Under the pieces are notes generated by a model. It worked only from the letters and a program-made list of their open reading frames with translations, was not told the origin of the DNA and searched no databases. Shown one piece after another: positions 1 through 64,000 of a stretch of 64,000 nucleotides of DNA (positions are counted from its first letter, which is position 1; each line of letters opens with the position of its first letter). The stretch comes from Pusillimonas sp. (GTDB taxonomy: Bacteria > Pseudomonadota > Gammaproteobacteria > Burkholderiales > Burkholderiaceae_B): positions 62,001-126,000 of the forward strand of contig NZ_JAJUFE010000002.1 of the NCBI RefSeq assembly GCF_029263785.1, given 5' to 3'. A program made the translations under genes and the position numbers.

Positions 1-60
1 AAAATCGGCTACCTGTGTCTTTCCGGAGCCTATTCCACCCGTCAAGCCTATCTTCAACAT
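1..60 (-). CDS. coaE: Dephospho-CoA kinase, N-terminal fragment
   Basis: Only the first 20 codons lie in the window; the gene runs off the left edge. Read on the minus strand from the ATG at 60, the product begins MLKIGLTGGIGSGKTQVADF. The GGIGSGKT segment is the Walker A loop that opens CoaE, which phosphorylates the 3'-hydroxyl of dephospho-CoA in the last step of CoA synthesis. An AAGGGA Shine-Dalgarno sequence sits about 10 bases upstream. Other P-loop kinases start similarly, but the LTGGIGSGK string is typical of CoaE. PanC, from the same pathway, is encoded about 1.2 kb away on the same strand. Confidence 0.82.
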   Translation of the reverse strand, partial: MLKIGLTGGIGSGKTQVADF

Positions 61-227
61 GGGACAAATCCCTTCCAAGCCAAAACTTTAAATTTACCTT
101 AGTCCCATGCGAACGGGCGAGCTTTGCCTGTTAAGATAAGCCTGAATTTGCCGGCCACATGCCTTTGAAAGCAAGTCGCGTCCAAGGCGCGTGGTGTTCA
201 TAAATCCAATTTCAACGACAACATACC

Positions 228-902
228 ATGACAGCCGCATCACGCCGCTATGCTTATCTGAATTCAAAGATCAGCACCCTGACAGCTTGTGCAGTAATGG
301 TCGTCCTGACGGGCTGCGCGGGTCAGCAGGAATCTGTGCGATACCAACAGCCCGAGTCAACACTTACCGACGCCCAGGCACAGGCGCGGGGACGCAGCAC
401 CAGCCTCGCTCCATCGCAGATTCAACTTGGTTTCGGCGAAGATGCTGCGCGGCGTGAATCGCAGGCCGCCGCCACCGAAGCGCAGCAAGCCACCCGTGAA
501 GCAATGGCTGCTCAGATACGACCGCTGCGTGAAGCCAAGACCTTCTTGGGAACGCTGCCCTGCTTGCTGGGGGGCACATGCGACACGAGCCGTGTCACGC
601 TCACATTAGCGCCCAATGGGCAATGGCGTGCCAGGTCGCAACCACTTTCAGGAAGTGGTACTACAGCGGCAACGGCTCAGCAGGGCTGCTGGGAAGTAAC
701 CGGGAATTCGCCGTGGCGCATCCGCCTGAGTCTGGACAATTCCACGGCCTCGGCCGCCAGCTTCACCTTCGTCAATGACAATCTGCTGCGGGTCAATACA
801 GTAAACGACCAGCAGCCGCTGCTCGATTTCCACCTGACCCGTCAGGCCGATATAGACGGCATTGACGAGTTGAGCGGTTCACCCGCACCAAGCTGCAACT
901 GA
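228..902 (+). CDS. Hypothetical lipoprotein with a weak NlpE-like pattern
   Basis: The 224-residue product has a lipoprotein signal: basic residues near position 6, a hydrophobic stretch from about 15 to 27, and the lipobox LTGC with Cys30. Residues 45-100 are rich in Ala, Gln and Glu and probably form a helix or linker. The C-terminal half starts with [11 protein letters not shown] and continues with alternating hydrophobic strands. This resembles the small barrel of NlpE/META-type lipoproteins, where GTLPC is followed by a second cysteine, but the match is loose and I do not assign a function. There is no clear Shine-Dalgarno sequence before the ATG at 228. The next in-frame ATG, at 297, would destroy the signal peptide. 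The 3' end overlaps the convergent LuxR-type gene by 61 bases. Confidence 0.6.
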
Positions 903-1114
903 AGCCCTGCAACCCGACGAGCCAGTTCGACCGCATTGCGCACCTGCAACTTTTGAAAGCAGCGTGCGCGATGCGCTTCGACAGTGCGTTGGGACACACC
1001 CAGTTCGGCGGCAATTATCTTGTTGGGCATGCCCAGGGCGACATACTCCATGACGTCGCGCTCACGCGGGGTCAAGGTTGAAATCAATGTGGTGATCGGC
1101 GGGTTTCCGTTCAT
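842..1114 (-). CDS. Small LuxR/GerE-type DNA-binding regulator
   Basis: The 90-residue protein is essentially one LuxR-type helix-turn-helix domain. [15 protein letters not shown] (about 14-28) and the recognition-helix region [17 protein letters not shown] (about 40-56) match the GerE/LuxR consensus. There is no receiver or autoinducer-binding domain, so its activity must depend on its level, dimerisation or a partner. The start codon has a good AAGGGA Shine-Dalgarno sequence. Its last 61 bases overlap the end of the convergent lipoprotein gene. A near-perfect palindrome lies 65-80 bases upstream of the start and may be its own operator. Targets cannot be read from the sequence. Confidence 0.8.
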
Positions 1115-1178
1115 GCCATTCCCTTCTTATTGTCATTAGTTTGAAGGGATTCTGTCATAAAGTGCAACATATTGTCGC

Positions 1179-1194
1179 CTGTCAGTTCTGACAG
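1179..1194. promoter_or_regulatory. Palindromic operator candidate upstream of the LuxR-type gene
   Basis: CTGTCAG-TT-CTGACAG is a perfect 7-bp inverted repeat with a two-base centre. It lies in the 115-bp gap between panC and the LuxR-type gene. A third half-site-like TCTGTCA occurs at about 1151-1157, closer to the gene. Size and placement fit a dimeric regulator site near the promoter. That the neighbouring LuxR-type protein binds it is inference. Confidence 0.4.
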
Positions 1195-1229
1195 ATTCAG
1201 CCTACTGATTCCAACCCGCCGCGCCGCGT

Positions 1230-2108
<879 letters not shown>

Positions 2109-2111
2109 CTA

Positions 2112-2987
2112 TCAGGCTGCCGCTGCCGTATATGACAAGCGCACGTAGATGGGCGCGTAAGGTTCTGCCTGCGTTATTTCGAGCAGTGATTCTCGCGAAA
2201 GCTCGAGCATGGCCAGGAAGTGTACGACGATGACAGCAATGGCATCGCCCTGCTGTACGCGCTCACTGAACAATTCCGAAAACTCCATGAACCGAACATT
2301 GGCGAGTCGACGCAATATTTGGCTCATGTGATCGCGAACCGAGAGCTGCTCGCGAGTGATGCGGTGGTGCGCGTTAAGTTTTGCCCGTCGCATGATGTCA
2401 GCCCATGCCTGCCGAAGATCGTCGGCACTGACTTGAGGTAAAGCGCGCTCGACACGCAAGTCCATGAACGCATGGCTGCGCTGAAAATCTCGTCCCAAAC
2501 GCGGGAGCTGGTCGAGCTTTTGCGCAGCCAGCTTCATCTGCTCGTACTCGAGCAGGCGACGTACCAGCTCTGCCCTGGGATCGTCAGGTTCTTCGCCAGT
2601 GTCGGAGTTCTTGACCGGCAACAGCATTCGGGACTTTATCTCGATAAGCAAAGCCGCCATAAGCAGATATTCGCCCGCCAGCTCGAGATTCTGATTCCGG
2701 ATCTGCTCGACGTAGGACAAATACTGCTGCGTTACCTCGGCCATGGGAATATCCAGCACGTTGAAGTTCTGCTTGCGAATCAGATACAGAAGCAGATCCA
2801 ACGGCCCCTGAAACGTCTCGAGAAAAACCTCGAGAGCATCAGGAGGAATGTATAGATCCTGAGGAAGCGAGAACAGAGGCTCGCCGTATAAGCGAGCCAA
2901 CGCTACGCTATCAACGACGTCGGGTGTGCTGTCGATCCTGGGGTCGACCAGTGCATTCAGATCATCGGCCGAGACGGACGCAGTCAT
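2112..2987 (-). CDS. scpA: Segregation and condensation protein A
   Basis: ScpA is the kleisin subunit that bridges the SMC heads and recruits ScpB in chromosome condensation. The central part (about 50-120) shows the characteristic FQGPLDLLLYLIRKQNFNVLDIP segment that opens the kleisin fold, followed by EYLLMAALLIEIKSRMLLP. The C-terminal part has a winged-helix-like end, FSELFSERVQQGDAIAVIVVHFLAMLEL. At 291 residues it is slightly longer than the Bacillus protein because of an N-terminal extension of about 45 residues, as is common in Burkholderiales. It lies 12 bases after the DUF3460 gene and 27 bases before panC. scpB is not in the window. Confidence 0.93.
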   Translation of the reverse strand: MTASVSADDLNALVDPRIDSTPDVVDSVALARLYGEPLFSLPQDLYIPPDALEVFLETFQGPLDLLLYLIRKQNFNVLDIPMAEVTQQYLSYVEQIRNQNLELAGEYLLMAALLIEIKSRMLLPVKNSDTGEEPDDPRAELVRRLLEYEQMKLAAQKLDQLPRLGRDFQRSHAFMDLRVERALPQVSADDLRQAWADIMRRAKLNAHHRITREQLSVRDHMSQILRRLANVRFMEFSELFSERVQQGDAIAVIVVHFLAMLELSRESLLEITQAEPYAPIYVRLSYTAAAA

Positions 2988-2999
2988 TGACTTGAGTTA

Positions 3000-3188
3000 T
3001 CAGTCGGTCTGGTAGACGTAAGGACGCTGGTTAACCCGGCCCGAGCGATAGTACTCAAGCTGTTCGGGGTCAAGGTTCTTGTCCCACAGGAGCGCGCGCC
3101 CTTCACGCTGGCGCTGCTCGGTGTCGGCATGCTTGCGCTTGTACTCATTAATGAATTTCGTGATGTCAGATTCGTAATGGCGGGCCAT
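3000..3188 (-). CDS. DUF3460 family small protein
   Basis: A 62-residue basic, charged protein starting MARHYESDITKFINEYKRKH and ending with NQRPYVYQTD. It matches the short DUF3460 family, which in Burkholderiales is encoded next to panC/scpA; no function is established. I chose the ATG at 3188 because the family begins at MARHYESDI. An upstream in-frame ATG at 3242 would add 18 residues unlike the family. It is the first gene of the minus-strand scpA-panC operon and shares a short divergent promoter region with the MFS gene. Confidence 0.75.
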   Translation of the reverse strand: MARHYESDITKFINEYKRKHADTEQRQREGRALLWDKNLDPEQLEYYRSGRVNQRPYVYQTD

Positions 3189-3257
3189 ATGCTTCGTATC
3201 GCTACATTTAACGTCAACCGAGAGTTTAACGCAGTCGAACAAAGTTAGAATGCCGGG

Positions 3258-4697
3258 ATGGCGTCAGACACTCTTGCACCCCCGCCCCCGCGACGTTCGG
3301 CTTCCGAACAGAAAGCGGTTCGCATGATCCCCTTTATCGTGGGCTGTGCACTATTCATGCAGATGCTTGATTCCACAGTCGTCGCCACTGCCTTGCCCAC
3401 CATGGCGCAGGCTCTGGACACCACCCCGGTCAAAATGAACGTGGCCATTACCAGCTACCTGCTGGCACTGGCCGTCTTTGTTCCGATAAGCGGGTGGGCG
3501 GCCGACCGCTTTGGCGCCCGCAAAGTGTTCGTCGCGGCCATCGTACTGTTCACTGTAAGCTCTGCAGCCTGTGCACTGGCCCAAAGCTTGCCGCAACTGG
3601 TAGTGGCCCGCACCGTGCAGGGAACCGCAGGCGCCATGATGGTACCCGTAGGCCGGGTACTGCTGCTGCGCATGACTCCCAAGGCCCAGCTATTACGCGC
3701 CATGACGTTCCTGTCCATGCCTGCCTTGCTGGGCCCCATTGTCGGCCCACCTCTGGGCGGATTTCTGGTTGACTACGCATCTTGGCACTGGATATTTCTG
3801 ATCAACATACCCGTGGGTGCGCTCGGCGTTGCCCTGGTCCTTCGATATATCGCTCCGGATATCCCCGAAGACTCGGCCAGACTCGACTGGCTCGGGTTCA
3901 TCCTTAGCGGAGTCGGCCTGGCAGCGCTGGTATCGGGATTCGAATCGATCAGTCACGATGACGTGGCCGGCAGCCATGTACTTGCGTTACTGGGCACGGG
4001 TTTGATATGTGGATTGCTCTACATTTGGCACGCCAGGCGTCACGACCACCCCATCGTCGACCTGTCGCTGCTGAAAGTGCGAAGCTTTGCCATTGCAACC
4101 TTGGGGGGCAACCTGTGCCGGCTCACCGTAGGTGCTTCACCCTTTTTGCTGGCCATGATGCTGCAAGTGGGTTTTGGCATGTCAGCCTTCAGCGCGGGCA
4201 TGATCACGTTCAGCAGCGCCGCAGGCGCATTGTTGATGAAACTCGTGGCGACCCCGGTCATTTCACGCTTCGGATTCAAACGCGTGCTGGTTGTGAACGC
4301 AGTAATTGCGGGTGTGCTGGTCATGGTCTGCGGTCTGTTCAACGCCCAAACACCTATCTGGATCATGATCGGCGTATTGGTGATCGGAGGGCTCTCACGA
4401 TCCCTGCAATTCACTGCCGTCAACACCCTTACCTACGCCGACCTGGGCTCTCGCGAAATGAGTCGGGCCAGCAGCTTCTCGTCCATGATGCAACAACTGG
4501 CCATCAGCCTGGGCGTAGGCGGGGCAGCGCTGGTGCTGAACCTGAGCATGAACTTGCGAGGGGCCGACCATCTCGAGCCGGTCGACACCTTCTGGGGCTT
4601 CATGGTGCTGGGCCTGATGGCTTGTCTGTCGATGTTTTCGTTTCTTGGATTGCCGGGCGATGTTGCCCAGCATCTTCGCAGCAAGGGCAAGGGCTGA
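3258..4697 (+). CDS. MFS drug exporter, DHA2 (14-TM) type
   Basis: The 479-residue inner-membrane transporter has many hydrophobic segments. MFS motif A (GWAADRFGARKVF, about 79-91) follows the second helix. The antiporter motif C (LLGPIVGPPLGG, about 157-168) marks proton-coupled drug exporters. Length and motifs fit the DHA2/EmrB family, so proton-driven efflux of drugs or other hydrophobic compounds is likely; the substrate is unknown. There is no EmrA-type adaptor gene beside it. It converges with an XRE/MmyB-type regulator gene, their ends only 4 bases apart, so regulation by that neighbour is possible but not shown. Confidence 0.88.
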   Translation: MASDTLAPPPPRRSASEQKAVRMIPFIVGCALFMQMLDSTVVATALPTMAQALDTTPVKMNVAITSYLLALAVFVPISGWAADRFGARKVFVAAIVLFTVSSAACALAQSLPQLVVARTVQGTAGAMMVPVGRVLLLRMTPKAQLLRAMTFLSMPALLGPIVGPPLGGFLVDYASWHWIFLINIPVGALGVALVLRYIAPDIPEDSARLDWLGFILSGVGLAALVSGFESISHDDVAGSHVLALLGTGLICGLLYIWHARRHDHPIVDLSLLKVRSFAIATLGGNLCRLTVGASPFLLAMMLQVGFGMSAFSAGMITFSSAAGALLMKLVATPVISRFGFKRVLVVNAVIAGVLVMVCGLFNAQTPIWIMIGVLVIGGLSRSLQFTAVNTLTYADLGSREMSRASSFSSMMQQLAISLGVGGAALVLNLSMNLRGADHLEPVDTFWGFMVLGLMACLSMFSFLGLPGDVAQHLRSKGKG

Positions 4698-4701
4698 GCC
4701 C

Positions 4702-5541
4702 TTACCCGCTCATCAGCATCACAAGCTTGCAATCCGGACGAATGGCAGAACGAAAGGTAATCTGGCGGTAGCTGAGCACGCCCTGGGACGGATGCCGGAA
4801 CTCGCGGCTGCCGCCTTCCCGTTCGACCACCGCCTGTCGGCGCCACCAATGCGCGAACACGGGACTATCGCGCAGCAGGCCGTCTATCAGCTCGCGCACA
4901 TCAGCTTCTTCGGCGTAGGCCGCCACGTCAGCACGAAACTCGGCAACAACCCGCCGCGCACGCGACTCCCAGTCGACCACCAGTTGGGGAGCGGCAGGAT
5001 CAAGAAAAATATAGCGCAACAGGTTGGGATTCTTGACGCGGTCGGGCCAACCATCGAACAAATGAAGCATGGCTTCATTACGGGACAATACGTTCCAGCA
5101 ACGGTCGAGCACGTAAGCCGGCACAACGATGTTATGAACGCAGTCTTCCAGCCCCTCGGGCAATGGATCGACAAGAACGCCGCCATGTTCCGGATCGGCA
5201 CACTCGGCCAGCTCGAACAGGTACTGCCGCTCGGCGCGGGTAAGGTGCAGCACATTGGCCAACCGCGCCCATACTGCCGGTGAAACAGAGACATCACGCC
5301 CCTGTTCGATCCACGTGTACCACGTGACACTGATGCCGCCAAGTTGAGCCACCTCTTCCCGGCGCAGGCCGGGCGTGCGTCGCCGCGTGCCCGAGGGCAA
5401 ACCAACGCTATCCGGAGAGATACGCGCCCTGACGCTGCGCAAAAACTCGCCCAGTGCCGCCCGGCGAACGGAGCGGGCCTGCCCGTCACCGGCGCGGCCT
5501 GCTTCATCTCGTTTATCGGAACCAGTCTCTGGAGTCGTCAT
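4702..5541 (-). CDS. XRE-family regulator with MmyB-like ligand-binding domain
   Basis: A 279-residue cytoplasmic regulator. Residues 28-100 form a helix-turn-helix: LGEFLRSVRARISP, then RRTPGLRREEVAQLGGISVTWYTWIEQGR, a signature of the MmyB/SCO4944 group. The rest (about 115-275) is the PAS-like MmyB ligand-binding domain, with the usual WNVLSRNEAM and NLLRYIFLDP segments. MmyB from Streptomyces is reported to bind a fatty acid, so a lipid-like effector is conceivable. The gene lies 43 bases downstream of metH on the same strand and faces the MFS exporter gene tail to tail. Confidence 0.88.
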   Translation of the reverse strand: MTTPETGSDKRDEAGRAGDGQARSVRRAALGEFLRSVRARISPDSVGLPSGTRRRTPGLRREEVAQLGGISVTWYTWIEQGRDVSVSPAVWARLANVLHLTRAERQYLFELAECADPEHGGVLVDPLPEGLEDCVHNIVVPAYVLDRCWNVLSRNEAMLHLFDGWPDRVKNPNLLRYIFLDPAAPQLVVDWESRARRVVAEFRADVAAYAEEADVRELIDGLLRDSPVFAHWWRRQAVVEREGGSREFRHPSQGVLSYRQITFRSAIRPDCKLVMLMSG

Positions 5542-5584
5542 CGCCTGATGCGTTCCCGGTTGATGGGCTCAACGTGAAATGGAC

Positions 5585-8500
5585 TCAGCGCAGGACACTG
5601 GCCAGACTGCGCCGTACATCTTCTTCGTCACGGCCACTGCGTCTGACGTAATCCGCCAGCTGATCCGGTCCGATATGTCCCACGTTGAAATATTGTGATT
5701 TCGGATGACTGAAGTAAAAGCCCGACACGCTGGATGCGGGGTACATGGCGTAACCTTCGGTCAGCTGCATCCCGATTTCCTCGGGCTTCAGATACGTGAA
5801 CATGTCCTTTTTTACCACGTGCTCGGGACACGCCGGGTAGCCCGGAGCGGGACGAATACCCTGATATTTTTCGGCGATCAGGTCTTCGTTGTCCAGTGCC
5901 TCGTCAGACGCATATCCCCAAAGATCGCGTCGCACCCTGGCGTGCAGGCACTCGGCGAACCCTTCCGCGAAGCGGTCTGCCAGGGCCTTGAGCATGATGC
6001 TTGAGTAGTCGTCGCCGGCATCCAGAAACTCTTTGTCGCGTACTTCGATTCCCAGGCCACCCGTGACAGCGAACATGCCGATGTAGTCCATGACCCCGCT
6101 ATCCCTGGGGGCAATGTAGTCAGCCAGACACTTATTGTCCACGCCTTCACGCTTGACCGTTTGCTGACGTACATTGCGCCAGGTAAACAGCACCTCGGAA
6201 CGTGATTCATCACGATAAATTTCGATGTCTTCGTCATTGACCGTGTTGGCAGGATAGAACGCCACCACCCCGCTTGCCGTCAGCCAGCGACCGTCGATGA
6301 TCTTGCGCAACATCGCCTGGCCTTCCTCGAACAGTTTGACGGCCTGCTCGCCAACAATCTTGTCCTTGAGAATCGCCGGGTACTGGCCAAAGAGGCTCCA
6401 GGTCTGAAAAAAAGGCGTCCAGTCAATGTACTTTGCGATTTCTGCAAGATCGTAATTGGCGAATACACGCCGACCGATAAACTTTGGACGCGGAGGCTCG
6501 TAGCTGCTCCAATCGATGGCAGGACGCCCCGCACGCGCCTCTTCGAGCGTGATCAGCGGAGTCTCCTTCCGGTTCGCATGGCGCCTGCGCACCGTTTCGT
6601 ACTCTTCGGCCACTTCAGCCAGATAGGTATCGCGTGAATCAGACATCAGGTTCGTGGCCACGCCTACAGAGCGACTGGCATCCGGCACATAAATGACCGG
6701 ACCCTGGTACTGGGGTGCTATCTTTACGGCCGTATGCACCCGGCTGGTGGTGGCGCCCCCTACCAGCAGGGGCATATTGCGGCTGCGGAAATATTCGTCA
6801 CGCTGCATCTCTGAGGCCACGTACGCCATTTCTTCGAGGCTGGGAGTGATCAACCCCGAAAGTCCGATCATGTCGGCCTTTTCCTCTTTGGCCTTGGCCA
6901 GAATGTCGGCACAGGGCACCATTACGCCCATGTTCACGACTTCGAAGTTATTGCACTGTAATACGACCGTGACAATATTCTTGCCAATATCGTGAACATC
7001 ACCTTTGACGGTGGCAATAACGATCTTTCCCTTAGGCCGCACGTCACCGCCGGCTGCGGCAATCTGGCGTTTTTCTTCTTCAATGAAAGGCACGAGGTGA
7101 CCAACGGCCTGCTTCATGACCCGGGCTGACTTGACCACCTGCGGCAAGAACATCTTGCCTGCGCCGAACAGGTCGCCGACGACATTCATGCCGTCCATCA
7201 AGGGACCTTCGATGACCTGAATCGGCCGGCCGCCTGCATCCTCGATCTTCTTCCTGACCTCTTCGGTGTCCTCGACAATGTAAGTGGTAATTCCATTGAC
7301 CAGCGCATGGGTGAGCCGCTGCTCTACCGGCTGCTCACGCCAGGTCAGATCTTCTTCCTTGCGCATGCCTGTGCCACGCACTGTTTCAGCAAACTCAACC
7401 AGACGTTCGGTATTGCTGCGCGCGTCATTGGGATCGGTGCGACCCACCGGCTCGGCTCGGTCAAGCACGACGTCCTCGACAAGGTCGCGCAAGTGCTTGT
7501 CGAGATCCTGGTACACGCCCAACTGGCCGGCATTGACGATACCCATCGTCAGACCTTGCTGAATGGCGTAGTACAAAAATACCGTGTGAATCGCCTCGCG
7601 CACCGGTTCGTTGCCGCGGAACGAGAAGCTGACGTTGGAAATGCCCCCCGACACCCGTGCATGCGGCAGATTCCGCGTAATCCAGCCGACGGCATCGATG
7701 AAGTCCATCGCGTAGTGATTGTGTTCGTCAATGCCTGTGGCAATGGCGAACACGTTGGGGTCAAAAATGATGTCTTCCGGCGGAAAGCCCACTTCCTCGA
7801 CCAACAGCTTGTACGCCTTGCCGCAGATCTCCTTGCGACGCTCGAACGAATCGGCCTGGCCTTGCTCATCAAACGCCATGACCACAACCGCCGCACCATA
7901 CTTGCGGCACAGTCTGGCATGCTCAAGGAAGGGTTCCACTCCTTCTTTCATGGAAATCGAATTAACCACGGGCTTGCCCTGAATACAGCGCAGCCCGGTC
8001 TCGATGACTTCCCATTTGGAGCTGTCGATCATGATGGGCACTCGTGCAATGTCCGGCTCGGACGCAACCAGGTTCAGGAACCTGTGCATGCACGCTGCCG
8101 AGTCCAGCATGGCCTCATCCATATTGATGTCGATGATCTGCGCGCCGTTTTCCACCTGCTGACGCGCCACGGCCAGCGCCTCTTCGTACTTTTCTTCCCG
8201 GATCAGGCGCAGGAACATCTTGCTGCCCGTCACGTTGGTGCGTTCGCCGACGTTGATAAACAATGAATCCGCGTCGAAGTTCAATGCCTCGAGGCCCGAC
8301 AGGCGCGTACGCACTGGAATGACCGGCACTTCCCGCACCGGCAGGTCGGCCGTCTTGGCGGCAATGGCCCTGATGTGTTCAGGCGTCGTACCACAACATC
8401 CCCCCACCATATTGACCAGGCCTGCCCGAGCGAACTCTTCCAGCAACGAAGACGTGTCTTCCGGTGTTTCGTCAAAGCCGGTCTCTGCCATCGGATTGGG

Positions 8501-9358
8501 CAAGCCGGCGTTGGGATACACGCAAATATAGGTGTCGCAGATTTTCGAAAGTTCGGCCACATAGGGGCGCATCAAAGCGGCACCCAGCGCACAGTTAAGA
8601 CCGATGGTGACAGGGCGCGCATGTCGCACGGAATTCCAGAACGCTTCAACGGTCTGCCCTGAAAGTATTCGTCCAGAGGCGTCTGTCACGGTTCCCGAAA
8701 TCATGACGGGCAGACGCACGCCCCTTTCCTCGAACACAGTTTCAATGGCAAAGATCGCCGCCTTCGCATTCAGGGTATCGAAGATCGTTTCGAGCAGGAC
8801 GATATCAATTCCGCCATCCAGCAGCCCGTTCAGCTGTTCGGCGTACGCCACACGCAGCTCGTCGAAGGTGACGTTACGAGCTGCGGGATCATTGACATCA
8901 GGGGAAATTGACGCTGTCTTGGGTTGTGGCCCGAGGGCACCCGCTACAAAGCGCGGACGCTCCGGAGTGCTGAACTCGTCGCAAGCCTGGCGCGCCAGGC
9001 GAGCCGACTCCAGATTCAGTTCATACGCGATGTGGGCCAGACCATAATCACCCTGAGCAATGGAGGTGGCCCCAAAGGTGTTCGTCTCGATAACATCCGC
9101 ACCCGCATCGAGATACTGTCGGTGGATGTTCAATATGAGGTCGGGCCGCACCAATGACAGCAGTTCGTTGTCACCCTTCACATCCTTGGGATGATCGGCA
9201 AAACGTTCGCCGCGAAAATCCAGCTCGGTGAGCTTTTCCTGCTGGATCATGGTGCCCATGGCGCCATCCAGTATCAACATGCGCGATGCCAAAAGGCGCA
9301 CAAACTCGGCGCCGCGAGTGTACGAGGACAGGGGGTACGGCAAAGCTGGATAAGACAC
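5585..9358 (-). CDS. metH: Cobalamin-dependent methionine synthase
   Basis: MetH transfers a methyl group from methyltetrahydrofolate to homocysteine via methylcobalamin. All modules are present in 1257 residues. The homocysteine domain opens with [12 protein letters not shown] (about 28-39) and holds the zinc cysteines in GLNCALG and GGCCGTT. The pterin-binding domain contains [12 protein letters not shown]. The B12 domain has the [11 protein letters not shown] motif, whose His ligates cobalt, near residue 775. The C-terminal AdoMet reactivation domain carries [12 protein letters not shown]. The chosen start is a GTG with a TTTAGG stretch about 12 bases upstream. A cobalamin riboswitch and B12-uptake genes lie divergently beyond its leader, so B12 supply and use are encoded side by side. 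Confidence 0.98.
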
Positions 9359-9624
9359 GTGAACAACTACCTAAAGAAGAAAAACAGAGCGTTGCTGAAA
9401 GGCGGGGAACCGCCTGTTCAGACAAACCGGTGCAAGACAAAGTCTCGGGCGGAAATGAGAAATCATTGTATCGGCCAGACCACCGACCGCGCTTCAAAAA
9501 CGCTGTGCAAAACGGCAAAACACGCCTGAAAGGCCGCATAAACAGGTCAACATGAGTAAAACTCATCTTATTCTTTAGCTTTACTCGTGCTAAAGCAGGG
9601 GCGCTTCCCGCGTGTTAAATTTCG
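9359..9624. other. metH leader and non-coding gap
   Basis: This stretch between metH and the cobalamin riboswitch has no convincing gene. On the metH-sense strand a 6-bp hairpin (AGGCGG/CCGCCT, 9400-9415) is followed about 16 bases later by a T-rich stretch before the GTG start; it could attenuate metH. I looked for SAH and SAM riboswitch cores in the metH leader and did not find one. Confidence 0.4.
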
Positions 9625-9780
9625 GCCTGAAAGTGCTTTCGGTTCATGACGCCATTCCCGGCTCATGATCTGCGAAAGTTCAATGGGAAACAGACCGCCG
9701 TCGCTTTTTTTTGACCGCGAAAACTGTGCTGCCCCCGCAACGGTAATGTGCTCATGCACCAGCCCGACACCAGCCTTCAC
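9625..9780 (+). promoter_or_regulatory. Cobalamin (AdoCbl) riboswitch
   Basis: The conserved core GCTGCCCCCGCAACGGTAA is present at 9728-9746 and differs from the textbook B12-box only in the ACGGTAA variant. The upstream GGGAAA element is at 9685-9690, and the 3' closing element AGCCCGACACCAGCC is at 9761-9775, in the expected order and spacing. It precedes btuB on the same strand, where high cobalamin is expected to switch off receptor synthesis. The 5' border is approximate because the P1 stem is not well resolved. An unusual run of eight T lies inside the variable peripheral region at about 9705-9712. Confidence 0.9.
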
Positions 9781-9845
9781 GAGCCCATTGCCTTGCCATG
9801 TTCGCAACCCGTCATCAGCAAGCCAAGCAATGGTTTTTTCCTTAC

Positions 9846-9865
9846 GGCGTGCGGGGACGCACGCC
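9846..9865 (+). promoter_or_regulatory. Hairpin in the btuB leader, probable expression platform
   Basis: A perfect 7-bp stem (GGCGTGC 9846-9852, GCACGCC 9859-9865, loop GGGGAC) sits between the cobalamin riboswitch and the btuB ATG at 9883. No T-run follows, so it is not a classic terminator. Its closeness to the start codon, where no good Shine-Dalgarno sequence is visible, suggests control of ribosome access. This is inferred from position. Confidence 0.5.
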
Positions 9866-9882
9866 TTGCTCTGAAACCCATC

Positions 9883-11697
9883 ATGACTATTTTCATCCGG
9901 GCCGGCGCCTGCGCTGCCCTTGCCCTCTGCCTCGCCCCTTCCTACGCGCAAGATTCCACCCAACTCGAACGCATTGTCGTCACGCCAGGCCGCATTGCCC
10001 AGTCACAAGCCAGCGCCCTGGGAGACGTCACCGTAATCAGCCGCGAAGAACTCTCTATGGCTGGCCAAAACAATCTCGCGCAGATCGTTTCTCGCCATTC
10101 GGGGATTCAATACGATGATTATGGTGGCCCGCAGACATTGAACAGCGTGTTCGTACGCGGGGCCAATTCGAACCAGACACTGGTGCTTGTCGATGGTGTC
10201 CGCATCAATAGTTCGATCGGGGGCTACCCGAACTGGAACGCCCTGGACCCTGCCATGATCGAGCGGGTTGAGATCCTTCGGGGGGCAGCCAGCAGCCTGT
10301 ACGGTTCCGACGCCATCGGCGGCGTCATCAATATCATCACCCGACAGGCCGAAGGCGACCAGCCGTTCAGTGCTTTTGCAAACTTTGGGGCGGGCTCCTA
10401 CGGTACCTTCAAATCAAGCACCGGCATTTCCGGCGCGCAAGACGGATGGAACTATGCATTTTCAGCCGCGATGGCCGGCAGCGACGGCTACAGTGCCACC
10501 AACAGAACTGAGCGTTTCGGCTATTTTCATCCGGATCATGATGGCTACCATCAACACAGCATCTCCGGGTCGCTGGGCTACCGGTGGCGTCCCGGTCACC
10601 ATGTGAATCTCTCAGCCTACAACAGCTATATCCATGGCGACTATGACGAATTCCAGACCGACCCCGCTTTGACCGTCACGCGCCAGCAGGCCTACACGCT
10701 GACAAGCACCCATGACATCACTGACAGGTGGCAAAGCATTCTGCGACTTGGCCTGACAAAGGAAACCGGACAGTCACTGACCCCGCACTGGTCAAATTTA
10801 TATTCCAGCCTGCAACGAAGCTACACCTGGCAGAACAATCTGCAACTAACGCAAAATCAGGACGTATCGCTGATACTGGAACGCCTGGAAGAACGGATCC
10901 GAAGTTCCGACCTGTTCGATCAGGACGCGCGCAATACAAACTCGGGCAATCTCGTCTGGCGCGGACAATTCACCCGCCACCACCTGCAGGCCAGCCTGCG
11001 CAACGACGCCATTTCCGGCCACGGCAGCCAGACCACAGGCTCGCTGGCCTACCGCTACGATATTGCCCCCGGCTGGCAGCTTGGGGTGGCCGGCAACACT
11101 GGCTTCAAGATGCCCACCATGAGAGACCTGTACGGCCCCTGGAGCGCCAATCCAAACCTCCAGCCCGAGAAGTCGCGCAATATTGAAGCGAGTCTGAAGT
11201 ACACCTCGAAGGCCTACGATCTGAGCCTGACCGCCTACCGGAACAAGGTGCGCAATCTTATAAACGCTGACGAGAACTGGATACTTCAAAACATCGACTC
11301 GGCGACGCTGCGCGGCCTGAGCCTTACCGCAGAACGCCATTGGAAGGACACGACAATCAGTGGCGGCTACGACTATCTCGACGCCCGCAACGACCAGACC
11401 GGCCTTCAGCTTAGCCGCCGCGCGAAACATGTGTACCGCGTAGGCGCACATCATCGCATCGGCCAACTCGAACTGGGCGCCCAGTACCAGTTCACCGGAA
11501 ACCGCTACGATGACTCCACGAATACCGTCCGGCTGGGCGGCTACGGCTTGCTGGATCTGACAGCGTCGTATGCCTTCACCTCCGCCGTCGCTGTACAGCT
11601 GCGCTGGAACAACGTTTTCGACAAGGACTACGCGAATGCGCACGGCTACAACATGCCGGGGTCAAATGTCTTCGTAAACCTTTCTGTGAAGATGTAG
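9883..11697 (+). CDS. btuB: TonB-dependent vitamin B12 receptor
   Basis: BtuB is an outer-membrane gated barrel that imports cobalamin using TonB energy. The 604-residue product has a signal peptide ending near SYAQ (about 22), a TonB box (ERIVVT, about 29-34), and a plug domain with the typical VFVRGANSNQTLVLVDGVRIN and ERVEILRGAASSLYGSDAIGGVINIIT segments. A barrel follows, ending in an aromatic-poor but typical VNLSVKM terminus. The start at 9883 was preferred to a longer in-frame start at 9748 because the latter lies inside the riboswitch and would hide the signal peptide. The riboswitch directly upstream supports a B12 ligand over another siderophore-like one. btuF follows 28 bases later. 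Confidence 0.94.
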   Translation: MTIFIRAGACAALALCLAPSYAQDSTQLERIVVTPGRIAQSQASALGDVTVISREELSMAGQNNLAQIVSRHSGIQYDDYGGPQTLNSVFVRGANSNQTLVLVDGVRINSSIGGYPNWNALDPAMIERVEILRGAASSLYGSDAIGGVINIITRQAEGDQPFSAFANFGAGSYGTFKSSTGISGAQDGWNYAFSAAMAGSDGYSATNRTERFGYFHPDHDGYHQHSISGSLGYRWRPGHHVNLSAYNSYIHGDYDEFQTDPALTVTRQQAYTLTSTHDITDRWQSILRLGLTKETGQSLTPHWSNLYSSLQRSYTWQNNLQLTQNQDVSLILERLEERIRSSDLFDQDARNTNSGNLVWRGQFTRHHLQASLRNDAISGHGSQTTGSLAYRYDIAPGWQLGVAGNTGFKMPTMRDLYGPWSANPNLQPEKSRNIEASLKYTSKAYDLSLTAYRNKVRNLINADENWILQNIDSATLRGLSLTAERHWKDTTISGGYDYLDARNDQTGLQLSRRAKHVYRVGAHHRIGQLELGAQYQFTGNRYDDSTNTVRLGGYGLLDLTASYAFTSAVAVQLRWNNVFDKDYANAHGYNMPGSNVFVNLSVKM

Positions 11698-11725
11698 GCG
11701 AAACCGGCTTCGGAGTCAAAAAGCG

Positions 11726-12673
11726 ATGTCATGCCAAGCTCATGCACAGCCCCTGATCAATGCATCGCTTTTGGCATCCTGGGGCGCCCGACTCGGCCTG
11801 CACCCGATACGGCACTGGATAATGGCTTTTATCCTGCTGTTCGCCTCAGGCTCCGCTCCGGCCTCCGCCCCCGAGCGAGTAGTCACTCTGGCCCCGCACA
11901 TCACAGAACTGCTGTACGCCGCGGGTGCCGGCCACACTTTGGTCGGCACGGTCATCAGCAGTGACTACCCGGAGTCAGTCAAAACCTTGCCAAAGGTAGG
12001 AGACGGGGCCGCCAGCATCAACATCGAAACGCTCATCAGTCTTCATCCTGACGTCGTTCTCGCCTGGCAGGCTTCGGGGGCCGTGGCCGCTGCCACCCCT
12101 TTACTCAAAAGCGTCGACATTCCCATTACCCTGATTGCCCCCGAAAGAATGGATGACATTCCCGACGCCATCGAACAACTGGGCACGCTTTTGGACACAC
12201 AAGCCGCAGCAAGCTCGCGGGCATCAAACATACGAGAAACCTTGGCGGCCTTGCGCAGCCAATATGCCCGGAAATCGCCCGTTTCTGTATACATCGAAAT
12301 CGGCGCTGCTCCGCTTTACGCGGTTGGCCGCGACACGCTTCTGAACGACGCGCTGAGCACCTGCGGCGGCTTCAACATTTTCCGGGACAGCAAGCTCCCG
12401 GCCCTTCCCATCAGCCCGGAACGCGTGCTTCACCAACGTCCTCAGCTTATCTTGATAGCCACGACGAACCCTGACCAGTTGAACGAGGCTCAAGCACGTT
12501 GGGGGAGACTCGGTCTTGGCCCGACCCATACGAGGATTTACGGCATAAACCCCGATGCTCTCTTCCGCCCAGGACCTCGGCTGGTTGACGCCGCCGTCGC
12601 TATCTGCCGATATCTTGAAAAGGCGCGAGAAACGTTTGGCGCGATGGATACCGCGACGGAGGCGAATTTATGA
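11726..12673 (+). CDS. btuF: Periplasmic cobalamin-binding protein
   Basis: The product is a cluster-A-type solute-binding protein (BtuF/FhuD fold). After a signal peptide ending near ASGSAPASA, the mature part starts RVVTLAPHITELLYAAGAG, the standard BtuF opening, followed by VGTVISSDYPESVKTLPKVGD. The ATG at 11726 has a GGAG Shine-Dalgarno sequence 10 bases upstream but gives a long n-region. The ATG at 11822 gives a compact signal peptide but no visible ribosome site; either is possible. It lies directly behind btuB and under the same riboswitch. The permease and ATPase partners BtuC and BtuD are not adjacent; the next sequence is a repeat element. Confidence 0.88.
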   Translation: MSCQAHAQPLINASLLASWGARLGLHPIRHWIMAFILLFASGSAPASAPERVVTLAPHITELLYAAGAGHTLVGTVISSDYPESVKTLPKVGDGAASINIETLISLHPDVVLAWQASGAVAAATPLLKSVDIPITLIAPERMDDIPDAIEQLGTLLDTQAAASSRASNIRETLAALRSQYARKSPVSVYIEIGAAPLYAVGRDTLLNDALSTCGGFNIFRDSKLPALPISPERVLHQRPQLILIATTNPDQLNEAQARWGRLGLGPTHTRIYGINPDALFRPGPRLVDAAVAICRYLEKARETFGAMDTATEANL

Positions 12674-12693
12674 TCTGTCAGGGTTTTTAAGGC

Positions 12694-12909
12694 GCCTGGA
12701 CGGGGGCTGCCCTGTAAAAATGGGCGCATCGTGCGGTCCGGCTGCGCCGGACTTCCCGGATCTGCCTCGTCCGGCGGGCGTCGGCCGAACTCAACCTCGC
12801 TGCTACGCAGCTCGGGATTCGGCAGACGGCCGCCGTCTTCCCCGCCTCCCTTCGTCAGCATCCGGCGCACGCTGGACGCCCTTTTTTACAGGGCAGCCCC
12901 CGTCCAGGC
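12694..12909. repeat. Palindromic repeat unit 1 (MITE-like, 216 bp)
   Basis: Two 33-bp arms (12694-12726 and 12877-12909) are inverted copies with one mismatch; 27 consecutive bases from the outer ends match perfectly. The 150-bp interior is GC-rich and holds smaller hairpins, including a perfect 7-bp stem with a TGC loop (GTCCGGC...GCCGGAC, 12736-12752) and GCTGC-TAC-GCAGC. No transposase is encoded. The layout fits a non-autonomous mobile element or a dispersed intergenic palindrome. It starts about 20 bases after the btuF stop, so the outer arms could also terminate transcription, since the left arm runs into TAAAAA and the right one contains TTTTTT. Confidence 0.75.
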
Positions 12910-13012
12910 TACATAATCTCCAGTGCGACCAGAACACATACAGGCGTAGGAAATGCACCCCTGGGATACAAAGTGCCGATCACCTTCAGCCCACCACCAC
13001 CCCCCAGTCTCA
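12910..13012. other. Spacer between the two palindromic units
   Basis: About 100 bases with no gene. A C-rich tract with CCACCACCACCCCCC at about 12991-13005 abuts the second repeat unit. No promoter or ribosome site stands out. Confidence 0.4.
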
Positions 13013-13231
13013 GGCCCTGGGACGTCTGGTGTGTTGCGCGCCGTCCGACCACGCCGCGCAGCCGGAGCGTTTGGGGAGGCAAGCCTCGCGCATGTTTGAG
13101 CGGCACGATTGTCGGACCACAGGTCCGACGCCGCGAGTTCGCGAGGCGCCCCAAACGTTTCGACTGCAAGGGGAGCCCGGCAACGCCGGGCCGCAGGGAG
13201 CGGCGCGCAACGCACCTGACGTCCCAGGGCC
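13013..13231. repeat. Palindromic repeat unit 2 (MITE-like, 219 bp)
   Basis: Two 31-bp arms (13013-13043 and 13201-13231) are inverted copies with two mismatches. Inside is a second nested inverted repeat (CGTTTGGGG 13068-13076 with CCCCAAACG 13149-13157). There are also two perfect short hairpins: GTCGGACC-ACA-GGTCCGAC (13111-13129) and GCCCGGC-AAC-GCCGGGC (13175-13191). The sequence differs from unit 1, but size, arm length and internal three-base-loop hairpins are strikingly alike. No coding capacity is evident; the open frame that crosses both units is a GC artefact. Confidence 0.75.
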
Positions 13232-13426
13232 TTTAAGAACCCATGATGGCCAATCACACGCAAATGACAGATCATCCCGGTTGCCGGCGCCATTCCTGCA
13301 CAAACCTCACCAAATGCATTATTCTTTTATATTCATCGCAGCAACCCCTTCCAAGACGGCAATCCGGTCACTCGCACCCTTTACCGCAAGTGCACCTCCC
13401 GTCACCGAATGCCAAATCTCTCGTAA
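13232..13426. other. thiG upstream region
   Basis: This 195-bp stretch must hold the thiG promoter. An AT-rich patch (about 13317-13336, ATTATTCTTTTATATTCATC) is the best candidate for a -10 region, but no clean -35 is seen. No TPP riboswitch core (CTGAGA with the ACCTGA partner) is present. None of the three forward frames encodes a ThiS-like peptide ending in GG. Confidence 0.4.
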
Positions 13427-14221
13427 ATGACTCAATCAGACACCTTCAAGCTCGCCGGACGCGAATTCACTTCACGCCTGCTCGTCGGCACCGGAAAATA
13501 CAAAGACTTCCAGGAAACCCGCGCCGCCATCGACGCCAGCGGTGCTCAGATCATTACAGTGGCAATCCGCCGGACCAACATCGGCCAAGATCCCGACCAG
13601 CCAAGCCTGCTCGACTACCTTCCCCCGTCCCAGTTCACCATCCTGCCCAACACCGCCGGCTGCTACACCGCCGTTGACGCCGTACGCACCTTGCGACTGG
13701 CCCGAGAGCTGCTCGATGGACATGATCTCGTCAAGCTCGAAGTCCTTGGCGACCAGAACAACCTCTTCCCCAATATGCCCGAAACATTGGAAGCCGCCAA
13801 AACACTGGTCAAGGACGGCTTCAAGGTCATGGTCTATTGTGCCGATGACCCCATTCAGTGCCGCATGCTGGAAGACATCGGCTGCGTCGCCATCATGCCC
13901 CTGGCCTCGCTGATCGGTTCCGGCATGGGCATCCTCAACCCCTGGAATCTGCGTCTGATCATCGACCAGTCCAGCGTTCCCGTGCTTGTTGACGCCGGCG
14001 TTGGTACGGCCTCCGATGCTGCCGTTGCCATGGAACTGGGTTGTGACGGCGTGCTGATGAACAGTGCCATCGCCGGTGCCCGCAATCCCGTTCTCATGGC
14101 CAGTGCCATGAAGAAAGCCGTCCAGGCCGGACGTGAGGCATTCCTTGCAGGCCGCATGCCCCGCAAGTTTTACACCGCCGATCCAAGCTCGCCAACCGAA
14201 GGTCTTATTCAGCCAAAATAG
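13427..14221 (+). CDS. thiG: Thiazole synthase
   Basis: ThiG builds the thiazole phosphate of thiamine from deoxyxylulose phosphate, dehydroglycine and ThiS-thiocarboxylate. The 264-residue TIM barrel shows [17 protein letters not shown] at the start, [20 protein letters not shown], the Schiff-base lysine in LVKLEVLGD (about 103), [12 protein letters not shown] for phosphate binding, and [22 protein letters not shown]. It is followed 43 bases later by thiD. The sulfur carrier ThiS, usually encoded just upstream in related genomes, is not here. Confidence 0.97.
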
Positions 14222-14264
14222 TGCTGTTCAAGGCTAGTTGTTCGATACCAGTTTTCGTCCAGAC

Positions 14265-15077
14265 ATGATCCCAAACACTCTTTCCATCGCCGGAGTCGAT
14301 CCCTCCGGCGGCGCCGGCGTACTGGCCGATGTCAAGGCCATGAGCGCCCTGGGCGCCTATGGCATGGCAGTTATTGCTGCGCTTACCGCCCAGAGCACCC
14401 AGGGCGTGACCGGCGTGAGTCCCGTGCCCGCAGCATTTGTAGCTCAACAGATTGATACCTTGTTTGCCGATGTACGGGTTGATGCCGTCAAGATCGGCAT
14501 GCTTGGCCAGCAGCCCGTCACACGTGCCGTCGCCGAACGCCTGGCCCATTGGAAGCCGGCCCATATCGTGCTGGATCCCGTCATGATCGCCAAAAGCGGC
14601 GACGCCTTGCTGGAACCCAGCGCAGTCAACGAGCTGCGTGAGAGCCTGCTGCCACTGGCCACCGTCCTGACTCCCAACCTGCCAGAGGCCGGTGTACTGG
14701 TCGAAGCATCTGCCGTCAACAACCTGCGCGACATGCGTCGTGTCGCCGAAAAGCTTCGCCGTCTGCTCAATGACTCCGGTGAGCGCTGGGTGTTTCTCAA
14801 GGGCGGCCACCTTCCAGGCCAGGATACCATCGACCTGCTTCATGACGGCGACCGCATGATCGAGCTTCCGGGCCGTCGCATCGATACGCGCAATACCCAC
14901 GGAACTGGCTGTACCTTGTCTGCCGCACTGGCTGCGCTGTTGCCTCAAACCGGTGGCGACATGCCCGAAGCCGCCAAGCGCGCCAAAGCGTATCTTGTTG
15001 CCGCCATTGGCCAGGCAGACAAGCTGAAAGTGGGTTCCGGACAAGGCCCCGTTCACCATTTTCATGACTGGTGGTAA
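14265..15077 (+). CDS. thiD: HMP kinase / HMP-P kinase
   Basis: ThiD phosphorylates hydroxymethylpyrimidine twice to HMP-PP, which ThiE joins to thiazole phosphate. The ribokinase-fold protein (270 residues) begins IPNTLSIAGVDPSGGAGVLADVKAM, with the HMP-binding segment DPSGGAG. It ends with the anion-hole/catalytic GTGCTLSAALAALLP motif. The ATG at 14265 was chosen because the family starts here; a TTG at 14238 would add nine residues. The gene pairs with thiG in a short thiamine operon; thiE is not in the window. Confidence 0.95.
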   Translation: MIPNTLSIAGVDPSGGAGVLADVKAMSALGAYGMAVIAALTAQSTQGVTGVSPVPAAFVAQQIDTLFADVRVDAVKIGMLGQQPVTRAVAERLAHWKPAHIVLDPVMIAKSGDALLEPSAVNELRESLLPLATVLTPNLPEAGVLVEASAVNNLRDMRRVAEKLRRLLNDSGERWVFLKGGHLPGQDTIDLLHDGDRMIELPGRRIDTRNTHGTGCTLSAALAALLPQTGGDMPEAAKRAKAYLVAAIGQADKLKVGSGQGPVHHFHDWW

Positions 15078-15164
15078 GTGTCCGTCGATACACTTGAATC
15101 GAAACCAATCGATACAGAATCGGTACAATGACCCCAGTTTGTTCTTCCTTCTTTTCTTGATGTT

Positions 15165-15845
15165 ATGACCGCAACCGGACTATCCGACACCGAACTCGCT
15201 CGCTTCAACATGGTAGAGCAGCAGATCCGCCCATGGCAGGTTCAGGATCCCAAAGTCCTGCAAGCACTATTTGATGTGCGACGCGAGCGCTTCGTACCGC
15301 CACATATGCGGGCCTTGGCATTTTCCGACATCGAACTGCCTTTGGTCATCAACGCCGTCGATACCCACGAAACCATGCTCACCCCCAAAGTCGAAGCCCG
15401 CCTGATTCAAGAGCTTCAACTTGAGCCCACCGACTGCGTCCTTGAAATTGGCACGGGTTCCGGCTATCAGGCGGCATTGCTTGCACGCCTGGCTCAGCAG
15501 GTAACCAGCATTGAAATCGACAGCCGCATCGCGGCCTTCGGCACCGACAACCTCAGGCGCAGCCAGGTCGACAACGTCAAGGTTGAAGTCGGCGACGCCC
15601 ATGCAGGTTGGGGTACAGCCGAGTACGACGCAATCCTTCTGACAGGTTCGGTACCTGCCGTTCCCGACGCCCTCAAGTACCAGCTGAGCATCGGGGGTCG
15701 CATGGTCGTGGTGGTGGGAACACAGCCGGTCATGACTGCCTGTCGTATTACGCGAACCAGTGCCGCCAGCTTCGACACCGAAGGCCTGTTCGACACCGTC
15801 ATCAAGCCACTGCGCGGTACGGCAGTGTCTCAGTTCAAGTTCTAA
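15165..15845 (+). CDS. Isoaspartyl methyltransferase-like protein, degenerate catalytic motif
   Basis: A 226-residue class I methyltransferase with the SAM loop CVLEIGTGSGYQAALLARL (about 91-109) and overall PCMT architecture (FVPPHMRALAFSDIELPL near 43-60). In true isoaspartyl methyltransferases the next segment reads TISxPxxVA, with a catalytic serine. Here it reads ETMLTPKVEARL (69-80), so the serine is lost and isoaspartate repair activity is doubtful. Such homologues are commonly encoded directly before tolC in Burkholderiales; their role is unknown to me. The TAA is followed immediately by the tolC ATG, so the two are co-translated. Confidence 0.82.
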   Translation: MTATGLSDTELARFNMVEQQIRPWQVQDPKVLQALFDVRRERFVPPHMRALAFSDIELPLVINAVDTHETMLTPKVEARLIQELQLEPTDCVLEIGTGSGYQAALLARLAQQVTSIEIDSRIAAFGTDNLRRSQVDNVKVEVGDAHAGWGTAEYDAILLTGSVPAVPDALKYQLSIGGRMVVVVGTQPVMTACRITRTSAASFDTEGLFDTVIKPLRGTAVSQFKF

Positions 15846-17186
15846 ATGCGTCCGGGCCCGATGCGTTACGTTCTCGCGGCAGTCATCAGTTTCGCCGCCT
15901 GTTTTCCGGCATTGGCCCAAGACCTGCTCGCAACCTGGGCAGCCGCCTTGCAGCGTGACCCGATTTACGCTGCCGCACGCGCCGGACGAGATGCCGACCA
16001 GGAAAAGATTCCCCAGGCGCGCGCCAAGCTGCTTCCTTACATCACTCTGGATTCGGCCGGCGAAATCAACGACGTACGCAGGACCAACTTCCAGCATCAC
16101 GAAACCCGCGGCGTTGGCCTGTGGGCCCTGACCCTGACCCAACCTATTGTCGACGTCGGCACCTGGAGCCGCCTGCGGCAATCAGAATACATCGCAGACT
16201 CTGCCAACCTGGCCCTGCAGCAGGCGTACCAAGACCTCATCTTGCGCGTCTCGCAAGCCTACTTCGATGTGCTTGCCGCACAAGATACGCTGAGCACAAT
16301 CCAGGCACAGAAACGCGCCGTCGAAACACAACTCGAAGCTGCCGAGCGTGGCTTCGAGCTGGGCGCTACCACCGTCACCGACATTCACGAGGCGCGTTCG
16401 CGACTTGATCTTCTCAATGCCTCTGAGATCGAAGCGCAGAACGCCCTTCAGATCAGTGAAGACCAGCTTGCAAAAATCACCGGCGAACGTCCGGCCGAAC
16501 TGGCTGGGCTTGATCCCGAAACCTCGTTACCCCCTCCGGCTCCGGCGCGCCTCGATGACTGGACCGCCCAGTCTGCGCAGGCAAGTCTGGATGTCGCTCG
16601 CGCGCGTCTCGACACCCTTATCGCCGAAAAACAAATCGATATTGCCAAGGGCGGCCACTACCCCACGTTAAGCCTGTATGCGCAGACAGGTAGCGCGAGC
16701 GATCGCGGAATCAACGGCCAGCGCAACGGCCCTCGCTCGATCGATTCCGCTGTGGGGCTGCAACTGTCAATCCCGTTGTTCAGCGGAGGCGAAATTTCGT
16801 CTCAGGTTCGCGAACAGACATCCCGCCTTCAGCAGGCTCGTTATATTTACGAATCGGCCAAGCGTCAGGCCGTGCAATCGACCCAGCAGTATTTTTCGGG
16901 AGTGATATCCGGCCTGTCTCGCATTGAGGCTTTAAGGGCCGCCGAAAAGTCCAGTCTGGCTTCACTTGAGGCCAACCGTACCGGTTATGAACTGGGCGTA
17001 CGGGTCAATATCGACGTGCTCAATGCCCAGCAGCAGCTGTACGAAACACGGCGTGCCTTGTCGCGCGCCCGGTACGAAACGCTGATGAACAGCCTGCGCC
17101 TGAAGGCAGCCAGCGGCATCCTCAGCGATGAAGACATTGTCGCCATCAACAGCCTGCTCAAGGTCCCGACGCAACTATCCCAGTAA
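15846..17186 (+). CDS. tolC: TolC-family outer-membrane efflux channel
   Basis: The 446-residue product has a signal peptide ending near PALAQ (about 24) and two OEP repeats of long alpha-helical barrel segments separated by beta strands. Typical features are LTLTQPIVDVGTWSRLRQSE, RVSQAYFDVLAAQDTLSTIQAQKRAVE, GLQLSIPLFSGGEISSQVRE and NIDVLNAQQQLYETRRALSRARYETL. As trimers these form the outer-membrane exit for RND and ABC exporters and for type I secretion. The start codon abuts the stop of the preceding methyltransferase-like gene. No inner-membrane pump is adjacent, so it is probably a general-purpose TolC. Confidence 0.93.
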   Translation: MRPGPMRYVLAAVISFAACFPALAQDLLATWAAALQRDPIYAAARAGRDADQEKIPQARAKLLPYITLDSAGEINDVRRTNFQHHETRGVGLWALTLTQPIVDVGTWSRLRQSEYIADSANLALQQAYQDLILRVSQAYFDVLAAQDTLSTIQAQKRAVETQLEAAERGFELGATTVTDIHEARSRLDLLNASEIEAQNALQISEDQLAKITGERPAELAGLDPETSLPPPAPARLDDWTAQSAQASLDVARARLDTLIAEKQIDIAKGGHYPTLSLYAQTGSASDRGINGQRNGPRSIDSAVGLQLSIPLFSGGEISSQVREQTSRLQQARYIYESAKRQAVQSTQQYFSGVISGLSRIEALRAAEKSSLASLEANRTGYELGVRVNIDVLNAQQQLYETRRALSRARYETLMNSLRLKAASGILSDEDIVAINSLLKVPTQLSQ

Positions 17187-17232
17187 GCGGCCACACGTCC
17201 AGGCATATTCACGCTTGACGCCAAAAAACGCT

Positions 17233-17709
17233 TCAGGCTCGTATCTTATTGATCAGAGCCGTGGTAGAGCGCTCAAATTCGAACGGAATTGCTACCGCGC
17301 GACCACCCCAGGATTCGACCAATGCGGTTTCGGGCAAGGCCTTCATGTCGTAGTCGCCCCCCTTTACGATGATATCTGGTCGAAGCTCAGAGATCAGTTC
17401 GAAAGGTGTGTCTTCGTGGAAGCTCGTCACGTACGAAACGCTGGAAAGCGCCGCCAGCAAGGCGGCGCGATCGGACTGCGAATTCAGGGGCCGGTCAGCA
17501 CCCTTTCCCAGGCGCTTGACGGAGTCATCTGTATTGACAGCCACAATCAGGGTCGCGCCCAGTTGTGCCGCCTTGTCGAGATACGTTGCATGACCCCTGT
17601 GCAGAATGTCGAAGACGCCGTTGGTGAACACCAGCGGCCGGGCAAATTCGCCCGAACGCGCAATACATTCATCGCGCGTCAGCATCTTTGACTCGAACCG
17701 GACGCTCAT
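17233..17709 (-). CDS. rfaE2: Heptose 1-phosphate adenylyltransferase (HldE domain 2)
   Basis: The protein activates D-glycero-beta-D-manno-heptose 1-phosphate with ATP to ADP-heptose for the LPS inner core. Its 158 residues match only the C-terminal domain of the bifunctional enteric HldE, so the kinase domain must be a separate gene elsewhere. It shows FTNGVFDILHRGHATYL with the HxGH nucleotidyltransferase motif (HRGH, 37-40), VNTDDSVKRLGKG and the FERSTTALINKIR end. The ATG at 17709 overlaps the stop of the upstream di-iron gene (ATGA), indicating coupled translation. A longer in-frame start would lie inside that gene. Confidence 0.93.
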   Translation of the reverse strand: MSVRFESKMLTRDECIARSGEFARPLVFTNGVFDILHRGHATYLDKAAQLGATLIVAVNTDDSVKRLGKGADRPLNSQSDRAALLAALSSVSYVTSFHEDTPFELISELRPDIIVKGGDYDMKALPETALVESWGGRAVAIPFEFERSTTALINKIRA

Positions 17710-18566
17710 GCGTCTGCCGCAGCCGGCTGGCCTCGGGTAAGGGTCTTGCGATAGCGGTTGAGATCCTGAACCGTGTTGAAGGTGGTGTCCAGTAGCAAAG
17801 ACAGGTTGTGCAGGATCCGGGCACTGACCTTGCCCTCCCATTCCTTGTCGAAGCAAATCTGGTTATCAAGCCAGTTCTCGAGCCAGCCGGGGCTGGGCAG
17901 CTTGGACTGAACGGTGTCATTGGGGAACATTTCCTTGTTGACGTGCAGGTTCGTCGGATGCAGGGCCTGCGGCGTCCGATGGGCCGAAGCCATCAACACG
18001 CCGATTTTGGAAAACGCCAGGCGGGCAGACTGACCGAACTCCTGACCCTGATTTACAAGCGCGCGTTTCATGTAACGCAGGTACGCTCCCGCGTGGCGTG
18101 CTTCGTCTTGCGCAATGATCTTGTAAATAGCCTTGATAACGGGTTCGGTGTGCCAATCGGCGGCGCGACGATACCAGTGATTGAGCCGGATCTCGCCACA
18201 AAAGTGCAGCATCAGGGTTTCGAGTGCCGGAGCGGGATCGAACTCGAAACGCACTTTGTGCAGCTCTTCTTCGGTGGGAACCAGCTCGGGACGGAAGCGG
18301 CGCAGATACTCGATCAGGGCAAGAGAGTGTTTCTGCTCTTCGTAAAACCAGATAGACATGAAAGCGCAAAAATCGCTGTCGTCACGATTGTCGCGCAAGA
18401 ACATCTCAGTCGCTGGCAAGGCCGCCCATTCTGTGATGGCGTTCATCTTGATGGTGTAGGCCTGTTCGTCCGACAGTTTGCTGGCCTCGAACTGATCCCA
18501 GGGAATATCAGTGCCCATATTCCAGCGCACTGCTTCCATTGATTTGAACAATTCAGGATAAAGCAT
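17706..18566 (-). CDS. Ferritin-like di-iron protein
   Basis: A 286-residue helical protein with a full carboxylate di-iron signature: an upstream Glu (ITEW or ATEMF, about 46-54), EEQKH (76-80), CGE (about 125) and DEARH (154-158), i.e. two ExxH pairs in separate helices. This is the arrangement of acyl-ACP desaturases, ribonucleotide reductase R2 and Coq7-type hydroxylases, so O2 activation is likely; the substrate is not evident. I chose the ATG at 18566 (MLYPELFKSM); an upstream ATG would add 17 residues. It follows ubiB on the same strand and overlaps rfaE2 by 4 bases. A role in quinone or lipid chemistry is possible from context only. Confidence 0.78.
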   Translation of the reverse strand: MLYPELFKSMEAVRWNMGTDIPWDQFEASKLSDEQAYTIKMNAITEWAALPATEMFLRDNRDDSDFCAFMSIWFYEEQKHSLALIEYLRRFRPELVPTEEELHKVRFEFDPAPALETLMLHFCGEIRLNHWYRRAADWHTEPVIKAIYKIIAQDEARHAGAYLRYMKRALVNQGQEFGQSARLAFSKIGVLMASAHRTPQALHPTNLHVNKEMFPNDTVQSKLPSPGWLENWLDNQICFDKEWEGKVSARILHNLSLLLDTTFNTVQDLNRYRKTLTRGQPAAADA

Positions 18567-18700
18567 AGAAATCTCTCTTAGTATTGGTGAATCGACTGCA
18601 TTGGAATACCCACGCAAGCCTGATCGCCAAGCTCGAGTCTTGCCCCGCCAGGATAAGACGGAAACTTGACAAACTCATGAAATAAAGCGTAATACCCAAT

Positions 18701-20257
18701 TCAATGGGCCGCAAGTGCCCAGATTGCAACACCGATCGCTACCGCCACTGTGGCAGCAAAAACTATCAGCAAGCGGTTGGTCTGCTCCTGGGCTTTTCGC
18801 AGACGCAGCAACTCGGCATGCAGGTGTGGTTTGATGTCAGGCCTTGCCAGGGCTGCATAGGTCAGGCGCGGCAATTGGGGCAGCATTTGCCCCCACTGCA
18901 CCGCCTCTTGTTCGAGGCGCTGACGCAAACCGGCGAACCCCACCCGTTCGCGCATCCAGCGCTCCAGGTAAGGCTTGGCTGTCTTCCAGAGATCGAGATT
19001 GGGATCCAGCTCGCGCCCCATCCCTTCGACATTGAGCAAGGTTTTTTGCAGCAACACGAGTTGGGGCTGAATCTCGACGTTGAAGCGCCGTGAAGTCTGG
19101 AACAGGCGCATCAGCACCTGTCCCAAAGAAATTTCCGCCAGGGGGCGGTCAAAATACGGCTCGCAAACGGCTCGCACAGCCCCCTCAAGCTCTTCTTCGC
19201 GCGTATCCCGGGGTACCCAGCCAGACTCGATATGCAACTGGGCAACACGACGGTAATCCCGCCGGAAGAACGCCAGGAAGTTTTGAGCAAGATAGTTTTT
19301 ATCATGCTCGGACAACGATCCCACGATCCCGAAATCAAGCGCGATATAGCGCCCCAGGGTTTCAGGTGCGTCCGACACATAGATATTGCCGGGGTGCATG
19401 TCGGCGTGAAAAAACCCGTCTGTAAAGACCTGCATGAAAAAGATCTCGACACCGGTACGCGCCAGCAACTCGATATCCACCCCGGCATCCCGCAGTCGGT
19501 CGAGCTGACTGACGGGAATGCCGTGCATGCGCTCCATCGTGAAAACGGTGCTGGATGTGAACTCCCACACCACTTCGGGCACCATCAACAGGTGATGCCG
19601 TCCGGTATCCGGACCGAAATTGCGACGCAGCTGACTGCAATTGGCGGCTTCCCGCATCAGATCGAGCTCATCGTGCAAATACTTGTCGAACTCGGCCACT
19701 ACCTCGCGCGGCTTCAGCCTGCGACCGTCGGGCAGCAGTCGCTCGACAATATTTGCCAAAATCCGCATCAGGGCAAGGTCTTTGTCGATGACCCTGAGCA
19801 TGCCGGGGCGCAGAACCTTGACGGCCACCTCGCGACCATCATGCAAGACCGCGAAATGCACCTGTGCCACCGATGCCGAGGCAACAGGATCTTTTTCGAA
19901 GTGCTGGAACAGGACATGGGGTGATGCCCCCAAGGCCGTCTCGATGCACGCTGCTGCCTGCTCGGACGGAAATGGAGGCACCCGGTCTTGTAGCAGGGCA
20001 AGTTCCGTGGCCACATCCAAAGGAATAAGATCACGCCGGGTCGAAAGAACCTGACCGAACTTGACGAAAATCGGCCCCAGTGCCTCAAGCGCCAGCCTTA
20101 AGCGCACTCCGCGCGCCATGCGCGGCGGCCGGCCCAGCCGGACCACTTTCAACATGCCATAGGCAAGCGGATGCTTGATGCTGGAAAGAACGAGCTCGTC
20201 GAGCCGGTAACGCAGGCAGACAAAGATAATTCGGATCAGGCGACACAACGTCAACAT
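18701..20257 (-). CDS. ubiB: UbiB atypical kinase/ATPase for ubiquinone synthesis
   Basis: UbiB belongs to the ABC1/ADCK family and supports the hydroxylation steps of ubiquinone synthesis, probably as an ATPase that extracts lipid intermediates. The 518-residue protein has the family KxGQ motif ([16 protein letters not shown]), the alanine-rich nucleotide loop [28 protein letters not shown], the [11 protein letters not shown] catalytic loop and [10 protein letters not shown] (DFG equivalent). A C-terminal hydrophobic segment ([22 protein letters not shown]) anchors it in the membrane. It starts 2 bases after the ubiJ stop, so the two are translationally linked. Confidence 0.96.
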
Positions 20258-20259
20258 GG

Positions 20260-20892
20260 TTACGCCGGCCCCATATGAACCGTACCACGCTCAAGACGCT
20301 CTACCCGGTGCTCGAGCTTGTTCAGGCGTTGCGCCAGTTCATTTACGCCACTACGCCAGTCTTCGAAGGCGTGCCGCCCCAATACCTGCCTGCTCTCCTC
20401 GACCAGATACTCGCCCAGGTTCTCGGTGATGCGGGTGGCAGACTGTTCGACACCGCGAGCCAGACTACGCGCAGCCGACACAATTCGGACCGCCGCCACG
20501 TCACCTACCAGTCGCGCCAGATCGTCTTCGGCATCCCACCGCAAGCCGCGAGCAAGCTCGGAGACGACCTGCGCCAGCCCGGCATCGCCTTCAATGTGAA
20601 GCAAATCTGTAATTTCGTCGGTATCTCCGCGCCGCAGGATGTCGGGAAGTTTTGCAAGGCCGCCACGGGGCAAGGTGAGTGTGACGTCGGGCACAATAGA
20701 CTGATCCGATACCTCGACCATACCGTCTGAACCGATGGAAAGGCTGATGTCCCAAGGTATGGCAACGAAGCGGACCGTCTTGCCGGCATGACGTGCCAGT
20801 CGTTGTGCGGCCCAATCCTCCCGACGCAACAAGGCATTGAGCAGTCGGGCAGAGACAGAAGCCGGAACAGGTAATGGCGCAAATGCAAGCAT
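20260..20892 (-). CDS. ubiJ: UbiJ, SCP2-domain ubiquinone accessory factor
   Basis: UbiJ is a lipid-binding scaffold of the soluble Ubi complex. The 210-residue protein begins with a helix and an SCP2 sterol-carrier fold ([31 protein letters not shown], about 31-60; [21 protein letters not shown]). The C-terminal ubiquinone-accessory region ends in a helix that looks like a coiled coil ([21 protein letters not shown]). It lies between the Tim44-like gene and ubiB, 2 bases from the latter. A terminator after the Tim44-like gene suggests that ubiJ-ubiB has its own promoter within 20893-20990. Confidence 0.92.
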
Positions 20893-20985
20893 GAGGAATC
20901 GGAAAGCCGCGTTACAGCAAGCTATTCAAAGGGTATCAGGCCCTAAGTTTAACGGTTTTGACGATTTGAAGCCGATTGCCAGTCT

Positions 20986-21033
20986 CAAGAAAAAGCACCC
21001 CGGAGAACGCGCCGTGCGCGCCCTTGGAGTGCT
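20986..21033 (-). terminator. Intrinsic terminator after the Tim44-like gene
   Basis: On the minus strand AGCACTCC pairs with GGGGTGCT (plus coordinates 21026-21033 and 20994-21001; 8 bp with one G-U pair). It is followed directly by TTTTTCTT (20993-20986). The loop contains a second GC-rich stem. The position, about 50 bases after the Tim44-like stop and before ubiJ, separates the two transcription units. Confidence 0.7.
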
Positions 21034-21085
21034 TCGACGGAAAACGGGCTGGGCACCCTAAAAAATCGGGCCGCCCATTTGCCGG

Positions 21086-22039
21086 TTAATGTGCCTCTTC
21101 GCCGCGAATCTGCTGTATGCCTGCCAGCAACCAACCCGCGCCATCGGCCTTGTACAGATTCCAGACTTCTTCGAAGCGGAACGCCTCGGCTCCCGGGGCT
21201 TCACGCAGCATGCCCGAATACCTCACACTGGCAAGGTGCCCCCCGGCGACCTGTTCAATGCCCAGCAGCTCGGCATTCAGCAGTACGACCTCGGTATGCT
21301 CGGGACGTCCTTCGCGTGCCTCGATCTGAGGACGGAATTCCGCAATAAGATCGTCGGTCAGGTATTCGCTGAGCTGGTCGGTGTCGCCCCGATCCCAGAT
21401 GCCCTGAATGGCGATGAACTGACGCTTGGCATTGGCCAGGAAGGCGGCGGTGTCAAACCCTTGCGGGATGAACCAGCCGTCTTGGGGTTGCTGGGCTGCA
21501 GCTGCCGGTTCAGTAGACGGCGACGACGGTGCGGCGGCCGGCGCGGGCCGGGACCACTCGGACGCACCCATGCTTTCACGCCGCATTGCACCGCCCGCGG
21601 CCTGATGTGCCGCACTGGGACCGCGCAGGCGACGAACGATGAACATGATTGCGAAGATCACCAACGCGATCAGGATCAGGCTGGACATCATCTCGAGGAA
21701 CGCGCCCCCTAGGCCAAGGTGGGACAGCAACGCTGCAATACCCAGCCCGGCGGCTATGCCGGCCAATGGGCCGAGAAAACGGGACATGCCGCTTTTAGCG
21801 GCGGTTCCGGCGGCAGCGGCACCCGGAGCAGCCGCTGACGAGGCGCTACGCTGCGTGGTGGTAGCCGCTGGCGGGGCAGAGGCCGCCGGCTGATTCTGCG
21901 TTACACGGGAAGACTGCTTGCCAAAGCTTTTTCCGCCCCCGAAACGACGTGCCTCTGCGTCGAAGGACATCGACACCATGCCAACCGCGCTTACCGCGAG
22001 GATTGCCATGGCAAAAAAACGGGATATCCGTTTGCTCAT
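21086..22039 (-). CDS. Tim44-like domain protein
   Basis: The 317-residue protein has an N-terminal hydrophobic signal/anchor (ISRFFAMAILAVSAVGMVSMS) and a low-complexity Ser/Ala/Gln/Thr linker. One or two membrane-spanning segments follow (LGIAALLSHLGLGG and SSLILIALVIFAIMFIVRRLRG, about 115-155). A C-terminal Tim44-like domain (FLANAKRQFIAIQGIWDRGDTDQLSEYLTDDLIAEF) completes it. Bacterial Tim44-like proteins are membrane-anchored, with the domain on one side, and their role is not settled. I chose the ATG at 22039 because the upstream in-frame extension looks non-coding. The gene sits between ubiE and ubiJ, a recurrent arrangement in this group. Confidence 0.85.
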   Translation of the reverse strand: MSKRISRFFAMAILAVSAVGMVSMSFDAEARRFGGGKSFGKQSSRVTQNQPAASAPPAATTTQRSASSAAAPGAAAAGTAAKSGMSRFLGPLAGIAAGLGIAALLSHLGLGGAFLEMMSSLILIALVIFAIMFIVRRLRGPSAAHQAAGGAMRRESMGASEWSRPAPAAAPSSPSTEPAAAAQQPQDGWFIPQGFDTAAFLANAKRQFIAIQGIWDRGDTDQLSEYLTDDLIAEFRPQIEAREGRPEHTEVVLLNAELLGIEQVAGGHLASVRYSGMLREAPGAEAFRFEEVWNLYKADGAGWLLAGIQQIRGEEAH

Positions 22040-22205
22040 TGAGTGCTCCTGTTTTGAACTGACACCATCTGGGGCGCCTGGCCAGGGAAAATGGAATGGT
22101 CGCAATGGCGGACCCACCAAGGGTGAGCAGGCCATAGCTTACGTTTACCTGAATAGTAGCGTAATTCTGACCGGCACCCAATACTAAAGTTCAACGCAGC
22201 TGCAA

Positions 22206-22970
22206 TTAACCGAGGTTCACGCCCTCATGCAGCGCGACGAGCCCGGCTGTCAGGTTGAAGTAGCGCACTCGGGACAGGCCTGCTTCCCGCATCATTTGTG
22301 CAAGAGTTTCCTGATCGGGATGCATGCGTATTGATTCGGCCAGATAGCGATAACTTTCTTCGTCGCCCGCGACCTTTTTCCCGAGCCAGGGCAGGATATT
22401 GAACGAATACCAGTCGTAAGCCGGTGCCAGGGGTTTGGCAATCCGGGAAAACTCAAGCACAAGCAGTTTTCCGCCAGGTTTCAGCACACGCCGCATCTCG
22501 GCAAGCGCCTGTTCCTTGTGAGTCATGTTGCGCAGTCCAAAGGCTACGCTTACGCGGTCGAAATATCCGTCGGGGAATGGAAGTTTTTCGGCGTCGCATA
22601 CTGCGGTAGGCAGAATAAGACCGGCATCCACCATGCGGTCGCGCCCCACTCGCAGCATGGAATCGTTGATGTCGGTAAGCCATACCTGACCGCTTGAGCC
22701 CACACGTCTGGCAAACGCCTTGGCCAGATCACCGGTTCCACCGGCGATGTCAAGAACCTTCATGCCGGGCCGGACATCGGCGCGCGCGATGGTAAATGCT
22801 TTCCAGGCGCGGTGCAGCCCGGCAGACATCAAGTCATTCATGACGTCGTACTTGGCCGCCACCGAATGAAACACCTCGGCCACCTTGCGTGCTTTCTCGG
22901 CTTCTGCAACGGTCTGAAAGCCGAAATGAGTCGTGTTGGTACCGGAGTTATCGGAACGAGAATCTTCCAT
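22206..22970 (-). CDS. ubiE: Ubiquinone/menaquinone C-methyltransferase
   Basis: UbiE methylates the ring carbon of the benzoquinol (and demethylmenaquinol) intermediate using SAM. The 254-residue product carries the family signatures [31 protein letters not shown] motif [50 protein letters not shown] and [21 protein letters not shown]. It is the first of the minus-strand quinone genes and starts about 230 bases from the divergent phoB. Confidence 0.97.
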
Positions 22971-23130
22971 AATTGCGCGCTTTTTCGATGCTTGAACAGA
23001 CCATTTTAGATGAAACCCGCTCAGAGGGGCCGATCATCAGGTCGACGGTTTCCGGCAGGTAACACATGCCGTGCGTACAGCCAATTGGCCTGCCGGCCAG
23101 CAACCGGCGCCTCTGCGCAATTAACAAACC

Positions 23131-23139
23131 TGTAATAAT
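23131..23139 (+). promoter_or_regulatory. Extended -10 promoter candidate for phoB
   Basis: TGTAATAAT is an extended -10 (TG-N-AATAAT, five of six bases). It lies about 60 bases before the phoB ATG in an otherwise GC-rich divergent region. No good -35 lies 17 bases upstream. No Pho-box pair of CTGTCAT-like repeats was found, so autoregulation by PhoB is not visible. Confidence 0.35.
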
Positions 23140-23199
23140 CAAGCCATAAGATGGCAGGCTACATCAGTCAACCCGTATTCCTTGCGAGACGATTCAGTC

Positions 23200-23904
23200 A
23201 TGAGTACCACCATATTAGTCATCGAAGACGAGCCGGCCATTCAGGAATTGATTTCCGTGAATCTGAGCTATGCCGGACACAAGGTTCTTCGAGCGTTTGA
23301 CGCCGAGCAGGCGCAAACCCTGATTCGCGCCGAGCTGCCCGACCTGATACTGCTGGACTGGATGCTGCCGGGCGCTTCCGGCATAACCTTGGCCAAAAAA
23401 CTGCGTAGCGACGACCGCACCCGTCAGGTTCCGATCATCATGCTGACGGCAAAAGGCTCCGAACATGACAAGATAGAAGGTCTGGAAGCCGGTGCCGACG
23501 ACTACATCACGAAGCCCTTCTCTCCCAAAGAGCTGATGGCGCGGATCAAGGCCGTCCTGCGACGACGCGCGCCGCAACTGACCGACGACATCGTAAAAAT
23601 AGGTACACTCTCACTGGATCCTGCAACGCATCGCGTAACTGGCGACGGTGTAACCCTGACAATCGGCCCCACCGAATTCCGCCTCCTGCATTTTTTCATG
23701 ACCCACACCGAACGCGTATTTTCACGCGCCCAGCTTCTGGACCAGGTTTGGGGAGACCATGTATTTGTCGAGGAGCGAACGGTAGACGTGCACATCAGGA
23801 GGTTACGTAAAGCTCTCGAGCCCACCGGTCACGACAGTCACATCGAAACGGTGCGCGGCGCAGGTTACCGATTCACCGCGCAAAAGCCGGTGCACCCGAA
23901 CTGA
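23200..23904 (+). CDS. phoB: Phosphate regulon response regulator PhoB
   Basis: An OmpR/PhoB-class regulator of 234 residues. The receiver domain has the acidic pair in VIEDEP, phosphoacceptor Asp53 in LILLDWMLPG, Thr in IIMLTAKG and Lys in ITKPFSPKEL. The C-terminal winged helix (about 135-230) includes LTIGPTEFRLLHFFMTHTERVFSRAQLLDQVWG and ERTVDVHIRRLRKAL, a close match to PhoB. The ATG at 23200 gives the normal family start (MSTTILVIEDEP). phoR follows 35 bases later. The pst transport and phoU genes normally controlled by it are not in the window. Confidence 0.93.
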   Translation: MSTTILVIEDEPAIQELISVNLSYAGHKVLRAFDAEQAQTLIRAELPDLILLDWMLPGASGITLAKKLRSDDRTRQVPIIMLTAKGSEHDKIEGLEAGADDYITKPFSPKELMARIKAVLRRRAPQLTDDIVKIGTLSLDPATHRVTGDGVTLTIGPTEFRLLHFFMTHTERVFSRAQLLDQVWGDHVFVEERTVDVHIRRLRKALEPTGHDSHIETVRGAGYRFTAQKPVHPN

Positions 23905-23939
23905 CACTGACGAACACCAGCACTGCTGCTTCTTCCAGC

Positions 23940-25247
23940 ATGACCAAAACCCTTTTCTCCATCTGCATCTGGGCTCTTGTCGCCTGGTTAATTGGTCAAT
24001 GGATCAATCCCCAAACCGGCTGGGCGATCCTGACATTCGGTTTGGTCAGCATGATACTCATCAGCGGCATCCAGTTGTCGCAGATCAAACGATGGGTAAA
24101 GAACCTGGATGCCCCTCCCCCGCCGTCGATCGGCCCGTGGGATGAAATACTGGCCCCCATCTACCGAAAATTGCGTGCCAATCGTCAGGAAATCGACGAA
24201 CTGCGCCGGAATGTCGACAGCATCATGCTCGCAGCGGGCGCCTTGCCGGACGGTGCAATTACGCTGGACGAGGAAATGAACGTCACCTGGTGCAATCCGA
24301 TGGCGTCCGAACATACCGGCCTGAACCTGGAAACCGACCGCGGCTTCAGCATCTTCAATATTCTGCGCACGCCAGAGTTTGCAGCGTATGCGCGTCGGGA
24401 CGACTGGAACGAACCGCTGCTGCTGCACCTGACTCGTGACGGCCGGGACCGTGCGCTGCTGGTACAACTCACCCGCTATGGCGTCAAGCAGTTCCTGATC
24501 GTCACACGAGATGTGACGCAACTCGAAAAGCTTGAGACGACCCGCAAGGATTTCGTCGCCAACGTATCGCACGAATTGCGTACGCCACTGACCGTGCTGG
24601 CAGGCTTTCTTGAAACCATGCACGACATGCCGCAGGAATCAATCAGCGACGAGCAGCGCGAGCAATATCACACGATGATGGTTGAACAGGCGAGCCGCAT
24701 GCAGGCCATTGTCGACGACCTGCTGACGCTATCCACACTTGAATCGTCGCCCTCGAGCCAGGGCAAGCCGGTGCGGGTCAGCGACCTGATCGAAATCGCG
24801 CTGCAGCGTGCCCGCAGCCTGTCGAAGGATCAACACGTATTCGTGGTAAACGTCGACCCGAACCTTTACATCACCGGCATCGAGTCTGAACTGGCATCCG
24901 GTATCGAAAACCTGCTTACCAATGCCGTACGCTACACGCCCAGGGACGGAACCATTACCGTCAGCTGGTACAAGACCGAGTCGGGTACAGCCTGCTATTC
25001 CGTACAGGACACCGGCATTGGCATAGCCGCCCACGACATTCCGCGCCTGACCGAACGCTTCTATCGCGTAGACCGGGGCCGGTCACGCGCCACCGGCGGC
25101 ACTGGCCTGGGCCTGGCCATTACCAAACATGTGGCCATGCGACACGACTCCGAGCTGAACATACGCAGCCGACTGGGGGCGGGAAGCCTGTTTTCGCTGG
25201 AGTTTCCCGCCTCCCGAGTCGTGCCTCCCGACGAATCGATGGCGTAG
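23940..25247 (+). CDS. phoR: Phosphate regulon sensor kinase PhoR
   Basis: The 435-residue inner-membrane histidine kinase has two N-terminal transmembrane segments (about 3-19 and 28-45) with almost no periplasmic loop, typical of PhoR. A PAS-like sensor region (about 90-195) follows. The HisKA domain has phosphorylatable His211 in FVANVSHELRTPL, and the ATPase domain carries the N box (NLLTNAVRYTP), G1 (DTGIGI) and G2 (GTGLGLAI) motifs. PhoR senses Pst transporter status through PhoU and controls PhoB phosphorylation. It is co-directional with phoB and converges with the DUF3683 gene. Confidence 0.94.
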   Translation: MTKTLFSICIWALVAWLIGQWINPQTGWAILTFGLVSMILISGIQLSQIKRWVKNLDAPPPPSIGPWDEILAPIYRKLRANRQEIDELRRNVDSIMLAAGALPDGAITLDEEMNVTWCNPMASEHTGLNLETDRGFSIFNILRTPEFAAYARRDDWNEPLLLHLTRDGRDRALLVQLTRYGVKQFLIVTRDVTQLEKLETTRKDFVANVSHELRTPLTVLAGFLETMHDMPQESISDEQREQYHTMMVEQASRMQAIVDDLLTLSTLESSPSSQGKPVRVSDLIEIALQRARSLSKDQHVFVVNVDPNLYITGIESELASGIENLLTNAVRYTPRDGTITVSWYKTESGTACYSVQDTGIGIAAHDIPRLTERFYRVDRGRSRATGGTGLGLAITKHVAMRHDSELNIRSRLGAGSLFSLEFPASRVVPPDESMA

Positions 25248-25256
25248 GCGCCCCCG

Positions 25257-25289
25257 TCGTCGGCTTGCTGTCCTGCCGACTGCCGACGA
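25257..25289. terminator. Possible bidirectional hairpin between phoR and the DUF3683 gene
   Basis: An 8-bp perfect inverted repeat (TCGTCGGC 25257-25264, GCCGACGA 25282-25289) with a 17-base loop sits in the 64-bp gap between convergent genes. There is no T-run on either side, so termination would be weak or Rho-assisted. Confidence 0.3.
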
Positions 25290-25311
25290 AGGCTGGGTAT
25301 CTTGCGAGGGA

Positions 25312-28300
25312 CTAGACCAGAACGCGCTCGATTCCGCCGGCATTTGCCTGCCGGACGTAGTCTTCCATCCAGGTTTCACCCAGGATATGGCGTGCCATTT
25401 CGACAACGATGTAATCGGCATCCACACCCGTATCGCCCTGAAAGCGCGACAACCCCTGTAAGCAAGATGGGCAGGAAGTAAGCATCTTGACCTCTCCCTG
25501 GTAACCGTCGGCTCGAAGCGTCGCCTCGTTCTTGCCGAGCTCTTCGCGCTTGCGGAAGCGTACCTGTGTCGACACGTCGGGACGTGTCACGGCCAGTGTG
25601 CCCGACTCGCCGCAACACCGATCTGTCTTGATGGCGTCTTCGCCCACCAGCGACTTGACCGTTTTCATCGGGTCCTGAAGCTTGAGGGGCGTGTGACAGG
25701 GGTCGTGGTACATGTAGCGCACGCCCGTTACCCCATCCAGCCTGATGCCCTTTTCGAGCAAGTACTCGTGGATGTCGATCAGCCGGCAACCCGGGAATAT
25801 CTTGTCGAACTCGTACCCTGCCAACTGGTCATAGCAGGTGCCGCAACTGACGACAACAGTCTTGATGTCAAGATAGTTGAGAGTGGTTGCCATGCGATGG
25901 AACAGTACGCGGTTGTCCGTGATGATTTTCTCGGCCTTGTCGTTCATGCCGTTGCCGCGCTGCGGGTAGCCACAACACAGATACCCCGGCGGCAGCACCG
26001 TCTGAACGCCTGCATGCCACAACATGGCCTGAGTCGCCAGGCCCACCTGCGAGAACAACCGCTCCGACCCGCAACCCGGAAAATAAAACACGGCCTCGGT
26101 ATCGTGCGAAGTGCTGACCGGGTTACGAATGATGGGTACGTACTCGGAGCCTTCGATATCCAGCAACTTGCGCGCCGTCTGTTTGGGCAGGCCACCCGGC
26201 ATCTTGCGATTGACGAAGTGAATCACCTGCTCGCGTATCGGCGCCTTGCCAACTGTTGCCGGAGGATGTTCGATCTGCTTGCGTGCCGGTGCGGCAAGAA
26301 TGTCATGGGCAAGGCGCTGAGCCTTGTAGCCCACGTCAATCATGGCGGTTCGTGTCGCCTTGATTACTCGCGGGTCTTTCGCATTCAGAAAGAACATGGC
26401 CGCGGCCGTACCGGGGTTGAACGATTTCTTGCCCATACGACGCAGGAGCGCCCGCATTTCCATGGACACATCGCCGAAGTCGATGTCGACCGGGCATGGG
26501 TTGTAGCATTTGTGGCAAATCGTGCAGTGATCGGCCACATCCTCAAATTCGCCCCAATGCTTCAGGCTGACGCCACGACGTGTCTGCTCTTCATACAAGA
26601 AAGCCTCGATCAATAACGAGGTGGCAAGAATCTTGTTGCGCGGCGAATAAAGCAAATTGGCACGCGGCACGTGGGTGGCACACACCGGCTTGCACTTTCC
26701 GCAACGCAGACAGTCCTTGATGGCGGCCGAGATCGCGCCGATCTCGCTTTGCTGCATGATCAGCGACTCGTGCCCCAACAAGTTGAAACTGGGGGTCCAG
26801 GCATGTCGCAAATCGGCTCCCGGCATCAGCTTGCCGGCATTGAATCGCCCTTGCGGATCGATGCGCTGCTTGTATTCCTGGAAGGGCTGGAGCTCTTCTT
26901 GCGTCAGGAATTCGTACTTGGTCAGTCCGATTCCATGCTCACCGGAAATGACGCCATCCAGATCGCGTGCGATCTTCATGATGCGCGCCACGGCCTCGTT
27001 TGCCTCGCGCAGCATCTCGTAGTCGTCGGAGTTGACCGGAATATTGGTATGAACGTTGCCGTCGCCCGCGTGCATGTGCAAGGCAACAAAAACCCGGCTG
27101 CGAAGGACACGATCGTGAATCGCCTGTATTTCGGCCAGTACCGCCGCACAATCAGCACCGGCGAAATACCGCTCCATCAGCGCCTGGACTTCGGTCTTCC
27201 ACGAAATGCGAATGGTGTGATCTTGCAGCACGTCGAACACGCGAGCATCCGGCTGGGACGCCACGCGATTGGCCAGCGTGCGTTGCTCGAGGTCTTCGAT
27301 GCCCAGATCCTGCATGCGGCCCAGGCTTTGCGCCAGGGGCTCGTCAAGATTCAGCAATAGCCAGTTCCAGCGCTCGCGCACCTGCCTCAGCGTGGCAACG
27401 GCGTCGCGCACCCGCTCCTGCAAGATTTCTTCGCGCGTGTGCTCGGCGTCTTCGTGGTCTTCGGTCTTGCCCACCGGCAATTCGCCGGACGACAGAAACA
27501 GTTCGAGCTGATCAAGCAAGCGCAATTTGTTGCGCGTGGAAAGCTCGATATTTATGCGTTCGATGGCGTCGGTGTATTCGCCCATGCGATCAAGGGGGAT
27601 CACGACGTCTTCGTTGATCTTGAAGGCGTTGGTGTGGCGCGCAATGGCGGCAGTTCGAGCCCGGTCGAGCCAGAAACGCTTGCGCGCGTCGGCACTGACG
27701 GCTACGAATCCCTCGCCATGGCGCGTATTGGCAATACGCACGACTTCGCTCGCCGCTTTTGCCACGGCATCGGGGTCGTCACCCACAATGTCACCAAACA
27801 AGGCCATTTTGGGGAAGGTTCCCCGCTTGCTCTTGGTGGAATAGCCGACCGCGCGCAGATAACGCTCGTCCAGATGTTCCAGGCCCGCCAAAATGGCACC
27901 CATCCGTTGCCCTTCGGTATCCAGATAGTTCTTGACCTCGACAATAGACGGGATGGCGTCACGAGCTTGACCAAAAAACTCCAGACAGACCGTGCGTGTA
28001 TGCGCGGGCATGCGATGCAATATCCACCGCGCCGAGGTGATCAGGCCGTCGCACCCTTCTTTCTGAACGCCCGGCAAGCCTGCCAGAAACTTGTCAGTGA
28101 CGTCCTTTCCAAGGCCCGCCTTACGAAAACGGGCGCCTTCAATAACGAGGGTTTCGCTGCGCAGGGGTCGGGTTCCCGGAGGCGCGGCACCATCAAACCA
28201 CTCAAGCTTGAAAGTCGCCTGAGGGGCGTCGTGAATCTTGCCCAGATTGTGGTCCATGCGGGTGACTTCGAGCCAGTTGCCTTCCGGATCGACCATGCGC

Positions 28301-29259
28301 CACCAGGCCAGGTTGTCCAGTGCGGTGCCCCAAAGCACGGCCTTCTTGCCTCCCGCGTTCATGGCAACGTTGCCACCAACGCAGGACGCATCGGCAGAAG
28401 TCGGATCAACGGCAAATACGAATCCGGCTGCCTCGGCCGCCTCGGCGACGCGGCGTGTCACCACTCCGGCGCCCGACCAGACCGTGGTTACGGGGGCATC
28501 GACCCCGGGCAGGGTGACCGCCTCGACCGGACCGAGTTTGTCGAGCTTTTCGGTATTGATGACGACCGAGCGCCAGGTCAGGGGAATGGCTCCGCCCGTA
28601 TAGCCGGTACCGCCGCCTCGGGGAATGATGGTCAGGTCCAGCGAAATACAGGCGCGCACCAAGGCTGCAATTTCGTCTTCGGTATCAGGCGTGATCACCA
28701 CAAAGGGGTACTCGACACGCCAATCCGTGGCGTCTGTCACGTGCGAGACACGCGACAGGCCGTCAAACTTGATGTTGTCCCGGTGCGTTACGCGGGACAG
28801 GCGTTTCAATACCTTCTTGCGCAGAACGGCTGTCAGTTCAAACTCGGATTCGAACTGTGCCACGGCGCTGCGGGCCGCCTGAAGCAAATGCGCCACGCGC
28901 TCGTCGCGCTCGGAATCGTCCGCCTGGCGGCGCTTGTCAATTTCGGCCAGCCGATGTCGCAGTGCCTCGATCAGCGCGTGCTGCCGCTTGGGACTGTGCA
29001 GCAGGTCGTCCTGCAAATAGGGATTGCGCCTGACCACCCAGATATCGCCCAGAACCTCAAACAGCATGCGGGCCGATCGGCCCGTGCGTCGCTCGGCGCG
29101 CAAATCTGTCAGCCACTGCCAGGCTTCTTCGCCCAGCAAACGACAGACAATTTCACGGTCGGAAAAAGAAGTGTAGTTGTAGGGAATTTCGCGCAAACGA
29201 GGCGCGTCCGCCGGGTGTGCTTTGGCGGAAAGCAGTTGGCTAGCGAGAGGGGCGTTCAT
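25312..29259 (-). CDS. DUF3683 FAD-linked dehydrogenase / Fe-S oxidoreductase fusion
   Basis: A 1315-residue fusion. The N-terminal DUF3683 region (about 1-180) leads into a PCMH FAD-binding domain with [18 protein letters not shown] and [25 protein letters not shown], then a FAD-oxidase C-terminal domain containing [20 protein letters not shown]. Two [4Fe-4S] ferredoxin motifs follow, [11 protein letters not shown] (near 850) and [12 protein letters not shown] (near 910). Two CCG domains ([10 protein letters not shown] near 1095 and CCGESG near 1214) lie at the end. The layout equals GlcD plus GlcF or a D-lactate dehydrogenase in one chain, so it probably oxidises a 2-hydroxyacid and feeds electrons to quinone. 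The substrate is unknown. It is encoded alone, before a YqaA gene on the same strand. Confidence 0.88.
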
Positions 29260-29346
29260 GGCAATGGAAGAGAAAACCAGGCTGGCAACCAGTAAGTTTA
29301 CTTCATCGCTGTTTTGCCAAGCCGCGACAGCTGCGGCGCGCGCCCT

Positions 29347-29889
29347 TTACACGCCGTTTACGGCCTCGGGAAAAAACCACAACAGGGCGGCCGTCATCAC
29401 CACATAGCGCAGGAACTTGCCCAATGCCATAAAAAACACGCACGGCCAGAACGGCAGCTTCAGCCATCCGGCAACGACACACAAAGGGTCGCCCACGACC
29501 GGAAGCCAGGAAAAAAACATGGCGGCCGGCCCGAAGCGGTGCACCCAGGCGCTGACGTGATGATGCCACCGTCCGGCCGACTTCCGGCGCTGAGCTTCGA
29601 TATCGACGTGCCCATGTTTCTCGCGCCATCGCTCGTAACCCTTTTCGGCACCCAGCCCCATGGCATAGCTGATCACCCCTCCGATGGTATTGCCCAGGGT
29701 GGCGACCAGCACGGCGGGCCAGAACATATGAGGAGACAGTTTGACGTAGCCAAAGACGGCAGGCTCTGAGCCCAGGGGCAGAATGGTGGCCGACACCAGA
29801 CTGACGACGAAAATGGCACTTAACCCGACCCGGGGCAGAGCCAGGGCCGCCAGCAACCAGTGTATCGAAGAGCGCAGCCAGGCTTCCAT
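29347..29889 (-). CDS. YqaA-family DedA-like membrane protein
   Basis: A 180-residue inner-membrane protein with four or more hydrophobic segments. It has the family signature LPLGSEPAVFGYV followed by ATLGNTIGGVISYAMG (about 57-72), and FFSWLPVVGDPLCVVAGWLKLP (about 124-145), which matches the SNARE-associated/VTT fold of YqaA proteins. DedA relatives are linked to lipid carrier flipping and proton homeostasis, but the role of this subfamily is not settled. It is 87 bases upstream of the DUF3683 gene on the same strand and divergent from ilvA. Confidence 0.85.
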   Translation of the reverse strand: MEAWLRSSIHWLLAALALPRVGLSAIFVVSLVSATILPLGSEPAVFGYVKLSPHMFWPAVLVATLGNTIGGVISYAMGLGAEKGYERWREKHGHVDIEAQRRKSAGRWHHHVSAWVHRFGPAAMFFSWLPVVGDPLCVVAGWLKLPFWPCVFFMALGKFLRYVVMTAALLWFFPEAVNGV

Positions 29890-29934
29890 AGCGCGTAAGT
29901 GTATCCGCTTTCAGGGCATGTTCATCAGGGGAAA

Positions 29935-29964
29935 TTGGCTGGGCGAATTTACCGCTGTGATATT
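29935..29964 (+). promoter_or_regulatory. Sigma-70-like promoter candidate for ilvA
   Basis: TTGGCT (29935-29940) and GATATT (29959-29964) are separated by 18 bases, with a TG one base upstream of the -10 (TGTGATATT). The start would fall about 28 bases before the ilvA ATG. No leader-peptide attenuator is visible. Confidence 0.35.
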
Positions 29965-29999
29965 CTTTCTTGCACTCTACTTTCTCGCCCGCTCTTTCC

Positions 30000-31511
30000 A
30001 TGTCCAACGACTATCTCAAGCGCATCCTCAACTCCAAGGTTTACGACGTCGCCGTCGAATCCCCTCTCGAAACCGCCCCCCTCATTTCAGCGCGCATCCA
30101 GAACAAGGTTCTTCTAAAGCGCGAAGATACCCAAGAGGTGTTCAGCTTCAAATTGCGGGGCGCCTACAACAAGATGGCAAATCTTGGTCCCGCAGAGCTC
30201 AAGCGCGGGGTTATTGCTGCTTCGGCCGGCAATCATGCCCAAGGGGTTGCGCTGTCAGCGCGAAGGCTCGGCTGCCGCGCGGTGATTGTCATGCCCACGA
30301 CCACGCCACGCTTGAAGATCGATGCGGTAAAGGCACTGGGCGGTGAAGCGGTGCTCGTCGGCGATAGCTACTCCGACGCCTACCAGCACGCCATGGAGCT
30401 TGAAAAGAAGGAAAAGCTCACCTTCGTCCATCCCTTCGACGACCCGGATGTGATCGCCGGTCAAGGCACGGTGGGTATGGAGATTCTGCGTCAGCACTCC
30501 AAACCCATCGACGCGGTGTTCGTTCCAATCGGCGGGGGCGGCCTGATTGCCGGTGTAGCGGCCTATATCAAGCAACTGCGACCCGAAACCCGCATTATCG
30601 GCGTGCAGACCGTCGACTCCAACGCGATGATGCGCAGCGTCAAGGCAGGACGCCGGCTTGAGCTCAACGATGTCGGGCTGTTTTCAGATGGTACGGCGGT
30701 AAAGCTGGTGGGCGCGGAAACCTTCAGGCTTGTACGCCAATATGTAGATGATTTCGTTGCTGTCGATACCGACGCTGTGTGCGCTGCCATCAAGGATGTC
30801 TTCCAGGACACGCGCAGCGTGCTTGAGCCTGCGGGCGCGCTGTCGCTGGCGGGCGCAAAGCTTTACGCCGCCCAAAACAAGTGGAAGAACAAGACACTGG
30901 TGGCAATAACCAGCGGCGCCAACATGAACTTCGACCGCCTGCGCTTTGTGGCCGAGCGCGCCGACGTCGGCGAGGCCCGCGAGGCGCTGTTTGCACTGAC
31001 GATCCCGGAGGAGCGCGGGAGCTTTCGCAGGCTCTGCGAGGCATTGGGCAAGCGCAGTGTCACTGAATTCAACTACCGGATCTCGGATGCCGAACAGGCA
31101 CATGTTTTCGTCGGGGTACAGATCAGCTCGGCGGACGAACCTGAAAAGCTGGCGAATACGTTCCGCAAGAAGGGACTGGAAGCTCTGGACCTGACTGGCA
31201 ACGAGCTTGCGAAGACTCACCTTCGGTATATGGTGGGCGGCCGCTCGCCTCTGGCAAAGCACGAGATGCTGTTCCGGTTCGAGTTTCCCGAGCGGCCGGG
31301 TGCGCTGGCCCGCTTCCTGCAGGCGATGAATCCGGACTGGAACATCAGCTTGTTCCATTATCGCAATCAGGGAGACGACTATGGTCGTGTTCTGGTCGGA
31401 ATGCAGCTGCCGCCGGAAAGTAGCAAGACGGATGTGAAGGGGTTCCTGGAATCGCTGGGATATCCATACTGGAACGAGACTAACAACCCTGCGTATCGCT
31501 TGTTTCTCTGA
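30000..31511 (+). CDS. ilvA: Biosynthetic threonine ammonia-lyase
   Basis: IlvA deaminates threonine to 2-oxobutanoate, the first step to isoleucine. The 503-residue PLP enzyme has the Schiff-base lysine in FSFKLRGAYNKM (Lys51), the ASAGNHAQGVALSA loop and the PLP-phosphate loop VPIGGGGLIAG. The C-terminal third has two ACT-like regulatory repeats (ALFALTIPEERGSFRRLCEALG and LFRFEFPERPGALARFLQAM), which mark the long, isoleucine-inhibited biosynthetic form over the short catabolic one. The ATG at 30000 gives the family start MSNDYLKRIL. It stands alone as a transcription unit, convergent with apt. Confidence 0.96.
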   Translation: MSNDYLKRILNSKVYDVAVESPLETAPLISARIQNKVLLKREDTQEVFSFKLRGAYNKMANLGPAELKRGVIAASAGNHAQGVALSARRLGCRAVIVMPTTTPRLKIDAVKALGGEAVLVGDSYSDAYQHAMELEKKEKLTFVHPFDDPDVIAGQGTVGMEILRQHSKPIDAVFVPIGGGGLIAGVAAYIKQLRPETRIIGVQTVDSNAMMRSVKAGRRLELNDVGLFSDGTAVKLVGAETFRLVRQYVDDFVAVDTDAVCAAIKDVFQDTRSVLEPAGALSLAGAKLYAAQNKWKNKTLVAITSGANMNFDRLRFVAERADVGEAREALFALTIPEERGSFRRLCEALGKRSVTEFNYRISDAEQAHVFVGVQISSADEPEKLANTFRKKGLEALDLTGNELAKTHLRYMVGGRSPLAKHEMLFRFEFPERPGALARFLQAMNPDWNISLFHYRNQGDDYGRVLVGMQLPPESSKTDVKGFLESLGYPYWNETNNPAYRLFL

Positions 31512-31594
31512 TTCATTACCCCGAGACATTGCCGCGGGGGCTGAAGCCACCACCTTTTGCGACGCCGCTCTGCTGACAAGCTTCGCTTTGCGGG

Positions 31595-31694
31595 AGGCAT
31601 GCCGGTTACGGGTTTATGCCATGACGCTGACCCCGCCCGGCATGCCTGAACCAGGTGGCCGGGCGGTTTAAGAAGGCGCCCTTCGGCGCCCGGC
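31595..31694. repeat. GC-rich palindromes between ilvA and apt
   Basis: The 229-bp convergent gap holds a perfect 11-bp inverted repeat, AGGCATGCCGG (31595-31605) and CCGGCATGCCT (31637-31647), with a 31-base loop. A nested structure follows: GGCGCC-CTTC-GGCGCC (31675-31690) inside GCCGGGCG (31658-31665) and CGCCCGGC (31687-31694). No T-run follows, so a Rho-independent terminator is uncertain. No gene is evident here; it may be another dispersed palindromic element. Confidence 0.5.
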
Positions 31695-31740
31695 TCGGAG
31701 GCACCGGGTGAAGCCGGCTCGCGATTGCGCGAGTTGCGGC

Positions 31741-32277
31741 TTAAAAGGAGCAGACGCTGTAAAGAGGCAGGCCGGTTTCCTTGAGGGCCTTGGATCCGCC
31801 CAGATCGGGCAGATCAATGATGGACGCGGCTTCGACTACGTTCGCGCCAAGGCGCTGCAAAAGCTTTGCCGCGGCAAGCATGGTGCCGCCGGTGGCGATA
31901 AGGTCATCAATCAGCAAGACACGCTGGCCGGGTTTGACGGCGTCGGAGTGCATCTCAACCGTGGCATTACCGTATTCAAGCGTGTATTCTTCAGCCAGGG
32001 TATGAAAGGGCAATTTGCCCTTTTTTCGCACGGGCACAAATCCGAGGTTAAGCTCGTAGGCCAGTACGGAGCCCAAAATAAACCCACGCGCGTCGATGCC
32101 GGCCACCAAGTCGAGACGCTGACGCATGTAGCGATAAACAAACAAGTCGACCAGAACCCTGAAAGACTGCGGATCTTGCAAAACTGGGGTGATGTCGCGG
32201 AAGGTGACGCCGGGTTTCGGCCAATCGGGGACACTACGTATCGCGTCGCGAATGTAGTTGACGGGATCTGTATGCAT
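31741..32277 (-). CDS. apt: Adenine phosphoribosyltransferase
   Basis: Apt salvages adenine with PRPP to AMP. The 178-residue product begins [29 protein letters not shown], the family opening, and contains [17 protein letters not shown]. The PRPP-binding motif reads [18 protein letters not shown] (about 125-142). I chose the ATG at 32277 ([11 protein letters not shown]); an upstream in-frame start would add 19 residues unlike the family. It is divergent from kdsD with about 110 bases between them, and convergent with ilvA. Confidence 0.95.
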
Positions 32278-32388
32278 GGAAAATCGACGAAAAGTCCTGG
32301 GATGCTGAGCAGCAGTAACTATAACTCCAATCATCCCGTTTCAGGCGTCACTTTTGGCCGAGGAACCGTCAGCGTTTAAAATCATCCA

Positions 32389-33378
32389 ATGAAAAGCATG
32401 CACCCAACGATTGCATCCGAGCCCATCGCGTCGGCGCGCCGCACACTGTCCACAGAAATCGATGCCCTGATCGCCCTGCGCGACCGCCTGGACGAGGATT
32501 TCTCGCGCGCGGTGCAAATGGTGCTGGCCTGTGAAGGCCGCGTGGTGGTCACTGGTATCGGCAAGTCCGGGCACATCGCCCGTAAAATTGCGGCGACGCT
32601 CGCCTCAACCGGCACACCTTCATTTTTCATGCACGGCGCCGAAGCCTTGCACGGCGACCTGGGCATGCTCACCAGCCGAGACCTGGTACTTGCCATTTCG
32701 TATTCCGGTGCTGCCAGCGAACTGCTGACCGTGCTCAGCATCACGAAACGCATGGGCATTCCACTTATCGCCATGACAGGCAATGTGCAGTCGCAATTGG
32801 CGGTCAATGCCGATCTGCACCTGGATGTACACGTGGACCACGAGGCCTGCCCACTTAATCTGGCTCCCACGGCCAGCACCACGGCAACACTGGCCCTGGG
32901 CGATGCCATCGCCGTGGCATGCCTGGAGGCCAGGGGCTTCAGTTCCGAGGATTTTGCACGCTCGCACCCAGGCGGTGCCCTGGGCAGGCGCCTGCTTACG
33001 CTGGTTCGCGATGTAATGCGGTCCGGAGAAGCACTGCCCATTGTCAGTGCCGACACGCCTATCCCCAAAGCACTGGAAGAAATGTCCCACAAGGGCATGG
33101 GCATGACAATCGTCGTTGGCAAAGACAACAGGCCACAGGGAATATTTACAGATGGCGACCTTCGTCGACTCATATCGGCTCGCGGTGATATCCGTTCACT
33201 GAAAGTAGCTGATGGAATGACCCTTCATCCAAAAACTGTTTCACCCGCCACACTTGCCGTGGAAGCGGCCACGCTCATGAATGACAACCGGCTGACCCAG
33301 GTTCTCGTCGTCGACCAAGACGGGCTACTATTAGGCGCCCTGCATATGCACGACCTGCTGGCAGCCAAGGTAATCTGA
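32389..33378 (+). CDS. kdsD: Arabinose 5-phosphate isomerase
   Basis: KdsD interconverts ribulose 5-phosphate and arabinose 5-phosphate, the first committed step to Kdo of LPS. The 329-residue protein has an N-terminal SIS domain (VVTGIGKSGHIARKIAATLASTGTPSFFMHGAEALHGDLG; ISYSGAASELLTVL) and two C-terminal CBS domains (from about 210), the standard KdsD layout. It opens the operon kdsD-kdsC-lptC-lptA-lptB, which joins Kdo synthesis to LPS transport. An internal ATG nine bases later is an alternative start; neither has a strong ribosome site. Confidence 0.95.
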   Translation: MKSMHPTIASEPIASARRTLSTEIDALIALRDRLDEDFSRAVQMVLACEGRVVVTGIGKSGHIARKIAATLASTGTPSFFMHGAEALHGDLGMLTSRDLVLAISYSGAASELLTVLSITKRMGIPLIAMTGNVQSQLAVNADLHLDVHVDHEACPLNLAPTASTTATLALGDAIAVACLEARGFSSEDFARSHPGGALGRRLLTLVRDVMRSGEALPIVSADTPIPKALEEMSHKGMGMTIVVGKDNRPQGIFTDGDLRRLISARGDIRSLKVADGMTLHPKTVSPATLAVEAATLMNDNRLTQVLVVDQDGLLLGALHMHDLLAAKVI

Positions 33379-33380
33379 CA

Positions 33381-33983
33381 ATGAAACCTGAAATCACCCC
33401 TCCTCACCCGGCCGAAGCCCTGATTCTCACCAAGGCCACGTCCGCTGCGGTTGAGCGCGCCCGTCATATTCGACTGATGGCGTTTGATGTTGATGGCATC
33501 CTGACGGACGGCAGTCTCTGGTACGGTGAAAACGGCGAAACAATCAAGCGATTCCACGCCTTGGACGGACACGGCTTGCGCCTTATGAGAGAAGGCGGAA
33601 TCGCAGTGGCGCTGATCACCGGCCGTGAAGGTCCGATTGTTGCCATGCGCGCCGCCGAGCTCGGTATTTCTCTGGTGCTTCAGGGCGTACGCGACAAGGC
33701 CCAGGCTATCGCCGAACTGGCACAGGAAGAAGGCTGTACGCTGGATCAGGTCGGCTTCATGGGCGACGACATACTCGATCTGGCCGCCATGCAACGCGTG
33801 GGCTTCGCCGCATCCGTGCCAAACGCTCCCCCTTACATCACGCAGGCTGCACATTGGGTCGCTTCACGCGACGGCGGCCATGGTGCGGCGCGAGAATGCT
33901 GCGACCTGATTCTTGCGGCACAAGGTCGGCTGCGCCATTTTTTCTCGCCCAATGCGGTCATTTTGGGCGGCGTCACGCAATAA
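33381..33983 (+). CDS. kdsC: Kdo-8-phosphate phosphatase
   Basis: KdsC is a HAD-superfamily hydrolase that releases Kdo from Kdo 8-phosphate. The 200-residue protein lacks a cap domain. It has motif I MAFDVDGILTDG (nucleophile Asp36 and acid Asp38), FHALDGHGLRLM, motif II LITGRE, and the metal-binding GFMGDDILDLAAM. It starts 2 bases after the kdsD stop and ends 3 bases before lptC, so the genes are tightly co-transcribed. Confidence 0.95.
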   Translation: MKPEITPPHPAEALILTKATSAAVERARHIRLMAFDVDGILTDGSLWYGENGETIKRFHALDGHGLRLMREGGIAVALITGREGPIVAMRAAELGISLVLQGVRDKAQAIAELAQEEGCTLDQVGFMGDDILDLAAMQRVGFAASVPNAPPYITQAAHWVASRDGGHGAARECCDLILAAQGRLRHFFSPNAVILGGVTQ

Positions 33984-33986
33984 GCC

Positions 33987-34625
33987 ATGAAAGAGCGCGT
34001 TCCGGCCCTGGTCGCCATTGCTCTGTTGATTTTTCTGGTTATCGGAACCTGGTGGGCGGCTGACTACACGCAACGCGCAGTTTCCATCGAACCTCCGCGC
34101 CGCATCACGCACGAACCGGATGCGTGGTCCAGAAACTTTGTCATGGTTCGCACCGACGCTCAAGGCGTAGCAATCAATCGCATCGAGGGCGACTATCTGC
34201 AGCATTTTCCAGACGATGATTCCTACGAGGTACAGCAGGCGCGCGCGACCGGCCAGCGGGCCGATTCCCCCGTAACCGTGGGAACCTCAAACATCGCCAT
34301 CATGGACCGCGACGGCACACGCATCATCATGCGCGGCGACGCGCATCTGCATCGCCAACCTTACGACGACAGGCCTGCCCTGGACGTAAGCAGCGAAGAG
34401 CTGATCCTGCTTCCTGACGAGGACGTGGCCTACACGGATCTTCCGGCAGTAGTGGTCAACGGCAAATCGACCATGGTAGGAACGGGCATGCGGTACGATA
34501 ACGGCAAGCGCACCTTGCAGGTTTTTTCGTCGAGCGATGTGCGCATTGCAGCAGAAGACGCGCAGGCGACCCGCTCCGAAAACCAAGGCTCTCGAGATAA
34601 AAATGATGAAACCAAGACACCTTGA
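33987..34625 (+). CDS. lptC: LPS export system protein LptC
   Basis: LptC is the bitopic inner-membrane protein that passes LPS from LptBFG to LptA. The 212-residue product has a single N-terminal transmembrane helix (ALVAIALLIFLVIGTWWAADY, about 6-25) and a periplasmic beta-jellyroll with FVMVRTDAQGVAINRIEGDYLQHFPDDDSYEV. This fits the family despite low overall conservation. It lies between kdsC and lptA, and its last 20 or so bases overlap the lptA start. Confidence 0.9.
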   Translation: MKERVPALVAIALLIFLVIGTWWAADYTQRAVSIEPPRRITHEPDAWSRNFVMVRTDAQGVAINRIEGDYLQHFPDDDSYEVQQARATGQRADSPVTVGTSNIAIMDRDGTRIIMRGDAHLHRQPYDDRPALDVSSEELILLPDEDVAYTDLPAVVVNGKSTMVGTGMRYDNGKRTLQVFSSSDVRIAAEDAQATRSENQGSRDKNDETKTP

Positions 34626-35205
34626 ACGACTCTCCATCTGGCTGTGCGCTGCTGCGCTTGCCCTGGCCGCCCCGGCAGTGTCTGCGCAACAGGCAGCCCC
34701 CGAAGAAGAGCCTGACACGCTTATATTGTCCGACACGCTCAATTACAACGACGTGACCAAAGAAAGTACGTTCACAGGCAACGTCATCATGACGCGCGGT
34801 CTCATGACACTGCACGCCGACACTCTCGTCATGCGCGAAGATGCAGAAGGCTTCCAGCACGGCGTTGCCACGGTTTCAAGTCCCGACAAACGGGTGAATG
34901 TGCGCCAGGAAAACCCCGAGAGATTCGAAGTCATTGAGGCCGAAGGCCTGCGCGGCGAATATAACGGCAAGACCGATGAAATTGAAATGATCGGACAGGC
35001 CATCGTCACCAAGTACGTTTGTGGCAAGGCGCTGGACACCATCCGCGGCGAACGGGTCAAGTACAACCAGACCACCAGCGTCTACCAGGCCTTTGGCGGT
35101 CCCCAATCCTCGGCACAGGGCGGCCGCGTCCGTTCGCTGGCCACTCCCAGCGCCAAGACCGATGCCGCCATCGAGGCATGCAAGCGAAAATCCACCAACG
35201 GCTGA
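34606..35205 (+). CDS. lptA: LPS periplasmic bridge protein LptA
   Basis: LptA polymerises its beta-jellyroll into the periplasmic bridge for LPS. The 199-residue product has a signal peptide ending near PAVSAQQ (about 27) and an OstA-like domain: LILSDTLNYNDVTKESTFTGNVIMTRGLMTLHADTLVMRED. Two tandem ATGs (34603, 34606) are possible starts; I give the second, which leaves one extra Met unassigned. Both lie inside the end of lptC, so translation is coupled. lptB follows after 54 bases. Confidence 0.92.
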   Translation: MKPRHLERLSIWLCAAALALAAPAVSAQQAAPEEEPDTLILSDTLNYNDVTKESTFTGNVIMTRGLMTLHADTLVMREDAEGFQHGVATVSSPDKRVNVRQENPERFEVIEAEGLRGEYNGKTDEIEMIGQAIVTKYVCGKALDTIRGERVKYNQTTSVYQAFGGPQSSAQGGRVRSLATPSAKTDAAIEACKRKSTNG

Positions 35206-35259
35206 TCAAACGCACTTGGCACGCCCAGTTATAACGATCTGTATTCACAAAAACCATTT

Positions 35260-36054
35260 ATGTTTTCACCCGCCAAGTCGCGCTTCGGCACGACCCGCCC
35301 CCCCAGCGATCAGCCGGGCAGCCTGAAGGCGACCGGCCTGCGCAAGACCTATGGCAAGCGTACGGTCGTACGAGACGTTTCTCTTTCCGTTGACAGCGGT
35401 GAAGTAGTTGGCCTGCTCGGCCCCAACGGGGCGGGCAAAACCACCAGCTTTTACATGATCGTCGGCATCGTACCTACCGATGCGGGTCGTATTGAGATCG
35501 ACAACACCGACATCACCGCCATGCCCATGCATAAGCGGGCTCGCCTGGGTTTGTCGTACCTGCCGCAGGATGCGTCGGTATTTCGCCGGCTGACCGTCGA
35601 AGAAAACATACGGGCAGTACTCGAGCTTCAGTTAGATGCCGACGGACGGCCGTTGTCCTCGGTTCGCATCGGCGAAAACCTGGAGACACTGCTGGACGAA
35701 CTGCAGATCGGTCATATTCGCCGCAATACCGCTATTTCATTGTCTGGCGGTGAACGACGCCGTGTCGAGATTGCCCGGGCACTGGCCACCAACCCAAGGT
35801 TCATCCTGCTTGACGAACCCTTTGCCGGTGTTGATCCCATCGCGGTCATTGAAATTCAACGCATCGTGCACTTTCTGAAGGGTCGCAATATCGGCGTGCT
35901 GATTACCGACCATAACGTGCGTGAAACCCTGGGGATATGTGACCGGGCATACATTATCAGTGAAGGCAAGGTTCTTACCAACGGACACCCCAGCGAAATC
36001 ATTGATAACGAAGCCGTTCGCAAGGTTTATCTGGGCAAGAACTTCCGCATGTAG
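35260..36054 (+). CDS. lptB: LPS export ABC transporter ATP-binding protein LptB
   Basis: LptB is the cytoplasmic ATPase that powers LPS extraction by LptFG. The 264-residue protein has Walker [10 protein letters not shown] (about 54-62), a Q-loop region YLPQDASVF, the signature [15 protein letters not shown] (about 164-178), Walker [14 protein letters not shown] and the switch His in [10 protein letters not shown]. It carries an N-terminal extension of about 20 residues over the E. coli protein. It closes the kdsD-lptB operon. In many proteobacteria rpoN follows; here the next gene is hpf. Confidence 0.96.
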
Positions 36055-36116
36055 GCGGGTCCATCCGCATATTATGCGGACTTCTTGACCTTTCGCAAAC
36101 AGTGGTTTCTTCCGAC

Positions 36117-36144
36117 TTGATTTAGTTTTTCCAAGCGATAAACT
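36117..36144 (+). promoter_or_regulatory. Sigma-70-like promoter candidate for hpf
   Basis: TTGATT (36117-36122) and TAAACT (36139-36144) are 16 bases apart in the AT-rich lptB-hpf gap. The predicted start is near 36151, about 80 bases before hpf. The promoter overlaps an inverted repeat, TTAGTTT...AAACTAA, centred near 36133, which could be an operator. Confidence 0.45.
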
Positions 36145-36150
36145 AAAACC

Positions 36151-36234
36151 GTGTTCATTACTTTAGAAGGAGATTTTTCAGCCCCTATCACGCGCATCCT
36201 GCGCACTCTGTCTTTACAGGAGAGCAGTACATGA
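36151..36234 (+). CDS. Possible 27-codon leader peptide before hpf
   Basis: A short frame from GTG (36151) ends in a TGA that overlaps the hpf start codon (ATGA). It would read MFITLEGDFSAPITRILRTL plus SLQESST. The GTG falls at the predicted transcription start, so it could be read without a leader. It also contains an apparently unused GAAGGAGAT. I do not recognise the peptide, and chance is a fair alternative. Confidence 0.2.
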   Translation: MFITLEGDFSAPITRILRTLSLQESST

Positions 36235-36554
36235 ACCTGAATATCACTGGCCGTCACCTAGAAATCACCCCCGCCATCCGTGCGTACGTCAAAAACAAGA
36301 TGTCACGGGTAGCACGACATTTTGACAATGTCATCGACACCCAGGTCATGCTCTCAATAGAGCGTTTGAAGCACACCGCCGAGGTCACCATGCGCCTGCG
36401 CGGCAAAGACATTCACTGCGAGGCGTCCGACGAAAACCTCTACGCTGCCATCGACCTGCTGTCTGACAAGATCGATCGACAGGTCATCAAGTACAAAACC
36501 AAAATGCAGGATCATGCTCACGAACCGGTCAAAAAGCTGCCGGTAAGCGCATAA
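36231..36554 (+). CDS. hpf: Ribosome hibernation promoting factor (short form)
   Basis: HPF binds the 30S decoding centre in stationary phase and favours 100S dimer formation. The 107-residue protein is the short form: MNLNITGRHLEITPAIRAYVKNKMSRVARHF, then VTMRLRGKDIHCEASDENLYAAIDLLSDKIDRQVIKYK, the beta-alpha-beta fold with basic rRNA-binding surface. It lacks the C-terminal dimerisation domain of long HPF. A good AGGAGA ribosome site lies 8 bases upstream. It leads the hpf-ptsN-hprK-rapZ region. Confidence 0.94.
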   Translation: MNLNITGRHLEITPAIRAYVKNKMSRVARHFDNVIDTQVMLSIERLKHTAEVTMRLRGKDIHCEASDENLYAAIDLLSDKIDRQVIKYKTKMQDHAHEPVKKLPVSA

Positions 36555-36649
36555 ATCACGCCACGGGTTCGCAATGCCTGGCCTGGCGCCAAGGCAAGCA
36601 CCCTAGTCCCTCCAGCCGTATTCGGCATACAACGAAAGGGGGACCAATC

Positions 36650-36675
36650 AGGCCCCATTCATCCGACTGGGGCCT
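36650..36675 (+). terminator. Hairpin after hpf
   Basis: AGGCCCCA (36650-36657) pairs perfectly with TGGGGCCT (36668-36675), an 8-bp stem with a 10-base loop, followed by TTGGCTTTCT. It could terminate or attenuate hpf transcription ahead of the ptsN promoter. Confidence 0.5.
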
Positions 36676-36704
36676 TTGGCTTTCTATGACAGCTCATATG
36701 CCCA

Positions 36705-36710
36705 TATAAT
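36705..36710 (+). promoter_or_regulatory. Consensus -10 box abutting the ptsN start
   Basis: A perfect TATAAT ends 7 bases before the preferred ptsN ATG (36718). If it is used, transcription would begin at or next to the start codon, giving a leaderless mRNA. The -35 is weak (TTCTAT at 36682-36687, 17-base spacer). No Shine-Dalgarno sequence is seen before any of the three nearby ATGs. Confidence 0.4.
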
Positions 36711-36717
36711 GCCCAGT

Positions 36718-37182
36718 ATGAATCTCATGTCGCGAATCCTGCCACTGGAAAACATCGTTCTCGATATCGAAGCTACCAGTAAGAAGCGAGCGTTCGAGCA
36801 AGCGGGCCTGCTTTTTGAAAACCATCATGGTATTGCCCGAACTGCCGTCTTTCAAAGCCTGATCGCTCGCGAGCGCCTGGGCTCCACGGCGCTAGGGCAT
36901 CACATCGCCGTGCCGCACGGCCGCATCAAGGGGCTGAAAGAACCTTGTGCCGCATTTGTACGCCTGGCCGACCCGGTACGTTTCGACGCCAGCGACGGCC
37001 GATTGGCGAATTTGCTGTTTTTCGTACTCGTGCCCGAAACCGCAACACAGCTTCACCTCGACCTGCTGGCTGAAATCGCACGCCTTGTGTCCAATCCCTC
37101 GTTGCGACAGGTACTATCCACCGAAACCGACCCGGCCGTCATCCATCGCTTGCTTACCACCGACGTCGCGACGGCTGAATAA
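36718..37182 (+). CDS. ptsN: PTS IIA-Ntr regulatory protein
   Basis: PtsN is the phosphoacceptor of the nitrogen-related PTS and regulates potassium and nitrogen processes rather than sugar uptake. The 154-residue EIIA-fructose-type domain has the phosphorylated His67 in GHHIAVPHGRIKG and LLFFVLVPETATQLHLDLLAEIARL. Start choice is uncertain: ATGs at 36709, 36718 and 36727 are in frame, and I prefer 36718. It precedes hprK by 16 bases, the usual order in beta- and alphaproteobacteria, where HprK phosphorylates HPr. Confidence 0.93.
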   Translation: MNLMSRILPLENIVLDIEATSKKRAFEQAGLLFENHHGIARTAVFQSLIARERLGSTALGHHIAVPHGRIKGLKEPCAAFVRLADPVRFDASDGRLANLLFFVLVPETATQLHLDLLAEIARLVSNPSLRQVLSTETDPAVIHRLLTTDVATAE

Positions 37183-37198
37183 GCCAGGAAGGTTCCAC

Positions 37199-38128
37199 AT
37201 GCTGACCGTTCAGGAACTCATCAACGAAAACGCCGAGAAAATTTCGTTCACCTGGATTGCCGGCAGCATGGGCGCCGACCGTACCATTGCCCAAAGCGGC
37301 CTTTCGGGGGCCGACCTCATCGGGCACCTGAACCTCATACACCCCTCCCGCATACAGGTATTTGGCAAAGAAGAACTTGCCTACTACAACCGCGTCGAAC
37401 CGCGCCGCCGGCATCTGCAACTCGAAGACCTGGTAGCCGGGGGCGTTCCTGCCATTGTGTTGGCCGGCGACCTCAATGTACCGGACGATCTGCGTCAATT
37501 TTGCGAAGATCAGCGCATTCCCCTTCTGGCCACCCCGATAGAAGCCGCCGAGCTCATCGAACTGCTGCGCTTTTACCTGGGCAAGCGCCTTGCGCCAACA
37601 ACCACTGTCCATGGCGTGTTCATGGACGTCCTTGGCCTGGGCGTACTTATTATGGGCGACTCCGGGCTGGGCAAAAGCGAGCTCGCGCTCGAACTGATTT
37701 CCCGCGGACACGGACTGGTTGCCGACGACGCTGTCGAACTTTCGCGCATCGCACCAAACATCATCGAAGGACACTGTCCACCCCTGCTGCAAAACCTGCT
37801 CGAGGTACGGGGGCTTGGCCTGCTCGATATTCGCACCATTTTTGGCGAAACCTCGGTGCGTCGCAAAATGAAACTCAAGCTGATCGTGCAGCTGGTACGC
37901 CTGAACGCCGACGCATTCGAGCGTCTGCCCGTACAAGACCTTACTCAAGACATTCTCGGCATACCCATCCGCCGCGTCATGCTCCAGGTGGCCCCAGGCC
38001 GTAACCTGGCGGTGCTGGTCGAAGCGGCAGTTCGAAACACCATCCTCACCCTTCGGGGCATCGATACCATGGGCGATTTCATCGAACGCCAGGCGTTGGC
38101 CATCATGGAAAGTAGCCGCCCCGACTAG
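37199..38128 (+). CDS. hprK: HPr kinase/phosphorylase
   Basis: HprK phosphorylates and dephosphorylates HPr on serine. The 309-residue protein has a Walker A loop GDSGLGKS (153-160), catalytic HGVFMDVLGLGVLI with His138, VADDAVELSRIAP and the HprK signature LEVRGLGLLDIRTIFGETSVR. The ATG at 37199 has a strong AGGAAGG site. It sits between ptsN and rapZ. Proteobacterial HprK belongs to a carbohydrate-independent PTS; EI, HPr and EIIA-Man are not in the window. Confidence 0.96.
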   Translation: MLTVQELINENAEKISFTWIAGSMGADRTIAQSGLSGADLIGHLNLIHPSRIQVFGKEELAYYNRVEPRRRHLQLEDLVAGGVPAIVLAGDLNVPDDLRQFCEDQRIPLLATPIEAAELIELLRFYLGKRLAPTTTVHGVFMDVLGLGVLIMGDSGLGKSELALELISRGHGLVADDAVELSRIAPNIIEGHCPPLLQNLLEVRGLGLLDIRTIFGETSVRRKMKLKLIVQLVRLNADAFERLPVQDLTQDILGIPIRRVMLQVAPGRNLAVLVEAAVRNTILTLRGIDTMGDFIERQALAIMESSRPD

Positions 38129-38140
38129 GGCCTGGTAACT

Positions 38141-39013
38141 ATGCTGAAAATTGTTCTGATCACTGGCATCTCCGGTTCTGGCAAATCGGTAGCCTTGCGG
38201 CTGCTCGAAGATTCCGGCTACTTGTGCGTGGACAACCTTCCCGTCCGGTTCTTGCACGACTTCATTGCCAGCACACGCGAAGACGGCCTGGAACGCGTGG
38301 CAGTCGCCATCGATGTACGCTCACCCGGCGAACTTGAGGATCTGCCGGCAGTCATTACCGCGTTACGTGCAAGCGGCACTGAATTTCGCGTGATCTTCCT
38401 GGATGCGAATGATCACACGTTGCTGCAGCGTTACTCCGAGTCGCGTCGGCGCCATCCCCTGACCGATCGACTGAGCAAAGACAACAAATCACCTTCTTTG
38501 CAAGAGTGCATCAACACCGAACGTGAGCTGCTGGCTCCGTTGCGGGAACAGGAACACGTCATTGACACCTCTGATCTGACGCCAGGCCAATTGCGAGCAT
38601 GGATGCGCGATCTGGTTCAGGCGGACAGATCCTCGGTGGTGCTGACCTTCGAGTCATTCGCCTATAAGCGCGGCGTGCCCGGCGATGCCGACCTGGTGTT
38701 CGATGTGCGTTGCCTGCCAAACCCGCATTATGATCGCGAGTTACGACCGCTGACCGGCCGGGACGAAGCGGTTGCCAAATGGCTTTCACAGTTTGGAAGC
38801 GTCGAGACCATGATCGACGACATCGCCGGCTTTATTCGACGCTGGTTGCCCCTGTACATGCAAGATACCCGCAACTATCTGACGGTGGCAATTGGTTGCA
38901 CTGGGGGACAGCACCGCTCGGTTTACGTGACCGAGCAGCTCGCACAGCGTTTCGCCGACCATTCTCCCTTGCTGATCCGCCACCGGAATCAGCCGGCAGC
39001 AGACATACCATGA
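38141..39013 (+). CDS. rapZ: RNase adapter RapZ
   Basis: RapZ is a nucleotide-binding adapter that, in enterics, guides RNase E to the sRNA GlmZ and so tunes glucosamine-6-phosphate synthase. The 290-residue protein has Walker A GISGSGKS (9-16), VDNLPVRFLHDF, VFLDAND (here VIFLDANDHTLLQRYSESRRRHPL), and the C-terminal domain ends with IGCTGGQHRSVYVTEQLAQRF. It starts 12 bases after hprK and its TGA overlaps the rlpA start (ATGA). Confidence 0.95.
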   Translation: MLKIVLITGISGSGKSVALRLLEDSGYLCVDNLPVRFLHDFIASTREDGLERVAVAIDVRSPGELEDLPAVITALRASGTEFRVIFLDANDHTLLQRYSESRRRHPLTDRLSKDNKSPSLQECINTERELLAPLREQEHVIDTSDLTPGQLRAWMRDLVQADRSSVVLTFESFAYKRGVPGDADLVFDVRCLPNPHYDRELRPLTGRDEAVAKWLSQFGSVETMIDDIAGFIRRWLPLYMQDTRNYLTVAIGCTGGQHRSVYVTEQLAQRFADHSPLLIRHRNQPAADIP

Positions 39014-40092
39014 TGAACTCCCGCCTTTTCACTGCAGCAGCCTGTATTGGTGTGGCACTGATCTTGGCGGGCTGCGGGTCGACGAGCAAACGAGGGGGCT
39101 ATTACAAGGACGACGGCCCGGGCTCGGATATTCCGGCAGACATCCTCAGCACCCCCGACGCCGTGCCTCGCATCGAACCCTACGCTCGGGCAAACATGCG
39201 CCCCTACCGCGTGATGGGCAAAACCTACGTCCCCCTGGCTGGAGACACACCGTACCGCGAGACAGGAATCGCCTCCTGGTATGGCAGGAAGTTTCATGGC
39301 CGAAAAACAGCCAATGGCGAAACCTATAATATGTACGCCATGACAGCCGCGCACCCCACTCTTCCGCTACCCAGCTATGCGCGCGTAACCCGTCCCGATA
39401 CCGGCGCGTCGGTGGTGGTACGTGTCAATGATCGCGGACCTTTTCATAGCGGCCGGGTCATCGATCTTTCATACACGGCTGCAGCAAAACTCGGGCTGAT
39501 CGGACGGGGCAGCGGCAAGGTAGTGGTGGAAGCCATTACGCACACTGATATTGCCAGGGCCCAGTCCGGCGGAACAGGCTGGGCAACGGCCGGTACATCC
39601 CGTCAGGTTGTCGCCCAGCCGGTGGCAAGCGCGCCTGCACCGGTTGCCGTGCCGGTTTCCCAGACCCCGGCGCGGCAGATGACCGACAGTGAGCCCGCCA
39701 GCACCTTCGAGCCGGAACCCGTTGCGACTCCCGTTCCCGATGCCTTGGCTGTACTGGAAATAGCCGAAGGCTGGCCAGGCATGAGCACTGCCTCAGCCTC
39801 AAACGAGTCTGAACCATCGTCCGGCACAATGCCCACGCTCGAGGAAGACGTCAGCACAGGCATTTATTTGCAGTTTGGAGCGTTTAGCGGCCAGGAGAAT
39901 GCTGAGTTTCTCGCTCAGCGCCTGAATGACCAGATCGCGATGGTAGAAAGCCGTCGCGCCCAGGTGTTTCCTTCGAGCGACCTATACCGGGTGCGGATCG
40001 GCCCCTTTGCCAATCGAACCGAAGCCGTCAACGCAGCCTTCCGCATTCAACAGCACACCGGCGCCCAGGCAACTCTGGCCACCCGGGATTAG
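39010..40092 (+). CDS. rlpA: Septal ring lytic transglycosylase RlpA
   Basis: RlpA is an outer-membrane lipoprotein that cleaves naked (denuded) glycan strands at the septum. The 360-residue product has the lipobox LAGC (Cys22). A double-psi beta-barrel follows, with GIASWYGRKFHGRKTANGETYNMYAMTAAHPTLPLPS and VRVNDRGPFHSGRVIDLSYTAAAKLGL (about 75-165). Then comes a long Pro/Ala/Ser linker and a C-terminal SPOR domain (IYLQFGAFSGQENAEFLAQRL, from about 284) that binds denuded peptidoglycan. The ATG at 39010 overlaps the rapZ TGA; longer in-frame starts lie inside rapZ and lack a signal peptide. Confidence 0.94.
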   Translation: MMNSRLFTAAACIGVALILAGCGSTSKRGGYYKDDGPGSDIPADILSTPDAVPRIEPYARANMRPYRVMGKTYVPLAGDTPYRETGIASWYGRKFHGRKTANGETYNMYAMTAAHPTLPLPSYARVTRPDTGASVVVRVNDRGPFHSGRVIDLSYTAAAKLGLIGRGSGKVVVEAITHTDIARAQSGGTGWATAGTSRQVVAQPVASAPAPVAVPVSQTPARQMTDSEPASTFEPEPVATPVPDALAVLEIAEGWPGMSTASASNESEPSSGTMPTLEEDVSTGIYLQFGAFSGQENAEFLAQRLNDQIAMVESRRAQVFPSSDLYRVRIGPFANRTEAVNAAFRIQQHTGAQATLATRD

Positions 40093-40169
40093 CTGTGAGC
40101 CGGGACGCCGCCAAGATCCATGGCTGACACTTGCCGAATCCGGCAACTATCCAACACAAATGAAGCGGG

Positions 40170-41093
40170 TCAGGATTTGCGCTCTAAAGCGGCTGCGTAC
40201 AACACATCGCGAGACACTCCGCTGATTTTGGCGGCAGCACGGACCGCGTCACGGACGCTTGCAATGTCCAAGAGCGTATCCAGCAAGTCCAGCGTTTCGG
40301 CATCCAGCGAACCGTCCTGCTGGTCAGGCTCGGGTTCATGCACAATCAGAACGAACTCCCCCTGAGATCGATGGGCGTCTTCAGAAAGCCAGTCAGACAC
40401 CTGGCCCAGCGGAAGCGTCACCACCTGCTCGAAGCGCTTGGTCAGTTCACGTGCAATGGTCAGCTGGCGATCGGGACCACACACCCTCAGCAAATCTTTC
40501 AACGCCGCAGCCAGTCTGTGCGGCGATTCAAACATTACCACCGGCGCCGGCAGACTCGTCCATTGCTGAAACCATTTTTGCCGTGCGGCCGATTTGGCGG
40601 GCGCAAAACCCGCAAAGACGAATGCGGGGTTCTCGTCTGACGTGGCGCCACTGGCCATCAAGGCGGCAATGACCGCGCTGGCACCCGGAACAGGAATGAC
40701 GGTGTACCCGGCCTGGCGAACAACCCGCACCATACGGGCACCCGGATCGCTGACTCCAGGTGCACCGGCATCAGAGATCAGCGCGACGCGCTCTCCGCTG
40801 CGCAGGCGCTGCAAAATCGCCTGCGAGGCCTCTGCTTCATTATGCCGGTGTGCAGCCACCAAGGGTGTGGAAATACCCCATGCGTCCAGCAGGGCGCGAC
40901 TGGCACGCGTATCTTCCGCAGCAATCACATCGCAACGCGCCAGGGCCTGCAACGCGCGCAGGCTGAGGTCGCCCAGGTTTCCGATGGGCGTCGCCACCAC
41001 GTACAAGGCAGAAGCCGGCCAATTCTGGTCGGCGACTTTTTGGGCAAGACGATTCCATGACGCAAGAAGATCAGAGGTGACGGTTGGGCTCAT
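40170..41093 (-). CDS. rsmI: 16S rRNA C1402 ribose 2'-O-methyltransferase
   Basis: RsmI methylates C1402 of 16S rRNA using SAM. The 307-residue protein has the tetrapyrrole-methylase-like fold with LYVVATPIGNLGDLSLRALQAL, VIAAEDTRASRALLDAWG, VALISDAGAPGVSDPGARMV and VFAGFAPAKSAARQKW. The C-terminus (SGVSRDVLYAAALE) matches the family RsmI tail. I chose the ATG at 41093 over a longer in-frame start because the extension overlaps the divergent yraN. Gene order rsmI / yraN-diaA-dolP resembles E. coli yraL-yraN-diaA-yraP. Confidence 0.95.
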   Translation of the reverse strand: MSPTVTSDLLASWNRLAQKVADQNWPASALYVVATPIGNLGDLSLRALQALARCDVIAAEDTRASRALLDAWGISTPLVAAHRHNEAEASQAILQRLRSGERVALISDAGAPGVSDPGARMVRVVRQAGYTVIPVPGASAVIAALMASGATSDENPAFVFAGFAPAKSAARQKWFQQWTSLPAPVVMFESPHRLAAALKDLLRVCGPDRQLTIARELTKRFEQVVTLPLGQVSDWLSEDAHRSQGEFVLIVHEPEPDQQDGSLDAETLDLLDTLLDIASVRDAVRAAAKISGVSRDVLYAAALERKS

Positions 41094-41125
41094 ACTGTAG
41101 GGCAGCTTAATGGAGGTGTCTAAGG

Positions 41126-41617
41126 TTGGATGATACGTCAGACCCCATCGTGCTCGCTCGCCTCGCACAGCACAAGGCCATTCATCGTCGCAGGCGCAAT
41201 GCGTCCAGGAAACTGAAGGGACACGCTGTCACAGACGATTTGCCCCGCCTCTCGCCCAGCCAGCGGCGGGGCCGCACTGCCGAAGAGCGCGCAGCCGCCC
41301 ATGTTGAAGCGTCAGGAGCAATGTTGCTGGGGCGGAACCTGTCGTGCCGTCTCGGCGAAATCGACCTGATCTGCCAGGACGGCGCGGTGCTGGTGTTTAT
41401 CGAAGTGCGTCAACGGCACAATTCACGTTTCGGTGGGGCTGCGGCCAGCGTCGATACGATGAAACGTCAGCGGCTGGTGCGTGCGGCCCGGTATTTTTTG
41501 CCCATTCTGACACAGCGATATTTTCGGGGTGTGACGCCACGGTGTCGTTTTGATGTCATTGCCATCGACAGCCTGAACCTGGACTGGATCAAATCTGCAT
41601 TCGAAGCCATGAGATAA
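41126..41617 (+). CDS. YraN/UPF0102 family nuclease-like protein
   Basis: A 163-residue protein of the endonuclease-like UPF0102 family. The core reads RRGRTAEERAAAHVEASGAMLLGRNLSCRLGEIDLICQDGAVLVFIEVRQRH, with the GEID...EVR pattern of a PD-(D/E)xK fold (Glu, Asp, Glu spaced as in the family). A 45-residue basic N-terminal extension is unusual. The start is a TTG at 41126 with a GGAGG site 9 bases upstream; no ATG fits the frame. The role in DNA processing is unproven. It is co-directional with diaA (1-base overlap of stop and start). Confidence 0.85.
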   Translation: MDDTSDPIVLARLAQHKAIHRRRRNASRKLKGHAVTDDLPRLSPSQRRGRTAEERAAAHVEASGAMLLGRNLSCRLGEIDLICQDGAVLVFIEVRQRHNSRFGGAAASVDTMKRQRLVRAARYFLPILTQRYFRGVTPRCRFDVIAIDSLNLDWIKSAFEAMR

Positions 41618-42219
41618 TGATGGGCATGGACATGACCTCACGTATGACATCGCATTTTGACGACGCGATCGAAACCTTCAAGGCCAGCTCACAGGTCTTG
41701 GCTCAACCGTTGTCCGCCGCCGTTGAGCTGCTGTTCAGCGCGCTGGTCAACAACAACAAGATCCTTGCCTGCGGCAATGGGGGATCGGCGGCCGATGCCC
41801 AGCATTTCATTGCCGAACTGGTCGGACGCTTCGAGCGCGATCGCCTTCCGCTGGCCGGCATCGCGCTCAACACCGACACTTCCATCCTTACTGCGGTGGG
41901 CAACGACTACGGCTTCGATGCCGTTTTCGAGCGGCAGGTAAACGCGCTGGGCCAACCCGGAGACGTCCTCGTCGCGATTTCGACCAGCGGGAACTCCCCC
42001 AATGTCTTGCGGTCAATAGAAGCAGCCCACGAACGCGAAATGGCTGTTATCGCCCTTACCGGAAAAGGCGGCGGCAAAATCAACGACCTGCTTTACGAAA
42101 CCGATATCCATTTGTGTGTGCCACATGACCGCACCATGCGCATACAAGAAGTCCATATTCTTCTTCTGCATGCCTTATGCGACGGCATGGACGCCCTGCT
42201 TCTCGGAGACACGCTCTAA
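41617..42219 (+). CDS. diaA: SIS-domain protein, DiaA / phosphoheptose isomerase type
   Basis: A 200-residue sugar-isomerase fold with NNKILACGNGGSAADAQHFIAELVGRFERDRLPL, DVLVAISTSGNSPNVLRSIEAA and IQEVHILLLHALCDGMD. These motifs are shared by GmhA (sedoheptulose 7-phosphate isomerase) and DiaA (DnaA-binding initiation factor). The position between yraN and the BON-domain lipoprotein is that of diaA in E. coli. Yet betaproteobacteria may use the same gene as GmhA, and rfaE2 elsewhere in the window shows that heptose is made. The DiaA label is therefore tentative. Confidence 0.75.
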   Translation: MMGMDMTSRMTSHFDDAIETFKASSQVLAQPLSAAVELLFSALVNNNKILACGNGGSAADAQHFIAELVGRFERDRLPLAGIALNTDTSILTAVGNDYGFDAVFERQVNALGQPGDVLVAISTSGNSPNVLRSIEAAHEREMAVIALTGKGGGKINDLLYETDIHLCVPHDRTMRIQEVHILLLHALCDGMDALLLGDTL

Positions 42220-42929
42220 TGAACCTGCCCCAGCATCTGACGAAACCTCTGCTCGCTGTCTGCATTTCCGCCGTCTCGCTCGGAACGCTGTCTGGCTGTG
42301 CACCGCTGGTAGTGGGTGGTGCAGCCGCCACCACAGCCGTCGTTGCAGCCGATCGGCGCACCGCCGGAGAACAGGTCGAAGATCAGGCCATCGAACTCAA
42401 GATCGGTTCTGAAATGCGCAAGCTGCTCGGAGAAAATGGCCGGGCGTATGCTGTCTCGTATGCGGGTCGCGTGCTGCTGCTGGGCGACGTTCCCACCGAG
42501 CAGGACAAGCAGCGCGCCGGAGAACTCGCATCACGCGTTGAAAAGGTTCAGCAGGTGTACAACCAGCTGCGTGTCGGTGATATCACCCCGGTCAGTGTCC
42601 GCACCAACGACAGCTGGCTCAGCACCAAGGTAACCACCACGCTTATCAATACCAAGGACGTTCCCACGCGCACCATCGTAGTAACTACCGAGCGCGGGGT
42701 CGTGTATCTGATGGGCAGGGTTACCGACGCCGAAGGCCAGCGCGCCGCCAAAGCCGCAGCAGGTGTGGGCGGAATCAACAAGGTTGTAAAATTGTTCGAG
42801 ATCGTCTCCCCTGAAAGCGTGGCGCCCGCCGGCCAATCGGCGGCACCCACGCAAGACTCCTCTTCACCGGCAACCGATATGTCCTCCGACACCGGCTCGC
42901 CCGATGTACAAACAATGCCTGTCCAATGA
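42219..42929 (+). CDS. dolP: BON-domain lipoprotein (DolP-like)
   Basis: A 236-residue outer-membrane lipoprotein: signal with lipobox LSGC (Cys27), then two BON domains (VEDQAIELKIGSEMRKLL... and DSWLSTKVTTTLINTKDVPTRTIVVTTERGVVYLMGRVTDAEGQRAA). Length and domain order equal DolP (YraP), which binds anionic phospholipid and supports outer-membrane integrity and BAM. A Ser/Ala/Asp-rich tail of about 40 residues is extra compared with E. coli. The start overlaps the diaA stop (TAATG), and its end overlaps the thioredoxin-like gene (ATGA). Confidence 0.9.
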   Translation: MNLPQHLTKPLLAVCISAVSLGTLSGCAPLVVGGAAATTAVVAADRRTAGEQVEDQAIELKIGSEMRKLLGENGRAYAVSYAGRVLLLGDVPTEQDKQRAGELASRVEKVQQVYNQLRVGDITPVSVRTNDSWLSTKVTTTLINTKDVPTRTIVVTTERGVVYLMGRVTDAEGQRAAKAAAGVGGINKVVKLFEIVSPESVAPAGQSAAPTQDSSSPATDMSSDTGSPDVQTMPVQ

Positions 42930-43420
42930 AAAAGCTTCTACTTGGCGCTGTCGCCCTGGTTATCGTGGCCGGTTTCGGCCTATGGCAGTTCTCCGGCACT
43001 GCAAAAACCGCCCCGCAGGTAACTTTCACTTCGCTGGATGGTCACCGCTTCACCACTGAAGACCTGCGTGGCAAAGTGTTCCTAGTCAAGTTCTGGGCCA
43101 CCAGCTGCGTCACGTGCGTTGCCCAGATGCCCGATACCATCGAGGCGTATAACGATTACTCCGACAAGGGTTACGAAGTCATCGCAGTGGCAATGGATTA
43201 CGATCCGCCTGAATACGTACGAAACTTCGCACAGTCGCGCAAACTGCCGTTTACCGTGGCCATGGATTCAAGCGGTGAAATCGCCAAGGCTTTCGATGAC
43301 GTCAAGCTTACTCCCACCGCCTACCTGGTCGACAAGCAAGGTCGCATCATCAAGCGCTACCTGGGCAATTACGACAAGGTAGCGTTTCGCAAGACTGTCG
43401 AACGCGCGCTGGCCGGCTGA
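42926..43420 (+). CDS. TlpA-like thiol-disulfide oxidoreductase
   Basis: A 164-residue thioredoxin-fold protein with one N-terminal membrane anchor (LLLGAVALVIVAGFGLWQF, about 4-22). The active site is WATSCVTC (CxxC, 61-64), followed by a TlpA/ResA-type core KLTPTAYLVDKQGRIIKRYLGNYD with the cis-Pro in LTPTAYL. It probably reduces or maintains periplasmic thiols, for instance in cytochrome maturation, but the partner is unknown. It begins inside the dolP stop (ATGA) and ends the yraN operon at a strong terminator. Confidence 0.88.
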   Translation: MKKLLLGAVALVIVAGFGLWQFSGTAKTAPQVTFTSLDGHRFTTEDLRGKVFLVKFWATSCVTCVAQMPDTIEAYNDYSDKGYEVIAVAMDYDPPEYVRNFAQSRKLPFTVAMDSSGEIAKAFDDVKLTPTAYLVDKQGRIIKRYLGNYDKVAFRKTVERALAG

Positions 43421-44401
<981 letters not shown>

Positions 44402-44410
44402 GGCCGCCGT

Positions 44411-45187
44411 ATGTCAGACCAGCCGGCGTCAAACCGGCGACTGCTCACGCCCCCGGCACCGCATCGTCCACGCAGTCGTACCACACAGCCATTGCGCTCA
44501 GTCGCTTCCGCCTCGCAGCGCGTATGGCTGTTCGACCTGGACAATACCCTGCATGACTGTTCGGCGGGCATCTTCAACGCCATTGACCAGAACATGACGG
44601 AAGCTGTCATGGAAGCGCTGCAGGTCGACATGGGCGAAGCGCATCGACTGCGGGTCAAGTACTGGCAACGTTATGGGGCAACGGTCATCGGCCTGGTGCG
44701 TCATCATGGCGTCGATGCGAATATATTTCTTGAACGCAGCCATCGCTTTGATCCTGCCCCTCTTGTGCATTCAGAACGCGGTCTCGCCCGCAAGCTGCTG
44801 GCCCTCAAAGGGCGTAAAATACTTCTGACCAACGCTCCGCTCAACTATGCGCGTGCCGTTCTCAAGGTTCTGGGTATCTTGCAACAGTTCGAAGGACTAT
44901 GGTCGGTAGACCACATGGCGTTGCAGGGCCGCATCCGCCCTAAACCCTCCAAGGCACTCATGCGACAGGTCCTGGCACGCATCGGTCAGCCCGCCCATAA
45001 CGTGGTGCTGGTCGAAGACACGCTCAAGAACCTCAAGGCCGCGCGAGAGCTCGGTATGAAAACGGTGCATGTCTTTCATCCGGGCACGCCGTTTTCCGGG
45101 CTGCATGCCGGCCGCAGTGCGTATGTCGACCTGCGCGTCAATTCAATCGGCCAGTTGCTGACGGGGCGTCATATTTTCCGCGACTGA
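44411..45187 (+). CDS. HAD pyrimidine 5'-nucleotidase-like protein
   Basis: A 258-residue HAD hydrolase. Motif I is VWLFDLDNTLHDC (Asp42 and Asp44), motif II ILLTNAP, motif III the Lys in RIRPKPSKALM, and motif IV VLVEDTLKNLKAA. This matches the Pyr-5-nucleotidase subfamily (SDT1/YjjG-like), which dephosphorylates nucleotides. Residues 1-35 are a basic, Pro-rich extension without a known role. The gene stands between argB and slmA, a fixed trio in Alcaligenaceae, and is probably co-transcribed with both. Confidence 0.88.
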   Translation: MSDQPASNRRLLTPPAPHRPRSRTTQPLRSVASASQRVWLFDLDNTLHDCSAGIFNAIDQNMTEAVMEALQVDMGEAHRLRVKYWQRYGATVIGLVRHHGVDANIFLERSHRFDPAPLVHSERGLARKLLALKGRKILLTNAPLNYARAVLKVLGILQQFEGLWSVDHMALQGRIRPKPSKALMRQVLARIGQPAHNVVLVEDTLKNLKAARELGMKTVHVFHPGTPFSGLHAGRSAYVDLRVNSIGQLLTGRHIFRD

Positions 45188-45221
45188 CCAAACTGCCCGA
45201 CTCGTCGATCAGGACAGGTCC

Positions 45222-45794
45222 ATGCCACAACAGCCCTCATCCAGACAGATCGCCATTCTCAAGGCCTTATCCAGCATGCTGGAAGAGCCGGCAGCCGGCC
45301 GCATCACGACTGCGGCACTGGCCAAGAGAATGAATCAGTCCGAAGCAGCCCTGTATCGTCACTACTCCGGCAAGGAAGCCATGTTCCAGGCTTTGATCGC
45401 CCTGACCCGGGCACAGATCCTTGAAGATCTGCACGACATCGCCACCACCGAAAAACTCGCTACGACAAGGCTGCGGAAGCAGGTTCACGCCCTGCTGTTC
45501 TTTGTTGAACGCCATCCAGGCACAGCGCGCTTGCTGACGGGCAGCGCATTGGTGGGCGAAGCTCCGTCACTCCTGCACCAGGTCAATGATGTGCTGGATG
45601 CCATTGCCGGCGCGTTGGAACAAAGCACCCGCCTGGCCGGTAGGGCCAGCCCGGAAACCGACGACAGCAGGAGCCTGCTTACCGATATGTTGATGAACTG
45701 GGTGCAAGGGCGATGGCTACGCTTCGTGCAAAGTGGCTGGCAAGACAAGCCCACGGATAAATTCGCTGACCGACTGAAATTGCTCGGTCTCTAA
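45222..45794 (+). CDS. slmA: Nucleoid occlusion factor SlmA
   Basis: SlmA is a TetR-family DNA-binding protein that blocks FtsZ ring assembly over the chromosome. The 190-residue product has an N-terminal TetR helix-turn-helix (ITTAALAKRMNQSEAALYRHYSGKEAMFQALI, about 29-60) that closely matches SlmA, including ALYRHYxxK. The C-terminal end KLLGL fits too. It follows the HAD gene by 34 bases, and its last four bases overlap the convergent moeB gene. Confidence 0.88.
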   Translation: MPQQPSSRQIAILKALSSMLEEPAAGRITTAALAKRMNQSEAALYRHYSGKEAMFQALIALTRAQILEDLHDIATTEKLATTRLRKQVHALLFFVERHPGTARLLTGSALVGEAPSLLHQVNDVLDAIAGALEQSTRLAGRASPETDDSRSLLTDMLMNWVQGRWLRFVQSGWQDKPTDKFADRLKLLGL

Positions 45795-46570
45795 ACGCCT
45801 GACTCCGGCGTCCCGGCAGATTGGCGGTGTCCGCACACCGGGCAGCCAGGATCGCGCTGAAGACGTATGCTGCTCCATTGCATCGTCAACGCATCAAGAC
45901 ACAACAGTCGGCCTGTCAGGGGCTGCCCCATTCCGGTGATCAGCTTAATCGCTTCGGCAGCCTGTGTGCTGCCTATGATTCCCACAAGCGGCCCAAGGAC
46001 ACCTGTTGTGGCGCAACTGACTTCGTCTGCATCGTCGGCCTCGGGAAAGAGGCACTGGTAGCACGGTGAAGCGGGGTCACGCATGTCGAAGACGCTGACC
46101 TGACCGGCAAAGCGAATCGCCGCACCCGAAACCAGCGGTTTGCCGTGCAGCACACATGCCCGGTTGACAGCATGCCGGGTGGCGAAGTTATCGCAGCAAT
46201 CAAGCACCAGATCAGCCTTGGCCACAACAGCTTCAAGGTCGTCGTCCATTAACCGGCGCACGATCGGTTCGATTTGAACCGATGGATTCAATGCGTTCAA
46301 GGCGTACTTTGCCGACACGGCCTTCGGCTGGTCCAGCCGGTCGGTGGTGTGAATGATTTGCCGTTGCAGGTTACTGAGCTCTACGACGTCGTCGTCGGCA
46401 AGCATGATGCTGCCCACGCCGGCGCCCGCGAGATATAGTGCTGCCGGTGCGCCCAGCCCCCCGGCACCCACTATCAGCACCCGCGCTGCAAGCAGCTTCT
46501 CCTGCCCTTCGATTCCCAGTTCATTGAGCAGGATGTGCCGCGCGTATCGCAGCAGATCCTGGTCATTCAT
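45791..46570 (-). CDS. moeB: MoeB/ThiF-family adenylyltransferase
   Basis: This E1-like enzyme adenylates the C-terminal Gly of a ubiquitin-like sulfur carrier (MoaD or ThiS). The 259-residue protein has the ATP loop VLIVGAGGLGAPAALYLAGAGVG (35-40 core), DDDVVELSNLQRQIIH, DCCDNFATRH and two zinc CxxC pairs (CYQC near 175 and CPVC near 248). Family members are hard to split between MoeB and ThiF without a neighbour. The gene starts inside the ctpA end (8-base overlap), so it is translated with ctpA, a carrier-free context. Confidence 0.85.
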   Translation of the reverse strand: MNDQDLLRYARHILLNELGIEGQEKLLAARVLIVGAGGLGAPAALYLAGAGVGSIMLADDDVVELSNLQRQIIHTTDRLDQPKAVSAKYALNALNPSVQIEPIVRRLMDDDLEAVVAKADLVLDCCDNFATRHAVNRACVLHGKPLVSGAAIRFAGQVSVFDMRDPASPCYQCLFPEADDADEVSCATTGVLGPLVGIIGSTQAAEAIKLITGMGQPLTGRLLCLDALTMQWSSIRLQRDPGCPVCGHRQSAGTPESGV

Positions 46571-48086
46571 GAACAGGCACCAGTCCGTCGGGTGTAAGCC
46601 GGTAGCGCTCTACTCGCTCTTTCGGGGCGTTGTCCCGGGCGCCATCATTTTTTTTTTCTGCCTCGGCCGTGGGCTGGGCAGTCTGTGCAGCAGACGGTTC
46701 GCCCTTGGCAATCGCGGCCCGCGGCCCGCTCTTTTGAACCGGACGCCCCTCGAGCAGGTTTATGGCCTGCTGCAGCTGGAAATCGTCGGCACCGCCGAAC
46801 TCGAACATCTTGGGTTCGGGCTGGTCACTGTCTTCTTCGGCCTGCGTGACGACCTCGGGCGCTGCCATTGAATTTTCGAGGTGATGTGCCAGATCGGCCT
46901 CGCGGGGCAGCCTGAACAGATTGCCTTGCGCCGTGTCGTCGACGAGGATGTCGGGCTCGACACCGGTCACCTGGATCGAACGACCCTTGGGAGTGTAGTA
47001 ACGCGCCGTCGTCAGCTTGATGCCGGTGTCTTCGCCCAAGGGCAAGACACTTTGCACCGAGCCCTTGCCAAACGTTCGATTACCCAGGACCTTGGCGCGA
47101 CCGTGATCCTGCAGGGCACCTGCAACAATTTCGGAAGCCGAGGCAGAACCGACGTTAACCAGCACAACCATGGGTACGGTGCGGGTCCATTCAGGCGTGC
47201 CGCTTAACGGGTCACCACCGGCCGAAAAATACCGCATGTAATCGCTACGCTTGGCGTAGTACTCGCGATTGGCCGATGGGATGCGGCCCTTGGTCGAGAC
47301 CACCAGCACATTGGGTTGCAGAAAGACCGACGAGACGCCGATGGCTGCATCGAGCAAACCACCCGGATCATTGCGCAGGTCGAGCACCAGTCCCTTGGGA
47401 GGTTTGTTCTGGCCGAGCTTCTTCAGCTGATTGACCAGGTCGCTTGTGGTGCGCTCCTGGAACTGGGCCACGCGCACGTAGGCGATGTCGTTCTCGAGCA
47501 TTTTGCTGCGCACGCTGCGCACTTTGATGAGGTCTCGCACGATCTTCACGACGATCGGCTTGTCGTGATCGGCCCGTTTGATGGTAAGCACAATGGACGT
47601 CTTGGGTTCGCCGCGCATGAGCTTTATGGCTTCATTCAGCGTCATGCCCTTGGTGGGCTTGCCATCGATATGTGTGATCAGGTCGCCGGCAAGGATTCCC
47701 GCACGCGCAGCGGGCGTGTCTTCGATGGGCGCGATGACCTTTGGCATGCCGTCTTCGCTGCCGATCTCGATTCCCAGGCCACCGAACCCGCCTTGCGTGA
47801 TGGCTTCCATTTCCTTGAAGGCCTCGGCGTCCAGGTACGCCGAATGAGGATCGAGATCATCGAACATGCCCTTGATGGCATCGTTGATGAGCTTTTCGTC
47901 GGTAAGGGGTTCGACGTAACTGGCCTTGATCGCCGAAAAAACGTTAGCGAACTGTTGCAGTTCTTTTAACGGCAACGGCTCGGCCCGCTGAGCCAGCGCG
48001 GATATGCCCAGGCTGACCAGAATGCCGCCTACCGCGCCCAAAAACACTAAACCGAAACTTCGTACCCTGCGAGTGCCCATGCACAC
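46563..48086 (-). CDS. S41 carboxy-terminal processing protease
   Basis: A 507-residue periplasmic serine protease of the CtpA/Prc group. It has an N-terminal signal/anchor (FGLVFLGAVGGILVSLGISALAQ), a PDZ domain (FGGLGIEIGSEDGMPKVIAPIEDTPAARAGILAGDLI, about 95-175), and the Ser/Lys dyad in VGSASASEIVAGAL and RTFGKGSVQSVLPL. The C-terminal 100 residues are low-complexity and charged. Within this tail a run of ten A bases (plus-strand T10, 46648-46657) encodes EKKN and could slip. It lies between envC and moeB, downstream of gpmA, and may trim envelope proteins at the division site, which is inference. Confidence 0.9.
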   Translation of the reverse strand: MCMGTRRVRSFGLVFLGAVGGILVSLGISALAQRAEPLPLKELQQFANVFSAIKASYVEPLTDEKLINDAIKGMFDDLDPHSAYLDAEAFKEMEAITQGGFGGLGIEIGSEDGMPKVIAPIEDTPAARAGILAGDLITHIDGKPTKGMTLNEAIKLMRGEPKTSIVLTIKRADHDKPIVVKIVRDLIKVRSVRSKMLENDIAYVRVAQFQERTTSDLVNQLKKLGQNKPPKGLVLDLRNDPGGLLDAAIGVSSVFLQPNVLVVSTKGRIPSANREYYAKRSDYMRYFSAGGDPLSGTPEWTRTVPMVVLVNVGSASASEIVAGALQDHGRAKVLGNRTFGKGSVQSVLPLGEDTGIKLTTARYYTPKGRSIQVTGVEPDILVDDTAQGNLFRLPREADLAHHLENSMAAPEVVTQAEEDSDQPEPKMFEFGGADDFQLQQAINLLEGRPVQKSGPRAAIAKGEPSAAQTAQPTAEAEKKNDGARDNAPKERVERYRLTPDGLVPVHE

Positions 48087-48154
48087 ATTCCTGAAATATT
48101 ATGTAGAGTCGGCTAGCCGCAATGAAAAGCCGTCAGACACAAATAGTACCGAAA

Positions 48155-49531
48155 TTAACGCGCCAGCCATAGAAGCGGATTGACCGGCTTGCCCTGATGA
48201 CGGATTTCAAAGTATAGACCGGACTCCACCTGACCGCCCGTGGCACCGACCGTCGCAATGGCCTCGCCGGCTGATACCACTTGCCCCACCTGTTTCAGCA
48301 GGCTCTGATTGTATGCGTATACACTTAAATACTGCTGCCCATGATCCAGGATCAGGATATTTCCAAACCCGTTCAACCAGTCGGCGTACACTACCCGGCC
48401 GGCAGCAATGGCGTTGACCCGGGTTCCTTCCTGCGCACGCAGAACGATTCCTCTCCATCGTCCGCCTTCAGGACGCTCCATGCCAAACCGACCCTGAACC
48501 TGCCCCCGCACAGGATACGGCAATCCCTGGCTCAGACCCTGTAAGGCCGTGGCAGGACTGGGCGCAGCCGGAGCCGCCGCTTGCGACTGCTCCTGGGCCC
48601 GCTCACGCGCCCTGGCGGCTTCTACCTGCTCACGAGCCCGGGTTGCCGCTTCCTGATCGCGGCGGGATTTCGACAATTCTTGCTCGCGACGCTTGCGCTC
48701 TTCCTGTGCCAGACGTTCGGCCTCACGACGCCGCGCCTCTTCCTGGCGTGCAGCTTCGCGGCGCCGTTCTTCGGCAATTCGCTCTTCTTCAACTTGCTTT
48801 GCAATCGCCGCTTCGAGCCCGGTAATAAGCCGCCCCAGGCGTTGATCGTCACGTTGCAAGGTCTCGGCCTGAGCCTTCTGCTGCTTGAGCTGCTCGCTGA
48901 TGTCGTTGAGCACGCGCTGTCGTTCGGCCTTTTGCTCTACGAGCTCGGCCTTCTTGCTGCGCGTTTCCTGCTCGAGCCGGGCCAGGTCCTTGCGTCGCTC
49001 TGCGGTGCGAGCCTGAAGCTGCGTCAAGGTCTGGATGGATTCATCAACGGCTCGAACTGCCTCTGCTTGCGCCTGCGAGACATAACTCAGGTAGCCTAAC
49101 TCGCGACCAATTGCCTGGGGGTCGTCGCCTGACAGCAGCGCGGCCCACGGCGACAAACCACTGGCGTACTGCGCACGCAACTGATCGGCCAGCTCTGCGC
49201 GGCGCCGCGTCAATATCTGGTTTTGCTGAACAGTCTCCTCTTCGAGACGCTTGATATCCGCTTCGGCCTGCCGCTGTTGCTGATCAAGCTCAAGCAACCT
49301 ACTATCAATATCAGAGATGGCTTTTTCGGACTCTCTGAGCGCGTTGGCAGCATCCTTTCGCGACGACTCTTGTCGCACGATATCTTTTTGCAGGGTATCG
49401 ATCCGGTCACGCAGACGCGCTTGTTGTGCCTGCGCTTCGGCCTGTCGGCCCTTCAGGGCAACGGATGAGTCGGCGGCAGCCGCCGACCCCAGCCACATGA
49501 CCAGCAGCACCGCCAGACCGATACGCTGCAT
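48155..49531 (-). CDS. envC: EnvC-type murein hydrolase activator
   Basis: EnvC-like proteins activate amidases at the septum. The 458-residue product has a signal peptide (about 1-20) and a long coiled coil of Gln/Arg/Glu-rich heptads (about 25-280) with an ERIAEERRREAARQEEARRR block. A C-terminal LytM domain starts near 340 (RGQVQGRFGMERPEGGRWRGIVLRA). The catalytic HxH and zinc ligands are replaced (YLSVYAYNQS, GLYFEIRHQ), as in true EnvC, so it should be an activator and not an enzyme. It lies 5 bases after gpmA in an order like E. coli gpm-envC. Confidence 0.88.
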   Translation of the reverse strand: MQRIGLAVLLVMWLGSAAAADSSVALKGRQAEAQAQQARLRDRIDTLQKDIVRQESSRKDAANALRESEKAISDIDSRLLELDQQQRQAEADIKRLEEETVQQNQILTRRRAELADQLRAQYASGLSPWAALLSGDDPQAIGRELGYLSYVSQAQAEAVRAVDESIQTLTQLQARTAERRKDLARLEQETRSKKAELVEQKAERQRVLNDISEQLKQQKAQAETLQRDDQRLGRLITGLEAAIAKQVEEERIAEERRREAARQEEARRREAERLAQEERKRREQELSKSRRDQEAATRAREQVEAARARERAQEQSQAAAPAAPSPATALQGLSQGLPYPVRGQVQGRFGMERPEGGRWRGIVLRAQEGTRVNAIAAGRVVYADWLNGFGNILILDHGQQYLSVYAYNQSLLKQVGQVVSAGEAIATVGATGGQVESGLYFEIRHQGKPVNPLLWLAR

Positions 49532-49536
49532 GGGAA

Positions 49537-50286
49537 TCAGCCCTTGGCTTTGCCTTGTGCCGCTACGGCAGCCATGGCCGCCTGGATTTCGTCGGGATTG
49601 CCCAAGTAGTAATGGCGTATCGGCTTGAGGTCGTCGTCCAGCTCATAGACCAGCGGCTGACCCGTCGGGATATTGACGCCGACGATGTCGGTATCCGAGA
49701 TGGAATCCAGATGCTTGATAAGGGCGCGCAGGCTGTTGCCGTGAGCGGCCACCAACACACGCCGTCCCGAACGAAGCGCCGGAGCAATCGATTCGTTCCA
49801 GAAAGGCACGACGCGCTCAACGGTATCACGAAGACACTCGGTAGCCGGCAAATTCTCGGGAGCCACCCTGGCATAGCGCTTGTCGAAACGGGGATGGCGC
49901 GGATCGTCAACGTCGAGAGGGTCTGGAGCGATGGCGTACGCGCGACGCCATACCAGGACCTGCTCCTCGCCGAACTTGGCTGCCGTCTCTGCTTTGTTGA
50001 GACCCTGGAGCGCGCCGTAATGACGCTCGTTCAGACGCCAGCTGAGCCCGATGGGGGTGTGCATGGCGTCCATGGCATCAAGAGCTATCCACAAGGTGCG
50101 GATGGCGCGTTTGAGCACCGACGAAAAAGCCAGGTCGAACTCGAAGCCTTCCCGCTTGAGAAGTTCTCCGGCCTGACGAGCCTGCTCACGGCCTGTGTCG
50201 GTAAGGTCGACGTCCGTCCAGCCCGTGAAACGGTTTTCGAGATTCCACTGGCTTTCGCCGTGGCGCATCAAAACGAGTTTATGCAT
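49537..50286 (-). CDS. gpmA: 2,3-bisphosphoglycerate-dependent phosphoglycerate mutase
   Basis: GpmA interconverts 3- and 2-phosphoglycerate in glycolysis. The 249-residue protein has the histidine phosphatase RHGESQWN (8-15), [37 protein letters not shown] and the second catalytic His in [16 protein letters not shown]. Length and motifs match dPGM. It heads the gpmA-envC-ctpA-moeB unit and is divergent from the rhodanese gene. Confidence 0.96.
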
Positions 50287-50334
50287 AGTAAGCCCACGTT
50301 TTATATGGAGTTAGTTGAATATTGGCGTCCATTT

Positions 50335-50340
50335 TATAAT
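50335..50340 (+). promoter_or_regulatory. Consensus -10 for the rhodanese-grxC-secB-gpsA operon
   Basis: A perfect TATAAT sits 45 bases before the GTG start of the rhodanese gene in the divergent gap with gpmA. The best -35 at 17-18 bases upstream (TTAGTT or TAGTTG, near 50311) is weak. It is the only AT-rich promoter-like site on this strand before the operon. Confidence 0.5.
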
Positions 50341-50385
50341 CGACCGATCCTTCTTTACTTCAAGAGATAAATCGAGATACATATC

Positions 50386-50796
50386 GTGGACTTCTTCCTA
50401 AGCCAGAACAACCTCATCATTGTACTTATTGCCATAGTTTCAGGGGCATTGCTTCTGTGGCCAACCTTGAGCACCCGGCGCGGCACGCACCCGGTCACCG
50501 CCACCGAAGCGGTTCAACTGGCAAACCGAAGCCAAGGAGTCTTTATCGATGTACGGGGAACCGAGCAATACAAAGCGGGCACAATCGCCCAGGCACGCAA
50601 TGTGCCCCTAGCTGAACTCGAGGCCAAGCTTGACTCCTTGCCGAAGAACAAGCCGCTTATCGTGTTTTGCGACACCGGACGCGAATCAATCCGCGCCGCT
50701 GCAATGTTGCGCAAACACGGTCGCGAAGCCGTCAGCCTCGAAGGCGGCCTGCGCGGCTGGGCACAAGCGGGCTTGCCGCTAACCAAGAAAGCCTGA
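50386..50796 (+). CDS. Membrane-anchored rhodanese-like protein
   Basis: A 136-residue protein with one N-terminal transmembrane helix (LIIVLIAIVSGALLLWP, about 10-26) and a single rhodanese domain. The active-site loop is CDTGRES with Cys95, of the short type seen in YibN and GlpE. It could carry persulfide sulfur. The start codon is GTG; no ATG fits. The order rhodanese-grxC-secB-gpsA is the same as E. coli yibN-grxC-secB-gpsA, so it is an ancient redox/export operon. Confidence 0.9.
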   Translation: MDFFLSQNNLIIVLIAIVSGALLLWPTLSTRRGTHPVTATEAVQLANRSQGVFIDVRGTEQYKAGTIAQARNVPLAELEAKLDSLPKNKPLIVFCDTGRESIRAAAMLRKHGREAVSLEGGLRGWAQAGLPLTKKA

Positions 50797-50824
50797 GCCA
50801 CACCCCTACTCGCCGAGGATCTTC

Positions 50825-51082
50825 ATGGCCAACGTAACGATGTACTGCACGGCAACGTGCCCCTATTGCATTCGCGCCGAAATGCTGCTCAAACAGCGCG
50901 GCGTAACCGAGATCGACAAGATCCGTGTCGACCTGCAGCCCGAACGTCGGGCCGAAATGATGCAGCGCACGGGTCGACGTACTGTTCCACAGATCTACAT
51001 CGACGACACACATGTCGGCGGTTATGATGATCTGGCTGCGCTTGACCGCGCGGACGGCCTCATGCCGTTACTTAATCGCTGA
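50825..51082 (+). CDS. grxC: Glutaredoxin 3
   Basis: GrxC is a dithiol glutaredoxin that reduces protein disulfides and mixed disulfides with glutathione. The 85-residue product has the CPYC active site (12-15), the cis-Pro in [10 protein letters not shown] and the [15 protein letters not shown] glutathione-binding end. It lies 28 bases after the rhodanese gene and 47 bases before secB. Confidence 0.96.
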
Positions 51083-51129
51083 ACCACTCACAAGCGCTAC
51101 GGCGCCTATTATTATTTCTAGGAAGACAA

Positions 51130-51660
51130 ATGGCCGACCAGGACCAGAATCAAGCCAACCAGACCAACAACACCGAGCCAAGCTTCGGCCTGCAGCGCAC
51201 GTACATCAAGGACGTCTCGCTCGAAATGCCTAATGCACCCCAGATTTTTCTGGAGCAAGAAGGCCCCACCGTCGAGGTATCGATCAATGTTGGCGGCCAG
51301 CGACTGGCTGACACCATATTTGAATCCACTGTCACCGCCACGGTCACGACTCGCGTCGAAGACAAGGTGCTGTACCTGATCGAAGCCACGCAAGCCGGCA
51401 TCTTCGAAGCGGCCAATATTCCGGCCGACCAGCTGGACCCCCTGCTTGGCATCGTGTGCCCCACCATGCTGTATCCCTACCTGCGTGCCAACGTGGCCGA
51501 CCTGATCAACCGCACCTCGCTGCCTCCCCTTCACCTTACCGAAGTCAACTTCCAGGGTCTGTACGAGCAGCGCCTCCAGCAGCTGGCCGAGCAACAACAA
51601 GGGCAGCAACAGGCGCAGGATTCGGGAATCGTCCTGCCTCCCGGCGTCACACGCCAATAA
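51130..51660 (+). CDS. secB: Protein-export chaperone SecB
   Basis: SecB is a tetrameric cytosolic chaperone that keeps precursors unfolded and hands them to SecA. The 176-residue protein has the family core ([69 protein letters not shown]). Its tail is unusually Gln-rich ([15 protein letters not shown]) and ends PPGVTRQ, longer than the E. coli protein by about 20 residues. It lies between grxC and gpsA. Confidence 0.97.
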
Positions 51661-51666
51661 GCTCAC

Positions 51667-52719
51667 ATGATGGCAGCGCACCCCCTGCGTACCGTCGTAC
51701 TGGGTGCCGGCAGCTGGGGCACGGCGCTGGCGGCACTGGCCAGCGCCCAGTCCGATACCATGCTGTGGGCAAGAGATGATTCGGTCGCGCACGAAGTCAG
51801 CACCAGGCATACCAACGAGCGGTATCTTCCGGGCATACCGCTGCCCGAGACTTTGCGCTGCACCCACGATTTTGACCAAGCAGTGAGTCATGCCGGCTCC
51901 TCCGACGGCTCCTTGGGTCTCATCATCCTGGGGGTGCCCGTAGCGGGCCTGGCCGATACCTGCCATCGCCTGGCCCGGGCGCTTGCCAGTCGGCCCGGAC
52001 CACTTCCTGCCGTGGTCTGGACCTGCAAGGGCTTTGATCACGACACGGCGCAATTGCCCCACGAGATTGCTTCCTCCCACCTCGGAAGTCTTGCGGCATT
52101 GGGTGTGCTTTCTGGTCCATCATTTGCCCACGAAGTCGCACGTGGCCTGCCAGTGGCGCTTACCATCGCCAGTCAATCCAGCGACGTCATCGAGGCCACC
52201 ACGACGGCGCTGCATGGCCGCATGGCGCGTATTTACGCCAGTTCCGATGTTGTAGGCGTCGAAGTAGGCGGCGCACTCAAAAACGTCATTGCCATTGCTT
52301 GCGGCATTTCGGACGGCCTGGGCCTTGGAGCCAATGCACGCGCAGCGCTCATCACACGGGGCCTGGCTGAAATCCAGCGCATGGGTGTCGCTCTGGGCGG
52401 ACTGCCCGACACCTTCTACGGCCTGACGGGCATGGGAGACCTCGTCCTGACCGCCACCGGCGATCTTTCCCGAAATCGTCAGGTGGGAATGGCAATCGGG
52501 CAGGGACAAACCCTGGACTCGATTCTGGCAAAGGGAATTACGGCCGAAGGGGTGCGCTGCGCCAACTCGGCTCTGGCCCTGGGCCGCAAACACAACATCG
52601 ATGTACCGATCACCGAAGCCGTGTGCAATGTATTGTTTGAAGGCGTTTCGCCTCAGCAGGCCGTGATCGACCTGCTTTCACGCGAAGCACGCCCCGAACA
52701 AGACACTGACAGCAATTGA
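51667..52719 (+). CDS. gpsA: Glycerol-3-phosphate dehydrogenase [NAD(P)+]
   Basis: GpsA makes sn-glycerol 3-phosphate for phospholipid synthesis. The 350-residue protein has the NAD(P) loop [16 protein letters not shown] (about 9-24), [62 protein letters not shown] and [13 protein letters not shown]. The last residues (EQDTDSN) come from the first copy of a 22-bp tandem repeat, and the stop codon spans the copy junction. It ends the rhodanese-grxC-secB operon. No clear ribosome site precedes the ATG. Confidence 0.96.
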
Positions 52720-52761
52720 ACAAGACACTGGCAGCAATTAAACAAGACACTGGCAACAATT
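52696..52761. repeat. Three tandem 22-bp repeats at the gpsA/trmL junction
   Basis: Copies at 52696-52717, 52718-52739 and 52740-52761 share ACAAGACACTG followed by GCAATT or a close variant; copy 2 differs from copies 1 and 3 at one and two positions. The gpsA TGA (52717-52719) spans the copy 1/2 border, and the trmL stop (52760-52762, minus strand) uses the end of copy 3. The array looks like recent slippage duplication. Confidence 0.9.
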
Positions 52762-53230
52762 AAACGCCGCCAAGGTAGCCCTGCTGCCGCCACGCTTCGA
52801 ACACCATCACGGCCACCGCATTGGAAAGGTTCAAGCTGCGCTGGTCAGGCAGCATGGGTAGGCGCAATCGTTGATCCGGGGCAAACAGCTCCAGTTGCTC
52901 CGCCGACAAGCCGGCCGTCTCGCGACCAAAGACAAACACGTCCCCAGCTTCGAAGCGCTGGCCACCCAGGCAGGTGCCGGCGCGCGTTGTCATGGCAAAG
53001 CACCGCCCGGCCGAAGCCCCGGTTGCGCGCAGGGCCGAGCCCAGATCATCATGCACGTTGACTCGGGCCCACTCGTGATAGTCGAGCCCGGCGCGTTTCA
53101 GCTTGCTGTCTTCAAGCTCAAAGCCCAGCGGTCGCACCAGATGCAAGGTACAGCCCGTATTGGCGGCCAGCCGAATCACATTCCCCGTGTTGGGCGGAAT
53201 TTCGGGAGACACCAGCACAATATGAAACAT
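52760..53230 (-). CDS. trmL: tRNA (cytidine/uridine-34 2'-O)-methyltransferase
   Basis: TrmL methylates the wobble ribose of tRNA-Leu. The 156-residue SPOUT protein has the short family form: FHIVLVSPEIPPNTGNVIRLAANTGCTLHLVRPLGF at the start, DVFVFGRETAGLS (knot loop) and RLPMLPDQRSLNLSNAVAVMVFEAWRQ at the end. It converges with gpsA, and its stop codon lies in the last copy of the 22-bp tandem repeat. comF follows upstream by 10 bases on the same strand. Confidence 0.95.
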   Translation of the reverse strand: MFHIVLVSPEIPPNTGNVIRLAANTGCTLHLVRPLGFELEDSKLKRAGLDYHEWARVNVHDDLGSALRATGASAGRCFAMTTRAGTCLGGQRFEAGDVFVFGRETAGLSAEQLELFAPDQRLRLPMLPDQRSLNLSNAVAVMVFEAWRQQGYLGGV

Positions 53231-53240
53231 GATTCGTTCG

Positions 53241-54011
53241 TCAATTTTTTCGTTGATAAGGAGTACGCGCTACAACCAGGCCTACGACACTCTTTGCGCC
53301 CGCCTGCATCAGCTCATTGGCAACCGCATGCAACGTGGCTCCGGTGGTAAGCACGTCGTCTACCACAGCAACGGTTTCACCACTCAGTCGATGTCTGCAG
53401 GCATACCGATTCGCCTGGAATTTCGCGCGTGCGTGGCGGTTCAGGGTTTTCTGGCTGATACCGTCATGCCGTCGGTGCGCCACAATCGGCCAGTAACGCA
53501 GACAAAGTCGACCGGCAAGCTGGCGGGCGATTTCTGCAGCGGGATTGAACCCGCGTCGGCGCAGCGCCAGACGACCCGAAGGGACCGGCAGCACGATTGT
53601 AATCTCGTCCAGAAGCTCGGGAGCCTCTAGCCGCACGGCAGACGCCAAAATCTCAGCCATGAACCGCGCATGTTGAAAGCGCCCCGCATTCTTGAATTGA
53701 AGGATCAGCTGATCAACAGGTGGCTTGTATTCAAGCGCCGATATCACGCGTGCGAATGCTGGCTGCAGCAGGGCGCAATCAGGACAGGCAGTGTTGGGCG
53801 GCAGACCCAAGGCGCAGACCGGACAACGGCGATCGGGCAACCCTTGAAGAAGATCGCTCAGACATCCCTCGCAGGGACGCCCTCCTTGAGATCGCGCCAG
53901 ACACAAGGCACAGTCGGTAGGCAGCCGGTCAAGCAAACTGCGGACGGTGGCGGACAAAGTATGCGGGAACGGAATACGAAAGAATTCGCGCAGATGAATC
54001 GGATCGGCCAT
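53241..54011 (-). CDS. comF: ComF family protein
   Basis: A 256-residue protein with an N-terminal zinc-finger region (CALCLARSQGGRPCEGC, RRCPVCALGLPPNTACPDCALLQ, about 32-85) and a C-terminal phosphoribosyltransferase-like domain ending in VAVVDDVLTTGATLHAVANELMQAGAKSVVGLVVART. ComF is needed for DNA uptake in naturally competent bacteria, with an uncertain biochemical role. I chose the ATG at 54011 (MADPIHLREFF); longer in-frame starts overlap the divergent methyltransferase gene. dprA, another competence gene, is at the far right edge of the window. Confidence 0.88.
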   Translation of the reverse strand: MADPIHLREFFRIPFPHTLSATVRSLLDRLPTDCALCLARSQGGRPCEGCLSDLLQGLPDRRCPVCALGLPPNTACPDCALLQPAFARVISALEYKPPVDQLILQFKNAGRFQHARFMAEILASAVRLEAPELLDEITIVLPVPSGRLALRRRGFNPAAEIARQLAGRLCLRYWPIVAHRRHDGISQKTLNRHARAKFQANRYACRHRLSGETVAVVDDVLTTGATLHAVANELMQAGAKSVVGLVVARTPYQRKN

Positions 54012-54096
54012 AATTGAACCTCGTTGCCTCTTTCGACACAAGCGGGAACCCATCACAGCACGTCCTGACGGGTTACGCCAGACTGTCCGCATATTC

Positions 54097-55005
54097 ATGT
54101 CACAGCCTCCGACCCTTCCGCTGAATCCAGACCATGTCATACGGCAGTTTGCCCGGCGCTCCCCATTGGATAAGGCACAGTTCCTGTACGGCGAGATTGC
54201 GCAGCGCATGCTGCAGCGCCTGAGCTATATAAAGATCCAGCCCAAGGCCGTGGTGGACGCCGGCTGCGGCTCGGGGCATGCGCTTGAACCCCTGCGTGCC
54301 CGATACGCAAATATCGACTACACCGGAGTCGACTCCTGTCCCCCCCTGATCCAGACCGCCGTCAAGCGCCATGCCATGCAACCCAGCCTGTGGCAAAGGC
54401 TGCGCAACAAACCGACAACCGCGGCAAACTTTGTCGTAGCCGACATGGCCAGCACAAAGCTGGCACCCGAAAGTCAGGATCTCGTCTGGTCCAACATGGC
54501 CTTGCATTGGCATCACAGACCGCACGATGTGCTGGCCGAGTGGCGGCGCATCTTGCGCACCGGCGGACTGGTCATGTTCTCGTGTCTGGGACCAGGTTCG
54601 CTTCAAGTCCTGCGTCGCTCACTTGCCGACGCGGACATCCACACCGCAGTCCCCCAGTTCGTCGACATGCACGACTTCGGTGACCTGCTGATCGAACAAG
54701 GCTTTGCCGACCCGGTGATGGATCAGGAAACCATTACCCTTACCTACCGCAGCCCCCAGAAGCTGCTCGACGACCTAAAAATACTTGGGGGCAATCCCAG
54801 CGTTCATCGTCGCGCGGGTCTGACCGGCAGGCAATGGCGCGACCGGCTCCTGGCCGCTTTGGAAAGGCAGCGCCATATGGATGGCACCATTCATCTGGAA
54901 CTGGAAGTGGCGTACGGACACGCCTGGCGAGCAGCTTCCAGGCGCATTGATGGTGAGACGCGCATATCCGTTGACTCGATCATGCGCAAACCACCGCGTC
55001 GCTGA
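54097..55005 (+). CDS. BioC-like SAM methyltransferase
   Basis: A 302-residue class I methyltransferase. It opens HVIRQFARRSPLDKAQFLYGEIAQRMLQRLSYIKIQPKAVVDAGCGSGHAL, a BioC-like start with the SAM loop at 52-60, and has WSNMALHWHHRPHDVLAEWRRILRTGGLVMFSCLGPGSLQ. BioC methylates malonyl-ACP to begin pimelate synthesis for biotin. The match is good in the first 150 residues. No other biotin genes are adjacent, so BioC is likely but not certain. It is divergent from comF, as in several Burkholderiales. Confidence 0.75.
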   Translation: MSQPPTLPLNPDHVIRQFARRSPLDKAQFLYGEIAQRMLQRLSYIKIQPKAVVDAGCGSGHALEPLRARYANIDYTGVDSCPPLIQTAVKRHAMQPSLWQRLRNKPTTAANFVVADMASTKLAPESQDLVWSNMALHWHHRPHDVLAEWRRILRTGGLVMFSCLGPGSLQVLRRSLADADIHTAVPQFVDMHDFGDLLIEQGFADPVMDQETITLTYRSPQKLLDDLKILGGNPSVHRRAGLTGRQWRDRLLAALERQRHMDGTIHLELEVAYGHAWRAASRRIDGETRISVDSIMRKPPRR

Positions 55006-55076
55006 TCCGTGCCTGGCGGGAGAGCTGAAGATTTACCGCGATTTCACTGCCCAGAACTTTGAGCGCGACACAGGTG

Positions 55077-55775
55077 TCAGGAACTGCTGCTTTTGCGCCG
55101 CGACGTTTCGATACCCAGTTGCTTGAGTTTGCGGTACAGGTGAGTACGCTCGAGGCCGGTCTTTTCAGACACGCGAGTCATGCTATGGTTCTCGCGGCCC
55201 AGGTGATACTGAAAATAAATGCGCTCGAACTCGTCGCGTGCATCGCGCAACGGCTGGTCCAGTGCAATGCTGCCCAGCAGCGAATTGCTGGTGTCGGGAA
55301 TGGGCGCGACAGGCTGATCCATTTCGGGCACCGGCACCGTAGTCAACGGCTGTACGTTTGGATCGCGCGGCTCGGGCGGGCGAGCGGTAGTGACCAGGTT
55401 GGAGGTAGGCGCGGGTCTGGCCAGAACAGTCTGGATAGTCTTGAGCAGCTTCTGAAGCGTGATGGGCTTTTCAAGAAAATCGGCAGCGCCGATACGTGTC
55501 GCTTCGACCGCTGTATCGACGGTGGCGTGACCGCTCATCATGATGACAGGCATATCCAGCAGCCCCTGCGACGCCCATTCCTTGAGCAGACTGACACCGT
55601 CCGTGTCGGGCATCCAGATGTCGAGCAGTACTAGATCCGGCCGTCGGCGTAGACGCGCAGCGCGAGCTTCGGCAGCGTTTTCCGCAAGCTCGACTGTATG
55701 TCCTTCGTCGTACAGGATTTCGGACAGCAGTTCGCGAATACCAATTTCGTCGTCAACAACCAGAATTCTGGCCAT
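55077..55775 (-). CDS. ntrX: NtrX-like response regulator without AAA+ domain
   Basis: The 232-residue protein has a receiver domain (VVDDE acidic pair, phosphoacceptor Asp52 in LVLLDIWMPDTDG, Lys in FLEKPITLQKL). A Pro-rich linker (about 120-175) and a C-terminal Fis-type helix-turn-helix (MTRVSEKTGLERTHLYRKLKQLG) follow. Classical NtrX has a sigma-54-activating AAA+ module between these, with GAFTGA; here no Walker A or GAFTGA is present, so it cannot activate sigma-54 promoters by the usual mechanism. It follows ntrY by 10 bases. It probably acts as a plain DNA-binding regulator with the NtrY sensor. Confidence 0.85.
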   Translation of the reverse strand: MARILVVDDEIGIRELLSEILYDEGHTVELAENAAEARAARLRRRPDLVLLDIWMPDTDGVSLLKEWASQGLLDMPVIMMSGHATVDTAVEATRIGAADFLEKPITLQKLLKTIQTVLARPAPTSNLVTTARPPEPRDPNVQPLTTVPVPEMDQPVAPIPDTSNSLLGSIALDQPLRDARDEFERIYFQYHLGRENHSMTRVSEKTGLERTHLYRKLKQLGIETSRRKSSSS

Positions 55776-55785
55776 ATAGCTTCAC

Positions 55786-58197
55786 CTATGTTTTTTCCGC
55801 ATTATCGTTCGCCGGCTGTTTCGAGTCTACCTCAGAACTCGATTCTGCCAAGCGGGTCAAGAGGATGGAAATGCGCGCCCCGCCTTCGCGCCGGTTGGCC
55901 ACATCAATGCGACCACCGTGTTCTTCGACAATTTTCTTCACGATTGCCAGGCCCAGCCCCGTACCCGTTGCCTTGGTCGTGACATAAGGCTCAAATACAC
56001 GGGACAACACCTGGGCAGCAAAGCCCGGGCCGTTATCCGAAACGGTCAGACGCACGGCCTGCTTCCGTTGCTCGCCGTCTCCGGAGGTTTCCATAAGACG
56101 CGTCTGAACCTGAATGCAGGCCTCTTCGACTGACTGAATCTGACAAGCCGCATCACGCGCGTTGGCCACCAGATTATGAATCAGCTGGCGCAATTGCGTC
56201 GGGTCACCCTCAATGGCCGGCAAACCAGGTTCGAATGTTGCCTCTATGCTGACACTGCGCCCGTCGCCGCGCAACGCGCCTTCGCCGGGATCCCAGCCGT
56301 AAAGCATCAACACATCGCCCACCAGGGCGTTGAAATCGACCCTTTGCATCTGCGCCGGGGGCGTGCGGGCGTACTCCCGAAAATCATCCACCATCTGCTT
56401 CAGCGATGCAACCTGATTGACAATGGTATTGGTCGAGCGGATCAGCATTGCCGCGTCGCTTTCATTGAGGCGATCAGCCAGCTTCATTGCCAGACGCTCG
56501 GCTGACAATTGAATTGGCGTCAGCGGATTCTTGATCTCGTGCGCCAGGCGCCGCGCAACTTCGCCCCAGGCGACTGTTCGACTGGCCGAAATGACTTCGC
56601 TGATATCGTCGAACACCACCAGATACCCGTTACCCCTGCCGTCAACCGTAAGATGCGTACCGCGCGCCAGCAAGGTCACCACATGGTGACGGCCATTTTC
56701 GCGGCCGCCCTCTTCGCCGTCACGCTCCAGTTCAAATTGCTGTTGCCAGTACGGGCGTTCGGATCCGACGGCCTCGTGCGCCGAGAACGCTTGCCTGATC
56801 AGTTGCGAAAGCTTGAATGCACCATCGACGGTCTCAAGGGGGCGGCCCTTCGCCGACCGCAGGTCGACGTGCAAGATGCTCTGCGCCCCCTGGTTAAACA
56901 GGTTGAGCCTGAAAGCCTCGTCAAATACAAGAACACCTGATGACAGGTTACTCAGGACCGACTCCAGATAAACGTTGGATCGCTCCAGTTGCTGACGATT
57001 GTTTTCCACCATGCGTCGCGCTTCGTCCAGCTGGCGCGTCATGGCGTTGAATGAACGGGTCAATTGCCCTACTTCGTCTTTTTCGGGCGGTTCGGGCAAG
57101 GGACGATAATCACCAACCCCGACCGCCTGCGTGCCGGCTGCAAGCGAAAGCAAGGGCTTGACCAGGCGCCTGGACAGGGCCAGTGCTACGACCATCGCGG
57201 CGAACACAGCCAGTATCAGGGCCAGGGTCAGGGTGATCCCATATAACTTGCGCAGACCGAGGCGCGACAGTGCCAGTTCCTGGTAATCACGGAAACCCTG
57301 CTGCACCTGATTGGCATTTCGCGCGATCTGCTCGGGTACCGGCTGAATCACCTGAAGCCATCGGGTTTCGGGCGAGACCCCCAACGCGGAAGACACCCTG
57401 TCGATGGAGCGGACAGGCAGTACCACACGCAGATGCAGTCCCAGGCTGCCACGCGAGAGCACATCTTGATCCTCTTCGGCAGTGCCCGCGCCCAGAGGCT
57501 CGTCAGCTTCGGCAGCCTCGTAGGTTCGCGCCACCCGCAGATGATTCAACACATGCTGGGGGGGACCCTCGGGAATCAGCTGACCGTAATCGGAGGACGA
57601 AAACGCGACGAGTCTTCCGCTACCGGTAAACACCATGGCCTCGTCCACCCCGCCCGATTCGCGCAGGCGAGTGATCGCCAGGGCCATGTCGGCATCGCTG
57701 GTGTCATTCAGTCCGGAAGCAATGATCTTGGCCCGGCTTCGCACTTCGGCCAATTGCGTATCCAGTGCGGCACGTCCGAGGTTCAGGCCGGCTTCCAGGG
57801 CGCTGTCGACCCTGACGTTAAACCACGACTCGATCGACCGTGACATAAACTGCACCGACAGCACGTAAATGAGTGCACCGGGCAGTACACCGATGAGCGC
57901 AAAAAACAAGGCGAAACGCGCGGTAAGACGTGCCCCGAACTGACGTCGCCGGATTTGCCGCAGCAAGCGTGCCGCCAGTACCCCCACCCAAAAAATGAGG
58001 GCAACCGCGAGCACGCCGTTGAGCAAAAGCAGCATGTCGTACTGCTGCGCATAGCGCGACGCATTACCGGTGGACCACACCAGCAGGCCGAGCAGCGCCA
58101 TCGCGCTGACTGCGGCAATCAGCAGCGTAACGCGCAGCCCCCACCTCAGGAGGGCTGGTGATCGCCGGCGGAGATCGAAAATTGAAAGTCTTTCCAT
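55786..58197 (-). CDS. ntrY: NtrY-like sensor histidine kinase
   Basis: An 803-residue membrane kinase. Four transmembrane segments lie in the first 320 residues (LLRWGLRVTLLIAAVSAMALLG, LLLLNGVLAVALIFWVGVLAA, FALFFALIGVLPGALIYVL and LALILAVFAAMVVALAL). A periplasmic loop lies between the last two. HAMP (RLVKPLLSLAAGTQAVGVGDY), PAS, HisKA (RRLAHEIKNPLTPIQLSAERL, His near 552) and HATPase (NLVANARDA; DNGPGF; GTGLGLAIVKKIVEEHGG) complete it. This is the NtrY layout, tied to redox or nitrogen control in other groups. Its first 52 bases overlap the DUF4390 gene end. Confidence 0.92.
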   Translation of the reverse strand: MERLSIFDLRRRSPALLRWGLRVTLLIAAVSAMALLGLLVWSTGNASRYAQQYDMLLLLNGVLAVALIFWVGVLAARLLRQIRRRQFGARLTARFALFFALIGVLPGALIYVLSVQFMSRSIESWFNVRVDSALEAGLNLGRAALDTQLAEVRSRAKIIASGLNDTSDADMALAITRLRESGGVDEAMVFTGSGRLVAFSSSDYGQLIPEGPPQHVLNHLRVARTYEAAEADEPLGAGTAEEDQDVLSRGSLGLHLRVVLPVRSIDRVSSALGVSPETRWLQVIQPVPEQIARNANQVQQGFRDYQELALSRLGLRKLYGITLTLALILAVFAAMVVALALSRRLVKPLLSLAAGTQAVGVGDYRPLPEPPEKDEVGQLTRSFNAMTRQLDEARRMVENNRQQLERSNVYLESVLSNLSSGVLVFDEAFRLNLFNQGAQSILHVDLRSAKGRPLETVDGAFKLSQLIRQAFSAHEAVGSERPYWQQQFELERDGEEGGRENGRHHVVTLLARGTHLTVDGRGNGYLVVFDDISEVISASRTVAWGEVARRLAHEIKNPLTPIQLSAERLAMKLADRLNESDAAMLIRSTNTIVNQVASLKQMVDDFREYARTPPAQMQRVDFNALVGDVLMLYGWDPGEGALRGDGRSVSIEATFEPGLPAIEGDPTQLRQLIHNLVANARDAACQIQSVEEACIQVQTRLMETSGDGEQRKQAVRLTVSDNGPGFAAQVLSRVFEPYVTTKATGTGLGLAIVKKIVEEHGGRIDVANRREGGARISILLTRLAESSSEVDSKQPANDNAEKT

Positions 58198-58730
58198 GGT
58201 GTGGCTAAAACCCAGGCACTACTGTTGTAGGCATCGATTTGAAAAGGTCTGGGTAAGCGGGAGGTATCCAGCCGCACACGAAGTCGGCCGATATAGGGTT
58301 CATCGATTTCAAGGTCGCTGGTGCGGGCCACTGCCCACCCACGGATATTGCGAACGAAAGACAAGGCGTCGTCGAGCGATCCCACAGGAATGGACAGTTC
58401 GCCCGAACCTACACGCCATTGACGTGTGAGCGCGTTGTAAACGATGCGCCAGGTCATCTGCTGGTCGACAACTGTTTTATCAAACCACCACCAGCGATGC
58501 TTGGTGATCTTCAGGTCTGCCGAAAAATAAATGGGTACGCCTTTGTGAGCGGCCGTACGCAACTCCGAACTGACCTCGAACTCGACGTCGGCATCGATGT
58601 ATAGCTCGCCATCACGCACGATCGGGTCAACCCGTTCGACACGTTCGGCCCCTTGGGCCGCAGCCGGTCCTGCCCCGAACACGGCACTGGCAAGACAAAG
58701 CAGAAGCAGCGAGCAAACCCGGAAGATCAT
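58146..58730 (-). CDS. DUF4390 periplasmic protein
   Basis: A 194-residue protein with a signal peptide ending near AAAQ (about 26), followed by a beta-rich domain: GELYIDADVEFEVSSELRTAAHKGVPIYFSADLKITKHRWWWFDKTVVDQQMTWRIVYNALTRQW. This fits DUF4390, which is encoded next to ntrY in betaproteobacteria; no function is known. The YFSADL and RWWWFDK segments are its best landmarks. Its 3' end overlaps the ntrY start by 52 bases, so translation is strongly coupled and it may act with the NtrY sensor at the membrane. Confidence 0.85.
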   Translation of the reverse strand: MIFRVCSLLLLCLASAVFGAGPAAAQGAERVERVDPIVRDGELYIDADVEFEVSSELRTAAHKGVPIYFSADLKITKHRWWWFDKTVVDQQMTWRIVYNALTRQWRVGSGELSIPVGSLDDALSFVRNIRGWAVARTSDLEIDEPYIGRLRVRLDTSRLPRPFQIDAYNSSAWVLATPWKDFQFSISAGDHQPS

Positions 58731-58776
58731 TGAGCTCAGTTACCGCCACAAGAGCGAAAGCAATATTGTTGACGTG

Positions 58777-60114
58777 TTAAGCCTGCTTGGCAAACAGGGC
58801 ATAGAAAAATCCATCGTATCGTGCCACACCGTCGGCATCCGGCAAAGGAAGAATCTGGCCGGGCGCGTCCAGTCGGGTTGCATCCCCGTGAGCCTTCAAA
58901 AATGACTGCGCCTGGAGCTCACCTTCCTGCGGAAAGATAGAGCAGGTAGCATACAGCAGGCGACCCCCAGGCTTGACCGTTTTCCATAGCGCCGAGACGA
59001 TCTTTCGTTGCAAGGCAGCCGTGCGGGCGACATCAGTCTGGCGGCGCAACCAGCGTATATCCGGATGCCGTCGCACCACACCCGACGCCGTGCAGGGCAC
59101 GTCCGCCAGAACAAGATCAAAGGGTTTGCCGTCCCACCATGTCCCGGTGTCGGCAGCATCGGCGCAACGCAAATGAACGTCATCGTTACGAAGACGCAGC
59201 CGGTCAAGATTCTGGCCAACGCGCTCGAGCCGTGCAGCGTCGTTATCCAGCGCCCATAGCTCAAGCTGTGATGACTCAAGAAGATGAGCCGTCTTGCCGC
59301 CCGGTGCCGAGCATGCATCCAGTACCCGCGCACCATCAAATGGCCGAAGGAGGTCGGCAGCCATTTGCGCAGCGGCGTCCTGCACAGACCACCACCCCTC
59401 GTCAAACCCTGGTATCTCGTGCACGGGTCGTGCCTGCGTCAATATCAGGCCAGCGGTGCCAACCCGCGAGAACCCGATTCCAGCCCCGGTCAGGCAGGCC
59501 TCCATCTGGACCATCGACACAAGGCGACGGTTGACGCGCAAGGTCATTGGCCCCGGCTGATCACCTGCATTCAATAACGCCTCCCAGCTATTGGGGTAGG
59601 CACGTTGCACATGCTGAATCCACCAATCGGGGTAATTCCACCGCGCGACGGGATTTTTCCGGGCCTGGGTTAAAATATCCGGTCTTTCGCGCGTAAAGCG
59701 TCTCAAGGCGGCATTCAACAATTTCTTGTAAGAGCGCAAGCTTTTTGCATCGGCTGCTTGTACAGACTGATCCACGACAGTGTGTACGGCATATACCGGC
59801 CAAAAAGCATTTGCCTCGCCCCCGTCGGCCTCCATTGCTGTGTCCAGCAACACCAAAGATACCTGCAGCAGGGCATTGAACAAGGGGTTGGGGGGAGTGC
59901 GAGGCACCAGCAGTCGTTGAATCTCATTCGCCAGGCCAAGCCGACGCATCGTGTGAAAACTGATCGATTGTGCCGCGGCGCGCAGTTCAGACGGCGTCAT
60001 CGCGAGCGCATCAGATAGTGATCGCCCGGAACGTACCGCCTGCACAGCCTTGGCGCTGGTTAGCAGGGTTTCAGACAACGCAAAGCGTTGCAATGGAATA
60101 TTTTTGGCTGGCAC
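58777..60114 (-). CDS. rsmB: 16S rRNA m5C967 methyltransferase
   Basis: RsmB methylates C967 of 16S rRNA. The 445-residue protein has an N-terminal NusB-like helical domain (about 1-165) and a Rossmann methyltransferase core with VLDACSAPGGKTAHLLE, LWALDNDAARLERVGQNLDRL and the two catalytic cysteines in VLADVPCTASGVVRRHPDI and LLYATCSIFPQEGE. It is divergent from rimO and heads the rsmB-DUF4390-ntrY-ntrX row, a standard betaproteobacterial arrangement. Confidence 0.95.
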   Translation of the reverse strand: MPAKNIPLQRFALSETLLTSAKAVQAVRSGRSLSDALAMTPSELRAAAQSISFHTMRRLGLANEIQRLLVPRTPPNPLFNALLQVSLVLLDTAMEADGGEANAFWPVYAVHTVVDQSVQAADAKSLRSYKKLLNAALRRFTRERPDILTQARKNPVARWNYPDWWIQHVQRAYPNSWEALLNAGDQPGPMTLRVNRRLVSMVQMEACLTGAGIGFSRVGTAGLILTQARPVHEIPGFDEGWWSVQDAAAQMAADLLRPFDGARVLDACSAPGGKTAHLLESSQLELWALDNDAARLERVGQNLDRLRLRNDDVHLRCADAADTGTWWDGKPFDLVLADVPCTASGVVRRHPDIRWLRRQTDVARTAALQRKIVSALWKTVKPGGRLLYATCSIFPQEGELQAQSFLKAHGDATRLDAPGQILPLPDADGVARYDGFFYALFAKQA

Positions 60115-60240
60115 GGCTTACGTCATCCGGATGCGCGGTTCATCTGTGCGGACTTTATCATCAATTGGCCCTTGGCTTCAGCGCCGGGGGCACTTTCAAG
60201 CTGAACTTTTACAAAGCCAGGTGGCTATCAGAGGTTACTC

Positions 60241-61623
60241 ATGAACTCCCCTACAACGGGCCTCCCTGACGCGGGCCTTCAACAGAAAGGCCGCCCCGGA
60301 CAGGGTCCAAAAAAAGTGGGCTTTGTCAGTTTGGGCTGCCCCAAGGCACTGGTCGATTCGGAACGCATACTGACGCAATTGCGCACCGAAGGCTATGCCA
60401 TCACCCCTGAGTACGTGGATGCCGATGTGGTGGTCGTCAACACCTGTGGCTTCATCGACAGCGCAAAAGCCGAGTCACTGGACGCGATTGGTGAAGCCAT
60501 TGCCGAAAATGGCCGTGTGATCGTTACCGGCTGCATGGGCGTCGAAGAATCTGTCATCCGGGACGTGCATCCAGCCGTATTGGCAGTAACCGGTCCTCAA
60601 CAATATGAAGAGGTCGTCCGTGCCGTACACGAAGCTGCTCCTCCCAGTGTTGAGCACAATCCTTACGTCGATCTGGTGCCGCCGCAAGGCATCAAGTTGA
60701 CTCCGCGCCATTACGCCTACCTGAAGATTTCAGAAGGCTGCAATCATCGCTGCAGCTTCTGCATCATTCCTTCCATGCGTGGAAATCATGTCAGCCGACC
60801 TGTCGGCGACGTGCTGGGCGAGGCCGAACGCCTGGTCAATGCCGGGGTCAAAGAGCTGCTGGTCATTTCACAAGACACCAGCGCCTATGGAGTCGACCTG
60901 AAATTCCGTACGGGCTTTTGGAACGGCCGCCCCGTCAAGACGCACATGACCCAGCTGTGTGAGGCGCTGTCCGGCTTCGGCGTGTGGACCCGGCTGCACT
61001 ATGTCTATCCTTACCCGCACGTGGACGAGGTAATTCCCCTGATGGCTGACGGCAAGATCCTGCCTTATCTGGACATCCCTTTTCAGCATGCCAGTCCGCG
61101 CATCCTGAAACTGATGAAACGGCCTGCCTTCGAAGATCGCACGCTGGCCCGCATCAAGCAATGGCGCGAAGCCTGTCCCGACATCACCCTGCGATCCACA
61201 TTCATTGTGGGCTTCCCGGGCGAAACCGAGGACGACTTCCAGTATTTGCTGGATTGGATGACGGAAGCACAACTTGACCGCGTGGGCTGCTTTCAGTATT
61301 CGCCGGTCGAAGGCGCCGCCGCCAACGAGTTGCCCGACGCAGTTCCCGACGAGGTCAAGCAAGAACGTTGGGAGCGCTTCATGGCTCATCAACAGGCCAT
61401 CTCGCGCGATCGCCTGCAAAACAAGGTGGGCCGCGAGATCGACGTGCTGATCGACGAGGTTGATGAAGAAGGTGCCGTCGGGCGCTCGAGCGCCGATGCA
61501 CCCGAAATCGACGGAAACGTGTTTGTCAGCAACGCCCGGAACGTGCGTCCTGGCGACCTGATCAAGGTCAGGGTCACCGATTCAGACGAATACGATCTGT
61601 ACGCAGAAGCTATCCGAGTATAA
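60241..61623 (+). CDS. rimO: Ribosomal protein S12 methylthiotransferase
   Basis: RimO methylthiolates Asp88 of ribosomal protein S12. The 460-residue radical-SAM enzyme has an N-terminal MTTase domain with three cysteines ([35 protein letters not shown]). The CNHRCSFC radical motif (Cys167, Cys171, Cys174) follows, then [34 protein letters not shown] and a C-terminal TRAM domain (about 390-458). It is expressed from the gap shared with the divergent rsmB. Confidence 0.96.
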
Positions 61624-61699
61624 ACTGCGCTTGCCAAGGCACCGGCTTCATGTACCGCCTCGCGGTCGGCCGGTCCAGCTCATAAAGGAGACCAAGCGC

Positions 61700-62110
61700 A
61701 TGTCCTCTACTTCCTGCGACGACCTGGGTCGTCTGATCCTGCGGCTCAGTCTGGGTATTCTCATCCTCATGCATGGCCTGGCCAAGCTGTTCAACGGCAT
61801 CGGCGGTATCGAGTCCATGCTCACCTCACATGGCATGCCGGCGTTCTTTGCCTGGGGGGTCTATGTAGGAGAAGTCATCGCTCCCATCCTGGTCATTTTG
61901 GGCATCTACACCCGGCTGGGCGCCCTGCTGATCGCCTTGAACATGGTAGTGGCCATTCTCCTGGCACACAGCCACCAGTTACTGATGCTCAGCAATAGCG
62001 GCGGATGGCAGCTCGAGCTGCAAGGAATGTTCTTGTTCACATCGATCGCCTTGATCTTCCTGGGCGCGGGTGCGTATGGCCTCGGAGGTCGCAGCGGCCG
62101 CTGGAATTAA
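61700..62110 (+). CDS. DoxX family membrane protein
   Basis: A 136-residue inner-membrane protein with four hydrophobic helices: LGRLILRLSLGILILMHGLAKLFNG, MPAFFAWGVYVGEVIAPILVILGIYT, LGALLIALNMVVAILLAHSHQL and MFLFTSIALIFLGAGAYGL. The HGLAKLFNGIGGIESML segment is the DoxX signature. Family members are quinol-linked or thiol-redox membrane proteins in some bacteria, but the role of this one is unknown. The ATG at 61700 has a good AAAGGAG site. A terminator follows. Confidence 0.88.
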   Translation: MSSTSCDDLGRLILRLSLGILILMHGLAKLFNGIGGIESMLTSHGMPAFFAWGVYVGEVIAPILVILGIYTRLGALLIALNMVVAILLAHSHQLLMLSNSGGWQLELQGMFLFTSIALIFLGAGAYGLGGRSGRWN

Positions 62111-62118
62111 ACAAGAAA

Positions 62119-62157
62119 GGCTCGGCTACGCGCAGAAGGGAAGTCGAGCCCCTTTTT
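62119..62157 (+). terminator. Terminator after doxX
   Basis: GGCTCG (62119-62124) pairs with CGAGCC (62145-62150), with a 20-base loop, followed by CCTTTTTGC. It lies in the 61-bp gap between the convergent doxX and fmt genes. On the opposite strand there is an A-rich flank (AAACAAGAAA), so it may work both ways. Confidence 0.6.
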
Positions 62158-62171
62158 GCTTGCAGATTCGG

Positions 62172-63113
62172 TTATTCGGGCTGCCAGCCTTGTACAAACG
62201 TCGACACGGCCTGCCTTTTCCCGCCGGCTTTCTGTAACTCGGTTACGCGCAAGATGCCATCGCCCGTGGCAATGTCGATGCCTTCGGCCGTGGCAGATTC
62301 GATTGTGCCGGCCGGACTGCTTGCCGCCTTCGGCAACGCTACAGCCTGCCAAACCTTGACGGGCGCATCCAGCCCCGGCAGCATCATTGTGGCACCCGGA
62401 AAGGGATTGAAAGCGCGAACACGCCGGGCCAATTGCGAGGCCGGCAACAAGAAATCCAGAGGTGCTTCAGATTTTTCGAGCTTGGAGGCATAGGTGACCC
62501 GGTCTTCAGGCTGCTTTTCGCGCGTCAGCGCTCCGGACTGAAGTAGCTCCAGAGCCTGAACACTGGCTTTTGCTCCCATCTGCGCAAGCTCGTCGTGCAA
62601 GGTTGCTGCAGTATGTTCAGAGGTTATGGGCGTTCCAAGACGCAGCAGCATGTCACCTGTATCCAGGCCTTCATCCATTTGCATGATGGTGATGCCGGTT
62701 TCAGGGTCGCCCGCTTCTATTGCACGTTGAATGGGGGCGGCGCCACGCCACCGAGGGAGCAGGCTGGCGTGAATGTTCAGGCATCCATGAGCAGGCAGGT
62801 CAAGAACCCAGCGAGGCAATATCAGTCCGTAGGCGGCCACGACCATGACATCGGGTTTGGCATCGAGCAGGCTCTGTCGAGCCGCCTGAGCGTCTTCGGC
62901 ATATCTGCCATCCAGTTTGAGGCCGCGAGGCTGTATGACCGGAATATTGGCGGCCATCGCCGCCTGCTTGACCGCGCTTGGGGTCAGCTTCAGGCCACGA
63001 CCGGCCGGCCGGTCGGGCTGAGTCAGGACCAAGGGAATCTCGTGACCCGCTGCAATCAGGGCTTGCAGAGCCTGACGGGCGAATTCCGGGGTACCAGCAA
63101 ACACAACACGCAT
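62172..63113 (-). CDS. fmt: Methionyl-tRNA formyltransferase
   Basis: Fmt formylates initiator Met-tRNA. The 313-residue protein has [17 protein letters not shown] at the start, [14 protein letters not shown] (loop binding the tRNA acceptor), [37 protein letters not shown] with the catalytic Asn-His pair, and [12 protein letters not shown]. The ATG at 63113 is the family start; a longer in-frame start would overlap def. It is the downstream partner of def on the minus strand, 29 bases away. Confidence 0.97.
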
Positions 63114-63142
63114 GGACAAGCGACCTGAAATAATTGACGGCA

Positions 63143-63655
63143 CTAGGCCTTGAGCGCTTCGCGTTCTTGCTTGCGGATTTTTGTCTTGATGCGACTTTGC
63201 TTGAGCGGCGAAAGGTATTCGACGAACACCTTGCCAAGAAGGTGATCGAGCTCGTGCTGGACGCAAACAGCAAGCAGACCTTCGGCATCAAATTCGAATG
63301 GTTCGCCCTGTTCGTCGAGAGCTCGCACATGAATTCTGGAAGCGCGCCTGACCTCGTCGTACACACCGGGCACCGACAGGCAACCTTCTTCGTAGACTTG
63401 CTCTTCGTCGCTTCGCCAGGTGATTTCGGGATTGATCAGTACCAGTAAATCGTTGCCTTCTTCGGAAACGTCAATGACTACGACACGCTCGTGAACATCG
63501 ACCTGGGTGGCGGCCAGACCCACGCCTGGTGCCGCGTACATGGTTTCGGCCATGTCGCGGACCAACTGGCGAATTCGATCATCGACGACCTCCACAGGCT
63601 TTGCAACCTTGTGCAATCGGGGATCGGGGTATCGAAGAATTGGGAGTAAGGCCAT
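63143..63655 (-). CDS. def: Peptide deformylase
   Basis: Def removes the formyl group from nascent N-terminal methionine. The 170-residue metalloenzyme shows the three motifs GVGLAATQ (about 45-52), EEGCLSVPG (Cys ligand) and QHELDHLLG (two His ligands with the catalytic Glu). It starts at the ATG at 63655; a longer frame would include non-coding sequence. An extended -10 (TGTTATAAT) lies about 30 bases upstream. It pairs with fmt; dprA is divergent. Confidence 0.97.
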
Positions 63656-63685
63656 AGGAAAATCCGGGAAAAGATCTGCTAACTG

Positions 63686-63694
63686 ATTATAACA
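63686..63694 (-). promoter_or_regulatory. Extended -10 promoter candidate for def-fmt
   Basis: On the minus strand TGTTATAAT is a perfect extended -10 (TG-N-TATAAT, core at 63691-63686). It is about 31 bases upstream of the def ATG. A TTGAAA lies further upstream, but at a 21-base spacing, too long for a -35, so the extended element would have to carry recognition. Confidence 0.55.
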
Positions 63695-63816
63695 AAACGG
63701 GTTTTCGCCCAGTTTCAAATGATTGTTCAGGCCACAGCCTCGCAACCGGCAAATCGCTGTGACTTTAGCTGCCACCGCGCCACCAAAACGGGGCTGCAAT
63801 ATGCCACACTTGCGCC

Positions 63817-64000
63817 ATGCACACACCGCCTTCCAAAGAAGAAATCAGCGCCTGGATACGACTTACCCTGGAGCCGGGCATCGGGCCGACTCACGCCCGG
63901 GTGCTTCTGGCCGCCTTTGGCCTGCCCCAGGACATTTACTCAGCGTCTGCCGCAACGCTTTCCAGGCATGTGTCCACCGAACTGGCAGCGCAGCTTCGGC
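63817..64000 (+). CDS. dprA: DNA processing protein DprA, N-terminal fragment
   Basis: Only the first 61 codons are in the window; the gene runs off the right edge. It begins [20 protein letters not shown], then [20 protein letters not shown], the N-terminal SAM-like helical domain of DprA, which loads RecA on incoming DNA during natural transformation. Gene order fmt-def / dprA is widely conserved. With comF in the same window, some competence machinery is present, but no pilus genes are seen. Confidence 0.82.

Follow-up and report, generated by a model that had tools for sequence, protein, structure and literature searches.

The locus in front of thiG

The 64,000-nucleotide stretch of Pusillimonas sp. 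DNA analysed here, in the following called the window, holds an intergenic gap bordered upstream by a periplasmic-binding-protein gene (PF01497, stop at 12673) and downstream by thiG (PF05690, start at 13427). Two large palindromes lie in this gap, and the composite formed by them and their end motifs begins 7 bp past the stop codon of the upstream gene (Table 1). A periplasmic-binding-protein gene follows the frame of a TonB-dependent receptor (9748-11697), and a cobalamin riboswitch (RF00174, 9633-9792, 34.5 bits) overlaps the first start predicted for that frame; riboswitch, receptor and binding protein are probably a cobalamin uptake set. Next to this set lies a long opposite-strand frame (5585-9358), which we take to resemble metH. 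Elsewhere in the window, a 22-bp unit is tandemly repeated in 3.1 copies at 52697-52765.

Table 1. Positions of the composite and its parts in the window, with the evidence for each assignment.
Feature	Position	Strand	Evidence and remarks
Composite element	12681..13242		End motif (outward), unit 1 (-), spacer of about 100 nt, unit 2 (+), end motif (outward); sequence, divergent-pair count, comparable P. caeni composites
Left end motif GGGTTTTTAAGG (on the minus strand CCTTAAAAACCC)	12681..12692	-	Equals the 3' end of unit 1; variant of AAGAAC
Unit 1, type B palindromic unit, 216 nt	12694..12909	-	Fold z -11.6; model R1 match E 1.3e-16, unit 1 itself being among the 24 rows of R1; 90%-identical copy on contig C54
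Unit 1 3' side hairpin GTCCGGC-NNN-GCCGGAC	12736..12752	-	Sequence, fold; similar side hairpins recur in other units
Unit 1 core, apical hairpin flanked by TGCCGA and GAGTT	12788..12825	-	Sequence, type B alignment, R1 match
Inter-unit spacer	12910..13011		Sequence
Unit 2, type A palindromic unit, 221 nt	13012..13232	+	Fold z -11.1; model R2 match E 4.7e-19, unit 2 itself being among the 31 rows of R2; related copies at contigs C41 and C38
5' bulge AGGCAA separating stem A from stem B, for the most part conserved among type A units	13077..13082	+	Type A alignment
Unit 2 core, TGTTTGA - apical hairpin - GAGTT	13093..13139	+	Type A alignment, core finder, pairing analysis
Unit 2 3' side hairpin GCCCGGC-AAC-GCCGGGC	13175..13191	+	Sequence, fold
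Right end motif CCTTTAAGAACCC	13230..13242	+	Sequence, flank count, P. caeni copy ends

A repeat search of the window returned arms of 32 nt for unit 2 (13012-13043 and 13201-13232, 94% complementary with two mismatches) and arms of 59 nt for unit 1 (12687-12745 and 12858-12916, 78% complementary). Folded as RNA, as had been proposed in an initial annotation made from the sequence alone, each unit is far more stable than its shuffled counterparts: position 13012 pairs with 13232 in unit 2 (221 nt, -158.5 kcal/mol, z = -11.1) and 12694 with 12909 in unit 1 (216 nt, -145.2 kcal/mol, z = -11.6), with 0 of 200 dinucleotide shuffles folding as well as unit 2 and likewise for unit 1. The initial description of unit 2 as a 219-bp palindrome with 31-bp arms and two mismatches is confirmed and extended by one base at each end (221 nt, 32-bp arms); equally, folding bears out the 216-bp unit 1 at a distance of about 100 bp. 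Internal perfect hairpins with three-base loops are present in both units, as GTCGGACC-ACA-GGTCCGAC and GCCCGGC-AAC-GCCGGGC in unit 2 and as GTCCGGC-TGC-GCCGGAC and GCTGC-TAC-GCAGC in unit 1.

A function of these structures ahead of thiG had also been considered. The sequence immediately before thiG is common to the window, P. caeni and P. noertemannii; no such element was seen in the thiG gap of P. noertemannii, the gap of P. caeni contains only a stem remnant, a short-loop hairpin whose long arms are accompanied by similar end motifs, and no exact empty site was recovered in the comparison of the thiG locus with these two species. As the presence of the element varies at thiG, it is not a fixed part of thiG control, and with copies elsewhere adjoining many genes a thiG-specific role of the composite is not supported. 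The hairpin before thiG in P. caeni (locus L154, around 1150-1290) is apparently an element that lost its core.

A common plan of the two units

Copies of unit 2 (type A, on the plus strand) and of unit 1 (type B, on the minus strand) follow the same plan: stem A is separated from stem B by a 5' bulge, which in type A mostly reads GGCAAG; next come an internal loop of approximately YTGTYYGA / GAGTT and a stem C with apical hairpin, and on the 3' side there is a separate small hairpin. The alignment of type A comprises 31 rows, with two of 33 cores left out as contig-end fragments (L018, L033), and the alignment of type B 24 rows, with one of 24 cores left out (L024, minus strand) and unit 1 added. 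The fold is kept across the aligned copies and the structure is conserved in relatives. Placed side by side, the copies differ in their outer arms, each arm being largely complementary to its own partner. Both units of the window share the inner loop (about TGTYYGA/GAGTT round the apical hairpin) and the 3' side hairpin, and each carries an end motif that faces outward (GGGTTTTTAAGG on the left, CCTTTAAGAACCC on the right); the core loop TGCCGA of unit 1 and of its sister copy on contig C54 is one base shorter than the usual TGTYYGA.

In a search of 701 bases, a type B model built without unit 2 ranks unit 2 directly behind unit 1, at the position and on the strand expected (12.6 bits, E 0.005). 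With the type A model, the minus strand of unit 1 is matched only weakly (9.1 bits, E 0.08), and a spurious match on the wrong plus strand scores slightly higher (9.7 bits); this search by itself would not convince of the kinship of unit 1. With 0 direct-repeat families linking units 1 and 2, the earlier statement that they share no obvious sequence is literally true, although a likeness does exist, which is missed by a direct-repeat search because it is inverted in orientation and mostly structural. These observations fit units 1 and 2 as subtypes of one repeat family in opposite orientation, with types A and B linked through their architecture and the weak cross-model scores.

Polarity, pairing and element ends

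The units possess a polarity. In the Alcaligenaceae, AAGAAC occurs in the 3' flank of 26 of the 66 units with enough flanking sequence, is absent from the other 40 3' flanks, and is found in the 5' flank of a single unit (1/66). In the 42 units from other families, a T-rich tail is present on the 3' side of 17 and on the 5' side of 2, with the reversed pattern also giving 10 on the 3' side, and an A/T-rich inverted repeat is often located 3' of these units. Outside the Alcaligenaceae (L219, L353, L369, L373), units frequently have a T-rich tract plus an A/T-rich hairpin, for example CTTTCTTTTGGTTACTTTTCTTTGG ... AAAGAAAAGT, downstream of them; the window copy carries neither.

Units close to each other are mostly arranged with their 3' ends outward. 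The 233 loci that were not picked as pairs contain 19 close pairs, with the window pair among them: 14 are divergent, 2 are convergent (L028, L057) and 3 have one orientation, giving opposite orientation in 16 of 19; this count allows G-T wobbles and is less specific, its backwards control yielding 14 against 165 matches (142 + 23). The same G-T-tolerant count applied to 25 loci chosen for holding pairs gives 8 of 9 divergent. A first count of units 100-1,000 bp apart, performed like the flank count with a looser stem B and a Watson-Crick stem C still required, found 19 of 21 pairs divergent; 7 of the 21 (L215-L221: 6 divergent, 1 in one orientation) came from pair-selected loci, without which 13 of 14 are divergent. 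A hand count of pairs within 1 kb among the pattern matches listed in the order and class scans finds 17 of 18 to be divergent, the exception in G036 having both units in one orientation. Divergence therefore prevails among close pairs without being universal.

Ends of the element can be read from P. caeni, where related copies with 86-94% identity are found at five loci, three of which (L011, L026, L030) contain whole composites including the spacer. The similarity among these copies ends at or within a few bases of CTTAAGAAC or its variants on the right and near a GTTCTT-containing sequence on the left, and the window composite agrees with these ends, with GGGTTTTTAAGG at 12681 and CCTTTAAGAACCC ending at 13242. 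By-eye inspection of the five P. caeni ends gave no sign of a target-site duplication. To the left of one of these composites (L026, around 1180-1290), near-tandem copies of about 50 bp hold the end motif (TTGTTCTTNA...CCGTCCCTGCG).

Copies and taxonomic spread

Other copies of each unit, a search for which had been suggested at the outset, are found in the own genome and in relatives, so that the outcome named as refuting the initial annotation did not occur. The own genome comprises 2.70 Mb in 94 contigs; there, contig C54 carries a copy 90% identical to unit 1, C10 and C45 carry partial relatives of it, and unit 2 has relatives on C41 and, by covariance model, on C38. Throughout 61 genomes, the own genome and 60 relatives, presence is patchy: unit 2 has matches in 10, unit 1 in 9 and either unit in 13. 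An exact type A pattern recovered 31 stretches from the genome collection, 30 of them in Pusillimonas (noertemannii, caeni), Pollutimonas, Candidimonas, Paralcaligenes, Allopusillimonas and 'Alcaligenaceae bacterium', the named genera all being presumably Alcaligenaceae. The remaining stretch, from Thermus, shows no matching fold and was rejected.

The distribution beyond close relatives was assessed with the core pattern AACTCGCN{4,34}GCTCRRACA, the reverse complement of the core, which matches once or more in 201 of 399 Burkholderiales genomes; four or more matches (up to 24) are present in 66 of the 399 versus 2 for the backwards pattern (hand count). A class sample of 369 genomes contains the pattern in 105, and outside the Burkholderiales at least four matches occur in 14 of 365 genomes, with 1 for the control (hand count). 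Folded loci from 7 of these 14 genomes (G473, G505, G507, G519, G647, G722, G734) show the same plan, as do some genomes with one to three pattern matches (e.g. G451, G550, G556). Seven folded pattern loci (L352, L358, L359, L364, L366-L368) are without the plan, and single pattern matches are therefore partly due to chance. An order-wide model search gave matches in at least 13 of 250 genomes, which is an undercount with 15 candidates scored per genome, some of the weaker matches being without the plan. The family is thus spread over the Burkholderiales and some other Gammaproteobacteria. Long stretches round paired units are alike at different places of one genome (G004, loci L023 and L028) and have short frames in common.

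A plasmid- or phage-borne element has been considered and rejected: the window composite has no match among plasmid or phage records, one composite from genome G324 none among plasmid records, and a structured unit was present in 1 of the 80 listed viral-contig loci that match the core pattern. On a 7.7-kb IMG/VR contig (L272, around 126-160), a single structured unit lies on the minus strand near the contig end, possibly as host sequence at a prophage edge.

Covariation and the folding strand

The stems of the units are conserved in their pairing. In the type A alignment (31 rows, 34 pairs), 94.7% of the cells are paired versus 63.9% after shuffling and 39-43% after sliding; two-sided changes are found in 32 of the 34 pairs, with a covariation score of 0.779 versus 0.192 for shuffled data. 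In the type B alignment (24 rows), 8 of 18 predicted pairs have changed on both sides, the lower number of two-sided changes being explained in part by the higher conservation of the stems beside the core. A core-plus-stem finder returned 123 matches versus 1 in the same loci read backwards, over 789,941 bases of partly overlapping loci, many of them fetched for holding the element; the 123 matches collapse to 98 distinct units. As the finder requires TG, GA and GAGTT, the invariance of these bases in its units is built in, and its demand for a Watson-Crick stem C makes it miss wobble units (L057) and unit 1 itself.

Close copies illustrate how the arms change. Unit 1 and its C54 sister differ by five double changes, four of which are still paired, and four single changes, with 0.59 doubles expected; ten comparisons among the five P. 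caeni copies give 3-6 doubles and 1-6 singles each, with 0.2-0.7 doubles expected. Fourteen non-overlapping pairs of close copies (85.5-94.8% alike) together contain 48 paired double stem changes and 110 one-sided ones, and 25 of the 48 are transversions, which have no route through a G-T wobble. Among close copies, coordinated stem changes exceed what mutations arising independently would produce.

Arms are known to become alike when the template is switched between inverted repeats (PMC7202029; PMC8604942). As template switching between DNA arms can also yield co-varying arms, the covariation demonstrates maintained pairing but does not reveal the process behind it, and by itself is no proof of RNA. 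Stem mismatches are more often G-T than A-C: the 98 units have 76 versus 30, and after reduction to 53 cluster representatives the numbers are 39 and 22 (p 0.04); counted by units, the bias is 19 versus 9 (sign test p 0.087), that is weak after clustering. This bias and the 5'-3' polarity fit one folding strand.

A more speculative reading, which we consider improbable but worth stating, is that this twin-hairpin family of the Gammaproteobacteria might be copied via a single-stranded, self-paired intermediate in which one arm templates the other, whereby the arms would be rewritten in step in each round and the inner loop, as the putative binding site of a helper, would stay fixed. The signs that would point to such self-templated copying are the double stem changes including transversions, and the comparison of unit 1 with its C54 sister with five doubles, four of them paired, against 0.6 expected. 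Palindrome arms that change together matter to anyone who treats covariation alone as proof of a functional RNA.

Interpretation and alternative explanations

On balance, we regard the composite at 12681-13242 as a non-autonomous dispersed repeat built of two divergent palindromic units, with a BIME/REPIN-like layout but units of about 220 nt, and probably bound by a factor. Each unit would act as a single strand of defined orientation that forms a long hairpin with a 5' bulge, a TGTYYGA/GAGTT internal loop under the apical hairpin and a side hairpin. Stem sequences would be free to change while pairing is kept; the inner loop and the side hairpin may constitute the binding site of a trans-acting factor. 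The composite could then spread by copying between its outward end motifs and might settle in the 3' regions of genes, where little harm would be done. Active mobility and the existence of a binding factor are what we infer here, whereas the family itself, its fold, covariation and polarity, the predominance of divergent pairs and the dispersed, patchily present copies are observed; a non-autonomous mobile repeat with giant units, recognised via the inner loop and spread by a helper, is the most economical reading.

The main rival is an RNA function at gene 3' ends, that is a retained 3'-UTR element acting as bidirectional terminator or protector of mRNA 3' ends and kept by selection, with mobility being secondary or past. 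We consider this possible and still clearly less likely than a mobile repeat, with which it may coexist. In its favour, 31 unit contexts, taken from loci of 2,500 bases or more in which both neighbouring genes were called, comprise 18 convergent, 10 tandem and 3 divergent gene arrangements, compared with 8, 18 and 8 for 34 unit-free gaps of 100-1,500 bp from the window and named contigs; on the other hand, ten unit gaps from the window and named contigs are less skewed, with 3 convergent, 5 tandem and 2 divergent ones, and the gene contexts derive from a home-made heuristic gene caller, so that the lean of the units to gene 3' ends is not strong. The short distance of the composite to the upstream stop codon, the G-T bias of the stem mismatches and the T-rich tail or A/T-rich hairpin often found 3' of units in other families agree with such a role. 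The layout of an intrinsic terminator, a GC stem followed by a T run, is however found in neither window unit, no T run lying 3' of either, while 17 of 42 units of other families have a T-rich tail; the region 12500-13450 contains two terminator-like matches against a shuffle mean of 0.9. Equally, the variable presence at thiG is not expected of an essential 3' element.

That two unrelated palindromic families were inserted by chance at one hotspot, as the initial annotation proposed, is already disfavoured and appears quite unlikely. Consistent with unrelated families, no direct repeat connects the units, BLASTN with each unit retrieves mostly different loci, and with the type A model a wrong-strand match scores at least as high as unit 1. 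Against these points stand the architecture, inverted orientation and end motif that both units have in common, and the match of the type B model to unit 2 in its place. Furthermore, the divergent pair is the commonest layout of close units, and therefore one composite can explain both units and a hotspot is not needed.

Even less likely is a REP/RAYT or retron-like system in which a transposase or reverse transcriptase moves the units, despite the resemblance of divergent dimers and of a hairpin with end tag to REPs and REPINs, as far as these are portrayed in the source consulted (PMC3733652). Y1_Tnp (PF01797) is absent from the own genome and occurs in 2 of those 13 genomes, out of 61, that contain a unit match; nor is it enriched where units abound, being present in 9 genomes of a set of 20 with the element and in 10 of a second set of 20 with 0-1 pattern matches (1 match in G391 of this second set). 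Likewise, RVT_1 is present in 8 of the 20 genomes with the element versus 11 of the 20 with 0-1 matches, and was not found in the own genome and 11 more of the 20 with the element. REP transposase and reverse transcriptase are poor candidates for a helper. A shared neighbour gene as helper has also been considered and discarded, as within about 1.5 kb of the fetched loci no common partner gene was found beyond repeats and the genes of a few shared loci.

Chance or an assembly artefact is practically negligible, since, although some copies lie near contig ends, where repeats may disturb the assembly, the fold z values of both units are below -11, the element is conserved in independently assembled genomes, some of them single-contig, and the core finder gave 123 matches versus 1 backwards.

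If the interpretation as a helper-spread mobile repeat is right, its multiplication is not explained by the two helper types tested, and dozens of many-copy genomes together with relatives that have few or no copies constitute a comparative set for finding the helper.

Comparison with known repeats

With REP, BIME and REPIN elements, the family shares intergenic palindromes, a polarity tag, several to many chromosomal copies, dimers in opposite orientation and the non-autonomous character. REPs are described in the portions consulted as elements of 20-40 bp with a GTAG or CGTC tag (PMC3733652). The units of the present family, unlike REPs, are about 220 nt long (216 and 221 nt in the window) instead of short tagged hairpins, carry no GTAG/CGTC tag but the end motif CCTTTAAGAACCC and its variant, possess a conserved inner loop with freely changing arms, and have no link to a Y1 transposase; the dimers in opposite orientation are the trait that agrees. 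A reverse transcriptase, as would be expected of a retron or RT-borne element, was not found in the own genome in a search for RVT_1.

The betaproteobacterial repeat BRE is likewise GC-rich, mostly intergenic and accompanied by signs of mobility, with a length of about 90 bp, a direct tandem arrangement at some loci and one copy within a transcribed sRNA region, according to the sections of the report consulted (Hot et al., 2011, PMC3110155). At some loci BRE forms direct tandems of about 90-bp units with few bases in between; in the present family, 3 of 19 close pairs have one orientation, with core centres 144-532 bp apart in a pair search that covered distances above 100 bp. An overlap with BRE is possible.

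Bordetella belongs to the same bacterial family as the genus of the window. Its stem-loop families Bor-1 to Bor-6 include the intergenic Bor-1 of 117 nt and Bor-2 of 167 nt, as given in the excerpts consulted (Cozzuto et al., 2008, PMC2267715). Being stem-loop repeats as well, they may overlap with the present family; no record titled Bordetella is among the 31 stretches with the exact type A pattern.

Long imperfect intergenic palindromes are also typical of ERIC and MITE-like repeats. To our knowledge, these families are each conserved in sequence along their whole length; unlike them, the present family is conserved at most stem positions in pairing only, not in sequence. As in MITEs, terminal inverted repeats are present in the form of outward ends resembling GTTCTTNA / TNAAGAAC, at or near which the similarity of the P. 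caeni copies stops. The composite is comparable to BIMEs and REPINs in layout, yet with giant units and no link to a Y1 transposase, and BRE and the Bor families may overlap with its family.

A covarying structure with conserved unpaired bases is a feature shared with Rfam RNAs, and no Rfam 15 family scores above its gathering threshold for the element: within the gap, the top two matches reach E 0.2 and 0.83 with scores well short of the gathering values, and none of 16 representative loci has a match at E 0.5 or better. A search of the open literature with words and core sequence strings brought up no recognised description of the family among the matches listed. If the interpretation holds, the family would be a structured repeat absent from Rfam that is spread over the Burkholderiales and further Gammaproteobacteria. 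A candidate RNA named 'Burkholderiales-1', for which the part of the source consulted gives no Rfam number, has been reported (PMC2864571).
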